The notes under the pieces are model-generated. The model searched no databases. It saw only the letters and a program-made list of their open reading frames with translations, and was not told the origin of the DNA. From the NCBI RefSeq assembly GCF_036227225.1, contig NZ_CP109444.1:8785501-8849500 (forward strand): a DNA stretch of 64,000 nucleotides, in the 5' to 3' direction. A program made the translations under genes and the position numbers. Origin of the DNA: Streptomyces sp. NBC_01478 (GTDB taxonomy: Bacteria > Actinomycetota > Actinomycetes > Streptomycetales > Streptomycetaceae). This document shows, in pieces, positions 1-64,000 of this stretch (positions are counted from its first letter, which is position 1; every line of letters starts with the position of its first letter).

Positions 1-671
1 ATCGGGGCGGTGGAGCCGCCCGTCGAGAACTGGACGTCGGCGAGCTGCAGGATGCCGCTCGCGCCGTTGTTCCTCGTGATGTCGAGCCGGAAGTGCTGGT
101 ACTCGGCCGGCGCGGCGAGGTCGTACGACTTCGTCTGGAAGCGGTCGGCGAAGGTCTCGCCGGTGCGGGTGTCGACGGTCTTCCAGTCCTTGCCGTCCGT
201 CGAGCCCGACAGCGTCCAGTCCTTCGGATCGCGCTCGGCGAAGTCGTTCGCCGAAGTCAGGGCGTACGTCACTATCTTGGCCGGTTTGTCTAGGTCGAAC
301 TCGACCCAGCCCGTGGGCTCGAAGGTCAGCCACTTGGTGCCGGACTCGCCGTCGACGAGGTTCTCCTTCACCTCGCCGCCGCCGGTGTTCTCGGAGCTCG
401 CCCGGACGTCGGTGACATGGTCGGTCACATTGCCGGGGATGCCGGTGCTGTAACCGCCGTCGACGCCCGAGGCACGCTTGGTGCCGTCCGGCGCGGTGTC
501 GACCGTGTTGAGCCAGTCCGGTGCCGGATCTCCCGTCTCGAACGAGGAGGCGAACTCCCCGCCCGCCGCCGGGGCCTTCACGGGGAGGGCGACCGCCACC
601 CCCTGAGAACCCACGAGCAAAGCCAGTGCGGCGGTCGACACGACCGCCGGACCCCACCATCTGTGATGCAT
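1..671 (-). CDS. Secreted GH92-like glycosidase, N-terminal part (partial)
   Basis: Only the first 223 residues are in the window; the gene runs off the left edge. It starts ATG at 671 with GGGAGG about ten bases upstream. The first ~30 residues form a signal peptide (MHHRWWGPAVV, then a hydrophobic stretch ending SQGVAVA). A discoidin-like (F5/8 type C) beta-sandwich follows from about residue 80 to 215, with WVEFDLDKPAKIVTYAL, DFAERDPKDWTLSGSTDGK and YQHFRLDITRNNGA. In Streptomyces this exact type of N-terminal domain is usual in secreted GH92 alpha-1,2-mannosidases, which trim mannose from glycans. The GH92 catalytic domain is outside the window, so another discoidin-bearing glycosidase is possible. 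It is divergent from the ngc sugar importer and has an operator-like palindrome in its leader. Confidence 0.6.
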   Translation of the reverse strand, partial: MHHRWWGPAVVSTAALALLVGSQGVAVALPVKAPAAGGEFASSFETGDPAPDWLNTVDTAPDGTKRASGVDGGYSTGIPGNVTDHVTDVRASSENTGGGEVKENLVDGESGTKWLTFEPTGWVEFDLDKPAKIVTYALTSANDFAERDPKDWTLSGSTDGKDWKTVDTRTGETFADRFQTKSYDLAAPAEYQHFRLDITRNNGASGILQLADVQFSTGGSTAP

Positions 672-696
672 ACGAGGGCATCCTCCCTGCACGCTG

Positions 697-708
697 GACA
701 ACGTTGTC
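697..708. promoter_or_regulatory. Operator-like palindrome before the GH92-like gene
   Basis: GACAACGTTGTC is a perfect 12-bp palindrome, 26-37 bases upstream of the glycosidase start and just downstream of its likely -10. A CG-centred palindrome of this kind is typical of LacI-family operators. No cognate LacI gene is adjacent; the nearest one in the window is at 29.9-30.9 kb. Confidence 0.5.
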
Positions 709-726
709 AGCTTCGATGCGCAAGGA

Positions 727-758
727 ACAGTAGGGAGTCAAGTGCCCTGGTGTGTCAA
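727..758 (-). promoter_or_regulatory. Possible promoter of the GH92-like gene
   Basis: Read on the minus strand, TTGACA (758-753) and TACTGT (732-727) resemble -35 and -10 boxes of the principal sigma factor. The 20-base spacer is longer than the usual 17-18, so this is tentative. The start site would fall near 720, placing the 697-708 palindrome in the early transcript. Confidence 0.3.
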
Positions 759-881
759 GGGTGTTGAGTGAGGCATTCGAGGGCAATAACGAGGATTTCT
801 CCGTCATCGAACACACAGAGCGTTCATATTTCCGCGAGGTCTCACTTCGGAAAAGACCGACAACCTACCCTGCATTCGATC

Positions 882-911
882 TTGCTCTGTCGGCGGGAAG
901 TGGACTATACC
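882..911 (+). promoter_or_regulatory. Likely ngcEFG promoter
   Basis: TTGCTC (882-887), an 18-base spacer and TATACC (906-911) resemble a HrdB-type promoter. The predicted start site near 918 gives a leader of about 120 bases before ngcE. The -10 box lies inside the dre-like site. Apart from these sites and the divergent promoter, nothing coding is seen in 672-1040. Confidence 0.4.
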
Positions 912-914
912 TGT
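899..914. promoter_or_regulatory. dre-like (DasR) operator
   Basis: AGTGGACTATACCTGT agrees at 13 of 16 positions with the DasR-responsive element consensus as I know it (A-G/C-TGGTCTAGACCA-C/G-T). DasR is the GntR-type repressor of chitin and GlcNAc uptake in Streptomyces, so a site overlapping the -10 box of a GlcNAc/chitobiose importer makes sense. Assignment rests on pattern matching alone. Confidence 0.45.
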
Positions 915-1040
915 CGCGTTCGACACCGCTCTCACAGCAGCACGCACGAAGTACCTCTGCACGACCAAGCTCGACCTGACCGCGGTGCCGGGGAGGATCC
1001 GGTTCACCGCCTGAGTCCTGTTGAAGGCGAGGACTTGAGC

Positions 1041-2489
1041 ATGGGATCCACTTCAGCCGAGAACAACGGTTCCAATGGCGTCGGCCGCCGTGATTTGATC
1101 AAGAGGTCGGCCGCACTCGGTCTGATCTCCGTACCCACGATGAGTTTCCTGTCCGCGTGTGCCAGCGGTGGCGGGGACGACAGCAGCAGTGACGACAGCA
1201 CCAAGGGCACCACGTCGAAGACGAATCCCTTCGGTGTGAAGAAGGGCAGCACGCTCGACGTCGTCGTCTTCAAGGGCGGTTACGGCGACGACTACGCGAA
1301 GGCGTGGGAAGCCAACTTCAAGACGAAGATCGGCGTCGGTTCCACCCACACCGGAACGCAGGAGATCACCGGCAAGCTCCAGCCCCGCTTCAACGCGGGC
1401 AACCCGCCGGACATCGTCGACGACTCCGGCGCCCAGCAGATCAAGATCGACGTCCTGTACAAGAACGGCCAGTTGCTCGACCTCTCGCCGGTCCTGGACG
1501 CGCCCGCGATCGACGACCCGACCAAGAAGGTGCGCGATCTGCTGATCCCCGGCACCCTCGACCCGGGCGTGCAGGAGGGCAAGGTCGTCGCCCTCAACTA
1601 CATCTACACGGTCTGGGGGTTGTGGTACTCCGGCAAGCTCTTCAAGGAGAAGGGCTGGACCCCGCCGAAGACCTGGGACGAGTTCATCGCCGTGTGCCAG
1701 AAGGCGAAGGCGGCCGGCATCGGCGGTCTCGCCCACCAGGGCAAGTACCCGTACTACATCAACGTCGCCATCATGGACCTCATCGCCAAGAAGGGCGGGA
1801 TCGACGCCGTCAAGGCGATCGACAACCTCGACCCGAAGGCGTTCGTCGGCTCGGCCGCCGCGCAGGCCGGTGTCGAGGCGATCTACGAGGTGGTCGAGAA
1901 GGGCCTGTTGATGCCCGGCACCAACGGCCTGACCCACACCGAGTCGCAGACCCGCTGGAACCAGTACAAGGCCGCCTTCATCACCTGTGGTTCCTGGCTG
2001 GAGAACGAGCAGCTCAAGCTGACGCCCACGGACTTCGACATGAAGTTCCTGCCGATGCCGCTGCTGGCCGACAGCAAGATGCCCTTCGAGGCGATCCGGG
2101 CCGGCTCCGGCGAGCCCTTCATCATCCCGGCGAAGGCCAAGAACCTCCCCGGCGCCAAGGAGTTCATGCGCCACATGCTCTCCAAGGAGTGGTCGACGCT
2201 CTTCGCCAAGGAGGCCAACTCGCTCACCATCCTCAAGGACGGTGTCGACTCCAGCGTCACCCTGCGCCCGGGCACGCAGTCCACGGTCGACGCGTCCAAG
2301 GCGGCCGGCGACAACACCTTCCGCTTCCTGTACCCCGACTGGTACAGCGAGATGGACACCTCCATCCAGAACGCGTCCAACGAGCTGATGGCCAAGCGCA
2401 TCCAGCCCAAGGAGTGGCTGAAGCGCTGCCAGGCCGCCGTCGACAAGCAGGCCAAGGACCCGGCGTCCAAGAAGAACGTGCACTCCTGA
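1041..2489 (+). CDS. ngcE: NgcE, GlcNAc/chitobiose-binding lipoprotein
   Basis: This 482-residue solute-binding protein captures N-acetylglucosamine and chitobiose outside the membrane and delivers them to the NgcF/NgcG channel. ATG 1041 is preceded by GAGGA seven bases upstream. The N-terminus combines a twin-arginine motif (GRRDLIKRS, residues 15-23) with a lipobox ending at Cys40 (FLSAC), so Tat export followed by lipidation is likely. The family 1 binding-protein fold follows, with TGTQEITGKLQPRFNAGNPPD and a W-rich C-terminal half. The sequence closely resembles remembered NgcE proteins from Streptomyces. It is first gene of ngcEFG; as in other Streptomyces no ATPase is encoded with it, and the shared MsiK ATPase probably energises transport. 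Confidence 0.88.
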   Translation: MGSTSAENNGSNGVGRRDLIKRSAALGLISVPTMSFLSACASGGGDDSSSDDSTKGTTSKTNPFGVKKGSTLDVVVFKGGYGDDYAKAWEANFKTKIGVGSTHTGTQEITGKLQPRFNAGNPPDIVDDSGAQQIKIDVLYKNGQLLDLSPVLDAPAIDDPTKKVRDLLIPGTLDPGVQEGKVVALNYIYTVWGLWYSGKLFKEKGWTPPKTWDEFIAVCQKAKAAGIGGLAHQGKYPYYINVAIMDLIAKKGGIDAVKAIDNLDPKAFVGSAAAQAGVEAIYEVVEKGLLMPGTNGLTHTESQTRWNQYKAAFITCGSWLENEQLKLTPTDFDMKFLPMPLLADSKMPFEAIRAGSGEPFIIPAKAKNLPGAKEFMRHMLSKEWSTLFAKEANSLTILKDGVDSSVTLRPGTQSTVDASKAAGDNTFRFLYPDWYSEMDTSIQNASNELMAKRIQPKEWLKRCQAAVDKQAKDPASKKNVHS

Positions 2490-2548
2490 TCGCAACGCCT
2501 GATCGCACCACCTGATCACGCTCGGGACACCAGGGGCAGGAAACGCCA

Positions 2549-3484
2549 ATGCGCAAAGGGCAGTACAGGTTCGTCACGGGATTTCTCTTCGTTCCCGTGG
2601 CGCTCTATCTGATCTTCGTGATCTGGCCGTACATCCAGACGTTCGGCTATTCGCTGACCGACTGGAAGGGCGAGTCACAGACCTTCAAGTTCGTCGGACT
2701 GGACAACTATCGGGCGCTGCTCCACGACGACGTCTTCAAGGAGGCCATCTGGCACAACCTCCTGTTCCTGGTGTTCATCCCTGTGATCACCATTCTGCTC
2801 GCCCTCTTCTTCGCCTTCATGGTGAACGCGGGAGGGCGCAGCAAGGCCGGCGGTGTGCAGGGTGTCGCCGGTTCCGGGTTCTACAAAATCGTCTACTTCT
2901 TCCCGCAGGTCCTGTCGCTGGCGATTCTCGCGGTGCTGTTCAACGCGGTGTACCGCAGTGACGGCGGCGGTCTGCTCAACGGTTTCCTGATCAAACTCCA
3001 CCTGGTGGACGTCAACAATCCCGTGGAATGGCTCAACGAGCCCAACGTGGTGTTGTGGGCGCTGATGGCGGTCGTGGTGTGGCACGGCGTCGGTTTCTAT
3101 CTGGTGCTGTTCTCCGCCGCCATGCAGTCCATTCCCAGGGACATCTACGAGGCCGCCCTGATCGACGGCGCGAACCGCTCCCAGTCCTTCTTCCGGATCA
3201 CCCTGCCGCTGCTCTGGGAGACCGTCCAGACGGCCTGGGTGTATCTCGGCATCATCGCGATGGACATGTTCGTCCTGGTCTCCTCCATGACCTCGAACAT
3301 GGGCGCCTACGGAGGCGGTCCCGACCACGGCAGCGACGTCATGTCGACCGTGATGATGCGCAACTTCCTCTACTTCGGGAAGAGCGGCTACGCCTGTGCG
3401 ATGGGCGTCGTCATGCTGCTGCTCACCCTGGTCCTGTCCGTGGTCACGCTGCGCGCCACCCGCCGTGAGCGCATCGAGTTCTGA
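2549..3484 (+). CDS. ngcF: NgcF, sugar ABC permease
   Basis: This 311-residue inner-membrane permease has six predicted helices and forms half of the GlcNAc/chitobiose channel. The MalF-type EAA loop, EAALIDGANRSQSFFRITLP, contacts the ATPase. ATG 2549 lies 59 bases after ngcE with a weak purine-rich site (CAGGAA). The ngcG start follows 17 bases after its stop, so the three genes are one operon. The order SBP-permease-permease and the proteins' similarity to remembered NgcF support the name. Confidence 0.87.
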   Translation: MRKGQYRFVTGFLFVPVALYLIFVIWPYIQTFGYSLTDWKGESQTFKFVGLDNYRALLHDDVFKEAIWHNLLFLVFIPVITILLALFFAFMVNAGGRSKAGGVQGVAGSGFYKIVYFFPQVLSLAILAVLFNAVYRSDGGGLLNGFLIKLHLVDVNNPVEWLNEPNVVLWALMAVVVWHGVGFYLVLFSAAMQSIPRDIYEAALIDGANRSQSFFRITLPLLWETVQTAWVYLGIIAMDMFVLVSSMTSNMGAYGGGPDHGSDVMSTVMMRNFLYFGKSGYACAMGVVMLLLTLVLSVVTLRATRRERIEF

Positions 3485-3501
3485 GCGGGAGACATACGAC
3501 G

Positions 3502-4437
3502 ATGAGCGCACCCCTGAAGGAGACCGCCCCCACGGGCGGCACCGTCCCGCCGCAGCCGTCGGCCGGGAAGCCCCCTGCCCGGCCCGGTGAACCGCGCGGC
3601 GAGGGCGTCGTACTGAACGTCTTCTCGCACGGTTTCCTGGCCCTGTGGGCCCTGCTGATCGTGCTGCCGCTGCTGTGGCTGGTGCTCAGCTCGTTCAAGA
3701 CCGATGTGCAGATCGGCAACTCGGCCTTCGGCTGGCCGCACAACTGGACGTTCGACGTGTTCCGGCGGGCCTGGAGCAAGGGCATCGGCGACTACTTCCT
3801 CAACACCTTGATCGTGCTGGTGTTCTCGGTGCCGCTGACGATGCTGTTCGGGTCGATGGCCGCGTATGTGCTGGCCCGCTACCAGTTCTGGGGCAACCGG
3901 CTGCTGTACTACTTCTTCGTCGCCGGCGCGATGTTCCCGGTGTTCCTGGCGCTGGTCCCGCTGTTCTTCATGGTCAAGCGGCTCGACATGCTGAACACGT
4001 ACCAGGGGCTGATCCTGGTCTACATCGCCTACTCGATGCCGTTCACGGTGTTCTTCATGCACGCGTTCTTCCGGACGCTGCCCACGGCGGTCTTCGAGGC
4101 GGCGATCCTCGACGGCGCCTCGCACACCCGGACGTTCTTCCAAGTGATGTTGCCGATGGCGAAAGCCGGGTTGATCAGTGTCGGCATCTTCAACACCCTC
4201 GGTCAGTGGAACCAGTTCATCCTGCCGACGGTCCTGATGCAGCCGCAGAGCGGCTCGGACCCCGAGCGCTATGTCCTCACCCAGGGGCTCATCCAGCTCC
4301 AGCAGCAGCAGGGCTACGCCTCCGACCTGCCCGTTCTCTTCGCGGGTGTCACGATCGCCATGATCCCGATGCTGGTCGTCTACCTGTCGTTCCAGCGCCA
4401 GGTGCAGTCCGGTCTGACCTCGGCGACGCTGAAGTAG
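3502..4437 (+). CDS. ngcG: NgcG, sugar ABC permease
   Basis: This 311-residue second permease of the GlcNAc/chitobiose importer has a Pro/Gly-rich cytoplasmic head of about 35 residues, six membrane helices and a MalG-type EAA loop (EAAILDGASHTRTFFQVMLP). It pairs with NgcF. A strong hairpin 37 bases after its stop ends the operon before rok7B7. Confidence 0.87.
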   Translation: MSAPLKETAPTGGTVPPQPSAGKPPARPGEPRGEGVVLNVFSHGFLALWALLIVLPLLWLVLSSFKTDVQIGNSAFGWPHNWTFDVFRRAWSKGIGDYFLNTLIVLVFSVPLTMLFGSMAAYVLARYQFWGNRLLYYFFVAGAMFPVFLALVPLFFMVKRLDMLNTYQGLILVYIAYSMPFTVFFMHAFFRTLPTAVFEAAILDGASHTRTFFQVMLPMAKAGLISVGIFNTLGQWNQFILPTVLMQPQSGSDPERYVLTQGLIQLQQQQGYASDLPVLFAGVTIAMIPMLVVYLSFQRQVQSGLTSATLK

Positions 4438-4473
4438 CGCACCTGGAGAACGTGACAGGAAGTGATCGTTCCG

Positions 4474-4503
4474 CCACCGCTCCCGGCAGGCCGGGAGCGG
4501 TGG
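4474..4503 (+). terminator. Hairpin terminator after ngcG
   Basis: A perfect 13-bp GC-rich stem (CCACCGCTCCCGG and its complement) with a four-base loop separates the ngc operon from rok7B7. There is no strong U-tract, as is usual in Streptomyces. Confidence 0.75.
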
Positions 4504-4636
4504 TCACGTATGTGTCCGAGAACCCGGATGCGGTTCAACCTCTTGACGGGAGGCGACCCGAACAGCTCAGCTTAGAGTTCACTAGTTGGACATAGACGGG
4601 GCCTCATCGATGCGGTCCCGCGCGCAGGAGGTCGTC

Positions 4637-5836
4637 GTGGAGACTCCGGGGTCGCAGTCGTCACTGCACCGAGCCAATCTCGAACGGGTCGTGCGAGCGG
4701 TGCGGTTGGCCGGGTCGCTGACGCAGGCGGAGATCGCGAGGACGACGGGCCTGTCGGCCGCGACGGTCTCCAACATCGTGCGCGAACTCAAGGACGGCGG
4801 AACGGTCGAGGTCACCCCCACCTCGGCGGGCGGCCGCCGGGCCCGCAGCGTGTCGCTGAGCGGGGACGCAGGCATCGTCATCGGCGTGGACTTCGGGCAT
4901 ACGCATTTGCGCGTCGCGGTCGGGAATCTGGCCCATCAGGTGCTGGCCGAGGAGTCCGAGCCCGTCGATGTGGACGCCTCCTCGACGCAGGGCTTCGACC
5001 GGGCGGAAGAGCTGGTCAACCGGCTGATCGCGGCGACCGGGGTGGACCGCTCCAAGATCGCCGGGGTGGGCCTCGGCGTGCCCGGGCCGATCGACGTCGA
5101 GTCGGGCACCCTGGGCTCCACCGCCATCCTCCCGGGCTGGACCGGCACCAGACCCGCGGAGGAGCTGGGCAGCCGTTTGGGCGTACCGGTGCACGTGGAC
5201 AACGACGCGAACCTCGGTGCCCTCGGTGAGCTGGTGTGGGGCAGTGGACGGGGCGTCAGGGACCTGGCGTACATCAAGGTCGCGAGCGGGGTCGGCGCGG
5301 GACTGGTCATCAACGGCACGATCTACCGTGGCCCGGGTGGCACAGCGGGAGAAATCGGGCATATTACTCTTGATGAGTCCGGCCCTGTCTGCCGCTGCGG
5401 AAACCGGGGCTGCCTGGAGACCTTCACGGCCGCGCGCTATGTGCTGCCGCTGCTCCAGTCCAGCCACGGCACCGACCTGACCATGGAAGGAGTCGTACGG
5501 CTGGCACGGGACGGAGACCCTGGTTGCCGTCGGGTGATCGCCGACGTCGGCCGACACATCGGCAGTGGAGTCGCCAATCTCTGCAATTTGCTGAACCCGA
5601 GCCGAGTGGTCCTCGGTGGCGATCTCGCCGAGGCCGGTGAGCTGGTGCTCGGGCCGATCAGGGAGTCTGTCGGCCGCTACGCGATCCCCAGTGCGGCGCG
5701 TCAACTGTCCGTTCTCCCGGGGGCACTTGGAGGCCGTGCGGAAGTGCTCGGAGCGCTCGCTCTCGCACTCAGCGAGATGGGCGATTCGACCCTTTTGGAC
5801 GGGTCGCTGACCGCAGCGACACCTGTCTTCACTTAG
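4637..5836 (+). CDS. rok7B7: Rok7B7, ROK-family transcription regulator
   Basis: This 399-residue regulator has an N-terminal winged helix-turn-helix (about residues 10-70, SLTQAEIARTTGLSAATVSN), then an ASKHA sugar-kinase-like fold. The ROK zinc site CRCGNRGCLETF is intact, as is the GxGxGxG-like phosphate loop region around VASGVGAGLV. I chose GTG 4637 because AGGAGG lies five bases upstream; ATG 4610 and TTG 4586 are in frame but lack a site. In S. coelicolor, Rok7B7 (SCO6008) represses xylFGH and pleiotropically affects carbon catabolite repression and antibiotic production. It sits between ngcEFG and xylFGH here as it does there, so it probably controls the adjacent xyl operon. Confidence 0.88.
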   Translation: METPGSQSSLHRANLERVVRAVRLAGSLTQAEIARTTGLSAATVSNIVRELKDGGTVEVTPTSAGGRRARSVSLSGDAGIVIGVDFGHTHLRVAVGNLAHQVLAEESEPVDVDASSTQGFDRAEELVNRLIAATGVDRSKIAGVGLGVPGPIDVESGTLGSTAILPGWTGTRPAEELGSRLGVPVHVDNDANLGALGELVWGSGRGVRDLAYIKVASGVGAGLVINGTIYRGPGGTAGEIGHITLDESGPVCRCGNRGCLETFTAARYVLPLLQSSHGTDLTMEGVVRLARDGDPGCRRVIADVGRHIGSGVANLCNLLNPSRVVLGGDLAEAGELVLGPIRESVGRYAIPSAARQLSVLPGALGGRAEVLGALALALSEMGDSTLLDGSLTAATPVFT

Positions 5837-5865
5837 AGAACGCACGACGCCGTTGCCATCTCGTT

Positions 5866-5883
5866 AAGTATTTACTTCTTGAC
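5866..5883 (+). promoter_or_regulatory. Candidate Rok7B7 site before xylF
   Basis: AAGTA-TT-TACTT (5866-5877) is an inverted repeat in an otherwise unusually AT-rich patch. The overlapping TTTACTTCTTGAC (5871-5883) fits a degenerate ROK motif TTKAMKHSTTSAV that I recall for Rok7B7; the recollection needs checking. It lies 73-90 bases upstream of xylF. Confidence 0.45.
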
Positions 5884-5955
5884 GCCGAACGCGCGGCCGA
5901 GTTGACTTCCAGCCACCTCGGCCGCAACGACGCGGCCTCGTCAGGGAGGTTTAAA

Positions 5956-7065
5956 GTGAACACGCGTATGCGTCGTGCCGCCGTTGCTCTCATCGCCACC
6001 ACGATGGCCGTTTCGGTGGCCGCCTGTGGCAAGGCCGGCGACGACAAGAAGTCCGACAGCAGCAGCTCCAGCTCCTCGGGCGGTACCAACGCCTCGATCG
6101 GTCTGCTCCTGCCCGACAGCGTCACCACTCGGTACGAGAAGTTCGACAAGCCGTACTTCGAGGCCAAGGTCAAGGAGCTCTGCTCCGGCTGCAGCGTCCA
6201 GTACGCCAACGCCAACGCCAGCGCCGCCACGCAGGCCCAGCAGGTCAGCACGATGATCACCAAGGGCGTCAAGGTCATCGTGATCAGCGCCCAGGACTCC
6301 GCCGCGATCAAGTCCTCGATCCAGCAGGCGGTCGACAAGGGCATCAAGGTCGTCGCCTACGACCGTCTGGCCCAGGGCCCGGTCTCCGCGTACGTGTCCT
6401 TCGACAACGTCGAGGTCGGCAAGCTCCAGGGCGAGGCGCTCCTCGCCTCGCTGGGCTCCAAGGCGACCACCAAGTCGAAGATCGTCATGATCAACGGTGA
6501 CGACGCCGACCCGAACGCCGCGATGTTCAAGAAGGGCGCGCACGAGGCCCTCGACGGCAAGGTCGACATCGCCTACGAGCAGTCGGGTCTGTGGAAGGAC
6601 AGCGTCGCCGGGCAGAAGATGTCCGCGGCCATCACCCAGCTCGGTGCCAAGAACATCGCGGGCGTCTACTCCGCCAACGACGGCATGGCCGGCGGTATCG
6701 CCACCGTCCTCAAGGGCGCGAAGATCGGCAGCATCCCGCTGACGGGTCAGGACGCGGAGCTCGCCGGTATCCAGCGCATCGTCGCCGGTACCCAGTCCAG
6801 CACCGTCTACAAGGCCTTCAAGCCGGAGGCCGAGGCGGCCGCCACCCTCGCCGTCGACCTGGCGCAGGGCAAGAGCATCTCCTCGCTCGCCACCACGACC
6901 CAGACCAGCGGCTCCGGCAACAAGGTGCCCTCGCAGCTGCTGACCCCGGTGTCGGTCACCAAGGCCAACATCAACGACACGGTCATCAAGGACGGTCTCT
7001 ACACCGTCGCGCAGATCTGCACCGCCGACTACGCCGCGGCGTGCAAGGCGGCCGGTCTGCAGTAA
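5956..7065 (+). CDS. xylF: XylF, xylose-binding lipoprotein
   Basis: This 369-residue periplasmic-binding-protein-like lipoprotein belongs to the ribose/xylose family (PBP type I). GTG 5956 is chosen because AGGGAGG lies six bases upstream; an upstream in-frame ATG at 5902 has no site. The signal peptide ends in a lipobox with Cys24 (VSVAAC), followed by a Ser-rich linker. Family features include IGLLLPDSVTTRY, VKVIVISAQDSAAI, VVAYDRL and the hinge region MINGDDADPNAAMF. It is first gene of xylFGH and delivers D-xylose to XylH. Expression is probably repressed by Rok7B7. Confidence 0.88.
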   Translation: MNTRMRRAAVALIATTMAVSVAACGKAGDDKKSDSSSSSSSGGTNASIGLLLPDSVTTRYEKFDKPYFEAKVKELCSGCSVQYANANASAATQAQQVSTMITKGVKVIVISAQDSAAIKSSIQQAVDKGIKVVAYDRLAQGPVSAYVSFDNVEVGKLQGEALLASLGSKATTKSKIVMINGDDADPNAAMFKKGAHEALDGKVDIAYEQSGLWKDSVAGQKMSAAITQLGAKNIAGVYSANDGMAGGIATVLKGAKIGSIPLTGQDAELAGIQRIVAGTQSSTVYKAFKPEAEAAATLAVDLAQGKSISSLATTTQTSGSGNKVPSQLLTPVSVTKANINDTVIKDGLYTVAQICTADYAAACKAAGLQ

Positions 7066-7282
7066 CCACCGCTCTGCGGTGACAGACCCCCTTCGGCGTC
7101 CGCCCCACCTTCCAACCCCGCTGTGGGGCGGGCGCCGATCGGAACCCGCGCGAACGCAGCCGTTGCCAACAGGCACCGGCCGCGCGCATGTTCATCTTGT
7201 AAATCTGTGCTCAGGCACAACCCTCCGCGGCTTTGACGAGCGCGGCATCCCCGCCGGTCAGGCGGCGAAGGAGATGGTTCAC

Positions 7283-8062
7283 GTGTCCGCTACGCCCGTG
7301 CTGGCGTTGCGCGGAGTCTCCAAGCGATTCGGTGCGGTGCAGGCCCTCACCGAAGTGGAGCTGGAGGTTCACGCCGGAGAGGTCGTCGCACTGGTCGGCG
7401 ACAACGGCGCAGGAAAGTCCACCCTGGTGAAGACCATCGCCGGAGTGCACCCCATCGATGAAGGAGTCATCGAGTGGGAGGGCAGCCCGGTCAGCATCAA
7501 CAAGCCGCACGACGCCCAGGGACTCGGCGTCGCGACGGTCTACCAGGACCTCGCGCTGTGCGACAACCTCGACGTCGTCGGCAATCTCTACCTCGGGCGT
7601 GAGCTGCTGCACCGCGGCATCATCGACGAGGTCACGATGGAGAAGAACTCCCGTGAGCTGCTGAGCACGCTCTCGATCCGCATCCCGAGCGTGCGCATCC
7701 CGATCGCCAGCCTCTCCGGCGGTCAGCGGCAGGTCGTCGCCATCGCCCGCGCGCTGATCGGTGACCCGAAGGTCGTCATCCTCGACGAGCCCACCGCCGC
7801 CCTCGGCGTCGAGCAGACCGCGCAGGTCCTCGACCTGGTCGAGCGGCTGCGCGAGCGCAACCTCGGCGTCATCCTCATCAGCCACAACATGGCCGACGTC
7901 AAGGCGGTCGCCGACACCGTCAACGTGCTGCGCCTGGGCAAGAACAACGGCTCCTTCCCGGTGAAGGACACCAGTCAGGAAACGATCATCGCCGCGATCA
8001 CCGGTGCCACGGACAACGCCGTGACCCGTCGTGCGGTGCGCAGCACGGAGGCGGCAAAGTGA
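7283..8062 (+). CDS. xylG: XylG, xylose ABC ATPase
   Basis: This 259-residue ATPase powers xylose import. It has Walker A GDNGAGKST, the signature LSGGQRQ, Walker B VVILDEPTAAL and the switch His in LISHNMADV. It is a single-domain protein, about half the length of enterobacterial XylG, which has two fused ATPase domains; the short form is usual in actinobacteria. GTG 7283 lies nine bases from AAGGAG; the in-frame ATG 7274 directly abuts that site and is less likely. Its end overlaps xylH. Confidence 0.88.
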   Translation: MSATPVLALRGVSKRFGAVQALTEVELEVHAGEVVALVGDNGAGKSTLVKTIAGVHPIDEGVIEWEGSPVSINKPHDAQGLGVATVYQDLALCDNLDVVGNLYLGRELLHRGIIDEVTMEKNSRELLSTLSIRIPSVRIPIASLSGGQRQVVAIARALIGDPKVVILDEPTAALGVEQTAQVLDLVERLRERNLGVILISHNMADVKAVADTVNVLRLGKNNGSFPVKDTSQETIIAAITGATDNAVTRRAVRSTEAAK

Positions 8063-9375
8063 GCGACACGTCAGGCACCGTGAAGAAGGACGCGGTGGAA
8101 CCGACCACCGCTCCCGCGGACGACCCCACGGCGGCGGCCGGGTCCGCCACCGTCGTCGACCCGCGGCTGCTGGTCCGCGAAGAGGGCTTCGCGGGCTACA
8201 TCACCGAGTTCAAGCGCAAGGTCAAGGGCGGTGAACTCGGCTCGCTGCCGGTCGTCGTCGGCCTGATCGTCATCGGGATCATCTTCCAGGTCCAGAACAG
8301 CCGGTTCCTGAGCGCGGACAACCTGTCCAACATCAGCTACTACCTGTCGGCCACCGGCATGCTCGCCATCGGCCTGGTCTTCGTGCTGCTCCTCGGCGAG
8401 ATCGACCTGTCGGTCGGCTCGGTCAGCGGTCTGGCGTCCACCCTGTTCGCCGTCTTCGCGGTCAACCACGGGATGAACGGCTGGCTGGCGCTGGTCCTCA
8501 CGATCATCACCGGCATCGGCATCGGCGCGCTGCACGGCTTCTTCTTCGCGAGGATCGGCGTACCGGCGTTCGTCGTCACCCTGGCCGGCTTCCTCGGCTG
8601 GAACGGTCTGATGCTGTGGCTGCTCGGTTCGAGCGGCACGATCAACATCACCGACAGCGGCCCGGTGCACCTGCTCGGCCAGAGCTCGTACTTCATGGAC
8701 CAGTCCATCGCGGGCGCCTACATCCTGGCCGCCCTCGGTGTCGCCTCCCTGCTCTACGGCTCGCTCGTCGACCAGCGCCGCCGCAAGGCCGCCGGGGTGC
8801 CGTTCCGGCCCACCAGCGAGATCGCCCTGCGGGTCGGCCTGCTCGCCGTGGCCGCGTTCGTCTCCGCGTACGTGCTGAACCAGGCCTCCGGAGTCTCCAA
8901 CGCGCTGGTGATCTTCCTCGCCTCCCTGGTGATCGTGGACTTCGTGCTCCGCCGTACCCCGTACGGCCGCAAGGTCTTCGCGGTCGGCGGCGGCATCGAG
9001 GCCGCGCGCCGTGCCGGTATCAACGTGCCGCTGATCCGCATCACCGTGTTCGCCATCTCCGGTGGCTTCGCGGCGGTCGGCGGTATGTTCTTCGCCGGTC
9101 AGACCCAGAGCGCCACGCTCAACGCCGGCGGCGGCAACACCCTGATGCTGGCCATCGCGGCCGCGGTCATCGGCGGTACGAGCCTCTTCGGTGGCCGTGG
9201 CACCGTCTGGTCCGCCCTCCTGGGCATGCTCGTCATCCAGTCGATCCAGACCGGCCTCGACCTGCTGAACATGAACACGTCGATCCAGTACATGATCACC
9301 GGCGGTGTTCTGCTCGGCGCGGTCGTCATCGACTCGGTGTCCCGCAAGAGCCAGAAGGCGTCCGGGCGCGGCTGA
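8059..9375 (+). CDS. xylH: XylH, xylose ABC permease
   Basis: This 438-residue permease has a cytoplasmic head of about 60 residues and roughly ten membrane helices of the RbsC/XylH family, with LLLGEIDLSVGSVSGL and VIGGTSLFGGRGTVWSALLG as hallmarks. GTG 8059 overlaps the xylG stop by four bases (GTGA), indicating translational coupling. It completes the xylose importer. Xylose isomerase and xylulokinase are not in the window. Confidence 0.88.
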   Translation: MSDTSGTVKKDAVEPTTAPADDPTAAAGSATVVDPRLLVREEGFAGYITEFKRKVKGGELGSLPVVVGLIVIGIIFQVQNSRFLSADNLSNISYYLSATGMLAIGLVFVLLLGEIDLSVGSVSGLASTLFAVFAVNHGMNGWLALVLTIITGIGIGALHGFFFARIGVPAFVVTLAGFLGWNGLMLWLLGSSGTINITDSGPVHLLGQSSYFMDQSIAGAYILAALGVASLLYGSLVDQRRRKAAGVPFRPTSEIALRVGLLAVAAFVSAYVLNQASGVSNALVIFLASLVIVDFVLRRTPYGRKVFAVGGGIEAARRAGINVPLIRITVFAISGGFAAVGGMFFAGQTQSATLNAGGGNTLMLAIAAAVIGGTSLFGGRGTVWSALLGMLVIQSIQTGLDLLNMNTSIQYMITGGVLLGAVVIDSVSRKSQKASGRG

Positions 9376-9394
9376 TCCGCACCCGTTCAGACCA

Positions 9395-9424
9395 GTGCCC
9401 GGCACCGATCGCGGTGCCGGGCAC
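9395..9424 (+). terminator. Hairpin terminator after xylH
   Basis: A perfect 13-bp stem (GTGCCCGGCACCG and its complement) with a four-base loop lies 20 bases after the xylH stop. Confidence 0.78.
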
Positions 9425-9525
9425 AGTCATGTCGTAGAAAGGTCATAGGAAAGACCGTTCTTGGGTACAGCCGATCGCGTGACGTATGACGCACAGCCCG
9501 GGCGTCGTCCGCAGAGGCGGAACAT

Positions 9526-9531
9526 TAGACT
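9526..9531 (+). promoter_or_regulatory. Likely -10 box of dxs
   Basis: TAGACT fits the TAnnnT consensus and would place the transcript start about 42 bases before the dxs start codon. No convincing -35 box is seen. Confidence 0.35.
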
Positions 9532-9579
9532 CGACAAGCCCGGCAACAGCTCGATCAGCTCTACTGCAAGGAGGCACGG

Positions 9580-11508
9580 GTGCCGCTGCTGACCCGCATC
9601 AGGGGACCGCGCGATCTGGACCGGCTCAGCCTGGAGCAGCTCGACCAGTTGGCCGAGGAGATCCGGACCTTCCTCGTCGACGCCGTCTCCAAGACCGGCG
9701 GCCACCTCGGCCCGAACCTCGGTGTGGTCGAGCTGACCATCGCCCTGCACCGCGTCTTCGAGTCGCCGAAGGACCGGGTGCTGTGGGACACCGGCCACCA
9801 GTCCTACGTCCACAAGCTGCTCACCGGCCGCCAGGACTTCTCGAGGCTGAAGATGAAGGGCGGCCTCTCCGGCTACCCCTCGCAGGCCGAGTCCGAGCAC
9901 GACGTCATCGAGAACTCGCACGCCTCCACGGTCCTCGGCTGGGCCGACGGCCTCGCCAAGGCCAACCAGGTGCTGAAACGCGACGACCACGTGGTCGCGG
10001 TGATCGGTGACGGCGCGCTGACCGGCGGTATGGCCTGGGAGGCGCTGAACAACATCGCCGACGCCAAGGACCGCCCCCTCGTGATCGTCGTGAACGACAA
10101 CGAGCGGTCGTACGCACCGACCATCGGCGGCCTCGCGAACCACCTGGCGACCCTGCGGACCACCGACGGCTACGAGCGCTTCCTGGCCCGCGGCAAGGAC
10201 CTCCTGGAGCGCACTCCGGTCGTCGGCAAGCCCCTCTACGAGACGCTGCACGGCGCGAAGAAGGGCCTCAAGGACTTCATCGCCCCGCAGGGCATGTTCG
10301 AGGACCTCGGCCTCAAGTACGTCGGCCCGATCGACGGGCACGACATCGAGGCGATGGAGTCCGCGCTCGCCCGCGCCAAGCGCTTCGGCGGCCCGGTGAT
10401 CGTCCACGTCCTCACCGAGAAGGGCCGCGGCTACCAGCCCGCCCTCCAGGACGAGGCCGACCGCTTCCACGGCATCGGCCCCATCCACCCCGACACCGGC
10501 CTGCCGATCAAGGCCTCCGGCGCCGACTGGACCTCCGTCTTCGGCGACGAGATGGTCGCCCTCGGCCAGGAGCGCGAGGACATCGTCGCGATCACCGCCG
10601 CGATGCTCCAGCCCGTCGGCCTGAAGAAGTTCGCCGACGCCTTCCCGAACCGCATCTACGACGTCGGCATCGCCGAGCAGCACGGCGCCGTCTCCGCGGC
10701 CGGCCTCGCCACCGGGGGACTGCACCCCGTCTTCGCCGTCTACGCCACCTTCCTCAACCGCGCCTTCGACCAGGTGCTGATGGACGTGGCCCTGCACAAG
10801 TGCGGGGTGACCTTCGTCCTGGACCGGGCCGGCGTCACCGGCACCGACGGCGCCTCGCACAACGGCATGTGGGACATGTCGATCCTCCAGGTCGTCCCGG
10901 GCCTCCGCCTCGCCGCCCCGCGCGACGCCGACCAGGTCCGCGCCCAACTGCGCGAGGCCGTCCAGGTCAAGGACGCGCCGACCGTGGTCCGCTTCTCCAA
11001 GGGCGCGGTCGGACCCGCCGTACCCGCCGTGGGCCGGATCGGCGGCATGGACGTGCTGCGCGCGCCCGGCACCGACGCCCCGGACGTGCTGCTGGTCTCG
11101 GTCGGCGCGCTGGCGCCGATGTGCCTGGAGATCGCCGACCTGCTCGACAAGCAGGGCATCTCCACCACCGTGGTCGACCCGCGCTGGGTCAAGCCCGTCG
11201 ACGAGGCCATGGCCCCGCTCGCCGAGCAGCACCGGGTGGTCGTCACCGTCGAGGACAACTCCCGTGTCGGCGGCGTCGGTTCGTCGATCGCACAGGCGTT
11301 GCGCGACGCCGGGGTGGACGTTCCGTTGCGCGACTTCGGGATCCCGCCGCGCTTCCTCGACCACGCCTCCCGCGCCGAGGTGATGACGGAGATCGGCCTC
11401 ACCGCCCCCGACATCGCCCGCCAGGTCACCGGCCTGGTCTCCAAGCTCGACGGCCGCTTCGACCGCCCCACGGCGGAGGTCGACTCGGTGGAGTCCGCAC
11501 GCGACTGA
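9580..11508 (+). CDS. dxs: 1-deoxy-D-xylulose-5-phosphate synthase
   Basis: This 642-residue thiamine-diphosphate enzyme condenses pyruvate with glyceraldehyde 3-phosphate, the first step of the MEP isoprenoid pathway, in the cytoplasm. The TPP/Mg site [16 protein letters not shown], the N-terminal GGHLGPNLG and [10 protein letters not shown] motifs, and the glutamate in [18 protein letters not shown] are present. Length is typical. GTG 9580 follows AAGGAGG by five bases. It is a single-gene unit between two hairpins. Streptomyces often carry two dxs copies; this is the one next to xyl. Confidence 0.95.
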
Positions 11509-11529
11509 GGCACGGCCGCACCGCCGAAC

Positions 11530-11569
11530 GGGCCGCTTCCACCACTCTTTGCAGTGGTGAAAGCGGCCC
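11530..11569 (+). terminator. Hairpin terminator after dxs
   Basis: A 17-bp stem with one mismatch (GGGCCGCTTCCACCACT against AGTGGTGAAAGCGGCCC) and a six-base loop lies 22 bases after the dxs stop. Confidence 0.8.
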
Positions 11570-11655
11570 ATTCGCGTGAACTGGCCCGCGTCGGGGCATA
11601 CGCACATCGCCCCCTCTCGATCATGTCGAGGACGCCAAGCGTGGGAGGTACACCC

Positions 11656-13179
11656 GTGAGCAGCACCCTCTTCCGGACGAAGAGAGTCGAACAGTCCATC
11701 CAGGACACCGAGGAACCCGAGCACGCGCTCAGAAAATCCCTCTCGGCGCTGGATCTGACCGTGTTCGGCGTCGGCGTGGTCATCGGCACCGGCATCTTCG
11801 TCCTCACCGGCACGGCCGCCAAGAACACCGCCGGCCCAGCGGTGGCCCTGTCCTTCGTCGTGGCCGGCGTCGTCTGTGCCCTCGCGGCGCTCTGCTACGC
11901 CGAGTTCGCGTCCACGGTGCCGGTCGCGGGCTCGGCGTACACCTTCTCGTACGCCTCGCTCGGGGAGTTCCCCGCCTGGATCATCGGCTGGGACCTGGTC
12001 CTCGAACTCGCCCTGGGCACGGCGGTGGTGGCGGTCGGCTGGTCCGGGTACATCCACTCGCTGCTGGACAACGCGGGATGGCATCTGCCCGAGGCGCTCA
12101 GCGGCCGGGACGGCGCCCACGGCTTCGGCTTCGACGTCCTCGCCGCCGCGCTCGTCCTGGTCCTCACCGCGATCCTCGTGCTCGGCATGAAGCTCTCCGC
12201 GCGGGTCACCTCGGTCGTCGTCGCCATCAAGGTCGCCGTCGTCCTGGTGGTCATCGTCGCCGGCTCCTTCTTCATCGAGGGCGACAACTACAAGCCCTTC
12301 ATCCCCAAGGCACAGTCGGTGGAGGCGGGCGGCAACCTCAAAGCCCCGCTGATCCAGCTCATGTTCGGCTGGGCGCCCTCCAACTTCGGCGTCATGGGCA
12401 TCTTCACCGCCGCCTCCGTGGTCTTCTTCGCCTTCATCGGCTTCGACGTCGTCGCCACCGCCGCCGAGGAGACCCGCAACCCGCAGCGCGACGTCCCGCG
12501 CGGCATCCTCGGCTCACTGATCATCTGCACCACGCTGTACGTCGCCGTCGCGGTCGTCGTGACCGGCATGCAGAAGTACAGCTCGCTGTCGATCGACGCG
12601 CCCCTCGCCGACGCGTTCAAGGCCACCGGACACCCGTGGTTCGCGGGCCTGATCAGCTTCGGCGCCGCGATCGGCCTGACGACGGTGTGCATGATCCTGC
12701 TGCTCGGCCAGGCCCGCGTCTTCTTCGCGATGAGCCGCGACGGACTGCTGCCCCGCTTCTTCTCGCACGTCCACCCGCGCTTCCGCACCCCCTACCGCCC
12801 GACCATCCTCCTCGGCGTGATCATCGCGATCGTCTCGGGCTTCACGAGCCTCAGCGAACTCGCCGAACTGGTCAACATCGGCACCCTGTTCGCCTTCATC
12901 GTGGTCGCGATCGGCGTGGTCATCCTCAGGAACAAGCGCCCGGACCTGCCCCGCTCCTTCCGCACCCCCCTGGTACCGGCCCTCCCGATCGTCTCGGTCC
13001 TGGCCTCCCTCTGGCTGATGCTCAACCTCCCCGCCGAGACCTGGCTCCGCTTCGCCATCTGGATGGCGATCGGCTTCTTCGTCTACTACTTCTACGGCCG
13101 TACGCACAGCCGCCTGGGTCTGCAACAGGCGGCGGAGGCGGGCGAGTCCGCGGCACCGCCCGGCGGAAAGACCCTGTAG
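11656..13179 (+). CDS. APC-family cationic amino-acid permease
   Basis: This 507-residue membrane protein of the amino acid-polyamine-organocation superfamily, CAT subfamily, probably imports basic amino acids by proton or cation symport. The first helix carries the substrate loop VVIGTGIFVLTG. About 12-13 helices are predicted, with the conserved FFAFIGFDVVATAAEETRNP and GQARVFFAMSRDGLLP. GTG 11656 follows GGAGG by seven bases; an earlier in-frame start lies inside the dxs terminator and is discarded. The exact substrate is not readable from sequence. Confidence 0.85.
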   Translation: MSSTLFRTKRVEQSIQDTEEPEHALRKSLSALDLTVFGVGVVIGTGIFVLTGTAAKNTAGPAVALSFVVAGVVCALAALCYAEFASTVPVAGSAYTFSYASLGEFPAWIIGWDLVLELALGTAVVAVGWSGYIHSLLDNAGWHLPEALSGRDGAHGFGFDVLAAALVLVLTAILVLGMKLSARVTSVVVAIKVAVVLVVIVAGSFFIEGDNYKPFIPKAQSVEAGGNLKAPLIQLMFGWAPSNFGVMGIFTAASVVFFAFIGFDVVATAAEETRNPQRDVPRGILGSLIICTTLYVAVAVVVTGMQKYSSLSIDAPLADAFKATGHPWFAGLISFGAAIGLTTVCMILLLGQARVFFAMSRDGLLPRFFSHVHPRFRTPYRPTILLGVIIAIVSGFTSLSELAELVNIGTLFAFIVVAIGVVILRNKRPDLPRSFRTPLVPALPIVSVLASLWLMLNLPAETWLRFAIWMAIGFFVYYFYGRTHSRLGLQQAAEAGESAAPPGGKTL

Positions 13180-13197
13180 GCCCACCAGTTGGTCGTC

Positions 13198-13240
13198 CGG
13201 CCCCGCAAGTCCCGCTCGGTCGAGGGGACTTACGGGGCCG
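13198..13240. terminator. Bidirectional hairpin between convergent genes
   Basis: A 16-bp stem with one mismatch (CGGCCCCGCAAGTCCC against GGGACTTACGGGGCCG) and a ten-base loop follows the permease stop and overlaps the last codons of the opposing NYN gene. Confidence 0.7.
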
Positions 13241-13625
13241 TATCGCGCAGGTGTCGGCCCCGTACGCTGCGCGGCCCGGTGACCTCCGCGCCCAACTCCG
13301 TGACCCTGCGCCGCAGTTCACGATCGGCGGTCACCACCAGGCACGGCCGGCCGGCGGCCTCGGCGACCAGTTCGACCATCCGGTCGTCGCCGCTGCCGGG
13401 TGCCGAGTCCACCCGCACGCCCGGGACGGACGCCACACCACGGGCCGCGCCCTCCACGACGAGGACGAGTTCCACGGGGTCCGTGCGGCCCGGCAGACCG
13501 TCGCTCGCGAGCCGGTCGCGGAGGCGCTCGGCCGCACCCTTGCGGTCGCGCCACCAGCCGTCGGGCACCGACCCGACCACATTGGCGCCGTCCACGATCA
13601 CCAGCAGGGGAGTGTCCTCGTCCAT
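13230..13625 (-). CDS. NYN/PIN-like domain protein
   Basis: This 131-residue cytoplasmic protein resembles the NYN branch of PIN-like nucleases. The first strand carries the catalytic-type aspartate (LLVIVDGANVVGS), the middle has GSGDDRMVELV and the end CLVVTADRELRRRV, spacing that fits the acidic residues of the family. It may be an RNA-processing nuclease. No partner gene is adjacent. It converges on the permease; its stop codon lies in the shared hairpin. Confidence 0.7.
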   Translation of the reverse strand: MDEDTPLLVIVDGANVVGSVPDGWWRDRKGAAERLRDRLASDGLPGRTDPVELVLVVEGAARGVASVPGVRVDSAPGSGDDRMVELVAEAAGRPCLVVTADRELRRRVTELGAEVTGPRSVRGRHLRDTAP

Positions 13626-13693
13626 GGCGCAAGGGTCGCACGGGGGCGGGGGGTGCCCCGTGCGCGGGCACCCGCCCCAATTACAGTGAACAG

Positions 13694-14713
13694 GTGAACG
13701 GCGACTGGCTCCTCCGCGGCCGTGACGGTCGGCTCAGTGTGTATCTGCCCTCGGGCGACGCCGTCCTGTGCCGGGCGGAACGCGGCCCCGGCGGCCTCTG
13801 GAGCGCCCCGCGCAAGATCGGCGGCGACCAGAAGCTGCACCCGGGACAGCTCGGCATCGGGCAGGGCGCGGACGGCTACGCCCACCTCGTGACCTGGCGT
13901 CCCACGGCGGCCCGCGAGTCCGGACTGGTGCACTCCACGCACTTCCGCCCCCGGCTCGCGGCCCTCGACTGGAACCCGATCGGCCACCCGGACAAGAAGG
14001 GCGACCGCACCGGCGTACCGTCGCTCGCGGTCGACGCACAGGGCCGCGCCCATGTCTTCGTGCGGAACACCCAGGGCGGGGTGAGCATGCTGGCCCAGCG
14101 GGAGAAGGGCGGCTGGGACCCGTGGCGCGACCTCAAGGGGAGTGACGTCCACGAGGACCTGGCGGCGGTGACGGGGGAGTCCGGCACGGTCGAGCTGTAC
14201 GCGGCGGTGTCCGGCGCGATCCTGCACTGGCGCCAGTTGGAGCCGGGCGCACAACCGGTGCTGGAGGAGGCGATGGAGGCCCGCGTCCGCCCCGGCACGC
14301 TCCGCGCGCTGGCCACCTCCCCGGAGAGCACCACCCTCTTCTACACGGACGACTCCGGTGACCTGTCCGCCTGGCGCCCCGGCAGCAAGCCGATCCCCCT
14401 GCTCGCCTCGGCCGGCCCCGGCCCGGTCTCCGCCGTCCGCTGCGAACTCGACGGCTACGACTGCACGTTGCTCGCCCAGCGCTCGGCCAGCGGCCGGGTC
14501 GCCTTCGCCGCGTATCCCACGGAACAGGAGGCGGCCGGCGCCTGGTGGACCGAGTCGGGCCCCCAGCTCCCGGCGGACGCCGAGGTGTCCCTCACCCTGG
14601 ACGAGGACGAGCGGGTGGCCGCCGCGACGGCGTCGCCGTCGACCGGCCAACTCCTGGTCACCCGGCGGAAGGCGGAGGCCGGGCTGGCGCTGGAGGCGTG
14701 GCGGGAGGTCTGA
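13694..14713 (+). CDS. Propeller-like repeat protein, copy A
   Basis: This 339-residue protein has no signal peptide or membrane segment. It consists of short beta-rich repeats with W and GxDG motifs (GDWLLRGRDGRLSVYLP, QGADGYAHLVTW, AVDAQGRAHVFVRN), like PLL/tachylectin or sialidase-type beta-propellers. GTG 13694 is chosen because TACAGT (13682-13687) ends six bases before it and no ribosome-binding site exists, suggesting a leaderless transcript. It is paralogous to the next gene. Function unknown; ligand binding is a guess from the fold. Confidence 0.65.
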   Translation: MNGDWLLRGRDGRLSVYLPSGDAVLCRAERGPGGLWSAPRKIGGDQKLHPGQLGIGQGADGYAHLVTWRPTAARESGLVHSTHFRPRLAALDWNPIGHPDKKGDRTGVPSLAVDAQGRAHVFVRNTQGGVSMLAQREKGGWDPWRDLKGSDVHEDLAAVTGESGTVELYAAVSGAILHWRQLEPGAQPVLEEAMEARVRPGTLRALATSPESTTLFYTDDSGDLSAWRPGSKPIPLLASAGPGPVSAVRCELDGYDCTLLAQRSASGRVAFAAYPTEQEAAGAWWTESGPQLPADAEVSLTLDEDERVAAATASPSTGQLLVTRRKAEAGLALEAWREV

Positions 14714-14746
14714 CCCCCTGGCCGCGGGCCCGCACATCCGTCGGTC

Positions 14747-14774
14747 CCGCCCTGGAACATCCGCCCTGGAACAT
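14747..14774 (+). repeat. 14-bp perfect tandem duplication
   Basis: CCGCCCTGGAACAT occurs twice head to tail between the two propeller-like paralogues, about 80 bases before the second one. It may be a slipped-strand duplication or paired binding sites. Confidence 0.8.
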
Positions 14775-14852
14775 CCGCTCGGGCGACATATGATGATCGG
14801 CGTTTCAGCCAGTCCGTACGCATGACGCGTCGGCTTCGAGGGAGTGCGGCAC

Positions 14853-15953
14853 GTGATGCGGAAGAAGTCGTCGGAGTCGGCCGGGGCAGACGCCCGGGCC
14901 CCGAGACCGGCCGCGTCCGGTGCCGCCCATGGCGACTGGCTGACCCTCGGCCGTGACGGCCGGCTCAGCCTCTACGCGCCGACCGAGGGCGGGCTGCTGC
15001 GCTGGACCGAGAACACCGTGGCCGGAAACGACTGGAGCGGACCCCATGTCGTGCCCGCCGCGGGTCTGACCCATCTGACCGTGGTCCAGGGCGCCGACTC
15101 CTACGTCCACTTCCTCGGCCGCAGGGAGCGCACCGGCGCCGACGGGGTGCGCACGATGGACGTCGTGCACGCGATCCAGTACCAGACGGGGCTCGCCTTC
15201 ACGGACTGGCGGTCGCTGGGCAACCCGCACAAGGACCGGGAGCAGGGGCTGTTGCTGGGCCCGCCGGTGGGCGCGGTCGCGGCGGACGGCGGTGTGCATG
15301 TCTTCGCCCGGGGTGCGCACGGCGGCCTGGTGCTGCGCCGCGAGGCGGCGAACGGAAAGTGGCGGGCCTGGGAGGAACTGCACGGCGTCGGTATCGGCCC
15401 GTGGCCCGCGCCGGTGGCCCTGTCCGGCGGACGGATCGAGGTGTGCGTCGACGCCGAGACCGGTGTGTTCGTCTGGCGGCAGCTCGAAGCCGGCGGTGAC
15501 TTCACGGGCCCGCGCGGCTTCGCGCTGCGGACCTCGCCCGGCACGGTCGCCGCGGTGGAGACCGGCCCGGAGCAGGCCACCTTCTTCTGGACCGACGCCG
15601 ACAGCGGCGCCGCGGTGTCCTGGCGGGCCGGCGGCTGGCCGACCCCGCTGGGCGGCTCACCGGCGCGGCGGCCGTACGCGACGCTCCGTACGACGGTGGA
15701 CGGTTACGACTGCGTCGTCCTCGCCTACCGGGACCGGGACGGACACGCCGTGTTCGGCGTGGGCGGTGCCGGGGACGAGGGCAACGGCCTGTGGTGGTAC
15801 GCGCTGACCGAGCCCTGCGTGGGCTCTCCGGCGCTGGCCAGGGACGGTCACGGGCGCGTGGTCATGGCGGTGATCACCCCCGACGGCACGCCGAGAGTCG
15901 CCCGGCAGGAGCCGGGCGCGGGGCTGAACCTGGGTTCCTGGTCCGACCTCTGA
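14853..15953 (+). CDS. Propeller-like repeat protein, copy B
   Basis: This 366-residue paralogue of the preceding gene shares GDWLTLGRDGRLSLYAP, VQGADSYVHFLGR, VHVFARGAHGGLVLRR and DGYDCVVLAYRD at matching positions. A Ser/Ala-rich head of about 30 residues precedes the repeats, and there is no signal peptide. GTG 14853 is eight bases from GAGGGAG; GTG 14844 and ATG 14856 are in-frame alternatives. The stop is 13 bases from the convergent LCP gene. Function unknown. Confidence 0.65.
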   Translation: MMRKKSSESAGADARAPRPAASGAAHGDWLTLGRDGRLSLYAPTEGGLLRWTENTVAGNDWSGPHVVPAAGLTHLTVVQGADSYVHFLGRRERTGADGVRTMDVVHAIQYQTGLAFTDWRSLGNPHKDREQGLLLGPPVGAVAADGGVHVFARGAHGGLVLRREAANGKWRAWEELHGVGIGPWPAPVALSGGRIEVCVDAETGVFVWRQLEAGGDFTGPRGFALRTSPGTVAAVETGPEQATFFWTDADSGAAVSWRAGGWPTPLGGSPARRPYATLRTTVDGYDCVVLAYRDRDGHAVFGVGGAGDEGNGLWWYALTEPCVGSPALARDGHGRVVMAVITPDGTPRVARQEPGAGLNLGSWSDL

Positions 15954-15966
15954 CCCGGCGGAAGGC

Positions 15967-17052
15967 TCAGCCGCCCGTCGCCGGGGACTTCTTGGCCGAC
16001 TCGGGGATCTCCGAGTCCGCGCGGATCGCCTTCCACAGCGTGCCCGCCTGGGGTTCGGCGGCCACCACCCGGTTCGGGTCGACCTTGTCGTACGCCACCG
16101 GGAGCATGATCGTCTCCATGGTGGACGGGTTGACGCCGTTGAGGCTGCGGCCGAACTCCGCGAGCTTGGTGAGCGAGGCGAGGTCGGAGTCGGTGGTCAG
16201 CGCGGCGGTGAGCTCGTCGGCGATCTTGTACGCCTTGACCGGGCTGCCCAGCAGGTCCTGCTTCTGGATCTCGGTGAGCAGCGCGAGCATGAACTGCTGC
16301 TGGAGGCCTATCCGGCCGAGGTCGCTGCCGTCGCCGATGCCGTGCCGGGTGCGGACGAACGCGAGGGACTGGGTGCCGTCCAGCTTGTGGGTGCCCTTGG
16401 TCAGGTGCAGACCGCTGGAGGTGTCGTCGATGTCCTGGTCGACGGTGATGCTCACGCCGCCGATCGCGTCCACCAGGTTCTTGAAGCCGGCGAAGTCGAC
16501 CTCGACGTAGTGGTCCATCCGGACCCCGGACATCTGCTCCACCGTCTTCACCACACAGGCCGGACCGACCTGGGAGTAGATGGAGTTGAACATCACGCGC
16601 TTGGCGGACGCGACGGAGGAGCCGTCCGATTTGGTGCACTTGGGGCGGGTCACGAGGGTGTCGCGCGGGATGCTGACCGCCACCGCCTTCTTACGTCCCT
16701 CTGGTATGTGCATCACCAGCGCGGTGTCCGAACGGGCGCCGGAGACCGTGCCGGTGTTCAGTTCCGCGTTGGCGCCGGCGCGGGAGTCGGAGCCCAGGAT
16801 CAGGATGTTCTGCCCCGAGGTGGGCAGCTTCTCCGGCCGGTCGTCGCCGATCGCCTTGTCGATGTCGACGCCCTTGATGTTGCCGTCGATGCCGCTGTAG
16901 AGCCAGTAGGCGGTACCGCCCCCCGCCAGCACCAGGACCAGCGCCGACAGCAGGATGATGCGCCCCCAGCGTCTCTTGCGCGGCGGTGTGCTCTTGCGGC
17001 GGTCGGTCGATTTCCGGGCACGCCGGGACTCGGTCGTGGCGCTGTGGCTCAT
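15967..17052 (-). CDS. LytR-CpsA-Psr (LCP) family wall-polymer ligase
   Basis: This 361-residue membrane-anchored protein has a basic cytoplasmic head (~30 residues, RRKSTPPRKRRWGR), one transmembrane helix (~31-51) and an extracellular LCP domain. Family residues are visible in ILILGSDSRAG, GARSDTALVMHIP, VAVSIPRDTLV and the arginine-rich SLAFVRTRHGIGDGSDLGRIGLQQQFM. LCP enzymes transfer teichoic acids or other glycopolymers from lipid carriers to peptidoglycan. It is divergent from the glycosyltransferase/CDP-glycerol transferase fusion, so it may attach that polymer. ATG 17052 follows GAGGAGAGGAA. Confidence 0.87.
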   Translation of the reverse strand: MSHSATTESRRARKSTDRRKSTPPRKRRWGRIILLSALVLVLAGGGTAYWLYSGIDGNIKGVDIDKAIGDDRPEKLPTSGQNILILGSDSRAGANAELNTGTVSGARSDTALVMHIPEGRKKAVAVSIPRDTLVTRPKCTKSDGSSVASAKRVMFNSIYSQVGPACVVKTVEQMSGVRMDHYVEVDFAGFKNLVDAIGGVSITVDQDIDDTSSGLHLTKGTHKLDGTQSLAFVRTRHGIGDGSDLGRIGLQQQFMLALLTEIQKQDLLGSPVKAYKIADELTAALTTDSDLASLTKLAEFGRSLNGVNPSTMETIMLPVAYDKVDPNRVVAAEPQAGTLWKAIRADSEIPESAKKSPATGG

Positions 17053-17446
17053 CGGGTGCGGTTCCTCTCCTCACGGGCTCCGCGTGCGCGGAGATGCGGG
17101 GCCCGGGTAGGGGGGATTCCGGCCCAACTGAAACGAGCGGTGCAGATGCAGAACTAAATGCAGTGGCAGAACTATAGGCATCCCCATGACCCTGCTTTAA
17201 GCGGGGATGTACCTGTGCCGGGGCAGGGGTGAACACCACATTGCCGCCACTTGACCCATGGTTAGTATCTGTTAAGAATATGTGAGTCCTGTGGCTCTCG
17301 GTGGAGGGGGCTCTGTCCGAGGTCACGGGGACGGCAGTTGCGTGCCAGCGATGGGGCTGGGGGGCGTGCCGAGCCAGGGGGGTGTCCGCCCGATGTGGGC
17401 TTCTCGACCAAGCTCAGTGGGCGAATTGTCTCGGTAGGAGTGCGAG
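17053..17446. promoter_or_regulatory. Divergent promoter region, LCP / glycosyltransferase
   Basis: No gene is seen in these 394 bases. They hold a 9-bp direct repeat GCAGAACTA (17148-17156 and 17166-17174), an inverted repeat CATCCCC/GGGGATG (17179-17185, 17203-17209) and, towards the glycosyltransferase, TTGACC (17251-17256) with TAAGAA (17273-17278) after 16 bases, a possible promoter in an AT-rich patch. The leader to the TTG start would be about 160 bases. Confidence 0.4.
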
Positions 17447-20400
17447 TTGGCGGATCATCCGCGTCTCAGTGTTGTCGTTCCCTTTCAGGATGTTGAGACC
17501 TATCTCACGGAATGTCTGGAGTCGATCGCACGGCAGTCGTTCCGTGATTTCGAGGTGATTCTCGTCGACGACGGTTCCACCGACCGTTCGACGGCCATTG
17601 CCGCCGAGTTCTGTGCGGCGGACCCGCGTTTCCGGCTCATCCGCCAGGAGCCGCAGGGGCCGGGTCACGCCCGGAACACCGGTCTGCGGGCCATGCATCC
17701 GCGCGGCGAGTTCATCGCGTTCGTCGACGGTGACGACGTCATTCCCGAGTACGCCTACGAACTCCTCGTGCGCACGGTGGAGGAGTCCGGCTCGGACTTC
17801 GTCTCGGGCAACGTGCAGATGATGAACTCCACCAAGAAGTGGCAGTCGCCGCTCCACAAGACCCCGATGCAGAAGAGCCGGCGCGGCACCCACATCACCC
17901 GGTTCGAGGCGCTCATCTACGACCGCACCGTCTGGAACAAGCTGTTCCGGCGGTCCTTCTGGGACTACCACTTCATCGAGTTCCCCGAAGGCGTCCTCTA
18001 CGAGGACTCCTGGGTCAACATGTTCGCCCACTTCCGGGCCGCCAAGGTCGACGTCGTCACCGACATCGTCTACTTCTGGCGCCGTCGCGAGGGCGGCGCC
18101 GCCCCCTCGATCACCCAGCGCCACACCGAGCTGTCCAACCTGCGCGACCGCGTCGCCGCCGTCCAGTCGGTCAGCCGTTTCCTGGCCGAGCGACGCTCCC
18201 GGCTGTACGAGGAGAGCAAGCGCAAGTACGACCTCGCCTGCCTCAAGTCCGACCTGATGCTGCATCTGAAGGTGCTCCCGGACGCGGACGAGGAGTACCA
18301 GCAGGCCTTCATGGAGTGGGCCAACGCGTTCCTCGACGAGGCCGACGCCACCATCATCGACGAGCTGCCGGCGGAGGCCCGGGTCAAGTGGCTCCTGGTG
18401 CGCGACTGGCGGCTGCCCGAACTGCTGGAGGTCATCCGGTTCGAGCGGCGGGGCGGACCGATGCCCGTCCAGCGCCGGTTCCACCGCTACCTCAAGTACC
18501 CCTACCTCGGGGACCGGGAGGTGGGCATCGACAAGAAGGCCTACCGACTGGACAAGGAGTTCTCGCTGCACGGGTCGCTCGACGGCGCCCGCTGGAGCAC
18601 GAACGGCCATCTGCTGACCCTGAGCGGCTCGGCGTACGTCCGTTTCATCAACGTGCACAAGAAGCACATGTCGGTGAAGGCGATCGCCCTGCGCAACAAG
18701 AAGCAGGGGCGGATGGTGATCACCACGGCGAAGACCACCTACGCGCCGCAGGCCACCGAGCAGTCCAACCAGAATCGTTACTGCTACGACTGGGCCGGCT
18801 TCGAGTCCAGGATCGACACCACCCGTCTCAAGCGCCGCGGGCAGTGGGTCGAGGGCACCTGGGACGTCGCCGCCGGCGTGCTCAGCCGCGGCCTGTTCCG
18901 CTACCGGGGCATCGACCGCGGCGGCGCCGGATCCGCCGCCAACCCGCCGTACCGCTACGTCGACAAGAACACCCGGGTCCTGCCCGTGTTCCTCCAGGGC
19001 AAGCTCAAGCTACGCGTGGAGATCGTGCGCTCCCGGATCACCGGCCACCGGATCGACGGCGACCAACTGGAGCTGAACGGCGTCTATCTCGGGCCCAAGG
19101 TGCCCGAGTGGGGCAAGCTCCGGGTCACCAGCATGAGCGGGACCGGGGAGCACGACGCACGGGTCCACTTCCGGCCCGGCGGAGAGGGCTGGTGCTCGTT
19201 CACCGCCAGGGTCCCGCTGCGCGTCCTCATACCGGGACACCGGGTCGACGCCCAGGCCGGGGCGGACGTACCCGAGTCCTGGAACATGGGCAGCAACGGC
19301 TGGAAGACCACCTTCCATGTCGAGGGCCGGAAGATGACCATCTATCCGGTGGTCGCGGAGGAGACGCTCGACGGGCACTACCGCATGCCCTCCGCGCTGC
19401 AGACCCGCGAGGGCGACCGGGAGGTCGTCGTCCACCGCAACGGCTCCGGCTACCTCGTGCTCTTCGAGCGCGCGACCCTGCCCATGGCGAACGACTTCGT
19501 CTGGGGCGAGGACGGCTCCCTGCAGATCACCGGCCGCTATCTGGCCGCCGACCGGCTGACCGAGCGGGAGTACCGCGACGCCCACCTCGTGGTGCGCTCC
19601 CGGGCGCACGGCGCGGAACGCGAGGTCCCGCTCCGGTGGGACGGCAACGCCTTCCGCGCCGTCCTCTCGCCGGCCGCCATGCGGACCCTGGCCGGCGAGA
19701 TCCCGCTGGCCGCCGGGCGCTGGGACTTCTTCCTGCGCCGTCAGGACCTGTCGTCGGTGGCCCGCGAGGACCGGCTCGAAGACCTCATGGTGAAGATCGA
19801 GCAGTCCCTCGTCGAGGCCTTCCCGAAGGACTTCGAGGAGAACGAGCGCCGCTACGAACTCCAGGCCGAGGCCTACGACCGGCTCTCCCTCCTCGTGCAC
19901 TCCGCGATGCCGGACGACGCGCGCGGCCCGTACCGCCAGAAGCTGCTGCGCACCAAGGCCTACCCGGCCGCGCGGCGGAAGAAGGTACGCCCCGCGATCC
20001 TCTTCGACGCCTTCAAGGGCACCCAGTACTCCGACAGCCCCCGCGCCCTGCACGAGGAACTGGTGCGGCGGGGCGTCGACATCGAGCACCTCTTTGTCGT
20101 CCGCGACGACCAGGTCCAGGTCCCGCCGACCGCGACCCCCGTGCGCATGTGGTCGCCGCAGTGGTACGAGGCGCTGGCCACCAGCCGGTACGTCGTCGCC
20201 AACAACCACCTGCCCGACTGGTTCCAGAAGCGTGACGGCCAGGTCGTCGTACAGACCTGGCACGGCACCCCGCTGAAGAAGATCGGCCACGACATCGAGG
20301 CCATCCACTTCGCGGACCAGCGCTACCTGGAGCGGGTCGAGAAGGAGGTGCAGAACTGGGACATGCTGGTCTCGCCCAACAGCTTCTCCACCCCGATCCT

Positions 20401-21406
20401 CAAGCGTGCCTTCGGATTCCCGGGCGAGATGGTGGAGTCGGGATACCCGCGCAACGACATCCTGCGCAGACCCGACACGGAACAGCAGGAACAGGAGATC
20501 CGCCGGCGCATCGGCCTGCCCGACGGCAAGCGGGTCGTGATGTACGCGCCGACCTGGCGCGACGACCAGTACTACGCGCCCGGCAAGTACAAGCTGGACT
20601 TCCGGGTCGACCTCGCGGACGCCCGGGCCAGGCTGGCCGCCGACCATGTGCTCCTGGTCCGCCGCCACCCCAACGTGGTCGACCCGGTGCCGGGCGCCGG
20701 CGACGGCTTCGTCTTCGACGTCTCGGACTACCCGGACATGGCCGATCTGTCCCTGATCACCGACGTGATGATCACGGACTACTCGTCCCTGATGTTCGAC
20801 TACGTCAACACCGGGCGCCCGATCCTGTTCTTCACCTACGACCTGGACCACTACCGGGACACGCTGCGCGGCTTCTACTTCGACTTCGAACGCAGTGCGC
20901 CCGGCCCCCTGGTGTACTCCTCCGAGGACCTGGTGACCGCCATCCGGGGAATCGACGGGATCCAGGACGCCTACGCCGAGCGGTACCGCTGGTTCCAGCG
21001 GGAGTTCTGCGACCTCGACGACGGCCATGCCTCGGCACGGCTCGCGGACCGGATGCTGGTCGCCGGCGGCGATCTCGCCCCGGAGGAGGCACGGGCGCCG
21101 GCCGTCGGCACCGTCGACACGAGTCACCAGGGGCGCCCCCTCACGCCGATCTCCTGGAACGCCCAGCACTGGTTCACCCCGCAGCGACACCCGGCGCAGC
21201 CCGCGGCCGCCGCCCCCCGGTCCGTGAACGCGCTGCCCGCGCAGCCGATGCCGGCCGACACCCGGGTTCCCTCCGGCACGGCGAACGGGCCGCAGCGGCA
21301 GACGGTGCGGCCGCAGCAGTCGGCCGCGCCGGCGGACGGATCGCAGGATCGTTTCCATGACGAGCCGTCACCCCCGGGAAGGATCGTCGAGGGCGTGGTC
21401 GTATGA
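17447..21406 (+). CDS. GT2 glycosyltransferase / CDP-glycerol transferase fusion
   Basis: This 1319-residue bifunctional protein begins with a GT-A family 2 domain (about residues 5-230): LSVVVPFQDVETYLTECLES, VILVDDGSTDRS and the metal-binding FVDGDDVI (D94-D97). A long beta-rich middle region follows. The TagF-like CDP-glycerol glycerophosphotransferase domain (about 848-1205) has ILFDAFKGTQYSDSP, VVVQTWHGTPLKKIGHD, MYAPTWRDDQYY and ITDYSSLMFDY. The last ~110 residues are Pro/Ala-rich. The enzyme probably builds a teichoic-acid-like wall polymer on the inner face of the membrane. The start is TTG 17447, with TAGGAG six bases upstream. It is divergent from an LCP ligase. Confidence 0.85.
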   Translation: MADHPRLSVVVPFQDVETYLTECLESIARQSFRDFEVILVDDGSTDRSTAIAAEFCAADPRFRLIRQEPQGPGHARNTGLRAMHPRGEFIAFVDGDDVIPEYAYELLVRTVEESGSDFVSGNVQMMNSTKKWQSPLHKTPMQKSRRGTHITRFEALIYDRTVWNKLFRRSFWDYHFIEFPEGVLYEDSWVNMFAHFRAAKVDVVTDIVYFWRRREGGAAPSITQRHTELSNLRDRVAAVQSVSRFLAERRSRLYEESKRKYDLACLKSDLMLHLKVLPDADEEYQQAFMEWANAFLDEADATIIDELPAEARVKWLLVRDWRLPELLEVIRFERRGGPMPVQRRFHRYLKYPYLGDREVGIDKKAYRLDKEFSLHGSLDGARWSTNGHLLTLSGSAYVRFINVHKKHMSVKAIALRNKKQGRMVITTAKTTYAPQATEQSNQNRYCYDWAGFESRIDTTRLKRRGQWVEGTWDVAAGVLSRGLFRYRGIDRGGAGSAANPPYRYVDKNTRVLPVFLQGKLKLRVEIVRSRITGHRIDGDQLELNGVYLGPKVPEWGKLRVTSMSGTGEHDARVHFRPGGEGWCSFTARVPLRVLIPGHRVDAQAGADVPESWNMGSNGWKTTFHVEGRKMTIYPVVAEETLDGHYRMPSALQTREGDREVVVHRNGSGYLVLFERATLPMANDFVWGEDGSLQITGRYLAADRLTEREYRDAHLVVRSRAHGAEREVPLRWDGNAFRAVLSPAAMRTLAGEIPLAAGRWDFFLRRQDLSSVAREDRLEDLMVKIEQSLVEAFPKDFEENERRYELQAEAYDRLSLLVHSAMPDDARGPYRQKLLRTKAYPAARRKKVRPAILFDAFKGTQYSDSPRALHEELVRRGVDIEHLFVVRDDQVQVPPTATPVRMWSPQWYEALATSRYVVANNHLPDWFQKRDGQVVVQTWHGTPLKKIGHDIEAIHFADQRYLERVEKEVQNWDMLVSPNSFSTPILKRAFGFPGEMVESGYPRNDILRRPDTEQQEQEIRRRIGLPDGKRVVMYAPTWRDDQYYAPGKYKLDFRVDLADARARLAADHVLLVRRHPNVVDPVPGAGDGFVFDVSDYPDMADLSLITDVMITDYSSLMFDYVNTGRPILFFTYDLDHYRDTLRGFYFDFERSAPGPLVYSSEDLVTAIRGIDGIQDAYAERYRWFQREFCDLDDGHASARLADRMLVAGGDLAPEEARAPAVGTVDTSHQGRPLTPISWNAQHWFTPQRHPAQPAAAAPRSVNALPAQPMPADTRVPSGTANGPQRQTVRPQQSAAPADGSQDRFHDEPSPPGRIVEGVVV

Positions 21407-21453
21407 CATCGAACGGTCACCGCACGCCATGACGAAGCCAGCGAACGGACCCT

Positions 21454-21481
21454 CGGCCCCCGACACCACCGTCGGGGGCCG
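21454..21481. terminator. Hairpin terminator between convergent genes
   Basis: A perfect 11-bp stem (CGGCCCCCGAC/GTCGGGGGCCG) with a six-base loop sits between the glycosyltransferase stop and the convergent EEP-family gene. Confidence 0.75.
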
Positions 21482-21494
21482 CCGGGAGTTGCGG

Positions 21495-22400
21495 TCAGCC
21501 CGTGCGCACCTTCAGGAGCAGGGCGAAATGGTCCGACCTGCCGGTGTCGCGCACCGTGCAGCCGGCCCTGGGCAACCCGGTGAAGAGGTAGTCGAACTTG
21601 TGGCCCGACACATGGGTCGCCCGGCCCGCCCGGGAGGAACCGGACGTCTGGTCGCACTCCGGGTGCGTGGTGTAGGGGCCGGCCGGCCACACCCAGGAGA
21701 AGGGGTTGCGGGACCCCGGCGGATTCACGTTCAGATCACCGCCGTACACCGTGCGCCGCGCGGCCCCCGCGCGGGCCAGCGCCTTCAACTGGTCGTCGCG
21801 GAACTCCCATTCGGGGTGTACGGCGTCGCTGTGCCGCGGGCTCAGATGGGCCGTGCACACCCGGAGGTCGTGCGCCGCGACCGTGGCGCACAGGATGCCG
21901 CGCCGCACCCCCGCGGTGGGCTGCTGCGCGGCCACGGTGGTGACGGCCGACAGACGATAGGCGGCGAGGATCGCGAAACCGGCGGTGCCCGCCCCGGGCG
22001 TCGCACAGCGGATCGGCGTCGTGTGCCCCGCCCGGTCGCGCTCGGAGTACGCGTGGAACGCCGTGTGCCAGGACCCGCCGAGTTCCCGGCGCACCGACTC
22101 CAGCTCCGCGTCGCAGGTCTCCTGGAGAAAGACCACCCGGGCCCCGGCCCGGGTCGCGAGGTGGCTGAGCTGCGTCCGCTTCTCCGCCCAACTGCCGGTC
22201 GGGGCACAGCCCCACTGCCGGACCCCGCACATGTTCCAGGTCGCCACGGTCAGCGTCCGGGACGACGCGTAGGAGCGGGTGGGGCCGTACGACTGGACCG
22301 CGGTCACCACGGTGGCGAGTCCGAGCAGGGCCGCCGCGGCGACGGCGAGCCTGCGCCAGGGGATGCCCATGTGCCCGGACGGGGAGGGAGCGGGATGCAT
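21495..22400 (-). CDS. Exported endonuclease/exonuclease/phosphatase-fold protein
   Basis: This ~301-residue protein belongs to the EEP (DNase I/sphingomyelinase) superfamily. Active-site motifs are present: VATWNMCG (Asn), VVFLQETCD (metal-binding Glu), VYGGDLNVNPPG (Asp/Asn) and the final SDHFALLLKV (Asp-His pair). An N-terminal segment LAVAAAALLGLATVV acts as signal anchor, so it works outside the cell. Four Cys pairs are typical of a secreted enzyme. It could cleave nucleic acid or a phospho-ester such as a phospholipid; sequence does not decide. ATG 22400 is a choice among 22421, 22400 and 22370, none with a clear ribosome-binding site. Confidence 0.75.
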   Translation of the reverse strand: MHPAPSPSGHMGIPWRRLAVAAAALLGLATVVTAVQSYGPTRSYASSRTLTVATWNMCGVRQWGCAPTGSWAEKRTQLSHLATRAGARVVFLQETCDAELESVRRELGGSWHTAFHAYSERDRAGHTTPIRCATPGAGTAGFAILAAYRLSAVTTVAAQQPTAGVRRGILCATVAAHDLRVCTAHLSPRHSDAVHPEWEFRDDQLKALARAGAARRTVYGGDLNVNPPGSRNPFSWVWPAGPYTTHPECDQTSGSSRAGRATHVSGHKFDYLFTGLPRAGCTVRDTGRSDHFALLLKVRTG

Positions 22401-22479
22401 CACGACATGATCGCTGATCATCCGACCGGACACCACATTTCCGGTGCCCCAGGAGCACCCGACGAGAGTGAAGCACGTC

Positions 22480-23943
22480 ATGGCTGAAGCAACTGCCAAG
22501 GGCCGCAAGGTGATCGGCGGGATCGACGCCTCGGGCAGCCACCCCGTCGAGTACCGGTTCACCCACGCGCGCAACGGCAACCGGCATCTGATGGTCGTCT
22601 TCGCCAACATCTACGCCCCGGACGACTACGGCTGGGCCACCGGCATCCTCGACACCCTGCGGTCCAACATCCTCTGGATCCGCGACCGGTTCGACGACGG
22701 GAACACCTACTACCTGTGCAGGGAGATGGACTTCGGGGTCGAGCAGTCCGTGATCGGACTCATCACCCGGGTGACGAAGTCCCTCGGACTGACCCCGAAC
22801 GACGTGACGCTGTGGGGCAGTTCGAAGGGCGGCAGCGCCGCGCTCTACTTCGGGCTCAGGTACGGCTTCCGCAACGTCGTCGCCAGCGTCCCGCAGTTGC
22901 GGATCGGCACCTTCGTGCGCGACGTCTATCCCGACACCGGCAGGAACATGCTCGGCGAGTCGATGGCCGACGACGACGTCCGGGTCCTCGACGCGGTCCT
23001 GCCCGACCTGCTCGCGGCGGGCGCGAGCCCCGAGACCAACCTTTACCTGGTCTCCTCGCCGCAGGACGAGCAGTACACCACCCAAGTGGAGCCGTTCCTC
23101 GGCCTGTTGCGGCGATACCCCAACTTCAACCTCATCTTCAGCGAGTCCCCGTTCATCACCGACCACGGCAAGGTCACCCAGCGCAACACGCCCCCGCTGC
23201 TGGGCATCGCCTACCTCCTCGTGGAGGGGATCGCGCCCCGCCTGGGACTCACCCGGCACGGCTACGAGGAACCCGACGCCGACATGTCGGGCATAGCGGA
23301 CTTCCTGGCGTCGACGGCCGTGGTGCAGGAGTCGTTCGCCCCGCCGGTCGTCACCGAGCCGCGCCCCCACGACCTGCTGTCCACGACCGACGTCCGCTTC
23401 GCCGGCCGGGCCCCGGGCGCGGTACGCGTCAGCATCTGGGAGAACGGCACGTACCTGGCGTCGGCACCGGTCGGCGCCGACGGAAGCTGGACCTGGCAGC
23501 GGGACCGGCCGTGGAGCGCGGGCGAGCACCAGGTGCGGCTCTTCGCCGTCGACGCCAGCGGCTACCAGTCCGAGCGCACGGAGGCGCGGTTCACCGCCTC
23601 CGAACACGTCACGGCGGCGCCGGCGGCAGCTCCGGCGGCCGTCGGGATTCTGCTGCCCCCGCTGGTGCACACACCCGAGCCCTACCAGCAACTCCTCGAT
23701 GTACAGGTCCGGTTGACCGGCGCCGCCAACGGCGCGACCCAGGTGGGCTTCCGGGAGAACGGGGTCTTCCTCGGCTCCTGCGGCCTCGCCCACGACGGCC
23801 GCTGGCTCTGGAACGCGGAGTGGCGCTGGACCGAAGGCCCGCACACCGTCGAGGTGTTCGTGGTGAACGCCGCCGGCGACGAGTCCCCGCCCGCCTCCGT
23901 CACCTTCGCGGTCATCCCGACCCCGGCCGCCCCCGCCCACTGA
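22480..23943 (+). CDS. Asp2/XcbB-like hydrolase-fold protein with Ig repeats, copy A
   Basis: This 487-residue protein has an alpha/beta-hydrolase-like core (about 1-285) with nucleophile elbow LWGSSKGGSAALYFG (Ser115) and the later NLYLVSSPQDEQY and FITDHGKV. It resembles, from memory, Asp2 of accessory Sec systems and XcbB/CpsF capsule proteins. Two Ig-like domains follow (about 290-375 and 400-480), each with a PGAVRVSIWENG- or GATQVGFRENG-type strand and a closing VDASGYQSERTEARF or VNAAGDES. No signal peptide is seen. It is probably an esterase or acetyltransferase for a surface glycan or glycoprotein; this is inference. The next gene is a close paralogue in the same operon. ATG 22480 is chosen; GTG 22468 is in frame. 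Confidence 0.65.
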   Translation: MAEATAKGRKVIGGIDASGSHPVEYRFTHARNGNRHLMVVFANIYAPDDYGWATGILDTLRSNILWIRDRFDDGNTYYLCREMDFGVEQSVIGLITRVTKSLGLTPNDVTLWGSSKGGSAALYFGLRYGFRNVVASVPQLRIGTFVRDVYPDTGRNMLGESMADDDVRVLDAVLPDLLAAGASPETNLYLVSSPQDEQYTTQVEPFLGLLRRYPNFNLIFSESPFITDHGKVTQRNTPPLLGIAYLLVEGIAPRLGLTRHGYEEPDADMSGIADFLASTAVVQESFAPPVVTEPRPHDLLSTTDVRFAGRAPGAVRVSIWENGTYLASAPVGADGSWTWQRDRPWSAGEHQVRLFAVDASGYQSERTEARFTASEHVTAAPAAAPAAVGILLPPLVHTPEPYQQLLDVQVRLTGAANGATQVGFRENGVFLGSCGLAHDGRWLWNAEWRWTEGPHTVEVFVVNAAGDESPPASVTFAVIPTPAAPAH

Positions 23944-23975
23944 ACCCCGACTCGACCCAGGAACGGATTCCGCCC

Positions 23976-25487
23976 ATGTCCCCAGCACCCGCGAACGGGA
24001 GGCACCTGCTCACCGGCATCGAAGCCGCGGGCGCGTTCCCCGTCGAGTACCGCTTCGCCCACGCCCAGAAGGGCAACCGGCACCTGGTCGTCGTCTTCGC
24101 CAACTTCTCCGCGCCCGGCGACTACGGCTGGTCCAACGGGGTGTTCGACAAGCTGCGCGCGAACATCCTCTGGATCCGGGACACCTTCGAGGGCAACCGG
24201 AGCTACTACCTGTGCAAGGGGATGGACTTCGGCCTGGAGCAGTCCGTCGTCACCCTCATCTCGAACGTGATGAAGTCCCTCGACCTCACCACGGAGTCGG
24301 TCACGCTGTGGGGCGGTTCCAAGGGCGGCAGCGCGGCCCTCTACTTCGGCCTGAAGTACGGCTTCAAGAACATCGTCGCCATCGCGCCCCAGTTCTCGAT
24401 CGGCACGTACGTGAAGAACGTGCACCCCGGTACCGCCCGGTTCATGCTCGGCGAGGGCGTGCCGGAGGAGAACGTGCGGATCGTCGACTCCCTCGTCCCC
24501 GACCTGGTCCGCTCCGGCGCCAACCGCGCGGCCAACGTCTACCTGGTCTCCTCGCGCCAGGACGACCAGTACCCGACCCAGATCGAGCCGTTCCTCGGGC
24601 TCTTCCAGCACTACGAGAACTTCAACTTCGTCTTCAGCGACTCCCCGCACATCGCGGACCACACCCAGATCGCGGGACGCAACGTCCCGATGCTGATGGG
24701 AATCGTCAACCTCCTGATCGACGGCATCGCCCCGCGGCTCGGCTTCGTGAGCAACGGATTCGAGGAGCCGGACCGCGACAGGTCCGCCATCGACTCCTAC
24801 CTGGCGGCCACGACCATGGTCCGGGGCGACGAGTTCCTGCCCCCGACCGTGACGGCACCCGCACCGGGCACGGAGATCCGCAGGGATGCCGTACGGCTCG
24901 CCGGCCACGCCCCGGGGGCGGTCAAGGTGATCGTCTGGGAGCACGGAAAGTACCTCGGACAGACCGACGTCGACGCCCGCGGCACCTGGTCCTGGGAACT
25001 CGGCAGAGCCTGGAGCAAGGGCGAGCACCCCGTGAAGGTCTACGGCGTGGACGCGGCGGGCTTCCAGTCCCGGCGCACCGAGATCCGCTTCACGGCGGTC
25101 GACTCGGGCGGAGCGGTCGCCGCCCCGCCCATGGACCGGGCCGCGATGATCTCGACGGTCGGGCCGAGCACCACCGCGCCGGTGGTGCTGGAGCCCGTGG
25201 CCCACGAGCAGGTGCCGTCCGCACGCGTCGTCTTCACCGGCTCGGCCGCCGCCTTCGCCCAGGTGGGTTTCCGGGAGAACGGAGTGCTGCTGGGCGGCAC
25301 CCCCGTGGCCCCGAACGGCGGGTGGTCGTGGGAAGCGGGATGGGAGTGGGGCGCGGGCGCGCATGTCGTCGACGTCTTCGCCGTCGACGCCTCCGGTACG
25401 GAGTCCCCGGTGACCAGGGTCCCCTTCATGGTCATGGCCGCCTCGGCCGGAGCGGCACCCGTGTCCTCCTACGGCGGAACCTACTGA
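23976..25487 (+). CDS. Asp2/XcbB-like hydrolase-fold protein with Ig repeats, copy B
   Basis: This 503-residue tandem paralogue of the previous gene keeps the same layout: a core with LWGGSKGGSAALYFGLKYG (nucleophile Ser115), VYLVSSRQDDQYPTQIEPF and SPHIADHTQIAGRN, then two Ig-like domains (about 290-375 and 410-490) ending GTESPVTRVPF. The core is nearly colinear with copy A, so the pair arose by duplication and then diverged. ATG 23976 lies 32 bases after copy A. No signal peptide is visible. The two copies may form a heterodimer or act on different substrates. Confidence 0.65.
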   Translation: MSPAPANGRHLLTGIEAAGAFPVEYRFAHAQKGNRHLVVVFANFSAPGDYGWSNGVFDKLRANILWIRDTFEGNRSYYLCKGMDFGLEQSVVTLISNVMKSLDLTTESVTLWGGSKGGSAALYFGLKYGFKNIVAIAPQFSIGTYVKNVHPGTARFMLGEGVPEENVRIVDSLVPDLVRSGANRAANVYLVSSRQDDQYPTQIEPFLGLFQHYENFNFVFSDSPHIADHTQIAGRNVPMLMGIVNLLIDGIAPRLGFVSNGFEEPDRDRSAIDSYLAATTMVRGDEFLPPTVTAPAPGTEIRRDAVRLAGHAPGAVKVIVWEHGKYLGQTDVDARGTWSWELGRAWSKGEHPVKVYGVDAAGFQSRRTEIRFTAVDSGGAVAAPPMDRAAMISTVGPSTTAPVVLEPVAHEQVPSARVVFTGSAAAFAQVGFRENGVLLGGTPVAPNGGWSWEAGWEWGAGAHVVDVFAVDASGTESPVTRVPFMVMAASAGAAPVSSYGGTY

Positions 25488-25529
25488 GGACCGGGCAACC
25501 GGCCCGCCCGCCGAAAGGTCGTACACCCC

Positions 25530-26216
25530 ATGACAGTCGGACGAAGAATCTTCCTCGGCGCCTTCACCGCGGGCGCCGTCACCGTCGCCGTCGCCCCGGA
25601 CGCGGCGGCCGACGGCGAGTACACCGAATACACCGCGCCCGCCCAGTTCTACGGCACCTCCACGACCGCCCACACGGTGACGATCAACCACAAGGCCACC
25701 TCCGGGTCGGCGGTGGCGCTCAACGTGACCTCGGACAACCCCGAGACCTCGGCGATGTATCTGACCGGCGTCGAGAGCGGCCGCGGCACGCTGAAGATCG
25801 CCCATGTGGGATACGCCGACGGCTCGGACGCGAACGCCTCCGCCCTGTCCATCGACCTCCAGACGTCGGGCACGGCCTCCCAGGGCATCTATCTGACCGC
25901 CACCAACGGCGCGACCAAGGGCGCCCTGCTCGTCCTGCGCAACAACGACGGCCTCGACGACCTCGTCGTCAAGGGCACCGGCCGGATCGGCGTCGGCATC
26001 GACCGCGGCGCCACGCCCCAGTCCCAACTCCACGTGGTCCAGCGGGGCGGAGCCGCGTCGGCCATCCTCGCCGAGGGCGCGGTACGCCTCGCCGACGTCA
26101 CGACGGAACCGACCAACGCGCCCGCCGCGGCCGGCGGCGGCTCCCTCTACGCCCGCGACGGCAAGCTGTTCTGGAAGGGCTCCGCCGGTACGGTCACCCA
26201 ACTGGCCTCCGCGTAA
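25530..26216 (+). CDS. Tat-exported tail-fibre-like beta protein
   Basis: This 228-residue protein starts with a Tat-type signal (GRRIFLGAFTAGAVTVAVAPDAAA) and matures near residue 28. The rest is a low-charge, Thr/Ala/Gly-rich series of beta strands, like trimeric beta-helix fibres. The C-terminus, SLYARDGKLFWKGSAGTVTQL, closely resembles the tips of phage tail fibres and minor tail proteins. ATG 25530 lies 42 bases after copy B. Together with the next small coiled-coil gene it looks like a phage tail-fibre module recruited to the cell surface. Confidence 0.6.
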   Translation: MTVGRRIFLGAFTAGAVTVAVAPDAAADGEYTEYTAPAQFYGTSTTAHTVTINHKATSGSAVALNVTSDNPETSAMYLTGVESGRGTLKIAHVGYADGSDANASALSIDLQTSGTASQGIYLTATNGATKGALLVLRNNDGLDDLVVKGTGRIGVGIDRGATPQSQLHVVQRGGAASAILAEGAVRLADVTTEPTNAPAAAGGGSLYARDGKLFWKGSAGTVTQLASA

Positions 26217-26228
26217 AGGGAATTCGCC

Positions 26229-26372
26229 ATGCAACTCACCCCCGACGAACTCGTCTCCGAGTTCCACGACGCCGTCATGGAGCTCTACTTCGCCCGCAAG
26301 CGCATCGCCCATCTGGAGGCGGAGAACGCCGAGTTGACGGCACGGCTCGCGGCGGCCGAAGCGGAGGCATGA
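26229..26372 (+). CDS. Small coiled-coil protein (47 aa)
   Basis: ATG 26229 follows the previous stop by 12 bases, with AAAGGGAA as ribosome-binding site. The 47 residues (MQLTPDELVSEFHDAVMEL..., ending ARLAAAEAEA) form one amphipathic helix with heptad leucines, hence a likely coiled coil. Small proteins of this type follow tail-fibre genes in actinophages. It ends directly at a strong terminator and is the last gene of the 22.5-26.4 kb operon. Confidence 0.75.
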   Translation: MQLTPDELVSEFHDAVMELYFARKRIAHLEAENAELTARLAAAEAEA

Positions 26373-26375
26373 GAA

Positions 26376-26405
26376 GAGGGCCTCCGCCCAAAGGCGGAGG
26401 CCCTC
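26376..26405. terminator. Hairpin terminator, convergent
   Basis: A perfect 13-bp stem (GAGGGCCTCCGCC and its complement) with a four-base CAAA loop starts three bases after the coiled-coil gene and also serves the opposing beta-oxidation gene. Confidence 0.85.
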
Positions 26406-26431
26406 CCCAAGTCACGCCCGTACGACGGCGG

Positions 26432-28570
26432 TTACGCCGGAACGCTCGCCACACCCGGCGCCAGGAACGGCTTGCCGTTCACCCGCTCCGAGACACCCTC
26501 GCGGTCCAGGTACGGCGTGATGCCGCCCAGGTGGAAGGGCCAGCCCGCGCCCGTGATCAGGCACAGGTCGATGTCCTGCGCCTCGGCGACGACACCCTCG
26601 TCGAGCATCAGCCCGATCTCCTGCGCCACCGCGTCCAGGACCCGCTCCCGCACCTGCTCCTCGGTCAGGACGGAGTCGCCCTGCTGGAGCAACGCCGCGA
26701 CCTCGGGGTCGAGTTCGGGCTTGAACCCGTTCTCGGCGGAGTAGACGTAGAAGCCGCGCTTGCCCGCCTTGACGACCGCCGCGAGGTTCGGGGAGACCGT
26801 GAAGCGGTCCGGGAAGGCCCGGTTGAGGGTCTCCGAGACATGCAGCCCGATGGCCGGACCGACCAACTCCAGGAGAACCAGCGGGGACATGGGCAGGCCG
26901 AGCGGCTCTACGGCCTTCTCCGCGACGGCGACTGGCGTGCCCTCGTCGATGACGTTCTGGATCTCGCCCATGAAGCGGGTGAGGATGCGGTTGACGACGA
27001 ACGCCGGGGCGTCCTTCACCAACACCGCTGTCTTCTTCAGCTTCTTGGCCACCGCGAACGCGGTCGCGAGCGAGGCGTCGTCCGTCTGCTCGCCGCGCAC
27101 GATCTCCAACAGGGGCAGAATCGCCACCGGGTTGAAGAAGTGGAAGCCGACGACCCGCTCGGGGTTCTTCAGCTTCGACGCCATCTCGCTCACCGACAGC
27201 GAGGAGGTGTTGGTGGCGAGGATCGCGTGCGCCGGGGCGACCGCCTCGACCTCCGCGAACACCTGCTGCTTGACGCCGATCTCCTCGAAGACGGCCTCGA
27301 TGATGAAGTCGGCGTCGGAGAAGCCCTCGGCCTTGTCCAGCACACCGGTGACCAGGGCCGTCAGGCGGTTGGCCTTGTCCTGGTTGATACGGCCCTTGCC
27401 GAGCAGCTTCTCGATCTCGGCGTGGACGTAGCCCACACCCTTGTCGACGCGCTCCTGGTCGATGTCCGTGAGGACGACCGGTACTTCGAGGCGGCGCAGG
27501 AAGAGCAGGGCGAGCTGCGAGGCCATCAGACCCGCGCCGACCACACCGACCTTGGTGACCGGACGCGCCAGCGACTTGTCGGGCGCACCCGCCGGACGCT
27601 TGCCGCGCTTCTGCACGAGGTTGAACGCGTAGATCCCGGCGCGCAGTTCGCCACCCATGATCAGGTCGGCGAGCGCGAGGTCCTCGGCGTCGTAGCCCTG
27701 CTGGAGGTCGCCGTTCTTGGACGCCTCGATGATGTCGAGCGCGCGGTAGGCGGCCGGGGCCGCGCCGTGCACCTTGGAGTCCGCGACGAGACGGCCCTTG
27801 GCGACGGCCTGGTCCCAGGCCTCGCCGCGGTCGATCGCCGGACGCTCGACCTTGATGTCGCCCTTGAGGACGTTCGCCGTCCAGATCAGCGACTGCTCCA
27901 GGAAGTCCGCGCCCTCGAAGAGGGCGTCGGCGATCCCGAGGTCGAAGACCTGCTGGCCCTTGAGCTGCTTGTTCTGGTTGAGGCTGTTCTCGATGATCAC
28001 CGAGACGGCCTTCTCGGCGCCGATCAGGTTCGGCAGCAGCGTGCAGCCGCCCCAGCCGGGAACGAGGCCGAGGAAGACCTCGGGGAGGGAGAAGGCCGCG
28101 ATGTGCTTCGAGACCGTGCGGTACTCGCAGTGCAGACCGACCTCGACGCCACCGCCCATGGCCGCGCCGTTGTAGTACGTGAAGGTGGGCACCGCGATGT
28201 CCGCGAGGCGCTTGAAGACCTCGTGGCCGCCCTTGCCGATGGCGAGCGCGTCGTCGTGGTTCTTCAGGAGCTCGACGCCCTTGAGGTCCGCGCCGACGGC
28301 GAAGACGAACGGCTTGCCGGTGATGCCGACACCGACGATCTCGCCGGCCGCCGCCTCCTTCTCGACCTGGTCGATGGCGGTGTTCAGGTTCGCCAGCGAG
28401 GCCGGGCCGAAGGTGGTCGGCTTGGTGTGGTCGAAGCCGTTGTCCAGCGTGATGAGCGCGAACCGCCCGGCGCCGTACGGCAGTTCGAGGTGACGGACGT
28501 GCGCGGACGTCACGACCTCGTCCGGGAACAGCTCGGCCGCACCCTTCAGAAGCTCGGTGGTGGTGCTCAC
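26432..28570 (-). CDS. Fatty-acid oxidation multienzyme (enoyl-CoA hydratase / 3-hydroxyacyl-CoA dehydrogenase)
   Basis: This 712-residue protein carries two steps of beta-oxidation. The N-terminal crotonase domain (about 1-280) has GADLKGVE and YYNGAAMGGGVEVGLHCEYR oxyanion-hole regions and FLGLVPGWGG. The C-terminal NAD-dependent dehydrogenase (about 320-710) has the Rossmann motif VGVVGAGLMASQLALLF and the catalytic region VVGFHFFNPVAILPLLE. GTG 28570 overlaps the thiolase stop by four bases, so the two are coupled and probably form a FadBA-type complex. Confidence 0.9.
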   Translation of the reverse strand: MSTTTELLKGAAELFPDEVVTSAHVRHLELPYGAGRFALITLDNGFDHTKPTTFGPASLANLNTAIDQVEKEAAAGEIVGVGITGKPFVFAVGADLKGVELLKNHDDALAIGKGGHEVFKRLADIAVPTFTYYNGAAMGGGVEVGLHCEYRTVSKHIAAFSLPEVFLGLVPGWGGCTLLPNLIGAEKAVSVIIENSLNQNKQLKGQQVFDLGIADALFEGADFLEQSLIWTANVLKGDIKVERPAIDRGEAWDQAVAKGRLVADSKVHGAAPAAYRALDIIEASKNGDLQQGYDAEDLALADLIMGGELRAGIYAFNLVQKRGKRPAGAPDKSLARPVTKVGVVGAGLMASQLALLFLRRLEVPVVLTDIDQERVDKGVGYVHAEIEKLLGKGRINQDKANRLTALVTGVLDKAEGFSDADFIIEAVFEEIGVKQQVFAEVEAVAPAHAILATNTSSLSVSEMASKLKNPERVVGFHFFNPVAILPLLEIVRGEQTDDASLATAFAVAKKLKKTAVLVKDAPAFVVNRILTRFMGEIQNVIDEGTPVAVAEKAVEPLGLPMSPLVLLELVGPAIGLHVSETLNRAFPDRFTVSPNLAAVVKAGKRGFYVYSAENGFKPELDPEVAALLQQGDSVLTEEQVRERVLDAVAQEIGLMLDEGVVAEAQDIDLCLITGAGWPFHLGGITPYLDREGVSERVNGKPFLAPGVASVPA

Positions 28571-29784
28571 TTGTCCCCCTCGAAGTGCGGGTTCTCCCAG
28601 ATGACCGTGGCGCCCATGCCGAAGCCGACGCACATCGTCGTCAGGCCGTAGCGGACGTTCGGCTGCTCCTCGAACTGGCGGGCCAACTGCGTCATCAGGC
28701 GGACGCCCGACGAGGCCAGCGGGTGGCCGAAGGCGATCGCGCCGCCGTACTGGTTGACGCGCTCGTCGTCGTCCGCGATGCCGTAGTGCTCCAGGAAGGC
28801 CAGCACCTGTACGGCGAAGGCCTCGTTGATCTCGAAGAGGTTGATGTCCTCGATCGAGAGGCCCGCCTTGGCGAGCGCCTTCTCGGTCGCGGGGATCGGG
28901 CCGTAGCCCATGACCTCCGGCTCGACGCCCGCGAAGGCGTACGAGACCAGGCGCATCTTCACCGGCAGGTTGTTCTCGCGGGCGAAGTCCTCGCTCGCGA
29001 TGATCGACGCGGTGGCACCGTCGTTCAGACCGGCCGCGTTGCCGGCGGTGACCCGCCCGTGCACACGGAACGGCGTCTTGAGCCCGGCGAGGTTCTCCAG
29101 GGTGGTCCCCGGACGCATCGGCTCGTCGGCGGTGACCAGACCCCAACCGGTCTCGCCCACCTGCTCGTTGGTGTTGCGCACCGAGATCGGCACCAGGTCC
29201 TGCTGGATCTTGCCGTTGGCGTACGCCTTGGCGGCCTTCTCCTGCGAACGCACCGCGTACTCGTCGGCGCGCTGCTTGGTGATCGTCGGGTAGCGGTCGT
29301 GCAGGTTCTCCGCCGTCATGCCCATGAACAGGGCGGAGTCGTCGACCAGCTTCTCGCTCACGAACCGCGGGTTCGGGTCCACGCCCTCGCCCATCGGGTG
29401 GCGGCCCATGTGCTCGACACCACCGGCGATGACGGCGTCGTACGCACCGAAGGCGATGGAGCCCGCGGTGGTCGTGACGGCGGTCAGCGCGCCCGCACAC
29501 ATGCGGTCGATGGAGTAACCGGGCACCGACTGCGGCAGCCCGGCGAGAATGCCCGCGGTCCGCCCCAGGGTCAGCCCCTGGTCACCGATCTGCGTGGTCG
29601 CGGCGATCGCGACCTCGTCGATCTGCGCGGGGTCGAGTCCGGGGTTGCGGCGCAGCAGCTCCCGGATCGCCTTCACGACGAGGTCGTCGGCCCGGGTCTC
29701 GTGGTAGATGCCCTTCGGGCCCGCCTTGCCGAACGGGGTGCGGACGCCGTCGACGAAGACGACGTCCCTGACGGTACGAGGCAC
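28567..29784 (-). CDS. Acetyl-CoA acyltransferase (thiolase)
   Basis: This 405-residue thiolase cleaves 3-ketoacyl-CoA to acetyl-CoA and a shortened acyl-CoA. The acyl-accepting Cys96 lies in DRMCAGAL, the catalytic His in GGAIAFGHPLASSG and the second Cys in LTTMCVGFGMG. GTG 29784 is chosen because GGAGGAGAG lies about seven bases upstream; a longer in-frame start has none. It is first in the operon with the multienzyme. A TAGCAT -10 box and a 16-bp palindrome precede it. Confidence 0.92.
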   Translation of the reverse strand: MPRTVRDVVFVDGVRTPFGKAGPKGIYHETRADDLVVKAIRELLRRNPGLDPAQIDEVAIAATTQIGDQGLTLGRTAGILAGLPQSVPGYSIDRMCAGALTAVTTTAGSIAFGAYDAVIAGGVEHMGRHPMGEGVDPNPRFVSEKLVDDSALFMGMTAENLHDRYPTITKQRADEYAVRSQEKAAKAYANGKIQQDLVPISVRNTNEQVGETGWGLVTADEPMRPGTTLENLAGLKTPFRVHGRVTAGNAAGLNDGATASIIASEDFARENNLPVKMRLVSYAFAGVEPEVMGYGPIPATEKALAKAGLSIEDINLFEINEAFAVQVLAFLEHYGIADDDERVNQYGGAIAFGHPLASSGVRLMTQLARQFEEQPNVRYGLTTMCVGFGMGATVIWENPHFEGDK

Positions 29785-29829
29785 GATTGGCTCTCCTCCA
29801 GGGTGCGGGATCGGCACTGCTGCGATGCG

Positions 29830-29856
29830 CTGAGCGCGCGCTCAGGAACCATGCTA
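29830..29856 (-). promoter_or_regulatory. Promoter and operator-like palindrome of the beta-oxidation operon
   Basis: On the minus strand TAGCAT (29856-29851) fits the -10 consensus, with a weak TGGGCA 17 bases further upstream. It is followed at once by CTGAGCGCGCGCTCAG (29845-29830), a perfect 16-bp palindrome. A repressor bound there would block the start site. TetR-family fatty-acid regulators use GC-rich palindromes of this sort. Confidence 0.5.
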
Positions 29857-29926
29857 CTTGTGGGTAACCAAGCTGCCCAGTCCCGGGGCCGGGAGCGGCG
29901 AACGTCACACCCCGAGCGCCGGCCGA

Positions 29927-30949
29927 TCATCCCCCGGGCGGAGCCGTCGACCCCCGCGGGGTCAGCACCGGAGCGGGCACGGGATGCGAACCGGGCCCCT
30001 CCCTGCCGATCACCCCGAACAGAGTCCGGGCCACGTCCGCCCCGAATCCGTGCACATCATGGCCCATCGCGGAGAGCGTCGGATGCGTGACCCGGCACAG
30101 CGGGGAGTCGTCCCAGGCCAGCAGCGACACATCGGCCGGCACCCCGAGCCCCGCCTCCACGGCCACCGCCAGCCCGGCGACGGCCATGATGTCGTTGTCG
30201 TACACGATGGCGGTGGGCCGCTCCGCCTCCGCCAGCAACGACCGGGTGGCCCGCGCCCCCGCCTCCCCGGACTGATCCGTGACCACCTGCCGAACCCCCG
30301 ACGCGCCCAGCGCCCGCACCGCCGCCTCGAAGGCGGCGGTCCGCACGGCCGTCCGCCCCAGCTCCGCCGCCCCACCGACCCGCGCGATCCGCCGATGCCC
30401 GAGCGCCCCCAGATACCGCACGGCCTCGGTCACGGCAGCGGCCTCATCGACCCACACGGAGGTCAGCCCGCCGGTCAACGACGGATCCCCTACGGCCACC
30501 ACGGGCATCCCGAGCCGCCGCACCACCGCGACCCGAGGATCGTCGGCCCACAGATCGACAAGGATCGCCCCACCGATCTGCCGGGCCTTCCACCAGGCCT
30601 CCAGCAGCCCGGCCTCCTCCTCGGGATCCCGCACGAGCCTCAACAAAAGCCCGCACGACCGCTCGGTCAGCACACTCTCCACACCGGAGACGAACTCCAT
30701 GGAGAACGATTCGAGCCCGAGCAGCCGCGCGGGCCGACACAGAGCGAGTCCTACGACGTCGATGCGCGCCCCGGCCAGCGACCGCGCGGCCAGGTTCGGT
30801 GACCACTCCAACTCCCGGGCGGCCTCGAAGATCCGCTCCCGGGTCGCTTCCGACAACCCCGGCTTGTGATTGAAGGCGAGCGACACCGCCCCCTTGGACA
30901 CACCGGCACGCGCGGCAACGTCCTTGATGGTGACGCGAGTTGTCGTCAT
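29927..30949 (-). CDS. LacI-family transcriptional regulator
   Basis: This 340-residue regulator has a typical N-terminal DNA-binding domain (VTIKDVAARAGVSKGAVSLAF, hinge NLAARSLAGAR) and a sugar-binding-protein-like core with GMPVVAVGD, GHRRIARVGG and ADVSLLAWDDSPLCRVTHP. ATG 30949 follows GTGGAG. No sugar genes are adjacent, so its regulon is not given by context; the operator before the distant GH92-like gene is one possibility. Confidence 0.88.
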   Translation of the reverse strand: MTTTRVTIKDVAARAGVSKGAVSLAFNHKPGLSEATRERIFEAARELEWSPNLAARSLAGARIDVVGLALCRPARLLGLESFSMEFVSGVESVLTERSCGLLLRLVRDPEEEAGLLEAWWKARQIGGAILVDLWADDPRVAVVRRLGMPVVAVGDPSLTGGLTSVWVDEAAAVTEAVRYLGALGHRRIARVGGAAELGRTAVRTAAFEAAVRALGASGVRQVVTDQSGEAGARATRSLLAEAERPTAIVYDNDIMAVAGLAVAVEAGLGVPADVSLLAWDDSPLCRVTHPTLSAMGHDVHGFGADVARTLFGVIGREGPGSHPVPAPVLTPRGSTAPPGG

Positions 30950-31104
30950 CGGGTGCGCTCCACGCAGTACAGGGCGATTGGTCGACGGCTGCCCCCGGAG
31001 TCTGGCAGCCACCTACTCCGACCGCGCCCTGTTCCCCACAAGTGCCCCGAGGATCTTGGCCTGATCTCGACGCCCCCCGCGCTGCGAGAAGCGAGCAGGT
31101 GAGC

Positions 31105-31176
31105 TGCTTTTCAGGGGCGCGGGGCTGTGCCGATTCGCGGCTCCGCCGCGCGGGCGCGACCAGCCGCAGCGGACCC
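31105..31176 (+). repeat. Dispersed repeat, copy 1
   Basis: Begins GCTTTTCAGGGGCGCGGGGC and contains the hairpin GCGGC-TCC-GCCGC (31137-31149) and CGGGCGCGACCAGCC. Similar to 41381-41454 (same strand) and 51527-51604 (opposite strand). It lies between the start of the LacI gene and the end of the RNase D-like gene. The rest of the 252-base gap holds nothing else recognisable. Confidence 0.8.
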
Positions 31177-31201
31177 GCACCCGCAAAACAACACAGAACC
31201 C

Positions 31202-32479
31202 CTACGGCGCCTTCGCGGTCAAAGCCTCCACCAGAACCGGCGCCACCTGCTCCACCTGCCAAGGCCGCGCCCCGTACCCGGCAAGCGCAGCCCCTACGGA
31301 CTCGACATCCGCGTTCTTCGGCGGCTCCCAGCACACCCGCCGCACCGTGTCCGGAGTGATCAGATTCTCCTGGGGCATGTTGAGCCCCTCAGCCACCGCG
31401 GACACCGCAGCACGGGCCGCGGACAACCGAGCCGCAGCCTCGGGATCCTTGTCGGCCCAGGCGCGGGGCGGCGGCGGCCCGGTAACCGGCTGCCCCGGCT
31501 GCGGCAACGCCGAGTCGGGCAGCGCCTTCGCCCGGTCGACCGCCGCCTGCCACTGCTCCAGTTGCCGCCGCCCCATCCGATGCCCGAAGCCGTTCAACGC
31601 CGCCAGCGCCTGCACGTCCAGCGGCAGCCCGAGCGCCGCCTCCACGATCGCCGCGTCGGACAGCACCTTCCCCGGTGAGACATCCCTCCGCTGCGCGATC
31701 CGGTCCCGCGTCTGCCACAGCTCCCGTACGACACCGAGCTGCCGGCGCCGCCGTACCTTGTGCATCCCGGACGTACGACGCCACGGGTCCTTGCGGGGCT
31801 CGGCGGGCGGCGCCGCCGCGATCGCGTCGAACTCCTGGCGGGCCCAGTCCAGCTTGCCCTGCCGGTCCAGTTCCTTCTCCAGGGCGTCCCGCAGGTCGAC
31901 GAGGAGCTCCACGTCGAGGGCCGCGTAGCGCAGCCAGGGTTCGGGCAGCGGGCGGGTGGACCAGTCGACGGCGGAGTGCCCCTTCTCCAGGACGAAACCG
32001 AGCACACCCTCGACCATCGCGCCCAGGCCGACCCGCGGGAATCCGGCGAGCCGACCCGCCAGCTCGGTGTCGAAGAGCCGCGTCGGCACCATGCCTATCT
32101 CGCGCAGACAGGGCAGGTCCTGGGTGGCGGCGTGCAGCACCCACTCGACGCCGGAGATGGCGTCACCGAGGCCCGACAGGTCGGGGCAGGCGACGGGGTC
32201 GATCAGCGCGGTGCCCGCGCCCTCACGGCGCAACTGCACCAGATAGGCGCGCTGTCCGTAGCGGTAGCCGGACGCGCGCTCGGCGTCCACGGCGACGGGA
32301 CCCGTGCCGGCGGCGAAGGCCGCGATCACCTCGGCGAGGGCCTCCTCGTCGGCGATCACGGGCGGAATGCCCTCCCGGGGCTCAAGCAAAGGGATCGGCG
32401 CCGGTTCGACGTCGTCCGGAGGGGCGCCTCCGGTGGTTCGCAGTGAGCTGTCTGCTGCGGTTTCTTGGGCGTCGGTCAC
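31202..32479 (-). CDS. RNase D-like 3'-5' exonuclease with HRDC domain
   Basis: This 425-residue protein has the DEDD exonuclease motifs: VAVDAERASGYRY, WVLHAATQDLPCL and WLRYAALDVELLVDL. A helical HRDC-type region follows (about 235-310, RIAQRRDVSPGKVLSD). It probably trims RNA 3' ends such as tRNA precursors. The start is GTG 32479 with a weak ribosome-binding site. Streptomyces annotate this as ribonuclease D; the biochemical substrate is not shown by sequence. Confidence 0.82.
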   Translation of the reverse strand: MTDAQETAADSSLRTTGGAPPDDVEPAPIPLLEPREGIPPVIADEEALAEVIAAFAAGTGPVAVDAERASGYRYGQRAYLVQLRREGAGTALIDPVACPDLSGLGDAISGVEWVLHAATQDLPCLREIGMVPTRLFDTELAGRLAGFPRVGLGAMVEGVLGFVLEKGHSAVDWSTRPLPEPWLRYAALDVELLVDLRDALEKELDRQGKLDWARQEFDAIAAAPPAEPRKDPWRRTSGMHKVRRRRQLGVVRELWQTRDRIAQRRDVSPGKVLSDAAIVEAALGLPLDVQALAALNGFGHRMGRRQLEQWQAAVDRAKALPDSALPQPGQPVTGPPPPRAWADKDPEAAARLSAARAAVSAVAEGLNMPQENLITPDTVRRVCWEPPKNADVESVGAALAGYGARPWQVEQVAPVLVEALTAKAP

Positions 32480-32505
32480 CTGTCAAGGGTATCCGTGTAT
32501 GGACA

Positions 32506-32539
32506 ACGCCCGCCGACGGAACGTTCCGTCGACGGGCGT
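32506..32539 (-). terminator. Long hairpin after the response-regulator gene
   Basis: A near-perfect 34-base palindrome (17-base arms, one mismatch) centred on CGACGGAACGTTCCGTCG (32514-32531). It lies downstream of the response regulator and upstream of the RNase D-like gene. As arms meet without a loop, an operator function is also possible. Confidence 0.6.
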
Positions 32540-32623
32540 CTGGGGGTCGTAAACCAGTCAGGTAAGTGAAAGATCCGGCTCACGGCTCGGCGGGGGAGTG
32601 GGGACGGGGTTACGGGGACGGGG

Positions 32624-33286
32624 TCAGTGGATGATTCCGGTGCGCAGCGCCACCGCGACCATGCCGGCGCGGTCACCCGTGCCGAGCTTGCGGGCGATGC
32701 GGGCGAGGTGGCTCTTGACGGTCAGTGCGGACAGGCCCATGGAGACGCCGATCGCCTTGTTCGACTGGCCCTCCGCGACCAGACGCAGGACCTCGACCTC
32801 ACGGCCGGACAGTTCGCGGTAGCCACCCGGGTGGCTCGGGGAACCCGGGGGGCGGCGGTGCATACGGGCGGCGGCGGAGCCGATGGGGGCGGCGCCGGGT
32901 CGGGTGGGGAGCCCGACATTGGTGCGGGTGCCGGTGACGACGTAGCCCTTGACGCCGCCCGCGAGGGCGTTGCGCACGGCACCGATGTCGTCGGCGGCGG
33001 ACAGGGCCAGGCCGTTGGGCCAGCCTGCGGCTCTGGTCTCGGAGAGCAGGGTGAGACCGGAACCGTCGGGAAGGTGGACGTCTGCCACACAGATGTCGCG
33101 GGGGTTGCCGATGCGGGGACGAGCCTCCGCGACGGACGAGGCCTCGATGACGTCGCGCACACCGAGCGCCCACAGGTGGCGGGTGACGGTGGAGCGGACG
33201 CGCGGGTCGGCCACGACCACCATGGCGGTCGGCTTGTTCGGGCGGTAGGCGACCAGGCTTGCGGGCTGCTCGAGGAGAACGGACAC
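32624..33286 (-). CDS. Orphan response regulator, LuxR/NarL type
   Basis: This 220-residue regulator has a receiver-like domain (about 20-130; ICVADVHLPDGSGLTLL has the phosphoacceptor-type Asp, but acidic residues at the first strand are reduced to VVVADPRVR) and a C-terminal LuxR helix-turn-helix (ELSGREVEVLRLVAEGQSNK, VKSHLARIARKLG). No sensor kinase is adjacent. GTG 33286 follows AGGAGG. The weakened acidic pocket suggests phosphorylation-independent control, though this is inferred. Confidence 0.85.
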   Translation of the reverse strand: MSVLLEQPASLVAYRPNKPTAMVVVADPRVRSTVTRHLWALGVRDVIEASSVAEARPRIGNPRDICVADVHLPDGSGLTLLSETRAAGWPNGLALSAADDIGAVRNALAGGVKGYVVTGTRTNVGLPTRPGAAPIGSAAARMHRRPPGSPSHPGGYRELSGREVEVLRLVAEGQSNKAIGVSMGLSALTVKSHLARIARKLGTGDRAGMVAVALRTGIIH

Positions 33287-33412
33287 CAGGCCTCCTGGGG
33301 TGTGGGACGACTTTCAAGGTCACAGTCGTCTTCGGCACCAAACCCCAGGTCCTTTAGAGAAAGATCACGATTTAGTGAGTAGCAATCAGTGCAATTCGGA
33401 CACGCTGTCGAT

Positions 33413-33466
33413 CGTTCGGTGAACGAAACGGCTCGTTCGATGGGCCACTCCTGATTGAAAGTGGCC
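33413..33466. promoter_or_regulatory. Cluster of inverted repeats before the response regulator
   Basis: Overlapping repeats of CGTTC/GAACG (33413-33417, 33421-33425, 33434-33438) are followed by GGCCACT/AGTGGCC (33443-33449, 33460-33466) with a ten-base loop. This is inside an AT-richer stretch between the regulator and the DUF3000 gene and may hold operators. Confidence 0.4.
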
Positions 33467-33523
33467 GTATCGACAAAGACACCAGAAGCGATCGGTAAGA
33501 CCTCGGTGTGCCTCGGGTAAGGC

Positions 33524-34186
33524 TCAGCGTGACTGCGGGCCCCGGCGTTGCGGCAGCGTGACGATGGACGCGTCGCCCGGACCCGCCGGCGGCAGGCCCG
33601 CGACCTGGGCCAGCAGATCGCACCAGGAGGCCAGATGCGCCGCCGTGTCCGGGACGCCGCCGAGCCCCTCGCGCGGTGTCCACGAGGCACGGATCTCGAT
33701 CTGGGAGGCCGACGGGCGCTCGGACAGCCCGCCGAAGTAGTGGGAGCTGGCCCGTGTGACGGTGCCGCTCGGCTCGCCGTACGTCAGTCCGCGCGCCTGG
33801 AGCGCACCGGTCAGCCAGGACCAGCACACGTCGGGCAGCAGCGGGTCCGCCGCCATCTCCGGCTCCAGCTCCGCGCGCACCAGCGTCACCAGCCGGAACG
33901 TGCCGTGCCAGGCGTCGTGCCCGGCCGGGTCGTGCAGCAGCACCAGCCGGCCGTCGGCCAGGTCCTGGTCGCCGTCGACGACCGCGGCCTCCAGCGCGTA
34001 CGCGAAGGGGGCGAGCCGCTGGGGAGCGGGCGTCGGATCGATCTCGATCTGCGGCCGCAGCCGACTGTTCTTCAGGGCCTGGACCGCGGCCTGGAAAGCC
34101 GGCGGCGCCGCACCGCCCCCATCCCCCTCCTTGGAGTCGTCCATTCCGTCAGTGCCGTCCGACAATCGTCCCTGAGCCGCAGCCAT
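33524..34186 (-). CDS. DUF3000 family protein
   Basis: This 220-residue cytoplasmic protein belongs to DUF3000, conserved next to hemE across Streptomyces. Recognisable stretches are FQAAVQALKNSRLRPQIEI, LAPFAYALEAAV, LPDVCWSWLTGAL and YFGGLSERPSASQIEIRASW. No known catalytic motif is seen. It is divergent from hemE. Function unknown. Confidence 0.8.
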   Translation of the reverse strand: MAAAQGRLSDGTDGMDDSKEGDGGGAAPPAFQAAVQALKNSRLRPQIEIDPTPAPQRLAPFAYALEAAVVDGDQDLADGRLVLLHDPAGHDAWHGTFRLVTLVRAELEPEMAADPLLPDVCWSWLTGALQARGLTYGEPSGTVTRASSHYFGGLSERPSASQIEIRASWTPREGLGGVPDTAAHLASWCDLLAQVAGLPPAGPGDASIVTLPQRRGPQSR

Positions 34187-34290
34187 GCGGGAAGATTAAG
34201 GGGAACGGAGGCATCGTGCGGGACTAGACACCCGCTCTTCCGCTCAGCACACCGTGTAATCGCCTTCTGGCGCCGTGCGAGACTTGCCCC

Positions 34291-35358
34291 GTGAGTGCCA
34301 ACCAGAGCCCCGAGGGCCAGCAGCAGACCGCCACTTACGACTCCGCCTTCATGAAGGCGGCCAGGCGTGAGCCCGTGCCGCACACACCCGTGTGGTTCAT
34401 GCGGCAGGCCGGGCGCTCGCTGCCGGAGTACCACAAGGCGCGCGAGGGCATCGGGATGCTCGACTCCTGCACGCGTCCAGAGCTGGTCGCCGAGATCACC
34501 CTCCAGCCGGTGCGCAGGCACAAGGTGGACGCGGCGGTCTACTTCAGCGACATCGTCGTCCCGCTCAAGGCCATCGGCGTCGACCTCGACATCAAGCCCG
34601 GCGTCGGCCCGGTCGTCGAGAACCCGATCCGCACCCGCGCCGACCTGGCCCAGCTCCGCGACCTCACCCCCGAGGACGTCTCCTACGTCACGGAGGCCAT
34701 CGGCCTGTTGACCGCCGAGCTCGGCTCCACCCCCCTCATCGGCTTCGCCGGCGCCCCGTTCACCCTCGCGAGCTACCTCGTCGAGGGCGGCCCGTCCCGC
34801 ACGTACGAGAACGCCAAGGCGATCATGTACGGCGACCCCGAGCTCTGGCACGACCTCCTGGACCGCCTCGCCGACATCACGGCCGCCTTCCTCAAGGTCC
34901 AGATCGAGGCGGGCGCCAGCGCCGTCCAGGTCTTCGACTCCTGGGCCGGCGCCCTCGCCCCGGCCGACTACCGCCGCTCGGCGCTGCCCGCCTCCGCCAA
35001 GGTCTTCAAGGCCGTCGAGGGCTACGGCGTCCCGCGCATCCACTTCGGCGTCGGCACCGGCGAGCTGCTCGGCCTGATGGGCGAGGCCGGCGCGGACGTC
35101 GTGGGCGTCGACTGGCGGGTCCCGCTCGACGAGGCCGCCCGCCGTGTCGGCCCCGGCAAGGCGCTCCAGGGCAACCTCGACCCGACCGTCCTGTTCGCCT
35201 CCACGGAGGCCGTCGAGGCGAAGACCCGCGAGGTCCTCGACACGGCGAAGGGCCTGGAGGGCCACATCTTCAACCTCGGCCACGGCGTCATGCCGTCCAC
35301 CGACCCGGACGCGCTGACCCGGCTCGTGGAGTACGTCCACACCGAGACGGCCGTCTAG
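34291..35358 (+). CDS. hemE: Uroporphyrinogen III decarboxylase
   Basis: This 355-residue cytoplasmic enzyme removes four carboxyls from uroporphyrinogen III to give coproporphyrinogen III, a shared step of heme biosynthesis. Family signatures are [15 protein letters not shown], the catalytic-Asp region [11 protein letters not shown], and [12 protein letters not shown], with GNLDPTVLF and [12 protein letters not shown] near the end. GTG 34291 has no ribosome-binding site; GAGACT ends six bases before it, so the mRNA may be leaderless. hemG and hemQ lie 4-5 kb downstream. Confidence 0.95.
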
Positions 35359-35365
35359 AAGGCGT

Positions 35366-36190
35366 TCACCACGTGTGCCGGGGCCGGGCCCGTCTGCCGA
35401 ACAGCAGGCCGCGCGGTTCCGGCGGCGGGGGCGTGCCCGCCTTGAGCGGCCAGGCCAGCAGCATGCCCGCCAGGAAGCCGACGACATGCGCCGCGTACGC
35501 CACGGTGCCGGCGCCGGAGACGCCCTCGCCGGCCGAGTAGAACGCCTGGAGGACGAACCAGAAGCCCAGCACCAGCCAGGCCGGCAGGCGCAGCGGCAGG
35601 AAGAACAGGAACGGCACCAGGACCCACACCCTGGCCTTCGTGTACAACACCAGATAGGCGCCCAGGACACCGGCGATCGCCCCGGAGGCACCGATCAGCG
35701 GGTCGGCCGAGTCGGCGTTGAGCAGCGCGAAGCCGTAGCCCGCCGCGTAACCGCACACTACGTAGAAGAGCGTGTAGCGGATGTGGCCCATGCGGTCCTC
35801 GACGTTGTTGCCGAAGATCATCAGGAACAGCATGTTGCCCAGCAGGTGGATCCAACTGCCGTGCAGGAACATCGCGGTGAAGACGCTCAGGGGCGCCGAC
35901 TTGTCGTAGCTCGGCGGGCCGGCCGCGCAGCTCGCGCCGCCGGGGCCGGCCTGGACGGCGCCGGTCGGGACGAGCTGCGGCATCTGATGGTGGATCAACT
36001 CCCGCGGCACGGCCGCGTAGTGGTCCAGGAACGCCTGCAGATGGCACAACTGCGAGAGGTCGCTGCCGCCCGCCACGGAACCCGCCATTCCGGGAGTGGA
36101 CAGGAAGACGAGCACGTTCGCGGCGATGAGCGCATACGTCACCCAAGGGGTGCGGCGCACCGGGTTCACGTCATGGACGGGGATGACCAC
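35366..36190 (-). CDS. Rhomboid-family intramembrane serine protease
   Basis: This 274-residue membrane protein has six to seven helices. The catalytic Ser is in IGASGAIAGVLG and the His in AYAAHVVGFLAG; the first-loop HGSWIHLLGNMLFL is a rhomboid hallmark. It converges with hemE, with eight bases between stops. GTG 36190 has no clear ribosome-binding site. Substrate unknown. Confidence 0.88.
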   Translation of the reverse strand: MVIPVHDVNPVRRTPWVTYALIAANVLVFLSTPGMAGSVAGGSDLSQLCHLQAFLDHYAAVPRELIHHQMPQLVPTGAVQAGPGGASCAAGPPSYDKSAPLSVFTAMFLHGSWIHLLGNMLFLMIFGNNVEDRMGHIRYTLFYVVCGYAAGYGFALLNADSADPLIGASGAIAGVLGAYLVLYTKARVWVLVPFLFFLPLRLPAWLVLGFWFVLQAFYSAGEGVSGAGTVAYAAHVVGFLAGMLLAWPLKAGTPPPPEPRGLLFGRRARPRHTW

Positions 36191-36315
36191 AAGGGATTAG
36201 TGCCCCCGATCCGCGCGGCGAACCGGTGAACACCGCCGTCCGCCTGTGCGTATGACTCCTCAACCGCTCGCGGTGCGGGGAAGGCGTGTCGCGGGGACGA
36301 CGTGAGGAACAGGCG

Positions 36316-36642
36316 ATGAACGATCGGATTTCCCCTCAGATGACCGCCACGCCCGACGGCGAGGCCGAGATCTCCCTGGTGGTGCGCCTCCCCTGGGAGG
36401 ATGTCGCCAGGCTCGGCCAGGAAGCGGGACGCCTGGCCGCACAGATGCAGCGGCCGGTGACCCTGGACGAGGCGGTGAGCAACCGGCTGCGGTCCAACGC
36501 GCTGGGCGCCCACGCGAAGCCCGCGGCGGCCGCACAGCCCGCCGCGATGATGCCGCCGAGCGCGTCGGTCTCCTCGCTGCCCGCCAGGCCGCCGGCCGAG
36601 CAGGCACGGCAGGCCATAGACCGCATCAACGGCACGGCGTAG
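36316..36642 (+). CDS. Conserved hypothetical protein (108 aa)
   Basis: This small soluble protein contains an amphipathic central part (LVVRLPWEDVARLGQEAGRL, QRPVTLDEAVSNRL) and an Ala/Pro-rich tail. ATG 36316 has a purine-rich AGGAAC upstream. No family is recognised. It converges with the CoA-disulfide-reductase-like gene, seven bases between stops. Confidence 0.65.
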   Translation: MNDRISPQMTATPDGEAEISLVVRLPWEDVARLGQEAGRLAAQMQRPVTLDEAVSNRLRSNALGAHAKPAAAAQPAAMMPPSASVSSLPARPPAEQARQAIDRINGTA

Positions 36643-36649
36643 GAATCGT

Positions 36650-38050
36650 TCAACGAAGGGCGGCCTGGACCTTGGCGGCCGCTTTTCGGGCCGCCACCAG
36701 GACCGGGTCCCACACCGGGGAGAACGGCGGGGCGTAGCCCAGGTCCAACGCCGTCATCTGTTCCACCGTCATACGGGCCGTGAGGGCGACCGCCGCGATG
36801 TCGACACGCTTGGCGGCGCCTTCCCGGCCGACGATCTGCACGCCCAGGAGACGGCCCGTACGGCGTTCGGCGAGCATCTTCACCGTCATGAGGGAGGCCG
36901 CCGGGTAGTAGCCCGCGCGGCTGGTCGACTCGATGGTGACCGCCTCGAACTGCAGGCCCGCGCGGTGGGCGTCCTTCTCGCGCAGCCCGGTGCGCGCGAT
37001 CTCCAGGTCGCACACCTTGCTCACGGCCGTACCGACCACTCCCGGGAAGGTCGCGTAACCCCCGCCCACGTTGGTGCCGATGACCTGCCCGTGCTTGTTG
37101 GCGTGCGTCCCCAGGGCGATGTGCCGCTCCTGCCCGGAGACCAGGTCGAGGACCTCGACGCAGTCGCCCCCGGCCCAGATGTTCTCGTGCCCGCGCACCC
37201 GCATCGCCATGTCGGTCAGCAGCCCGCCGTGCTGCCCCAGCGGCAGCCCGGCCGCCTTCGCGAGGCCCGTCTCGGGCCGCACCCCGATGCCCAGCACCAC
37301 GACGTCCGCCGGATACTCCGCGTCCTCGGTGACCACCGCCTGCACCCGCCCGTCGTTCCCGGTGCGCAGCTCGGTGACATGGGCGTCGTTGACCATGGTG
37401 ATGCCCAGGCCCTCCATCGCCTTGTGCACCAGACGCCCCATGTCCGGGTCGAGCGTCGACATCGGCTCCTTGCCACGATTGACGACGGTGACCTCATACC
37501 CGCGGTTGACGAACGCCTCCGCCATCTCCACCCCGATGTACCCGGCCCCGACCACCACGGCACGACGCCCACGCGTGCGTGCCAGCGAGTCGAGCAACGC
37601 CTGCCCGTCGTCGAGCGTCTGCACCCCGTGCACCCCGGGGGCGTCCACCCCGGGCATGTCCGGCCTGATCGGCCGCGCCCCGGTCCCGATCACGAGTTTG
37701 TCGTACGACGTCCAGGACTCGGCCCCGGAATCGACGTCACGCGCGCGTACCCGCCCGCCCGCGAGGTCGAGTTCCACGACCTCGGTGCGCATCCGCAGGT
37801 CGATGTCACGCGCCCGGTGCTCCTCCGGGGTACGGGCGATCAACTCCTCGGGCGTGGACACGTCGCCGCCCACCCAGTAGGGGATCCCGCACGCCGAGTA
37901 CGACGTGAAGTGCCCCCGCTCGAAGGCCACGATCTCCAGTTCGTCCGGCACCTTGAGGCGACGTGCCTGCGACGCCGCGGACATGCCCGCGGCGTCACCG
38001 CCGATGACGACCAGTCGTTCCCGGGTACCCCTCGCACGGCTCATGTCCAT
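36650..38050 (-). CDS. CoA-disulfide reductase-like FAD/NAD(P) oxidoreductase
   Basis: This 466-residue flavoprotein has FAD motif LVVIGGDAAGMSAAS, single redox Cys54 in TSYSACGIPYW, NAD(P) motif AVVVGAGYIGVEMAE and the second FAD motif NIWAGGDCVEV. A dimerisation domain closes it. The single-Cys SxxSxCG pattern marks the CoA-disulfide reductase/Nox group rather than dithiol reductases. It may reduce CoA disulfide or a related low-molecular thiol, or act as NADH oxidase. ATG 38050 sits six bases after TAGCGT with no ribosome-binding site, so the transcript may be leaderless. Confidence 0.82.
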   Translation of the reverse strand: MDMSRARGTRERLVVIGGDAAGMSAASQARRLKVPDELEIVAFERGHFTSYSACGIPYWVGGDVSTPEELIARTPEEHRARDIDLRMRTEVVELDLAGGRVRARDVDSGAESWTSYDKLVIGTGARPIRPDMPGVDAPGVHGVQTLDDGQALLDSLARTRGRRAVVVGAGYIGVEMAEAFVNRGYEVTVVNRGKEPMSTLDPDMGRLVHKAMEGLGITMVNDAHVTELRTGNDGRVQAVVTEDAEYPADVVVLGIGVRPETGLAKAAGLPLGQHGGLLTDMAMRVRGHENIWAGGDCVEVLDLVSGQERHIALGTHANKHGQVIGTNVGGGYATFPGVVGTAVSKVCDLEIARTGLREKDAHRAGLQFEAVTIESTSRAGYYPAASLMTVKMLAERRTGRLLGVQIVGREGAAKRVDIAAVALTARMTVEQMTALDLGYAPPFSPVWDPVLVAARKAAAKVQAALR

Positions 38051-38077
38051 GCGAACACGCTACGGGGACCGATGATT

Positions 38078-39037
38078 TCAGTCCTGTCCGCCCTGCTCCT
38101 CCTCGCGCACCGGCCGAGCCGCCGGCAGCGGGCCCACGCCGGTGGTCACGGGGACGGCAGCGGCCCGGCGCGGGCGTACGACACGCAGCCACACGACAAC
38201 CAACAGTGCCGCCACGGCCGCGAACGGCAGCACCGCGCCGAGCGCCAGGGCGATCCAGCGCAGCATCGTCACGAAGACGTGCCAGCCGCCCGCCACGGCG
38301 TCCACGAAGCCGGGGCTGTCGTCCTTCGCGGCGGCCTTCGCGACCGGGGTCTGCGACAGCGACAGCGTGATGGTGGCCAGGCTCGTGCGGTCCTTCAGGG
38401 AGGCCTGCTGGGCGAGCAGCGCCTCCAGGTCGGACTCGCGGGTGCTCAACTCGCCCTCCAACTGCACCACATCGCTGAGTTTGGTGGCTCGGTCCATCAG
38501 CTCACGCACGCGTGCCACGCTGGCCCGCTGTGAGGTGATGCGGCTCTCCACGTCCACGACCTGGTCGGTGACGTCCTGTGCCTTCGCGCTGCGCTCCAGC
38601 AGCTTGCCCGCGCCCTCCAGATCGGCGAGGACCTCGTCGTACTTGTCGGTGGGCACCCGCAGGACGACCCGGGTGCGCTCGTGGCCCTGCCCGTCGCGGG
38701 TGGTCGTCTCGTTGCCGACGAACCCGCCCGCGTTCTCGGTCGTGGTGCGGGCCTCGTCGAGCGCTTTCGGTACGTCCTTGACCCGCACGGACAGCGAGGC
38801 CGTACGGATGATGCTGCTCGCGGTGAGCTTGGGTACGGACTTGGTGTCCTTGGCGTTGCCGCTGCCCGCCGCGCCCTCCTGCCGGGCGGTGTCCGGAGCC
38901 ACGGCCTTGGCACCGGCGCCGGCATCGCTGGCGGTGGCCGAGTCCGCGCCGCCGCTGCACCCGCTCAGCGCGAGGGCCGAGGCGAGCAGGAGCCCGGCCA
39001 GGACCTGAACGGGCCGTGTGGAGTGTGATGTACGCAT
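38078..39037 (-). CDS. DUF4349 lipoprotein
   Basis: This 319-residue envelope protein has a lipobox ending at Cys27 (ALALSGC), an Ala/Gly-rich linker, a DUF4349 core (TASLSVRVKDVPKALDEAR, FVGNETTTRDGQG, VVLRVPTDKYDEVLADLE), a coiled-coil stretch (about 170-225) and a C-terminal membrane helix. It is therefore tethered at both ends. DUF4349 proteins are of unknown function. ATG 39037 is preferred over a longer start because it puts the lipobox at the right place. Confidence 0.82.
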   Translation of the reverse strand: MRTSHSTRPVQVLAGLLLASALALSGCSGGADSATASDAGAGAKAVAPDTARQEGAAGSGNAKDTKSVPKLTASSIIRTASLSVRVKDVPKALDEARTTTENAGGFVGNETTTRDGQGHERTRVVLRVPTDKYDEVLADLEGAGKLLERSAKAQDVTDQVVDVESRITSQRASVARVRELMDRATKLSDVVQLEGELSTRESDLEALLAQQASLKDRTSLATITLSLSQTPVAKAAAKDDSPGFVDAVAGGWHVFVTMLRWIALALGAVLPFAAVAALLVVVWLRVVRPRRAAAVPVTTGVGPLPAARPVREEEQGGQD

Positions 39038-39198
39038 GGGTCGGTACCCCCGAGGGTCGTCGTGACGACTGACGCTCCTTCGACGCCCGGACCGGGCGGG
39101 ACGTTGGCCGGAAACGGTCCCGATGCGGTCACGGTCGGGACTCGCACCGGACACCGGGCCGGGGCCGGACTGTCAGTGGGGTCTGAGAGGCTGGGGGC

Positions 39199-40629
39199 AT
39201 GCGCGAAGTGGAGACTCGGACGGGCACAGGGCATGTCGTCGTCATCGGCGCCGGGATCGGCGGGCTGGCCGCCGCACACCGGCTGCTGGACAGAGGCGTG
39301 CGCGTGACGGTCGTCGAGGCGTCGGACCGGGTCGGCGGCAAGCTGCTGCCCGGCGAGATCGCGGGCGCCCGCGTGGACCTCGGCGCCGAATCGATGCTGG
39401 CCCGCCGCCCCGAGGCCGTCGCACTGGCCCGCGAGGTGGGCCTCACCGACCGACTGCGGGCGCCCGCCACCGCCACCGCGTCGATCTGGACCCGGGGTGC
39501 CCTGCGCCCCATGCCCAAGGGCCACGTCATGGGCGTCCCCGGCACCGCGTCCGCCCTCGCCGGGGTCCTCTCGGACGAGGGCCTGCACCGCATCGAGCGC
39601 GACGCCGACCTGCCCCGCACGGAGGTCGGCGACGACGTCGCGGTCGGGGAGTACGTGGCGGCACGCCTGGGCCGCGAGGTCGTCGACCGCCTCGTCGAGC
39701 CCCTCCTGGGCGGGGTCTACGCGGGCGACGCGTACCGCATCTCGATGCGCTCCGCCGTCCCGCAGCTCTTCCAGGCCGTGCGGATCCACGACTCCCTCAC
39801 CGAAGCCGTCCGGGGCATCCAGGAGCGCGCCGTCGCCGCCCAGCAGACCGGCCCGGTCTTCATGGGCATCCAGGGCGGCGTGGGCCAACTCCCGCTCGCC
39901 GTCGCGGAGTCGGTGCGCGCGCGGGGCGCCGAGATCCTCATCGGGACACCCGTGACGGAGCTGCGCCGGAGCGGAGCGGAGGGCTGGCGGATCGTCGCCG
40001 GAGATCGCGTCCTCGAAGCCGACGGCGTGATCGTCGCCGTCCCCGCACCGGTGGCCGCCGAGCTGCTACGCCCCGAAGCACCCGGCGCCGCGGCCGAGTT
40101 GGGTGCCGTCGAGTGCGCGTCGATGGCCCTGATCACCCTCGCCTACCGCCGAGCGGACATCGAACTCCCCGAAGGCAGCGGCTTCTTGGTGCCGCCGGTC
40201 GACGGCCGCACCATCAAGGCGTCCACCTTCGCCTCCCAGAAGTGGGGCTGGATCGCCGACGAGAACCCGGACGTGCTGGTCCTGCGCACCTCGGTGGGCC
40301 GGTACGGCGAGACGGCGATCCTGGACCGCGAGGACACCGGCCTGGTCGACGTCTCGCGCCACGACCTGCGCGAGGCCACCGGCCTGGACGCCACGCCCGT
40401 CGAGACCCGCGTCACCCGCTGGACCGACGGCCTGCCCCAGTACCCGGTCGGCCACCACGCGCGCGTGACCCGCATCCGCGAGCACGTGGGCAAGCTGCCC
40501 GGCCTCGCCGTGTGCGGCGCGGCGTACGACGGGGTCGGCATCCCGGCGACCATCGCGAGCGCCTACGCGGCCGTCGAGCGGCTGACCGGTGACCCGGTGC
40601 CGAGCGCGTCCGGCGGAGCGGGAGAATAG
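39199..40629 (+). CDS. hemG: Coproporphyrinogen III oxidase / protoporphyrinogen oxidase (HemG/HemY, CgoX)
   Basis: This 476-residue FAD enzyme oxidises coproporphyrinogen III to coproporphyrin III in the Gram-positive heme route. The dinucleotide motif is [26 protein letters not shown] and the C-terminal [20 protein letters not shown] complete FAD binding. Its stop is four bases before hemQ, the enzyme that completes the coproporphyrin-dependent route, which favours this activity over protoporphyrinogen oxidation. ATG 39199 lies six bases after GAGGCT; a weak GGGGG overlaps. Confidence 0.92.
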
Positions 40630-40633
40630 CCCC

Positions 40634-41365
40634 ATGAGCGACGACGCCCCCACCACCGAGTCCGGCCGTGTCCCGAACAAGGGCAAGCTGGCCAAGGACC
40701 TCAACGAGGTCATCCGCTACACCCTGTGGTCCGTCTTCAAGCTGAAGGACGTACTGCCCGAGGACCGCGCGGGATACGCCGACGAGGTCCAGGAGCTGTT
40801 CGACCAGCTCGCCGCGAAGGACGTGACCGTGCGCGGCACGTACGACGTGTCGGGCCTGCGCGCCGACGCCGACCTCATGATCTGGTGGCACGCCGAGACC
40901 GCCGACCAGCTCCAGGAGGCGTACAACCTCTTCCGCCGCACGAAGCTCGGCCGCGCCCTGGAGCCGGTCTGGTCGAACATGGCGCTGCACCGCCCCGCCG
41001 AGTTCAACCGCTCGCACATCCCGGCCTTCCTGGCCGACGAGACCCCGCGCAACTACATCAGCGTGTACCCGTTCGTGCGCTCCTACGACTGGTACCTGCT
41101 GCCCGACGAGGACCGCCGCCGCATGCTCGCCGACCACGGCAAGATGGCGCGCGGTTACCCGGACGTCCGCGCCAACACGGTCGCCTCCTTCTCCCTCGGC
41201 GACTACGAATGGCTCCTGGCCTTCGAGGCCGACGAGCTCTACCGCATCGTCGACCTCATGCGCCACCTCCGAGCCTCCGAGGCCCGCATGCATGTCCGAG
41301 AAGAGGTCCCGTTCTACACGGGCCGCCGCAAGGACATCGCGGACTTGGTAGCGGGCCTGGCGTAG
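40634..41365 (+). CDS. hemQ: Coproheme decarboxylase
   Basis: This 243-residue member of the chlorite-dismutase-like family converts coproheme to heme b with hydrogen peroxide, the last step of the coproporphyrin route. [12 protein letters not shown] carries the catalytic-type Tyr, and [20 protein letters not shown] the proximal His region. ATG 40634 follows the hemG stop by four bases with GGGAGAA upstream, so the two are translated together. Ferrochelatase is not in the window. Confidence 0.93.
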
Positions 41366-41380
41366 TCGCCCTGCTTTTAG

Positions 41381-41454
41381 GCTTTCAGGGGCGCGGGGCT
41401 GTGTCGATATGCGGCTCCGCCGCGTGGGCGCGACCAGCCCCCACCGGGCCGCAG
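41381..41454 (+). repeat. Dispersed repeat, copy 2
   Basis: Same element as 31105-31176: TTTCAGGGGCGCGGGGCTGT, hairpin GCGGC-TCC-GCCGC (41411-41423), GTGGGCGCGACCAGCC. It fills the gap between the convergent hemQ and aminopeptidase genes and may serve as their terminator. Confidence 0.82.
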
Positions 41455-41455
41455 A

Positions 41456-43036
41456 CTACTTACTGCCCGGTCGCGCAGCCTTCGGCTCAGCATGCGGCGC
41501 ACAAGCCGCATGCCGCTCAGGCAACCGCCCTTCCAACAGATAAGCGTCCAGATACCCGTTGACGCACTTGTTGGATCCCCCGGCGATCCCATGAGTCCCC
41601 GCGTCCCGCTCAGTCACCAACACCGAGTCGGACAACCGCCGCTGCAACTCAAGCGCCCCGTCATAAGGCGTAGCCGCATCCCGCTCGGCAGCCATGATCA
41701 GCACCGGCGGCAACTCACCGGGCCCGGTCCGCACATCAAGGGGCTGCTGACGCGGCTCGGGCCAGTACGCGCACGGCAGATTCATCCACACGTTGTCCCA
41801 GGTCTCGAACGGCGCCACCCGCGCGAGCCGCGTGTTGTCCCGGTCCCAGACACTCCACTCGGTGGGCCAGGCCGCGTCGTTGCACTCGACGGCCGTGTAC
41901 ACCGCGTTGCCGTTCTCCGCCTCGACGGCCGCCCCCGGCGTCGCGCCCGCCTGCCGTACCAGCAGCTTGGGGTTGCCCTTCAAGTAGGCCGACAGCGCCG
42001 CCGCGGTGTGCGGCCAGTAGTCGTCGTAGTACCCGGCGGACAGGAACGCGCCCTGCAACTGCGCCGGCCCCACCTTGCCGCCCGCGGGCTTCTCGGCGAG
42101 CCGTGCCGAAGCCTTCTCGTAGCTGCGCAGCACCTTCTCCGCCGTGTTGCCGAGGCCGTACACGTCGTCGTGCTTGGCGATCCACTCGCGGAGGTCCGCC
42201 CAGCGGCTCTCGAACGCGGCCGACTGGTCGAGGTTGTTGCGGTACCAGATCTGCTCGGGGTCCGGGTTCACCGCCGAGTCGAACACCATCCGCCGTACGT
42301 GCGAGGGGAACAGCGTCGCGTACAGCGCCCCGAAGTACGTCCCGTAGGACGCGCCCATGAACGTCAGCCGGTCCTCGCCGAGGGCGGCGCGCAGGACGTC
42401 CAGGTCGCGGGCGTTGTTGAGGGAGTTGTAGAAGCGGAGCTTGCTGCCGGAGCGCTTGGCGCAGCCGCGCGCGTAGGCCTTGGCCTGAGCGACGCGCTCC
42501 TTCTTGTACGACTCCGAGGGGTGCGTCGGCGACTGCGAGGGTCCCTTGAAGAAGCGTTTGGGGTCGACGCAGGACAGCGGTGCCGACTTGTCGACCCCTC
42601 GTGGGGCGTAGCCGACGAGGTCGTAGGCCGAGGCGATGCGCTTCCACTCGGGGAGCAGGCCGATCAGCGGGAAGTAGAGGCCGGAGGCGCCGGGGCCGCC
42701 CGGGTTGTAGACCAGGGAGCCCTGGCGGGGGACTCTGCGCTTGCTGTTGTGCGGGTCCTTGTGGGTGGCCCGGGCCCGGCTGACGGTGAGTCTGATCTGC
42801 TTGCCGTCGGGGTGCGCGTAGTCGAGCGGGACGGAGACCGTGCCGCACTCCATGGTGCCGGGCATGTCCTCCGCGTCGGGGCACTTCCCGAAGTCGATGC
42901 CCTTCGCCCGGGCGTGCGCGGCGGCGAGCGCGGTGCCGGCCGGCTCGACGGCGCCCGGGGCACCGGTGGCCGGGGCGGCGGCGAGGGTGGTCAGGAGCAA
43001 GGACCCGGCGGCCGAGTACAGGGCGGCGGCTCGCAT
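41456..43036 (-). CDS. Secreted tripeptidyl aminopeptidase-like serine hydrolase
   Basis: This 526-residue exported alpha/beta-hydrolase resembles Streptomyces Tap and SlpD/SlpE peptidases. Signal peptide spans about 1-28 (MRAAALYSAAGSLLLTTLAAAPATGA). The catalytic Ser is in LTFMGASYGTYFGAL, the Asp in MAAERDAATPY and the His in RDAGTHGIAG. GSLVYNPGGPGASG forms the oxyanion-hole region. ATG 43036 follows AAGGGAT. It probably removes N-terminal tripeptides from proteins outside the cell. Confidence 0.85.
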   Translation of the reverse strand: MRAAALYSAAGSLLLTTLAAAPATGAPGAVEPAGTALAAAHARAKGIDFGKCPDAEDMPGTMECGTVSVPLDYAHPDGKQIRLTVSRARATHKDPHNSKRRVPRQGSLVYNPGGPGASGLYFPLIGLLPEWKRIASAYDLVGYAPRGVDKSAPLSCVDPKRFFKGPSQSPTHPSESYKKERVAQAKAYARGCAKRSGSKLRFYNSLNNARDLDVLRAALGEDRLTFMGASYGTYFGALYATLFPSHVRRMVFDSAVNPDPEQIWYRNNLDQSAAFESRWADLREWIAKHDDVYGLGNTAEKVLRSYEKASARLAEKPAGGKVGPAQLQGAFLSAGYYDDYWPHTAAALSAYLKGNPKLLVRQAGATPGAAVEAENGNAVYTAVECNDAAWPTEWSVWDRDNTRLARVAPFETWDNVWMNLPCAYWPEPRQQPLDVRTGPGELPPVLIMAAERDAATPYDGALELQRRLSDSVLVTERDAGTHGIAGGSNKCVNGYLDAYLLEGRLPERHAACAPHAEPKAARPGSK

Positions 43037-43180
43037 GGTGGCGGTATCCCTTCGGAGCACGGCTGCAACAAAAGGGATGTTTCGTTCGGCTGTTGGCGAA
43101 GGCAAGCACCATCGGGCGGTGTCGGCCCCAATGACCCCTGTGCGCCCCCGGGGAGCGCCTTCACGCTGTGGTCGGCGACG

Positions 43181-43972
43181 TCAGCGACGCCACTCGTCGA
43201 ACTGCCCGCGGTACTGCTCGCGATGTGCGAAGGCCGCCCGCAGATCGGGCTCGCCGACCGCGCGGATGCCGCGTACGGCGACGGACGTCAGATACATACG
43301 GTCGTCCCCGCCGCCCGCGTGCCGCGCCAGCGTGCCGAGCAGCCGCTGACCGGCCGGGGAGGCCCAGCGCGAGTACGGGTGCACCTCGACCCGCGCGATG
43401 GCCAGACAGCTCAGCGTGAGGGCCAGCGGCAGCGCGAACCAGAGCGCGACCAGCCCGCGCGGCATCTCCGCCCCCGGCGTCAGCAGTGCGGTCGCGCCCA
43501 GCACGAGCACGACCAGCGCGGCGGCCCGCACCTGCCGTACCCCGGCCGCGACGGTCGTACTGCTCCCGTCCGGTACGGCCAGACCCGCGTCGACGAGCCG
43601 GTCCGCGACGTCGCGGACCGCGTCCGTGGCCGCCGCGGTGGCCCGCACCGGGCCGATCCTGGACTGTCCCTCGGGCCCGATGGCGCCGATCACCGACCGC
43701 TCGATGGCGTCCCGGCCGCGCGGGTCGACGACGGTCGCCCAGCCGGTGTGCGCGAGCAGCAGCCGGTGCTGCCGCGCCATGGAGACGAGCGTCAGATCGG
43801 CGACCCGCGCGGGACCGCCGGACAGGAACGCCGCCTCGTAGAGCGTCAGATCGTGTCCCGCGCCCGTGTCGTCCGCGTCGACGGTCGCCGCTCTGACGGC
43901 GGCCAGGCACAGCCGCGTGCACGCGGTGCCGGCGACGGCCCAGGCCAGGAGCAGGAGAAGGACCCAGAACAT
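43181..43972 (-). CDS. TIGR04222-type membrane protein
   Basis: This 263-residue protein has one N-terminal helix (MFWVLLLLLAWAVAGTA), a cytoplasmic part and two helices near residues 150-200. The pattern LTLYEAAFLSGGPARVADLTL is the hallmark of the TIGR04222 group of actinobacterial membrane proteins. Function unknown. About 145 bases separate it from the aminopeptidase, and no operon partner is clear. Confidence 0.75.
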   Translation of the reverse strand: MFWVLLLLLAWAVAGTACTRLCLAAVRAATVDADDTGAGHDLTLYEAAFLSGGPARVADLTLVSMARQHRLLLAHTGWATVVDPRGRDAIERSVIGAIGPEGQSRIGPVRATAAATDAVRDVADRLVDAGLAVPDGSSTTVAAGVRQVRAAALVVLVLGATALLTPGAEMPRGLVALWFALPLALTLSCLAIARVEVHPYSRWASPAGQRLLGTLARHAGGGDDRMYLTSVAVRGIRAVGEPDLRAAFAHREQYRGQFDEWRR

Positions 43973-44118
43973 GCCAAGTTTCTATGCCAAAGGCCGAGTG
44001 CGACGCCATGCCTTGTTCACAATCCGGACGGAGCGTTGTCGGTATGTGACGTTCCGATTGTCCGGAAACGAACCACGTCCGAAACGGGACTACGGCAGGG
44101 CTACGGCTTCTGCAGCTT

Positions 44119-44892
44119 CTACGGCTGTGTCGACGCCGGTGGGCTGGAGGCGGCCGGCGGGAGGGTGTAGGTCGGGGAGACGGACGGGGCCAGCGGTACG
44201 ACCTGACCGGGGTCGGCCACGGCGGAGCTGCTGGGTACGGGCGTGCTCGACGCCGCCATGTCCCGCGCCAGCGCGGAGAAGTCGACGTACCCGGTGGCCT
44301 CCAGGACCTTGATGTGGTCCAGGACGGTCGTGTTCGCGTCGTCGGCGAGGGCGCGGACCAGGGAGTTCTGGGTGGTGGCGCGGACCTGCGCGACCACCGT
44401 GAAGACCTTGCCGTGCGCGAGGCGCAGGATGTTGGCGAACTCACGGTCGAAGTTCACACCCTGTGCCGCATTGAGCGTGGCCAGCCACTGCTGTTGCTGC
44501 GCGTTGGGCTGGTTCGGCAGCGGCAGCCCGAGCTTGGCGGCGACATCGCGCACCCGCTCGTCCAGGAAGGTGTGCCCGTCGATGAGATGCTGCCCCGCCG
44601 TCCGTACGGCCGCGGTCGTGCCCTTCTCCTCGGCCTGCTGGCCGGCCGACAGCTCCCACAGCCCGGCCAGCCGGACCCGGGTGACGAAGTCCCGGTCCAG
44701 GGCGGACAACGGCCCGTACTGGGTGGTGGTCACCGTCTGGGCGCTGAGCACGTTGGCACCGGTCGTCCCGGACCGGTCGGCGTAGGACCAGACCGGGAAG
44801 ATCAGCGCCGCCAGCGTCGCGGTCAGGCCCATGACGATGACGCCGGTGCCACTGAAGATGCCTCGGCCCTTCACGGGGGGTCGCGGTCGCAT
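44119..44892 (-). CDS. DUF4142 exported protein, copy A
   Basis: This 257-residue protein has an N-terminal membrane anchor (about 15-40), a four-helix DUF4142 domain (about 65-200; [57 protein letters not shown]) and a Pro/Ser tail. The family resembles ferritin-like bundles but here the usual His-rich ligand positions are sparse. ATG 44892 follows AGGAGG by seven bases. Its paralogue lies at 46.8-47.6 kb, on the other side of a DUF692 gene. Confidence 0.78.
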   Translation of the reverse strand: MRPRPPVKGRGIFSGTGVIVMGLTATLAALIFPVWSYADRSGTTGANVLSAQTVTTTQYGPLSALDRDFVTRVRLAGLWELSAGQQAEEKGTTAAVRTAGQHLIDGHTFLDERVRDVAAKLGLPLPNQPNAQQQQWLATLNAAQGVNFDREFANILRLAHGKVFTVVAQVRATTQNSLVRALADDANTTVLDHIKVLEATGYVDFSALARDMAASSTPVPSSSAVADPGQVVPLAPSVSPTYTLPPAASSPPASTQP

Positions 44893-45043
44893 GGGGTGCC
44901 TCCTGTCACGGCACCGCACGGGAGTGTGCTTTCTGTGCGCTTCTCGTGCGGGACCGCAATATTACTGTGGAGTCACTGTCACCTCCCAAGGCCCCTAGTC
45001 AGCGCAGCCGTAACCCCTTGCCGGCCCCGCCCCACCCCACCCC

Positions 45044-46648
45044 TCAACGGCGTTGCAGCACCCGCCTGGTCGCGCGGGCGAGCCGGACCGCGGGCCGCGT
45101 CGAACGCGGGGCCGGCCCCGAGCGCTCCAGCCACCACTCCCGCAACTCCCGCCGCGCCTCGACATCCTCCGGCCCGCCCGACAGCAGCAACTGCCCGGCG
45201 AAGTCCAGCGCGTCACGCCGGTACCCGCCGCTCATCGGGTGCGAGTGCGCGTACGCGAGAAAGGCCGACCGGTACGACGCCCCGAGAATCACCGGCAGTT
45301 CAGGAGCCACCTTCGCCACGACATCGGCCCGCTTCACCCCGAGCGCCCGCGCCTGCACCCCGAGCCGCACCCGATCGAACCCGTCGGGCACAGGAGTCCC
45401 GGCGACAAGGGCGGAGAGCAGAGCGACCTGAGCGAGGGCGAGACGCTGGCGAGCGGAGTCGGAGGTCGGCGATGCGGCGGGGGGAGCGCCGCTGCCCCGG
45501 GGCGCGGGCGTGTCCTGCGGCACCTCGGCGGCGCGTGTTGTCTGTCCCTCCGGCGATCTGGTGGCTTGCGGCGTCTGTGCCTCCGGCGACCCTGCGACCC
45601 GCAGCGTCTGCGCCTTCGCTGACCCCGTGGCCCGCATCGGCTCCGCCTTCGGCGACCCCACAGCCCGTAGCGTCTGTGCCTCCGGCGCCCCCGTGGCCTG
45701 TAGCGTCTTCGCCCCCGCCGCCCCTGCCGCCCGCGTGGCTCGCATCGACTTCGTCTCCGGCGCCCCCGCCGCCTCTAGCCTCGTCGACTCCCGCGCGGGC
45801 GTCCCGTTCGTGGTCGAGCGTGCCCAGCCCTTGGCCACTGCCCCGCGGATTGCCATCAACTCCCGTTCCAGTTCTGCTGGTTCGGGGAAGTTGTCGTCGC
45901 GTTCCAGTAGTACCCCCGGCGGGGAGACGCGGGTCGCGAGGTCGGTGAGGATGGCGAGGATCGGGGCGGGGACGGGGTGGGCGTGGGTGTCGTGCCAGAC
46001 GCCGTCGCGTTCGATGCCGCCGGCGACATGGACGTAGGCGATGGCCTCGACGGGGAGTTCGGCGAGGGCCTCGGCCGGGCTCTCGCCGCGGTTGACGTGG
46101 TTGGTGTGCAGGTTGGCGACGTCGATCAGGAGCCGTACGCCGGTGCGGTCGGCCAGGTCGTACAGGAACTGGCCCTCGGTCATCTCCTCGCCCGGCCAGG
46201 CCAGCAGTGCGGCGATGTTCTCGACGGCGAGGGGTACGGGCAGCGCGTCCTGGGCGATGCGGATGTTCTCGCAGAGCACGTCGAGGGCGTCGCGGGTGCG
46301 CGGGACCGGCAGCAGGTGGCCGGCTTCGAGGAGCGGGGACGCGGTGAGTCGGCCGCCCGCGCGGACGAACGCGATGTGCTCGGTGATCAGCGGCGAGCCC
46401 AGCGCCTCGGCCCGTTCGGCGAGCGCCGTCAGCCTGCCCGCGTCCGGCCGGTCGGCACCGCCGAGGCCGAGGGAGACGCCGTGCGGGATCACGGTCACGC
46501 CGCGTTCGCGCAGCCGTAGCAGCGATTCGGGGAGGTGGCCGGGGCAGACGTTCTCGGCGACCGCCTCGACCCAGTCGATGCCCGGCATGCGCTCCACGGC
46601 GTCCGCGATCTCCGGCCGCCAACCGATGCCCGTCCCCAGTCGTTCCAT
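45044..46648 (-). CDS. DUF692/MNIO-family protein with SCO6045-type C-terminal domain
   Basis: This 534-residue protein starts with a DUF692 TIM barrel (about 1-285). Metal-ligand candidates are visible in [53 protein letters not shown] and [13 protein letters not shown]692 enzymes (multinuclear non-heme iron oxidases such as MbnB, TglH and BufB) modify cysteine or Asp in peptides. An 80-residue linker of 11-13-residue repeats follows, then a C-terminal helical domain (about 400-534) like that of S. coelicolor SCO6045. In canonical systems a separate partner protein brings the peptide; here the fused domain may do so. No obvious precursor peptide was found nearby. ATG 46648 is preceded by GGGGACGG. 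Confidence 0.78.
45530..45770 (-). repeat. Degenerate coding repeats in the DUF692 linker
   Basis: The linker encodes about six units of 33-39 bases with the peptide pattern [47 protein letters not shown]. Units are imperfect but clearly related, which suggests repeat expansion within the gene. Confidence 0.7.
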
Positions 46649-46737
46649 CGTCCGTCCCCGTCCGCCAGGCGAGCCATGAACCCCATGAACTCCACAAGTC
46701 CGCTGTTCGGTGTGACGGGGGTATCGCCCACGGGCAG

Positions 46738-46790
46738 GGCCCCGAACCTCGGCCGCGTCACTTTCAGAGCAACATTTGAGGTTCGGGGCC
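46738..46790 (-). promoter_or_regulatory. Long-loop inverted repeat before the DUF692 gene
   Basis: Perfect 13-bp arms GGCCCCGAACCTC and GAGGTTCGGGGCC are 27 bases apart, between the stop of DUF4142 copy B and the DUF692 start. It could end the upstream transcript or act as a leader structure for DUF692. Confidence 0.5.
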
Positions 46791-46815
46791 AGGACCCGGA
46801 CGGCCGGGGCAGGCC

Positions 46816-47604
46816 CTACCCCAGCACGCCGTTCGAGTCGACCGGATCCGGTCGGCCGGTGTTGACCGTGCCCGGTGCGGCCGGGGACGGGCGTGAGGTG
46901 GTGCCGATGTTCGGGCTTGCCACGGCGGCCGGTGCCGAGGGGGCCGGCTGGCCGGGTACGGGTGCCGCGGGGCCGGTCGGGCTGGCGGTCGAGGCGTTCG
47001 CGATCCCGTTGGCGATCGCGTCGAAGTCGACCCGCCCGGTCTTCTCCAGCACGGTGATGTGGTCGAGCACGGTCTGGTTGGCGTCCGAGGCCAGTTGTCG
47101 CACCAAGGTGTTGCGGGTGGTGTTCCGTACGGCGCCGATGGCCGGGAAGATCTTGCCGTGCGCGGCCCGCAGCAGGTTGGCGAACTTGTACTCGTACTCC
47201 GTGCCGGTCGCCGCGCTCATCTCCTGCAGCCAGCCCTGCTGTTGCTCGTTCGGCACGTTCGGCAGCGCGACATTGAGCTGGGCCGCGATGATCCGCACCC
47301 GCTTGTCGAGGTCGGTGTGACCGACGATGAGATGGTCCCCGGCCTCCTTGATCGCCTGGCTGGGCGCCCGCTCGACCGCCTGTTGCCCGGCCGGCAGCTC
47401 CCACAGCCCGGCCAGCCGCACCCGCACGATCAGATCCCGGTCGGCGGCCGTCAACGGCCCCCACTCGGTGTTCACGGTGCCCGCCGCCACGTTCGCCTGC
47501 CCGGTCCCCGCCCGGTCGGCGTACGACCACACGGGAAAGGCGAGCGCACCGGTGGTGGCGACGATGGTCGCGATGAACACAGCCGTACCGTTGATACGAC
47601 GCAA
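46816..47604 (-). CDS. DUF4142 exported protein, copy B
   Basis: This 262-residue paralogue of the protein at 44.1 kb has the same anchor ending [11 protein letters not shown], the same DUF4142 bundle ([57 protein letters not shown]) and a longer Pro/Ala tail. TTG 47604 is chosen because GGGAGG lies five bases upstream and this start aligns with copy A. The DUF692 gene sits between the copies, so the three may be co-functional. Confidence 0.78.
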
Positions 47605-47737
47605 GGGAGCCTCCCGGGGGAACCAACTGGTCGTTGGAGAAGTTGACGCGTGGCCAGTGCCTGGAGGTACGCGTGGGCCACTCGGCTTGTTCAAAGGGAG
47701 GGCAGCTTTCCTCAAAGGGCAGGCAAAGGAAGCGAGT

Positions 47738-48349
47738 TCAGCGGCTCTTCGTGGGCCAGTGCTCAGGCGCCCGGCCCAGCAGCCGTAGCGCCTCGTCGAG
47801 CGGACCGGCGTCCGGCGGCACGTCGAGCGGCGGGGCGAAGGCGAATCCCGGGCCGCGTCCGGCCGGGTCCGTGGGCACCAGTCGGGCCACCACCAGCGCG
47901 ATGTCCAGGACGTCCTCCGACAGGTCCGGCGCGGTGCCGAGCGTGGCGGCGACGTCCCAGGCGTGCACGACGTAGTCGATGAAATGGAAGCCGATCGCCG
48001 TCCGGCCGGGGACGCTCAAGCCCAGCTCCGGCAGGGCGAACTCCCGTTCGGTGGCGCCGAGTTCGGCGAACGCGGCGAGGACGGCCGTGGCCGCCGCGCG
48101 ATGCGTCCGGGCCGGCGCGCCCATGTCCTCCGGCTCCCGCCAGTACGCCCTGTCCTGACCCGCGCCGCGCGCGGCGGCCGCGAACCCGTGATGCTGCGCG
48201 GCCATGTGCGCCACGAGCCGCCGCAGGTTCCACCCCGCGCAGGGGGTGTCCCGCTCCCAGTCCTCCTCCTGCGCCAACTCCACTACGCGCAAAGCCTCGT
48301 ACACGGCGATCCGGTCGAGCTCGACGATGTCCGTTCCGGTGGCAGTCAT
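47738..48349 (-). CDS. TIGR03086/DinB-like metal-binding protein
   Basis: This 203-residue protein has a DinB/mycothiol-dependent maleylpyruvate-isomerase-like four-helix fold. Metal-binding histidines are in RLVAHMAAQHHGF and FHFIDYVVHAWDVA. The motif TPCAGWNLRRLVAHM is usual for TIGR03086. Many relatives use mycothiol as co-substrate; the reaction here is unknown. The start is near the TetR gene's end, which is on the same strand. Confidence 0.8.
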   Translation of the reverse strand: MTATGTDIVELDRIAVYEALRVVELAQEEDWERDTPCAGWNLRRLVAHMAAQHHGFAAAARGAGQDRAYWREPEDMGAPARTHRAAATAVLAAFAELGATEREFALPELGLSVPGRTAIGFHFIDYVVHAWDVAATLGTAPDLSEDVLDIALVVARLVPTDPAGRGPGFAFAPPLDVPPDAGPLDEALRLLGRAPEHWPTKSR

Positions 48350-48452
48350 GGGACTTGACCCTAAAGCTGTCCGAACGATCGTGCTACTTGTTTTCGGCCG
48401 AAGTCGGGATGGGGAAATGCGGTGTGCGCGGAGACGTGAAATGCCTTGTATG

Positions 48453-49136
48453 TCAGGTGACTTGGGGAGCCGCCGCAGGATCCGTGGCCGCGCACCGCAG
48501 CCGTGCCGCTATGCCGACCCGGGCCCGGCGGTACGCGGTCTCCTCGTCGTGCAGTACGGAGACCGCGTTGGCCGTCTCCATCAACGCGACGATCTCGAAG
48601 GCGAGTTGGGGTATGTCGGTGTCGGCCCGCAACTCGCCCGCGTCTCGCGCCTCGGCGACCGTCCGCTCCACGAGGGCCGTCCAGTCCCGCTGCGCGCCGG
48701 CCACCGCGTCGTGCACCGGCCCGGACCGGGCGTCGAACTCGGCGATGACCTCGTAGAAGAAGCAGCCGCCCGGGAAGACCCGCCCCCGCGAGTACTCCAG
48801 CCACAGTTCGCACAGCCGCCACAACCGGCCGATCCCGGCGGGGAGTTCGGCGGCGGGCCTGATGACCTTCTCGGTGTGGATACGGGCGGCCTCGCGCACG
48901 GTGGCCAGTTGCAGCTCCTGCTTGGAGCCGAAGAGCGCGAACACCCCGCTCTTGCTGAGCCGCAACTCGGTCGCCAACCGGCCCACGGACAGCGCCTCCA
49001 GACCCTCGACGGAGGCGATGTCGACGGTACGGCGCAGGACCAGCCGCCGGGTGCGGTTGCCCCGCTCGACCCGGCCGTCGAGTCGTGTCGTACCCGCGTC
49101 CTCGTCAGGTGTCCTGGTCGCTCCGCCGGCTCTCAT
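48453..49136 (-). CDS. TetR-family transcriptional regulator
   Basis: This 227-residue regulator has a TetR DNA-binding domain (about 30-80; GLEALSVGRLATELRLSKSG, FALFGSKQELQLATV) and a ligand domain with GGCFFYEVIAEFDARSGPV, as in the TetR_C group that often controls efflux or oxidoreductase genes. ATG 49136 gives the best N-terminus. It is divergent from the hypothetical gene at 49.2 kb and upstream of the TIGR03086 gene, which it may control. Confidence 0.85.
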   Translation of the reverse strand: MRAGGATRTPDEDAGTTRLDGRVERGNRTRRLVLRRTVDIASVEGLEALSVGRLATELRLSKSGVFALFGSKQELQLATVREAARIHTEKVIRPAAELPAGIGRLWRLCELWLEYSRGRVFPGGCFFYEVIAEFDARSGPVHDAVAGAQRDWTALVERTVAEARDAGELRADTDIPQLAFEIVALMETANAVSVLHDEETAYRRARVGIAARLRCAATDPAAAPQVT

Positions 49137-49190
49137 GGTGGTCCACCCTAAGCAACACGGGGGAAACGGACACTTCCTAGGATGCGGCGG

Positions 49191-49637
49191 ATGCACCTGA
49201 TCGTCCTGGACGCCCCCACCGAGTGGAGCCGCTTCGCCGACGGCTCCGTCGAGCGCCGCATGCTGCTCGCGCTCGGCGACCACCTCGGCACGCTGCTGCG
49301 TCCGAAGCCGCTCATGCTGCCCGACGGCAGCCGCGTCGAGGTAGAGGGCATCGACGCCGACCGCCGCGTCCTCGTCCAACTCGTCGGCAACCAAGGTGCG
49401 TACAAGCCCGCCTACCGCAACAAGGTCATGGCGGACATGTTCAAACTGCTCTGGCTGCGGGAATCCGTACCGACCGCCGAGCGGGCGATCCTGCTGGTCA
49501 CCGAGCTGATCGTGCAGGCCCTGGGCGGCTGGGTGGCGCGCGCCGCGGCGGACCTCGGGATCGAGATCCATGTGTACGACGGCAGCACGGTCGCCCCGCT
49601 GCGCCCCTCGTCGCGGCCAGACGTAAAACGCCCGTAA
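49191..49637 (+). CDS. Conserved hypothetical protein (148 aa)
   Basis: This soluble protein begins MHLIVLDAPTEWSRFADGSV. It has the segment EVEGIDADRRVLVQLVGNQG followed by AYKPAYRNKVMADMFKLLWL. The spacing of acidic residues, Gln and Lys faintly recalls PD-(D/E)XK nucleases, but that is only a suggestion. ATG 49191 is chosen because TAGGAT (49178-49183) ends seven bases before it, which fits a leaderless promoter; ATG 49182 lies inside that box. Function unknown. Confidence 0.7.
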   Translation: MHLIVLDAPTEWSRFADGSVERRMLLALGDHLGTLLRPKPLMLPDGSRVEVEGIDADRRVLVQLVGNQGAYKPAYRNKVMADMFKLLWLRESVPTAERAILLVTELIVQALGGWVARAAADLGIEIHVYDGSTVAPLRPSSRPDVKRP

Positions 49638-49750
49638 CAGTCAACTGCGCCGTCCCGAAACACAATCTTCCTACGGTCGGGGACACCTAAGCGGATTTCC
49701 GCGTGGCAGTCAGTCGCACTCGCTACGCACGCTCTCCGACTTCCAGGATC

Positions 49751-49764
49751 GGGCACTCGTGCCC
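49751..49764. promoter_or_regulatory. Palindrome before the THI5-type transporter cassette
   Basis: GGGCAC-TC-GTGCCC is an inverted repeat 24-37 bases before the ATPase start. TACGGT (49672-49677) upstream could be a -10 box. The palindrome may be an operator or a leader hairpin. Confidence 0.35.
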
Positions 49765-49787
49765 GCGACATGGATGGGAGCGTGAAG

Positions 49788-50612
49788 GTGACTGGTACGC
49801 CAGCACTCCAACTGCGGTCGGTACGACGGGTCTACGGCTTCGGGTCCGCCGCGACCACGGCCCTCGACGACGTCCACCTGACCGTGCCGTCGGGCCGTTT
49901 CGTCAGCCTCATCGGCCCCAGCGGCTGCGGGAAGTCGACGCTGCTGCGACTCGTCGCGGGGCTCGAACAGCCGGACCACGGCGAGGTGTCGGTCCACGGG
50001 GTGACACCGGCACAGGCGTGCGCGGCCAAGATGATCGGGCTCGTGCCGCAGAGCCCGGCGCTGCTGCCCTGGCTGTCCGTCCTGCGCAACGTCACGCTGC
50101 CGCAGAAGATCAACCGGGGCGCCGGGAAGCGTCGTGAGCGCATCGCCGACTTCGCCGAGCGGCAGACGGCGGTTCCCGACATGGAGGAACTCCTCGTCAA
50201 GGCCGGTCTCGGCGACGCCCTGCACAAGCTTCCCGCCCAGTTGTCCGGCGGAATGCGCCAACGCGCCGCGATCGTGCGGGCGTTCGGCCTGCAACCCGAC
50301 GTGCTCGTCATGGACGAACCCTTCTCGGCGCTCGACGAGTTCACCCGCGAAAGCCTCCAGGACCAACTCCTCGACCTGTGGGAGGAGTTGAGGACCACAG
50401 TTCTGTTCGTCACGCACTCCGTGTCCGAGGCCGTACGGCTCTCCGACACCGTCGTCGTCATGGCGCCGAACCCCGGCCGCATCGTCGAGAGCATCGACGT
50501 CGACCTGCCTCGGCCACGCGGTGAACGGCTCTTCGGGGAACGGCGGTTCCACGAGTACGAGGACCTGGTGAGAGAGCGGCTGCGGCGCGCCTGGCACAGC
50601 GAAGCCGCGTGA
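49788..50612 (+). CDS. ABC ATPase, nitrate/sulfonate/taurine/THI5 type
   Basis: This 274-residue ATPase has Walker A GPSGCGKST, the Q-loop GLVPQSPALLPW, signature LSGGMRQRAAIVRAFG, Walker B VLVMDEPFSALDE and the switch His in VTHSVSEAV. It matches the SsuB/TauB/ThiZ group, which imports alkanesulfonates, taurine or thiamine-related pyrimidines. GTG 49788 lies seven bases after GGGAG; ATG 49770 is an in-frame alternative. First gene of an eight-gene cassette; the permease start overlaps its stop. Confidence 0.85.
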   Translation: MTGTPALQLRSVRRVYGFGSAATTALDDVHLTVPSGRFVSLIGPSGCGKSTLLRLVAGLEQPDHGEVSVHGVTPAQACAAKMIGLVPQSPALLPWLSVLRNVTLPQKINRGAGKRRERIADFAERQTAVPDMEELLVKAGLGDALHKLPAQLSGGMRQRAAIVRAFGLQPDVLVMDEPFSALDEFTRESLQDQLLDLWEELRTTVLFVTHSVSEAVRLSDTVVVMAPNPGRIVESIDVDLPRPRGERLFGERRFHEYEDLVRERLRRAWHSEAA

Positions 50613-51499
50613 GTGGGGGCGTGAGGGACATGACCGTAGCCGACGAACGCACCACCGACGCCCCGGCGGCCGGTACGGCCGGGAAGCAACCGCCCGTCGA
50701 ACCGTCCCGGTTCAGTCTGAAGCACCCGAGGTCGCGGATCGCGTGGGTCCGGCCGGCCGTGTGGTTGCCCCTCGTCGTGATGCTGGCGCTCCTTGCCGGG
50801 CTCTGGCACTGGGGGGCCGAACAACTTCCCTATCTGCTGCCGCCGTTGTCCGACGTCGGCAGTTCGCTCTCCGGCAATTTCGGCTACTACGTCCACAACG
50901 CCCTTGTCACGCTCGGTGAGGCCACGGCCGGGCTGGGGATGGGGTTCGTCGGGGCGTTCGTCCTCGCGGTGCTGACCAGTGAACTTCCGTTGGTGCGGCG
51001 GGCGGTGATGCCGATCGCCGTCGTCCTCAATGTGACCCCGCTGGTGGCGGTCGCGCCGGCCCTGGTCGTCGCCTTCGGGTTCGGGCCCATGCCCAAGCTG
51101 ATCATCACCGGGCTGATCTGCTTCTTCCCGATCCTCATCAACACGGCTACGGGGCTGCGGTCCGTTCCTCAGCAGGTGTTGCAGGTCTATCGGACGATGG
51201 ACGCGAGTCGGGTCGAGCTGTTGTGGCATGTGCGGGTTCCGAATGCGCTGCCGTATCTCTTTGCCGCGCTGCGTATCGTCTTTCCGCTGTCGATCATCGG
51301 GGCGGTCGTTGCCGAGATGTCGGCGTCCGGGTCCACGGGGGGTCTTGGCACGGCGATCAGTGTGGCCTCCTCCATGAATCAACTCCCCGTTGTTTACGCC
51401 TCGATCCTCGTTCTAGCGGTGATGGGCGTGTTGCTGTTGCTTGCGGTGACCGTCGTTGAGCGGCGTGTGCTGCATTGGCACGACAGTAATCAGGACTGA
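50609..51499 (+). CDS. ABC permease, SsuC/TauC/ThiX type
   Basis: This 296-residue permease has a cytoplasmic head of about 45 residues and six helices, with an EAA-like loop (QVYRTMDASRVELLWHVRVP). GTG 50609 overlaps the ATPase stop (GTGA); ATG 50630 is an alternative. It works with the adjacent ATPase and the lipoprotein after the repeat element. Confidence 0.83.
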   Translation: MSGGVRDMTVADERTTDAPAAGTAGKQPPVEPSRFSLKHPRSRIAWVRPAVWLPLVVMLALLAGLWHWGAEQLPYLLPPLSDVGSSLSGNFGYYVHNALVTLGEATAGLGMGFVGAFVLAVLTSELPLVRRAVMPIAVVLNVTPLVAVAPALVVAFGFGPMPKLIITGLICFFPILINTATGLRSVPQQVLQVYRTMDASRVELLWHVRVPNALPYLFAALRIVFPLSIIGAVVAEMSASGSTGGLGTAISVASSMNQLPVVYASILVLAVMGVLLLLAVTVVERRVLHWHDSNQD

Positions 51500-51526
51500 C
51501 CGCTGCGCGGCTTGGTCGTCCTTTGG

Positions 51527-51604
51527 CTGCGGGCCTGTGGGGGCCGGCCGCGCCCACGCGGCGGAGCCGCATATCGATACAGCGCCGTGCCCCTTTGGGG
51601 CGCT
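51527..51604 (-). repeat. Dispersed repeat, copy 3
   Basis: Reverse-strand copy of the element at 31.1 and 41.4 kb, with hairpin GCGGC-TCC-GCCGC (51570-51558) and GTATCGATATGCGGCTCC. It interrupts the cassette between permease and binding-protein genes. Unlike the other two copies it lies within one transcription unit, in inverse orientation to it. Confidence 0.8.
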
Positions 51605-51640
51605 CAACTCACCGGCAATAACGCCAGTTTGGAGTCACCC

Positions 51641-52750
51641 ATGTCCCACCATCGCCTCACCAGATCAGCCCTCGTCGCCACCGTGCTGACGATCGGAGTC
51701 GCCGGATGCGGATCCGGCTCGGACGACAGCAGCTCCGCCGGTTCGGCCGGGTCCGCGATATCCGCGAAGCGGTGTGCGGAGAACAAGGCCGCCGGGAAGA
51801 TCACGTATCTCTCCGGGTATCAGTTCCAGTCCTCCGTGTCGATCCTCGAATACATCGCCGCCGCCAAGCTGGGGTATTTCAAGGACCTTTGCCTCACCGT
51901 CGATCTCAAGCCCGGCAGTGGTGACACCGCGCAGAACACCAAGCTGCTCGCCGGCGGACAGGCGACCGTGTCCGCGATCTCCGAGCAGGATCTGATCCAG
52001 GCGCAGGCCAACGGCATCGACATCAAGGGCATTTCCTCGTACTCGAACGCCGGTCTCGACATTCTGATGACCAACAAGGACATCACCGACCTGACCCAGC
52101 TCGACGGCAAGGTCGTCGGGCACAAGGGGTATGTCCCCGCCGCCGTCGAGGCGATGCTGGTCAAGGCCGGTGTGAAGTGGGACTCGCTCAAGCTGGTGAA
52201 GGAGGGCTACGACCCCTCCGTGCTGCCCCGGAAGCAGGGCGGTCTCGAAGCGCTCACCGGGTTCGTCTCGAACGAGCCGAACCAGCTCAAGGCGGCCGGC
52301 AAGGACGTCACCGTGTGGAAGCCGGTCGACTACAAGATCCCGAGCTCGATCGGCGCGATGGCGGTCAACCCGGCGTTCGCCAAGGCGCATCCGCACGCCG
52401 TCGAGGACATTCTGCGGGCCGCGCTGCACGCGTACGAGTACTGCTCCTCCAGTGAGGCGCACATCACCGAATGCGTGGGCTACGCGGCCAAGTTGTCCGG
52501 CCCGACCTACGACAAGAAGCTCAACGCGACGATCTGGAAGACCGAGACGCAGGTCGTCAAGGAGAACCCGACGCCCGGACAGCCGCTGGGCGGGATCGAC
52601 CCCGACAACGTAACCCAACTCGTCGCCATGCTGCACCAGTTCAAGATCGTGCCGAGCAGTGTGACCGCCGCCAAGGCCGGGGCGTGGTTCGACACCTCGT
52701 TCGTCAAGGACATCTACAGCGGCGACAAGCTCGTCTGGCCCGCGCCGTAG
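51641..52750 (+). CDS. THI5/NMT1-like solute-binding lipoprotein
   Basis: This 369-residue lipoprotein has its lipobox at Cys23 (TIGVAGC). The NMT1/THI5-type binding fold shows in ITYLSGYQFQSSVSILEYIA, AKLGYFKDLCL and LAGGQATVSAISEQDLIQAQ. Homologues bind aminopyrimidine precursors of thiamine, riboflavin or sulfonates. ATG 51641 follows GGAG by six bases. It probably supplies the substrate for the two flavin oxygenases that follow. The ligand cannot be read from sequence. Confidence 0.78.
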   Translation: MSHHRLTRSALVATVLTIGVAGCGSGSDDSSSAGSAGSAISAKRCAENKAAGKITYLSGYQFQSSVSILEYIAAAKLGYFKDLCLTVDLKPGSGDTAQNTKLLAGGQATVSAISEQDLIQAQANGIDIKGISSYSNAGLDILMTNKDITDLTQLDGKVVGHKGYVPAAVEAMLVKAGVKWDSLKLVKEGYDPSVLPRKQGGLEALTGFVSNEPNQLKAAGKDVTVWKPVDYKIPSSIGAMAVNPAFAKAHPHAVEDILRAALHAYEYCSSSEAHITECVGYAAKLSGPTYDKKLNATIWKTETQVVKENPTPGQPLGGIDPDNVTQLVAMLHQFKIVPSSVTAAKAGAWFDTSFVKDIYSGDKLVWPAP

Positions 52751-52809
52751 GCCCCATGGTCGGCAGACCGTCGAAACGCCCCTGAAAGAGCCGCAGAAAG
52801 GTCCCTGAC

Positions 52810-53871
52810 GTGCCCGCGAAAGAGTATGGAATCTTCCTTCCCATCGGGAACGGCGGCTGGATGCTGTCCACCACCGCGCCGCACCCCGAGGCGACCTACG
52901 CCTACAACAAGCGTGCCGCCCTGCACGCGGAGAACATCGGGCTCGACTTCGTGATGTCGATGGCCAAGTGGCGTGGTTTCGGCGGGAGTACGGACCACTG
53001 GGGCCGCTCGCTGGAGTCGATGACGATGATGTCGGCGCTCGCCGAGGCGACCAGCAGGGTCAAGATCTGGGCGACCCTGCACGCCAACATCCACAACCCC
53101 GCCGTCGCGGCGAAGATGCTCACGACCCTCCAGGACATCTCCGGGGGCCGGGCCGGCATGAACATCGTGAACGGCTCGTACGCGGGGGAGTTCGAGCAAT
53201 TCGGGGACTGGGACCCGGAGTTGAGCCACGAGGACCGCTACCGGATGACGGAGCTGTGGACGGAGGCGGTCACCCGGCTGTGGACCGAGGACTCGGTCAC
53301 CCTGAACACCCCGTACTTCGACCTCGTCGACTGCGAGTCCCGTCCGCATCCGGCGACCCGGCCGACGCTCATCAGCGCGGGACGGTCCGAGGACGCGCGC
53401 CGCTTCCAGGCCCGGTACGCCGACGGTGCCTTCCTCGCCGCCGACAGCCTCGACGACATGCGGTCGCTCTCCGCCGACGTCCACGCCCGGGCGAAGGCCA
53501 ACGGCCGTGTCTGCAAGACCTATTCGATGCTCACCGTCGTCCAGGACGACACCGACGAGCTGGCCGTCAAGAAGGTGAAGGAGTGGGGCGTGGGCGTCGA
53601 CCGCGAGGCACTCGCCCATATGCGGCACACCTGGGGCGTGCCCGCCGACCAGGCCCGTGCGTGGGCCGACGGCGCCGACGGGGAGGCGGCCTTCCAGACG
53701 CCGTACGTCGCCGGCAATGCCCGTACGGTCGCCGAGCACATCGAGTACATCGTGCGGGAGGCCGACCTCGACGGACTCATGCTGATCTTCCCGGAGTACG
53801 ACGAGGACATGCTGCTGTTCGGTGAGACCGTGCTGCCCGCGCTGCGCGCCCGCGACGAGGTGGCGGCCTGA
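52810..53871 (+). CDS. RutA-like FMN-dependent monooxygenase
   Basis: This 353-residue member of the luciferase-like monooxygenase (LLM) family opens with YGIFLPIGNGGWMLSTTAP, very similar to RutA, the flavin-N5-peroxide enzyme that opens the uracil ring. MSMAKWRGFGGSTDHWG, DISGGRAGMNIVNGSY and LISAGRSEDARRFQARYADG also match the family. Unlike RutA, several later segments differ, so the ring it attacks is unknown. GTG 52810 has a purine-rich AAAGG upstream. Its TGATG overlap with the hydrolase indicates coupling. Confidence 0.78.
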   Translation: MPAKEYGIFLPIGNGGWMLSTTAPHPEATYAYNKRAALHAENIGLDFVMSMAKWRGFGGSTDHWGRSLESMTMMSALAEATSRVKIWATLHANIHNPAVAAKMLTTLQDISGGRAGMNIVNGSYAGEFEQFGDWDPELSHEDRYRMTELWTEAVTRLWTEDSVTLNTPYFDLVDCESRPHPATRPTLISAGRSEDARRFQARYADGAFLAADSLDDMRSLSADVHARAKANGRVCKTYSMLTVVQDDTDELAVKKVKEWGVGVDREALAHMRHTWGVPADQARAWADGADGEAAFQTPYVAGNARTVAEHIEYIVREADLDGLMLIFPEYDEDMLLFGETVLPALRARDEVAA

Positions 53872-54530
53872 TGTCCGACCTGCGGGAGCGACAACTCGCC
53901 CACCTCGCCAAGTCGTTCGGCAGGCCCGCGCTCGTCGTGGTCGACGTGCAACGGGACTTCGCCGATCCCGACCGGCTCGGGGCGTACGGCCTGACGGACG
54001 CGGCGCTCACGGCGCTGGACCGGACGGTCACCCGTATCGCCGAGCTCGTCGACGCCGCACGTGCCGCCGAAGTACCGGTCGTCTGGGTCGAGTTGGGCAG
54101 CGACCCGGCGCGCCCGTGGCGGTCGAGCAACTGGCTGCGCGAGGGCGACTACGACGCGCCCATGAGCCCGGACGAGCCGTGCCGGATCGGGACGCCCGGC
54201 GCCGAGTGGTATCGAATGCGGCCCGCGGAAGGCGAGTTGCGGGTGGTCAAGCGCGGGTACAGCGGCTTCCTCGGCACCGATCTCGACGCGCGGCTGCGCG
54301 CCGCCGGCCACGACTGGCTCACCGTCGTCGGCCTGACGAGCGAGTGCTGTGTGTACGCGACCGCCCAGGACGCCGTCCAACTCGACTGGCCCGTCGTCGT
54401 ACCGCAGGACACGACGACCGCCTACGACCACCACGTCAACGCCGCCGCCCTGTTCCAACTGGGCCTGAACGTCGCAGTGTTGAGCGACGCCGACGAGGTC
54501 GTGGACCTGTGGAAGAAGGCTGCGCGATGA
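53871..54530 (+). CDS. RutB-like cysteine hydrolase (isochorismatase family)
   Basis: This 219-residue enzyme has the isochorismatase-type triad Asp25 (VVVDVQRDF), Lys127 (VKRGYSGF) and probably Cys160 (GLTSECCVYA). RutB of the same family hydrolyses ureidoacrylate peracid after RutA. Here it would cut the amide or carbamate of the ring-opened product. ATG 53871 shares one base with the preceding stop; its own stop overlaps the next start (ATGA). Confidence 0.83.
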   Translation: MSDLRERQLAHLAKSFGRPALVVVDVQRDFADPDRLGAYGLTDAALTALDRTVTRIAELVDAARAAEVPVVWVELGSDPARPWRSSNWLREGDYDAPMSPDEPCRIGTPGAEWYRMRPAEGELRVVKRGYSGFLGTDLDARLRAAGHDWLTVVGLTSECCVYATAQDAVQLDWPVVVPQDTTTAYDHHVNAAALFQLGLNVAVLSDADEVVDLWKKAAR

Positions 54531-55861
54531 CCGGAATGCACATCGGTTACGACCTCTCCTTCACCCACACCGAAGGTGCCTGGGCCCGGCAGGGCTCCTG
54601 GATCGGGCGGGACTTCCCGGACGTCCGGATGTTCATGGAACTGGCGCAGACCGCCGAACGCGCGGGCGTCGGGCTGCTGTTCTTCGGCGACGGCAGCGGT
54701 ATCCCCAGCACCTGGCGGGGCAGCATCGCACCGGCCGTGGAGTGGGGCATCCAGTGGCCGCGCCACGACATGTCACCGGTCATCGCCGCGATGTCGACGG
54801 TGACGGAGAAGGTCGGCTTCGGGCTGACGTACTCCTCGACGTTCATGCATCCCTTCTACGTCGCCCGGCTGTTGAACTCGCTCGACCATGTGACCGGCGG
54901 CCGTATCGCCTTCAACGTGGTCGCCTCCACCCGCGGCGCGGACGCGGCGAACTACGGGTTCACCGAGCTGATGGACCACGACCTGCGCTACGAGCGGATG
55001 GAGGAATTCGTCGACGTCTGCCGGGCGTTGTGGGACTCCGTGGCGCCGGACGCGATCGTCCGCGACCGGAGCACGGGCCGGTTCGCCGACCCCGCGAAGG
55101 TGCGTCCCATCGACCACGACGGGCGCTTCTTCACCGTCAAGGGCCCGCTCGCGTCCGTCCCCGGCCCGCAGTACCACCCGCTCATCGTCCAGGCGGGCAA
55201 CTCGCCCCGGGGGATTGCCGCTTCGGCCCGCTTCGCCGATCTCGTCTTCGGCTTCGGCGGGCATCTGGCGAGCCAGCAGCGCCATCGCAAGATGCTCGAC
55301 GAGGCGTTGCTCGCCGAAGGACGGGACCCGGAGCACGTCGGCATCCTCTGGGCCACGCAGGTGATCGTCGGCCGTACGAAGGCCGAGGCGTCGGCGCGCT
55401 GCGACGCGGTGCACGAGTTCTGGAACGAGGAGGCCGTCGCCACCTACCTCTCGCACAACGCCGGCTACGACTTCTCGACGCTTCCCGGATCCTTCCGACT
55501 CGGCGAACTGCGCGACGAGTTGGCGGCGGCCAACGCCAGTCCCGCGGGCATCGTCGGCTCGCTCGTCACCGAGTTCGGCGCGGACCACACCATGAGCCGT
55601 AGCGAGTTCTTCGCGCACGGACGGGGGCGGGCGACGGGCCTGGACCACAGTGTGGTCGGCGACCCGGCCGCCGTGGCCGACGCGTTGGAGGAGAACTTCG
55701 CGGCGACCGGATCGCGCGGCGGCTTCATGTTCTCCAGCCCGCTGGCCATGCCCTCCGGCTTCGCCGGGATCAGCGAACTGCTGCTGCCCGAACTGCGCCG
55801 CCGCGGCGCCCTCGCACCGGCGTACACCGGATCGACTCTGCGCGAGAACCTGGCAGTCTGA
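54527..55861 (+). CDS. NtaA/SnaA/DszA-type FMN-dependent monooxygenase
   Basis: This 444-residue enzyme is a second LLM protein, of the reduced-FMN-dependent group that includes nitrilotriacetate, pristinamycin IIA and dibenzothiophene-sulfone monooxygenases. It has [67 protein letters not shown], and [20 protein letters not shown]. Starting at ATG 54527 it overlaps the hydrolase by four bases. It needs FMNH2, which the flavin reductase at the cassette end can supply. Confidence 0.83.
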
Positions 55862-55862
55862 G

Positions 55863-57317
55863 ATGGCGGTGGCGAGTGGAGGCACGAGTGCGCGGCGCGA
55901 GTGGTTCGCCCTCGGCAGCCTGTGCACGGGGTTCTTCATGCTGCTGCTGGACAGCACGATCACCTCGGTCGCGCTGCCGTCCCTGATCAGTGGGTTGCAC
56001 GCCAGTGAGACCACCGCGATGTGGGTCAACAGCGGTTACCTCATCGCGTACGCGGTGCCGCTGGTCGTCGCGGGACGGCTCGGCGATCGTTACGGCCATC
56101 GACGCGTCCATCTGATCGGGCTTGCGGCGTTCACCCTCGGGTCGCTGCTGTGCGCAACTGCCGCCACCATCACGGCACTTGTCGCCTGGCGGGTGACGCA
56201 GGGCATCGGGGCCGCGCTGATGACACCGCAGTGCCTGACCCTCATCAAGGCACTGTTCCGGCCGCCACGCCTCGCCGTAGCGCTCGGGGTCTGGGGCGCG
56301 GTCGGCGGCGCGGCGGTGGCCGTCGGGCCGTTGCTGGGCGGGTTCCTCGTCGCGGTCGGGGGCTGGCCCGCGGTGTTCTGGGTCAACGTTCCGGTCGGTG
56401 TCGCCGCGATGGCCGCCGTGGCCGTGTTCGTCCCGGTCCTGCCGCGCCAGGAGGCACGCATCCCGGTCTGGGCGATCTGCGCGAACGCGAGCGGTGTCGG
56501 TGCGCTGGTGATCGGCATCCAGGGCACGGACGCGGCGCGGGCCCAAGTGCTGGGCGTGCCGCGGTGGTTGCTCGTCGTCGTCGGCGTGGTGGTGGTCGCG
56601 GGGGTGGTGTGGTTCCAGCGCCGGGACGGTCGACGGGCCCTCGTACCGGTCGAGTTGCTGCGCAGCCGGGGGTTCGTCGTCGCGGCCTGGGCCGGTGCCG
56701 CCGCGGCCTTCTGCTCCGGGTCGGCGATGATCCCGCTGATGCTGTACCTCCAGCGGGAGCGCGGGCTCGACGCCGGCGCGGCCGCGCTCACCCTCGTACC
56801 GATGGGCGTGGTCTGCCTGTTGGGGGCGCCGGTGTCGGCCCGGCTCAACAACGGGATCGGGACCCGCGCGGTCGCCGTCATCGGCTCCGGCGCCCTCGTC
56901 CTGTCCATCGGGACATCGGCGGTGCTCGTCGCGACGGACGCCCCGGTCTCCGCACTGACCGCCACCTTCGCGGTGTACGGGGTGGCCAACTCCTTTGTCT
57001 GGTCGCCCCTTTCCATCGCGGCGGTGACCTCGGTCGGCCCGGACGAGGTCGGGGCGGCGTCCGGAACCTTCAACGCCATGAAGCAACTCGGGGCGGTGCT
57101 GGGCAGCGCGGTGTGCGCGGTGCTGCTGGCCGGGCACGGCTACGCGGTCACGCTCGGCGGGCTCGCGATCGTCGGACTGCTCTGCCTCCTCGCGTGCGCA
57201 CTCCTGCGACCACGAACAGAGCCTCCCGGCACGGGACTTCCGCCGGTGCACGCCGTTCCACCACAACCCACAAGTACCCACGGGAGTCGCCTGATGAAGC
57301 CTGACGTGGCCTCATGA
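55863..57317 (+). CDS. MFS transporter, DHA2-like
   Basis: This 484-residue protein has about 14 predicted helices, as in the DHA2 drug-proton antiporter family. [35 protein letters not shown] and [17 protein letters not shown] are typical. It starts one base after the monooxygenase stop, ATG 55863, and its stop overlaps the flavin reductase start. It may export a product or take up an alternative substrate. Confidence 0.85.
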
Positions 57318-57862
57318 GCCGGAACACAGACGGGGGTTGCACGATGACGGCAATGGAAGGCCTGGAGGACCTGGACGGCATCACCTCGGATCCCGGGGAG
57401 ATGACGAGGGCGTTCTCCGGTTTCCCGTCGGGGGTCGCGGCCCTCTCCGCGCGCGTCCACGGCGACCCGACCGTCATGGTCGTCTCATCGTTCGCCGTCG
57501 GCGTCTCCCACAACCCGCCCATGGTCTCCTTCGCGGCCCAACACACCTCGACCACCTGGCCGTTGCTGTCCCGCGCGCAGGCCATCGGCATCTCCGTCCT
57601 GGGCGAGGGCCACAGCGACAAGGCCCGTCAACTCTCCTCCCGCAGCAAGGCGGGCCGGTTCACCGACCTGCGCACGGTGGAGGCGGAATCCGGCGCGATC
57701 TTCCTCGACGGCGCGCCGGTGTGGCTGGAGTGCACGGTCGAGCACAGCTATCCGGCGGGCGACCACGACATCATCGTGCTGCGGGTGCTGGCGATGCGGT
57801 CCGACGACGAGAGGAGTCCGTTGGTGTGGCACCGAAGGACCTTGAAGATGCTGGGTAGTTGA
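57314..57862 (+). CDS. Flavin reductase (RutF/HpaC type)
   Basis: This 182-residue protein belongs to the short-chain flavin reductase family: [54 protein letters not shown] and the substrate-site His in [18 protein letters not shown]. It reduces FMN with NAD(P)H to feed the two LLM oxygenases. ATG 57314 overlaps the MFS stop (ATGA); ATG 57344 is an alternative. Last gene of the cassette. Confidence 0.83.
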
Positions 57863-57874
57863 GCCACTTCGCCC

Positions 57875-58843
57875 TCAGGGGGTGCTCGCGGCGGACGGCC
57901 CGCGTCGGGTCTGCCGCAGCCGCTGGGGAAGCGGTCTGCGGTAGTCGGGCAGCAGGCGCTGGGCGAGGAACGCGGACTTCAGGAAGACGCGCACGGCACG
58001 CTCGCGGCGAGGGCTGAGCCAGCCGATCCGATGGAGCCGACAGACGCGCTCGCCGGCGAGATACCGGGTCAGGTCCCTGCCGAACGCCCGTAAGGGGGTG
58101 GGGAACCAGTACTCGGCGAAGAACTCCATCATCGCGGTCGCCACCCGGTGGCCGGACTCCGTCCCCTCATAGGGCCGGGACTCGAACTTCAGGGCGAACT
58201 CGGTCATCGCGTCCCAGTCCTCCGGGAAAGCCTCGTCGGCCAGCGGGCCGGACTCGCGCTCCAGGAGGCGGAAGAGGGTCTGCGCCCAGCGATGCCAGGC
58301 GGTCTTCATGTTCGCGCTCGTACCCGGCAGGCCGAGCGAGGTCTGCAGACGGTCGGCGAACGTGGCCAGCAGGACCAGGGGATAGACGAAGTCGTCGACG
58401 TCGTCGAAGTTGCCGGGCAGGTGGGGCGTCCCGCGGGAGATGGCGAGGTGCATGCGGTTGAGTCGCTCGGCGGCCTCGCGGCCCGCGGTGCTCGACAACC
58501 CGTCCACCATCCAGGCCATCAGGAACGCGTTGCCGTCCTCGAAGCGCCGCCGGGGTCTCGTCTCCAGCTTCCGGGTGTGGGCCAGGGTGGCGGATCCGAA
58601 GCCCGGCTGCATCATGCGCATGGTGCCCGGATAGACCATCATCGCCAGCGCGAACTCGGGGACGCGGTGGCCGACGTAGAGCGAGATCATCCGCTCCCAG
58701 TCGGTGTCCGGGTCCATCCGGGCCAGTTCGCGGTCGACCCACATGTAGCCACGGTGCACTGTCGGTTCCCCCTCGCGGACTTTCAGATGGGGGACGCTGC
58801 GGCAGGGCCGTCCGATGCCACGATCCATCGTGATCTGAGTCAC
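57875..58843 (-). CDS. MpaB-like oxygenase (DUF2236 group)
   Basis: This 322-residue helical protein resembles MpaB/latex-clearing-type oxygenases: LAHTRKLETRPRRRFEDGN, ERLNRMHLAISRG (His ligand) and YPLVLLATFADRLQ. Such proteins bind heme b through conserved His. It converges with the flavin reductase, with 12 bases between, and is divergent from the ICMT-like gene. GTG 58843 is tentative; ATG 58828 is also in frame, and neither has a ribosome-binding site. Identity is moderately secure. Confidence 0.5.
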   Translation of the reverse strand: MTQITMDRGIGRPCRSVPHLKVREGEPTVHRGYMWVDRELARMDPDTDWERMISLYVGHRVPEFALAMMVYPGTMRMMQPGFGSATLAHTRKLETRPRRRFEDGNAFLMAWMVDGLSSTAGREAAERLNRMHLAISRGTPHLPGNFDDVDDFVYPLVLLATFADRLQTSLGLPGTSANMKTAWHRWAQTLFRLLERESGPLADEAFPEDWDAMTEFALKFESRPYEGTESGHRVATAMMEFFAEYWFPTPLRAFGRDLTRYLAGERVCRLHRIGWLSPRRERAVRVFLKSAFLAQRLLPDYRRPLPQRLRQTRRGPSAASTP

Positions 58844-58863
58844 TTCAACCGTGAGTCATGGAT

Positions 58864-58881
58864 CTCCACCCGAGGGTGGAG
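58864..58881. promoter_or_regulatory. Inverted repeat and direct repeats in a divergent promoter
   Basis: CTCCACCC-GA-GGGTGGAG (58864-58881) is a perfect inverted repeat with MerR-like size. Two TGAGTCA boxes (58836-58842, 58852-58858) lie beside it, overlapping the MpaB-like gene's possible start. All are between the divergent MpaB- and ICMT-like genes. Confidence 0.45.
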
Positions 58882-58940
58882 CCGCTGAATCAACCCGTGG
58901 GTGGTGGTGATCGACGCAGGCCGGGGCGCAGCCTTGTGCC

Positions 58941-59711
58941 ATGGGCTCACTCCATTCCGCACTCGTCGCTCTCACAGGTATCTGTGTCGCGGTCTTCGTC
59001 GTGGCCTGGATCGCGGGCGCCGTCCACTTCGGCGTGAAGGGCGAGGCCGGGTCGCGCGGCTGGGCGCGAGGCCTGCGCCGCACCCTGCCGCAGCGGGCTC
59101 TGCTGATCGCGGGCTGCTGCGCGTTCTCCCTACTGGTCAGCCACACCCCGGACTCCTTCTGGCGCCACCTCCAGTACTGGCAGCCCGAACTCGCGATCCT
59201 GGGCGCCCTGCTCGCCGTCGCCTCCACCGCGCTGTTGCTGTGGGCCCGTTGGGTTCTGGGCGTCATGTGGGCCGGCATCCCGCTCGTCCACGAACACCAC
59301 GAACTGCGCACCGGGGGCCCGTACCGAATAGTGCGGCACCCCATCTACACCGGGCTTCTCGGCCTGGTCCTCGGCGGGATGCCGGCCTGCGGCTTCGGCG
59401 TATGGATCGTGTTCCTGGCCGTTGCCGTGCCGTGGCTGCTGCGCCGGGTGCGCATAGAGGACGGGATGATGGCCGACCGGTTCGGAGCGTCCTACGACGA
59501 CTACCGCGCCCGCGTTCCGGCACTCGTCCCGTGGACCCGGCCCGCTCCGGCCGGACCCCGGGCCGTCGGCAGTCGCCAGGGGTGGTCCGGGTCGGTCGTG
59601 TGGTTGTCACCGGCGTCAATTTCCGCCCCGAGAGCGGAAGTTGACGGGGTTACCTGTCGGATTGCTGTCATCCGGGTGCCACTGTTGCCCATGTCCACAG
59701 CTCATCACTAA
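58941..59711 (+). CDS. ICMT-type membrane methyltransferase
   Basis: This 256-residue protein has four to five helices and the isoprenylcysteine carboxyl methyltransferase / phospholipid methyltransferase signature LRTGGPYRIVRHPIYTGLL, with the later EDGMMADRFGASYDDY. It would methylate a lipid or thiol acceptor with SAM in the membrane. The last ~50 residues after WTRP lie beyond the usual family end and cover a hairpin and the next promoter, so this tail may be recent read-through. ATG 58941 has no clear ribosome-binding site. Confidence 0.75.
   Translation: MGSLHSALVALTGICVAVFVVAWIAGAVHFGVKGEAGSRGWARGLRRTLPQRALLIAGCCAFSLLVSHTPDSFWRHLQYWQPELAILGALLAVASTALLLWARWVLGVMWAGIPLVHEHHELRTGGPYRIVRHPIYTGLLGLVLGGMPACGFGVWIVFLAVAVPWLLRRVRIEDGMMADRFGASYDDYRARVPALVPWTRPAPAGPRAVGSRQGWSGSVVWLSPASISAPRAEVDGVTCRIAVIRVPLLPMSTAHH
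59615..59645 (+). terminator. Hairpin inside the ICMT-like tail
   Basis: GTCAATTTCCGC and GCGGAAGTTGAC form a 12-bp stem with one wobble and a seven-base loop. It precedes the promoter of the next operon and is probably a terminator or attenuator, although it lies in an open reading frame. Confidence 0.5.
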
Positions 59712-59714
59712 CGT
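59685..59714 (+). promoter_or_regulatory. Promoter of the flavoprotein-P450 operon
   Basis: TTGCCC (59685-59690), 18 bases and TAACGT (59709-59714) closely match a HrdB-type promoter; the start would be near 59721. The 302 bases from 59712 to 60013 hold this promoter, the palindrome below, a 32-codon ORF and 150 bases with no further feature. Confidence 0.55.
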
Positions 59715-59722
59715 GCTCATGG

Positions 59723-59741
59723 AGATTTCAAAGGGAAATCT
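59723..59741. promoter_or_regulatory. Operator- or hairpin-type palindrome
   Basis: AGATTTC-AAAGG-GAAATCT: seven-base perfect arms in an AT-rich patch that stands out from its GC-rich surroundings. It covers the predicted transcript start and ends just before the ribosome-binding site of the small ORF, so it could be a repressor site or translation-controlling stem. Confidence 0.55.
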
Positions 59742-59756
59742 GATGGAGGGTCTGCA

Positions 59757-59855
59757 ATGCCCCTGCCAGAACGCCCGGCCATGTTGTCCTCGGCCCGCAC
59801 GGCGACCGCTCCCGAATCGCTCTGTCCGCCGGCGAGGCGCGACCATTTCGGCTGA
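59757..59855 (+). CDS. Candidate 32-residue peptide (possible precursor or leader)
   Basis: ATG 59757 has a strong GGAGGG six bases upstream. The product starts MPLPERPAMLSSARTATAPE and ends ESLCPPARRDHFG, with one Cys, no signal peptide and no known family. A small ORF in front of an oxidoreductase operon could be a ribosomally made precursor peptide, a translated leader or chance. A 47-codon ORF in another frame (59719-59862) has no ribosome-binding site and was not chosen. Confidence 0.35.
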   Translation: MPLPERPAMLSSARTATAPESLCPPARRDHFG

Positions 59856-60013
59856 CCGCTGACGCGCACGTGGGCCCGGGTGCCCTGACTCACGAACGAC
59901 GCCTCGCAGGAACAGCGCCCGGCCAAGACGCGTCGCCACGCGACGGCGGCCGTCCTTCCTCACCCCCCACCCTCCTCCAGGCATGTCCCCGCCCGGAGCA
60001 GAAGGAGAGTTCC

Positions 60014-61603
60014 GTGAACTCCACGCACAGTGAGCGTCTGGATTACCTCGTGGTCGGTGCCGGTCCCGCCGGGCTCCAGCTCGGGCAGTTACTCCAGGCG
60101 GCCGGGCACGGATACCGGATCCTGGAGAGCGGTCATGCTCCCGGCACGTTCTTCGGCACCTTCCCCCGCCACCGCCAACTGATCTCCATCAACAAGGTGT
60201 ACAACGGCACCGACGATCCCGAACTGAACCTCCGGATGGACTGGAACTCCCTGCTGTCCCCGGACCCGAACCTGCTCTTCAGCCGTTACAGCAAGCGCTA
60301 TTTCCCGCACGCCGACGACCTGGTGCGCTATCTCGCCGATTTCGCCGAGACGTTCAAACTGGACATCGCCTACGACACCCGGGTGGAGCGGATCCGGCGG
60401 GACGAGGACGGTTTCGCCGTCACCGATCAGCACGGTCACGAACACCGCGCCCGTCGGCTGATCATGGCCACCGGACTGACCCGGCCCAACATCCCCGACA
60501 TCCTCGGTATCGAGACGGCCGAGGACTACTCCGTCGTCTCCGTGGACCCCGAGGACTTCATCGACCGGCGCGTCCTGATCATCGGCAAGGGCAACTCCGC
60601 CCTGGAGACCGCTGACAACCTTGTCGAGACGGCCGCGGTCATCCATGTCGCCGGCCCGCACTCGGTACGCATGGCCTGGAACAGCCACTACGTCGGTCAT
60701 CTCCGCGCGGTCAACAACAACTTCCTCGACACCTACCAACTCAAGTCGCAGAACGCCCTGTTGGACGGAAACGTGCTGTCCGTCGAGAAGGACCCCGACG
60801 GCATGTACCGCGTCCGCTTCAGCTTCTCCCGGGCCGACGAGGTCGTGAAGGAACTGCGTTACGACCGGGTGATCGTCTGCACCGGATTCCGCTTCGACGC
60901 CTCGGTGTTCGACCCGGAGTGCGGTCCCGCCCTGGTCATCGACGACCGTTTCGCCGAACTCTCCCCGGCGTACGAGTCGGTGAACGTGCCCGGCCTCTAC
61001 TTCGCCGGAACGCTCATGCAGCAGCGCGACTTCAAGAAGTCCACCGGTGGCTTCATCCACGGCTTCCGGTACGCCGTACGGGCCCTGAGCCGCATCCTCG
61101 GCGAACGCCATCACGAACAGCCCTGGCCGCACCGGGAGTTGGAGAGCGACCCGGCCGCGCTGGCGGACGCCGTGGTGGACCGGGTCAACCGCAGCTCGGC
61201 ACTGTGGCAGCAGTTCGGCGTCATCGGGGACCTGATCGTCACACCGTCCGGCGAACCGGCCGGGTACCACGAGGAGGTGCCGGTCGCGTACGCCCATGAA
61301 CGCCAACTCTCCGACAGCGACGACTACTTCACCGTCACCCTGGAGTACGGCCCCGACCACGACAAGGTCGACCCCTTCGACATCACCGTGCGCCGCACCG
61401 CCCAGAACTCGGTCGACGACGCCTTCGACGCGGCGTACCTCCATCCGGTGATCCGCCACCACGGCGGCGGTGAACTCCTCGGCACCCATCACATGGCCGA
61501 GAACCTGGAGAACCACTGGGACGACCCGGAGGTCCACCACGCCCCGCTGGCCGCGTTCTTCGCCCGCGAGCTGGACCGTCGGCCGACTCCGGCGGGGCGG
61601 TGA
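60014..61603 (+). CDS. FAD/NAD(P)-dependent monooxygenase-like protein (FOXRED2-like)
   Basis: This 529-residue flavoprotein has FAD motif YLVVGAGPAGLQLGQLL (Gly15-17-20), a second dinucleotide motif VLIIGKGNSALETADNL near residue 190 and the joining segment IMATGLTRPN. It is closer to eukaryotic FOXRED2-like and flavin monooxygenase-like proteins than to small reductases. GTG 60014 lies six bases after AAGGAG. Its stop overlaps the next start (GTGA). It probably oxidises a peptide or small molecule, or supplies electrons. Confidence 0.75.
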   Translation: MNSTHSERLDYLVVGAGPAGLQLGQLLQAAGHGYRILESGHAPGTFFGTFPRHRQLISINKVYNGTDDPELNLRMDWNSLLSPDPNLLFSRYSKRYFPHADDLVRYLADFAETFKLDIAYDTRVERIRRDEDGFAVTDQHGHEHRARRLIMATGLTRPNIPDILGIETAEDYSVVSVDPEDFIDRRVLIIGKGNSALETADNLVETAAVIHVAGPHSVRMAWNSHYVGHLRAVNNNFLDTYQLKSQNALLDGNVLSVEKDPDGMYRVRFSFSRADEVVKELRYDRVIVCTGFRFDASVFDPECGPALVIDDRFAELSPAYESVNVPGLYFAGTLMQQRDFKKSTGGFIHGFRYAVRALSRILGERHHEQPWPHRELESDPAALADAVVDRVNRSSALWQQFGVIGDLIVTPSGEPAGYHEEVPVAYAHERQLSDSDDYFTVTLEYGPDHDKVDPFDITVRRTAQNSVDDAFDAAYLHPVIRHHGGGELLGTHHMAENLENHWDDPEVHHAPLAAFFARELDRRPTPAGR

Positions 61604-62742
61604 GCGGCGTGCAGTACACCGTCCGCGACTTCGAGACCGCGGCACGCGCCGAACTGGACCCTGTGTACGCCGACTTCATCGCCGGCGGGGCACGCGACGA
61701 GATCACCGTACGGGCCAACGAGGCGGCGTTCGGGCGGCTGCAACTGCTGCCCCGGGTGCTGCGGGGAAGCGCCGAACGGGAGTTGGGTATCAGCCTGCTC
61801 GGCAGCCGGGCGAGCCTGCCGGTCCTGATCTCCCCGACCGCCTTCCACAAACTGGTCGATCCGGAGGGGGAGTTGGCGACCGCCCGGGCCGCCGCCGCAG
61901 CCGGCGCGATCATGATCGTGGCGATGGCGTCCACGGTGGCGGTGGGCGAGATCGCCGACGCGGCGCGCGCGGCCGGAGACGACGTATCGCTGTGGTTCCA
62001 GCTCTACATCCAGCCCGACCTGGACATCACCGAGGCGCTGGTGCGGCGGGCCACGGACGCGGGGTGCACCGCGCTCGTGGTCACCGTGGACTCCCCGGTC
62101 CTGGGCGCGGGCGAGCGCAACCGGCGCAACGGCTTCCACGACCTGCCGCCGGGCCTGCGCTGCGAGAACCTGGTGGACCTGCGCGACGGAGAGCGCGGCC
62201 ACGTGCGCCAGATCGCCATGTCCCCCGAACTGAACTGGGAGCACATCGACTGGCTGCGCCGTACCACCGCGCTGCCCATCCTGCTCAAGGGTGTCCTGCA
62301 CCCCGAGGACGCCAGGCTCGCGGTCCGCCACGGTGTCGACGGGCTGTTGCTGTCGAACCACGGCGGTCGCCAACTCGACACCGTCCCCGCCACGTTGGAG
62401 CTGCTGCCCGAGATCCTCGCCGCCGTCGAGGGCCGCATCCCGGTCGTGCTGGACGGAGGCGTACGGCGCGGCACCGACGCGGTCAAGGCACTGGCGCTCG
62501 GCGCGTCCGCGGTGGGCATCGGCCGGCCCGTGATGTGGGCACTGGCCGAGGGCGGCGAGAAGGGCGTACGGCGTCTCCTCGAACTGCTGCGGGACGAACT
62601 CGACGACACCCTGGCCCTGTGCGGGGCCTCCGGACTCGCCGACCTGACACCCGATCTGGTTCGGATGCCCGCGTGGGGTCCTGTCCCTGGTCCCGCCGTG
62701 ACGCCGGGGGCGGACCGACGATTCGGCGGGGTGGTCGCGTGA
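61600..62742 (+). CDS. FMN-dependent alpha-hydroxy-acid oxidase
   Basis: This 380-residue TIM-barrel enzyme belongs to the lactate/glycolate/mandelate oxidase family. The active-site His254 lies in LLSNHGGRQLDTV, phosphate binding in VLDGGVRRGTDAVKAL and GASAVGIGRP. It oxidises a 2-hydroxy acid to the keto acid. The N-terminal Tyr of the family is kept as DFIAGGARDEITVRANEAAF with Phe in the variable place. GTG 61600 overlaps the flavoprotein and its stop overlaps the P450-like start, so all three are coupled. Confidence 0.87.
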   Translation: MSGVQYTVRDFETAARAELDPVYADFIAGGARDEITVRANEAAFGRLQLLPRVLRGSAERELGISLLGSRASLPVLISPTAFHKLVDPEGELATARAAAAAGAIMIVAMASTVAVGEIADAARAAGDDVSLWFQLYIQPDLDITEALVRRATDAGCTALVVTVDSPVLGAGERNRRNGFHDLPPGLRCENLVDLRDGERGHVRQIAMSPELNWEHIDWLRRTTALPILLKGVLHPEDARLAVRHGVDGLLLSNHGGRQLDTVPATLELLPEILAAVEGRIPVVLDGGVRRGTDAVKALALGASAVGIGRPVMWALAEGGEKGVRRLLELLRDELDDTLALCGASGLADLTPDLVRMPAWGPVPGPAVTPGADRRFGGVVA

Positions 62743-64000
62743 GCCCCACCGGTTGGCTCGTTCTGGGTCTGGCCCTGATCCTGGTGGCCGGTCTGCCGTA
62801 CTGGCTGCCCAGGACCGTGATCGCGCTGCGGGTGCGGATCTTCGCCCGGGTGGGCGGCGAGGAAGGGGTCCGGGCTCCGGGCAAGGAGGTGCCCGCCGAG
62901 GAGTTCAAGAAGGTGTACGGGCATCCGGCGGCCAACGGCCGCAGCCGGGGCGCCGCGCTCTCCGACCTGTTCTGGTACTGGCTGTCGCCGGGCCCCGAGG
63001 TGCACCAGGAGCACCTGGAGCCAGGACCGCGCTACGACGACGTGGCCCGGACCACCCGGCAGATCCTCGCCGGGCTGTCCCGTGAGCGCTGGACGGAGCT
63101 GGTCGGCCGCTGCACCCGCCGGGTGCTCGCCGAACTCGACGGCCACGCGCGCGTGCACCGGGTCAGACTGCGCGATCTGATGATGCCCGTCTGGGCCGAG
63201 GTCTACTACGAGGTGGTCTTCCGCGCACCCTGCCCACGGCACGTCCGGGACCTGATCACCGCGAACGCGGACGACGTGGTCAGCGCCCTGAAGTGCACCG
63301 GCCTGCGCCACATGGACCGCCGGGCCCGCCTCACCGCCCACCTGCGGGACCGGCTCGCGCACGACCCGCCCCCCGGCCCGCTGCCGGCCACACTCACCCC
63401 GCGAGAGCAGGCGTACTACCTCCAGGGCACGTTCTTCAACACCGCGGTCGTGCAGATGTCGGAGGCGATGGCCCATCTACTGCTGGCCCTCGCCACACAC
63501 CGGCCGGTGCAGGACCGTCTGGCGTCCGGAGCGGAGGACCCGGACTTCCTGGACCGGGTGATCGACGAGACAATGCAGCACTTCCCGCTCTTCGGAGTGG
63601 CCCACCGGATCACCTCGGGGGAGATCCCGCTGGACGGGCGCGACCCCATCCCGGCCGGTTCGGTCCTGCTGTTCAACTACCCCGAGTACCAGAGGTCCGG
63701 AGGCGACCCGTTCGACCCGGACCGGTGGCTGGACCCGGACACCAGGCCCTCGGCCTTCATCCCGTTCGGGGTGACCGCCAACCGTCCCTGCCCGGCGCGC
63801 GGTTTCGCCGTCCTCACCATGCGGGTCGCGGCGGAGGAAGTCCTGCGCCGCTTCCGGCTCGACTCCTCGGCGGAACACACCCGTTCGCTGCCCAGCCGCG
63901 GTCCCTGCCTGCTGGTCCCGCGCACCGGGGCCGGGGTCCGCAGCCGAACCCGGCTCACGGTGATGCGCTTCGCCGACCGGTGGGAGGGCGTGTGGCGCAG
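62739..64000 (+). CDS. Membrane-anchored P450-like protein without ExxR Arg (partial)
   Basis: The gene starts at GTG 62739 (GTGA overlap) and runs off the right edge; 420 residues are visible. An N-terminal helix (WLVLGLALILVAGLPYW) anchors it in the membrane. The heme-binding loop is FIPFGVTANRPCPARGFAV with Cys351, one residue longer than the usual FGxGxRxC. The K helix has ETMQHFPLFGVAHR (E277-Q280), so the ExxR arginine is replaced by Gln. The I helix has FFNTAVVQ. It is probably a divergent P450, or one that has lost monooxygenase activity. Confidence 0.7.
   Translation, partial: MSPTGWLVLGLALILVAGLPYWLPRTVIALRVRIFARVGGEEGVRAPGKEVPAEEFKKVYGHPAANGRSRGAALSDLFWYWLSPGPEVHQEHLEPGPRYDDVARTTRQILAGLSRERWTELVGRCTRRVLAELDGHARVHRVRLRDLMMPVWAEVYYEVVFRAPCPRHVRDLITANADDVVSALKCTGLRHMDRRARLTAHLRDRLAHDPPPGPLPATLTPREQAYYLQGTFFNTAVVQMSEAMAHLLLALATHRPVQDRLASGAEDPDFLDRVIDETMQHFPLFGVAHRITSGEIPLDGRDPIPAGSVLLFNYPEYQRSGGDPFDPDRWLDPDTRPSAFIPFGVTANRPCPARGFAVLTMRVAAEEVLRRFRLDSSAEHTRSLPSRGPCLLVPRTGAGVRSRTRLTVMRFADRWEGVWR

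What the first reader, a model, noticed from the sequence alone, without database searches (positions are those of the whole stretch)
49788..57862. Importer plus RutA/RutB-like and NtaA-like oxygenases: a possible undescribed heterocycle degradation cassette
Eight consecutive genes, mostly with overlapping stop/start codons, combine a THI5/NMT1-type ABC importer, a RutA-like flavin oxygenase, a RutB-like cysteine hydrolase, a second FMN monooxygenase of the NtaA/SnaA/DszA type, an MFS carrier and a flavin reductase. In the Rut pathway, RutA opens uracil, RutB hydrolyses the ureidoacrylate peracid and RutF reduces flavin. Here RutC, RutD, RutE and RutR are absent and a second oxygenase is added, so the substrate is probably not plain uracil. 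A pyrimidine, flavin or thiamine-like ring taken up by the THI5-type protein is my inference.
Basis: partly seen in the sequence, partly recalled or inferred. Interest (0 to 1): 0.75.

Follow-up and report, generated by a model that had tools for sequence, protein, structure and literature searches.

The report
Pyrimidine-ring import and cleavage operon
A nine-gene operon, found sparsely in soil actinobacteria, looks built to import a pyrimidine-like ring compound and break it open with flavin-dependent oxygenases; it uses a RutA-like enzyme whose pocket differs from the uracil enzyme and a small conserved protein of unknown kind, and the actual compound is still unknown.

Summary
The eight genes are real and conserved: 35 of 50 related loci, in at least nine genera, keep all eight in order. 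C7 matches no Pfam, NCBIfam or PADLOC family; its predicted core is alpha-beta-beta-beta-alpha-beta. Sixteen of 50 loci add a riboflavin kinase.

The RutA-like enzyme is not RutA: 234 bits against a cut-off of 498, and the same genome has a genuine RutA elsewhere (635 bits). It keeps the oxygen-pocket residues T105 and N134 but, like 19 of 19 relatives examined, lacks W139. The importer's binding-protein profile matches mainly thiamin-pyrimidine proteins among solved structures. In 3 of 10 plasmid records the oxygenase's relatives lie beside thiamin-pyrimidine salvage genes.

Best reading: uptake and oxidative opening of a substituted pyrimidine or pyrimidinone, thiamin-derived or similar, probably for nitrogen. 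Flavin catabolism is possible; sulfur scavenging is unlikely. The substrate is not shown. New variant of a known kind.

The parts
49182..49637 (+). C7: 151-aa protein of no known family, ninth gene of the unit, 132 nt before the ATPase
   Evidence: 39 of 50 loci, 35 of 35 complete cassettes, 9 of 9 RutA-bearing genomes of 296; no Pfam/NCBIfam/PADLOC match; model with mean pLDDT 88
49770..50612 (+). ABC importer ATPase
   Evidence: PF00005, 105 bits; nitrate/sulfonate/taurine-type ATPase models all below their cut-offs
50609..51499 (+). ABC importer permease
   Evidence: PF00528, 98 bits
51641..52750 (+). THI5/NMT1-type lipoprotein binding protein
   Evidence: PF09084, 107 bits; best PDB match ThiY 3ix1
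52810..53871 (+). RutA-like FMN oxygenase, W139-less clade
   Evidence: TIGR03612 233.8 bits, cut-off 498.3; best PDB match RutA; residues
53871..54530 (+). RutB-like isochorismatase-fold Cys hydrolase
   Evidence: PF00857, 113 bits; D25, K127, C160 invariant in 18 of 18; PDB neighbours
54527..55861 (+). NtaA/DmoA-family FMN monooxygenase
   Evidence: TIGR03860 358 bits, above cut-off 279.7; best PDB match DszA
55863..57317 (+). MFS transporter, DHA2-like
   Evidence: PF07690, 216 bits; TIGR00711 202 bits, cut-off 230
57314..57862 (+). flavin reductase
   Evidence: PF01613, 110 bits; RutF model 46 bits, cut-off 255

Best explanation
It is an accessory, patchily distributed operon that takes up a substituted pyrimidine or pyrimidinone (not plain uracil; a thiamin-derived pyrimidine or close analogue is the leading specific candidate) and opens its ring oxidatively, probably to release nitrogen. 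Proposed steps: (1) the THI5-type ABC importer brings the ring in (family shown, ligand inferred). (2) The flavin reductase, helped in many relatives by an SsuE-like reductase and a one-domain riboflavin kinase, supplies FMNH2 (inferred from families). (3) The RutA-like oxygenase forms an N5-type flavin-oxygen adduct in the conserved T105/N134 pocket and cleaves a ring C-N amide bond (pocket residues shown, reaction inferred). (4) The RutB-like Cys hydrolase cuts the resulting ureido- or amido-type C-N bond (triad residues shown, reaction inferred). (5) The NtaA/DszA-type oxygenase makes a second oxidative cut or trims a substituent (inferred; order unknown). (6) The MFS protein exports a product or imports a relative (inferred). 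C7 belongs to the unit; its function is unknown.
For: Eight genes in order in 35 of 50 loci and co-inherited. Genuine RutA at another place in the genome (635 bits), so this copy has its own role. W139, which borders the substrate side of the flavin in RutA (PMC10005588, passages), is S/A/G in 20 of 20 clade members against W in 3 of 3 canonical RutA, while T105 and N134 are kept in 20 of 20. Binding-protein profile: six PDB matches, ThiY (4.8e-18), THI5 twice, THI13 twice and 4nmy. RutB-like profile: among its best PDB matches are RutB, biuret hydrolase and N-carbamoylsarcosine amidohydrolase, which cut ureido-type bonds (substrates recalled). Relatives of the oxygenase beside TenA, an aminohydrolase, a deformylase-type M20 protein and an importer annotated as thiamin-related in 3 of 10 plasmid records. 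Bmp-type importers, a family that includes nucleoside and riboflavin importers (PMC4418817, passages; nucleosides recalled), next to clade members in Actinoplanes, Rhizobium, Paracoccaceae and Pantoea.
Against: No ligand or product was measured. THI5-type proteins bind many things; the single sequence also matches the broad SsuA-family model weakly, and it is only 18-19% identical to the thiamin-linked binding proteins of Rhizobium and Paracoccaceae. In those records the thiamin genes are separate transcription units from the oxygenase, two of the three records are near-identical, and Pantoea, Cupriavidus and others have the oxygenase without them. The actinobacterial cassette has no deaminase, which amino-pyrimidines such as HMP would need before a RutA-type cut (inference). 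Six of 50 loci keep neither RutB-like nor NtaA-like genes although the contig runs on, so steps 4 and 5 are optional. The 20-member clade has only moderate support (80/82, with a long-branch warning).
Confidence: 0.55

Rival explanations
1. Flavin catabolism: the operon imports riboflavin, lumichrome or a deazaflavin; the NtaA-like enzyme acts on the side chain as riboflavin lyase does, and the RutA/RutB-like pair opens the uracil-like ring.
For: One-domain riboflavin kinase in 16 of 50 loci, in one locus in frame with C7 (L045); FMN reductases; THI5-type RibXY and Bmp-type RfuABCD are riboflavin importers (PMC4418817, passages); riboflavin and lumichrome catabolic clusters exist and include a P450 (PMC12746152, abstract and passages), and three Actinoplanes loci pair the oxygenase with a P450; lost W139 could admit a larger ring (inference).
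Against: The kinase is absent from the Streptomyces loci, so it looks like cofactor supply. The NtaA-like enzyme is nearer to DszA (227 bits) than to riboflavin lyase (161 bits). No FMN riboswitch at the window or in 7 loci. No ribokinase or aromatic-ring genes as in the known clusters (inspection).
Confidence: 0.13
2. Another nitrogen heterocycle or a natural product (hydantoin, barbiturate, creatinine- or biuret-like compound, methylated pyrimidine, antibiotic).
For: RutB-like profile also fits biuret hydrolase and N-carbamoylsarcosine amidohydrolase. Cupriavidus and Leisingera relatives sit with Rieske oxygenase pairs, and Cupriavidus with formaldehyde dehydrogenase, which suggests demethylation there.
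Against: The binding-protein profile points to thiamin-type pyrimidines.
Confidence: 0.15
3. Plain uracil or thymine use as a Rut variant.
For: RutA-, RutB-like and reductase genes together; no RutB or RutD above cut-off elsewhere in the genome.
Against: Genuine RutA elsewhere; W139 lost; second oxygenase and ABC importer, not part of Rut (recalled).
Confidence: 0.07
4. Organosulfur scavenging: an Ssu-like importer with desulfonating oxygenases of the SfnG/DszA/SsuD kind.
For: ATPase, permease and binding protein match nitrate/sulfonate/taurine models, all below cut-off; NtaA-like enzyme nearest to DszA; SfnG is the next PDB relative of the RutA-like enzyme after RutA; SsuE-like reductase in 16 of 50 loci.
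Against: No sulfonate-binding protein among the PDB matches of the profile; SfnG model 161 of 383 bits; a RutB-type amide hydrolase in 42 of 50 loci has no role there (inference).
Confidence: 0.07

Closest known systems
Rut pathway (RutABCDEF of Escherichia coli)
   Same: RutA-type FMN oxygenase with T105/N134 pocket, RutB-type Cys hydrolase, separate flavin reductase
   Different: RutA, RutB and RutF models all below cut-off; W139 lost; ABC importer, NtaA-like oxygenase and C7 added; RutC/D/E absent
Thiamin-pyrimidine salvage (ThiXYZ, TenA, formylaminopyrimidine deformylase)
   Same: THI5-type importer; relatives of the RutA-like enzyme lie next to such genes in 3 of 10 plasmid records
   Different: No TenA, deformylase or deaminase in the window's operon; no TPP riboswitch found
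Riboflavin catabolic genes (RcaE cluster; lumichrome Lum cluster)
   Same: FMN-dependent oxygenase of the NtaA family; riboflavin kinase and flavin reductase in relatives (kinase and reductase of the Rca cluster recalled)
   Different: NtaA-like enzyme nearer to DszA than to riboflavin lyase; the Lum cluster opens the pyrimidine ring by hydrolysis (PMC12746152, passages)
Alkanesulfonate/dimethylsulfone use (SsuABC, SsuD, SfnG)
   Same: Luciferase fold, FMN reductase partners, importer of the same broad family
   Different: SfnG model 161 bits against a cut-off of 383; RutB-type hydrolase present; SfnG 8t0u keeps the Trp lost here (alignment)

Membership tests
RutA (TIGR03612 equivalog) | score above the curated cut-off of 498.3 bits | tested here: not met
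   233.8 bits; another protein of the genome scores 635
RutA (TIGR03612 equivalog) | oxygen-pocket residues T105 and N134 | tested here: met
   residue roles from PMC10005588
RutA (TIGR03612 equivalog) | W139 lining the si-side cavity | tested here: not met
   S in the window, S/A/G in 20 of 20 clade members
RutB (TIGR03614 equivalog) | score above the cut-off of 377.95 bits | tested here: not met
   61.8 bits
RutB (TIGR03614 equivalog) | Asp-Lys-Cys triad of the isochorismatase fold | tested here: met
   D25, K127, C160 invariant in 18 of 18, in line with RutB; roles recalled
Rut pathway | RutC, RutD and RutE in the operon | tested here: not met
   none among the products of the operon
NtaA/DmoA FMN monooxygenases (TIGR03860) | score above the cut-off of 279.7 bits | tested here: met
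   358.1 bits
THI5/NMT1-type binding proteins (PF09084) | score above the Pfam gathering score of 20.5 | tested here: met
   106.8 bits
ThiY (formylaminopyrimidine importer) | binds a thiamin-type pyrimidine | not testable with these tools
   sequence similarity only
Aliphatic sulfonate binding proteins (TIGR01728) | score above the cut-off of 163.5 bits | tested here: not met
   39.3 bits
SfnG dimethylsulfone monooxygenase (TIGR04021) | score above the cut-off of 382.95 bits | tested here: not met
   161.2 bits
Riboflavin catabolic cluster (RcaE type) | riboflavin lyase as closest characterised oxygenase | tested here: not met
   DszA 226.6 bits, riboflavin lyase 160.5 bits
PD-(D/E)XK nuclease-like fold (C7) | alpha-beta-beta-beta-alpha-beta core | tested here: inconclusive
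   order of elements in the model agrees; no structural comparison obtained
PD-(D/E)XK nuclease-like fold (C7) | acidic ... (Asp/Glu)-X-Lys catalytic residues | tested here: inconclusive
   second strand reads E-V-E-G, but the third reads Q-(L/V/M)-V where (D/E)-X-K is expected; assignment by eye

The most novel reading that the evidence does not exclude
A second RutA family, marked by loss of W139 and found in Actinobacteria and Proteobacteria, opens substituted pyrimidinones such as deaminated thiamin pyrimidine. In Actinobacteria it has been built, with a second oxygenase and a small protein of a new family (C7), into a dedicated operon that degrades the pyrimidine half of vitamin B1 or a look-alike: an oxidative vitamin-pyrimidine degradation route.
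Probability: 0.25. Interest if true: 0.75.

Novelty: new variant of a known kind. Interest (0 to 1): 0.55.

Why it matters
If right, it defines a sister family to RutA with its own substrate range and points to genes for degrading a substituted, perhaps vitamin-derived, pyrimidine in soil bacteria; the searches listed no paper on such genes. It also ties an orphan protein family (C7) to a defined metabolic unit, so that its function can be tested by a simple deletion.

Tried and rejected
Riboswitches: no Rfam match at the window up to E 1, none at gathering score in 7 actinobacterial loci or in the two loci with distant importer relatives; in 7 of the 10 plasmid loci only intron and frameshift elements of mobile DNA. 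Promoter and terminator scan: nothing beyond shuffles.

E292 as a second RutA pocket marker was dropped: it is G even in the genome's own canonical RutA.

C7 as a defence or known-family protein: no PADLOC match up to E 1 (3 proteins), no NCBIfam match (2 members), and no Pfam match better than E 0.03 in 33 members. C7 has relatives outside the cassette: 6 of the 15 C7-bearing genomes of the class draw lack the RutA-like gene at E <= 1e-90. Of these, G265, G200, G166, G242 and one of two G037 copies (33-44% identity) have no cassette importer gene within the fetched stretch; the other G037 copy lies inside a matching importer with two binding proteins and no oxygenase, but that contig ends about 3 kb further on; G020 (E 5.6e-4) was not fetched.

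Distant importer relatives near ribA/ribH in G109 and G120 were considered as a flavin hint and given little weight, because hisG-, infC- and rplT-like genes (labels by eye) lie between.

A phylum-wide draw of 396 genomes gave only 3 matches to the RutA-like protein at E <= 1e-62, one of them a canonical-type RutA.

Correction made on checking: my notes called the best PDB match of the RutB-like profile (6xix) a biuret hydrolase; the answer names it only 'Cysteine hydrolase'; RutB (5.2e-26), biuret hydrolase 6xjm (1.9e-25) and N-carbamoylsarcosine amidohydrolase (9.3e-25) follow.

Papers: PMC12746152 seen as outline, abstract and found passages; PMC10005588 and PMC4418817 as found passages; all others only as search listings. 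Searches bearing on whether the gene combination is in print: 0 papers; 8 listed; 0 papers; 104 papers, 12 listed; none of the listed titles is about it. Rca gene functions, control of thiamin salvage by TPP, and residue roles in RutB are recalled.
Full report
OBSERVATION. The window is bases 8,785,501-8,849,500 of a 12.1-Mb single-contig genome; the closest relatives of its RutA-like protein are in Streptomyces. The eight genes of the finding are present on the + strand at 49770-57862. Four of seven junctions overlap, one has a 1-nt gap, two have gaps of 141 and 59 nt.

CONSERVATION. A scan of 84,980 species genomes with peptide patterns from the RutA-like protein gave 50 loci. Genes on the same strand within 6.5 kb of the oxygenase, each of 50: RutA-like 50, binding protein 44, permease 43, ATPase 42, RutB-like 42, NtaA-like 40, MFS 38 (two types pooled), C7 38, flavin reductase 37 (two types pooled), riboflavin kinase 16, SsuE-like FMN reductase 16. 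All eight genes of the finding are in order in 35 of 50, the first six in 39 of 50. Among the 15 others, some contigs end early (for example L037, L054, L060), while L028, L029 and L055 keep only importer and oxygenase and L048, L050 and L059 only the oxygenase. Distances of C7, ATPase, permease, binding protein, RutB-like and NtaA-like proteins correlate with those of the RutA-like protein at r = 0.91-0.95 over 41 loci, so the set travels together. Clusters of flanking genes are shared mainly among close Streptomyces. The set is rare: the oxygenase is in 2 of 150 genomes of the genus, own included, and in 9 of 296 of the class.

A NINTH GENE. Window 49182-49637, 132 nt before the ATPase, encodes a 151-aa protein, here called C7. 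It matches nothing in Pfam, NCBIfam or PADLOC and its profile gave no significant PDB match (best E 0.077). It occurs in 39 of 50 loci and in all 35 complete cassettes. In 296 genomes of the class, C7 was found in 15 and the RutA-like gene (E <= 1e-90) in 9; all 9 have C7, on the same contig within about 5.3 kb. It is single-copy in the window's genome. Against the L013 homologue, changes fall 19/9/39 on codon positions 1/2/3, as in coding DNA. In one Paractinoplanes locus it shares one open frame with a riboflavin kinase domain (L045 13308-14093). A model from 33 sequences has mean pLDDT 88 and the order helix-strand-strand-strand-helix-strand, which resembles the PD-(D/E)XK fold; the conserved residues (E53, E55, G56, D58, Q66, N70, R79, N80, D85, K88) do not obviously give the canonical catalytic set. 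This reading is inference.

THE RUTA-LIKE ENZYME IS NOT RUTA. It scores 233.8 bits with the RutA model, cut-off 498.3. The same genome has another protein scoring 635 bits at 11,587,250, 61% identical to E. coli RutA in my alignment, while the window protein is 32%. The residues that form the oxygen pocket in RutA, T105 and N134 (PMC10005588, passages), are kept in 20 of 20 clade members. W139, which borders the cavity on the other face of the flavin (same paper), is S, A or G in 20 of 20, and W in E. coli RutA, in the genome's own RutA and in a third canonical RutA. The 20 form one group in the tree with moderate support (80/82, with a long-branch warning for the outgroup); within it lie an actinobacterial group, a proteobacterial group with RutB-like partners and a proteobacterial group mostly tied to Bmp-type importers. 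That the pocket is roomier and the substrate different is inference.

PARTNERS. The RutB-like protein keeps Asp25, Lys127 and Cys160 in 18 of 18 sequences. Its profile is nearest to a PDB entry named only 'Cysteine hydrolase' (6xix, 7.5e-30) and an isochorismatase-family protein (3hu5), then RutB (5.2e-26), biuret hydrolase (1.9e-25) and N-carbamoylsarcosine amidohydrolase (9.3e-25). The NtaA-like protein passes the NtaA/DmoA cut-off and is nearest to DszA. The binding protein, as a profile of 16, matches six PDB sequences at E <= 0.01: ThiY, THI5 (two), THI13 (two) and 4nmy, an extracellular solute-binding protein; no sulfonate, taurine or nitrate protein. As a single sequence it also matches the broad SsuA-family model below its cut-off, and ATPase and permease match sulfonate, taurine and nitrate models below theirs. 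The riboflavin kinase of relatives is one Flavokinase domain in 4 of 4 scanned and lies between MFS and flavin reductase in most loci that have it.

NEIGHBOURS ELSEWHERE. Three Actinoplanes loci have the oxygenase alone, divergent from a P450 and a Bmp-type ABC importer (families by Pfam for L048; by similarity for L050 and L059). Ten plasmid records hold relatives at E <= 1e-75 of the Rhizobium copy, and the regions of all ten were fetched. Acinetobacter and Paraburkholderia: MFS, RutA-like, RutB-like, M20-type hydrolase, flavin reductase. Rhizobium daejeonense, Rhizobium ACO-34A (99.7% identical oxygenase) and a Paracoccaceae strain: RutA-like, RidA, a hydrolase (RutD model 207 bits, cut-off 238.5, in R. 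daejeonense), Bmp importer, and within 10 kb an importer annotated as thiamin-related in two of the three, thiaminase II/TenA (124 bits, cut-off 130, in R. daejeonense) and an aminohydrolase; the Paracoccaceae M20 protein scores 722 bits with NF006370 (cut-off 412), which NCBIfam calls acetylornithine deacetylase and the record calls formylaminopyrimidine deformylase. Pantoea: the Bmp set without thiamin genes. Cupriavidus: SsuE-like and flavin reductase, RutA-like, RidA, hydrolase, an ABC importer (43/37/27% identical to the window's three proteins), Rieske oxygenase, formaldehyde dehydrogenase. Leisingera: reductases, RidA, hydrolase, Rieske oxygenase. Kozakia: oxygenase with TauD, SRPBCC, MFS and isochorismatase genes. 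Novosphingobium is not annotated; a RutB-like gene follows the oxygenase. So the thiamin link is seen in 3 of 10 plasmid records, two of them near-identical, and the window's binding protein is only 18-19% identical to the thiamin-linked ones.

READING. The importer, the oxygenase family and the thiamin-linked relatives agree on a pyrimidine-type ring; the genuine RutA elsewhere and the lost W139 argue against plain uracil; a RutB-type hydrolase fits a ureido- or amido-type product. I therefore commit to uptake and oxidative opening of a substituted pyrimidine or pyrimidinone (0.55), with degradation of a thiamin-derived pyrimidine as the boldest specific form (0.25, within that). Another heterocycle (0.15) is next. 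Flavin catabolism (0.13) gains from the kinase but loses from its optional nature and from the DszA-like second oxygenase. Sulfur scavenging (0.07) is disfavoured by the binding protein and the hydrolase, and plain uracil use (0.07) by the second RutA. None of these was tested at the bench.

Noticed in passing
L045:13308-14093: Riboflavin kinase domain and C7 in one open frame (a possible fusion) in Paractinoplanes.
   Followed up: partly
L048:2966-10050 (also L050, L059): RutA-like oxygenase alone, divergent from a P450 and a Bmp/PnrA-type ABC importer in Actinoplanes.
   Followed up: partly
L051:5401-11406 and L089:8228-14235: Two RutA-like copies in one cassette, the second directly after C7.
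   Followed up: no
L081:4869-9604 (G037): C7 inside a matching importer with two binding proteins and no oxygenase seen; the contig ends about 3 kb after C7.
   Followed up: partly
L117:7869-18368 and L122:563-9110: RutA-like oxygenase with RidA, alpha/beta hydrolase, two flavin reductases and a Rieske oxygenase pair (with formaldehyde dehydrogenase in Cupriavidus), suggesting a methylated substrate there.
   Followed up: partly
window 45047-47715, - strand: MbnB/TglH/ChrH-family protein (DUF692 type) next to a DUF4142 protein; possible RiPP-type locus.
   Followed up: no
window 48453 to about 49135, - strand: TetR-type regulator divergent from C7; its frame was clustered in only 6 of 50 loci, all Streptomyces (cluster c13; simple ORF calling may have missed others).
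   Followed up: partly
window 59870-62742, + strand: Overlapping pair of a FAD-dependent oxidoreductase and an FMN-dependent alpha-hydroxy-acid dehydrogenase, outside the operon.
   Followed up: no
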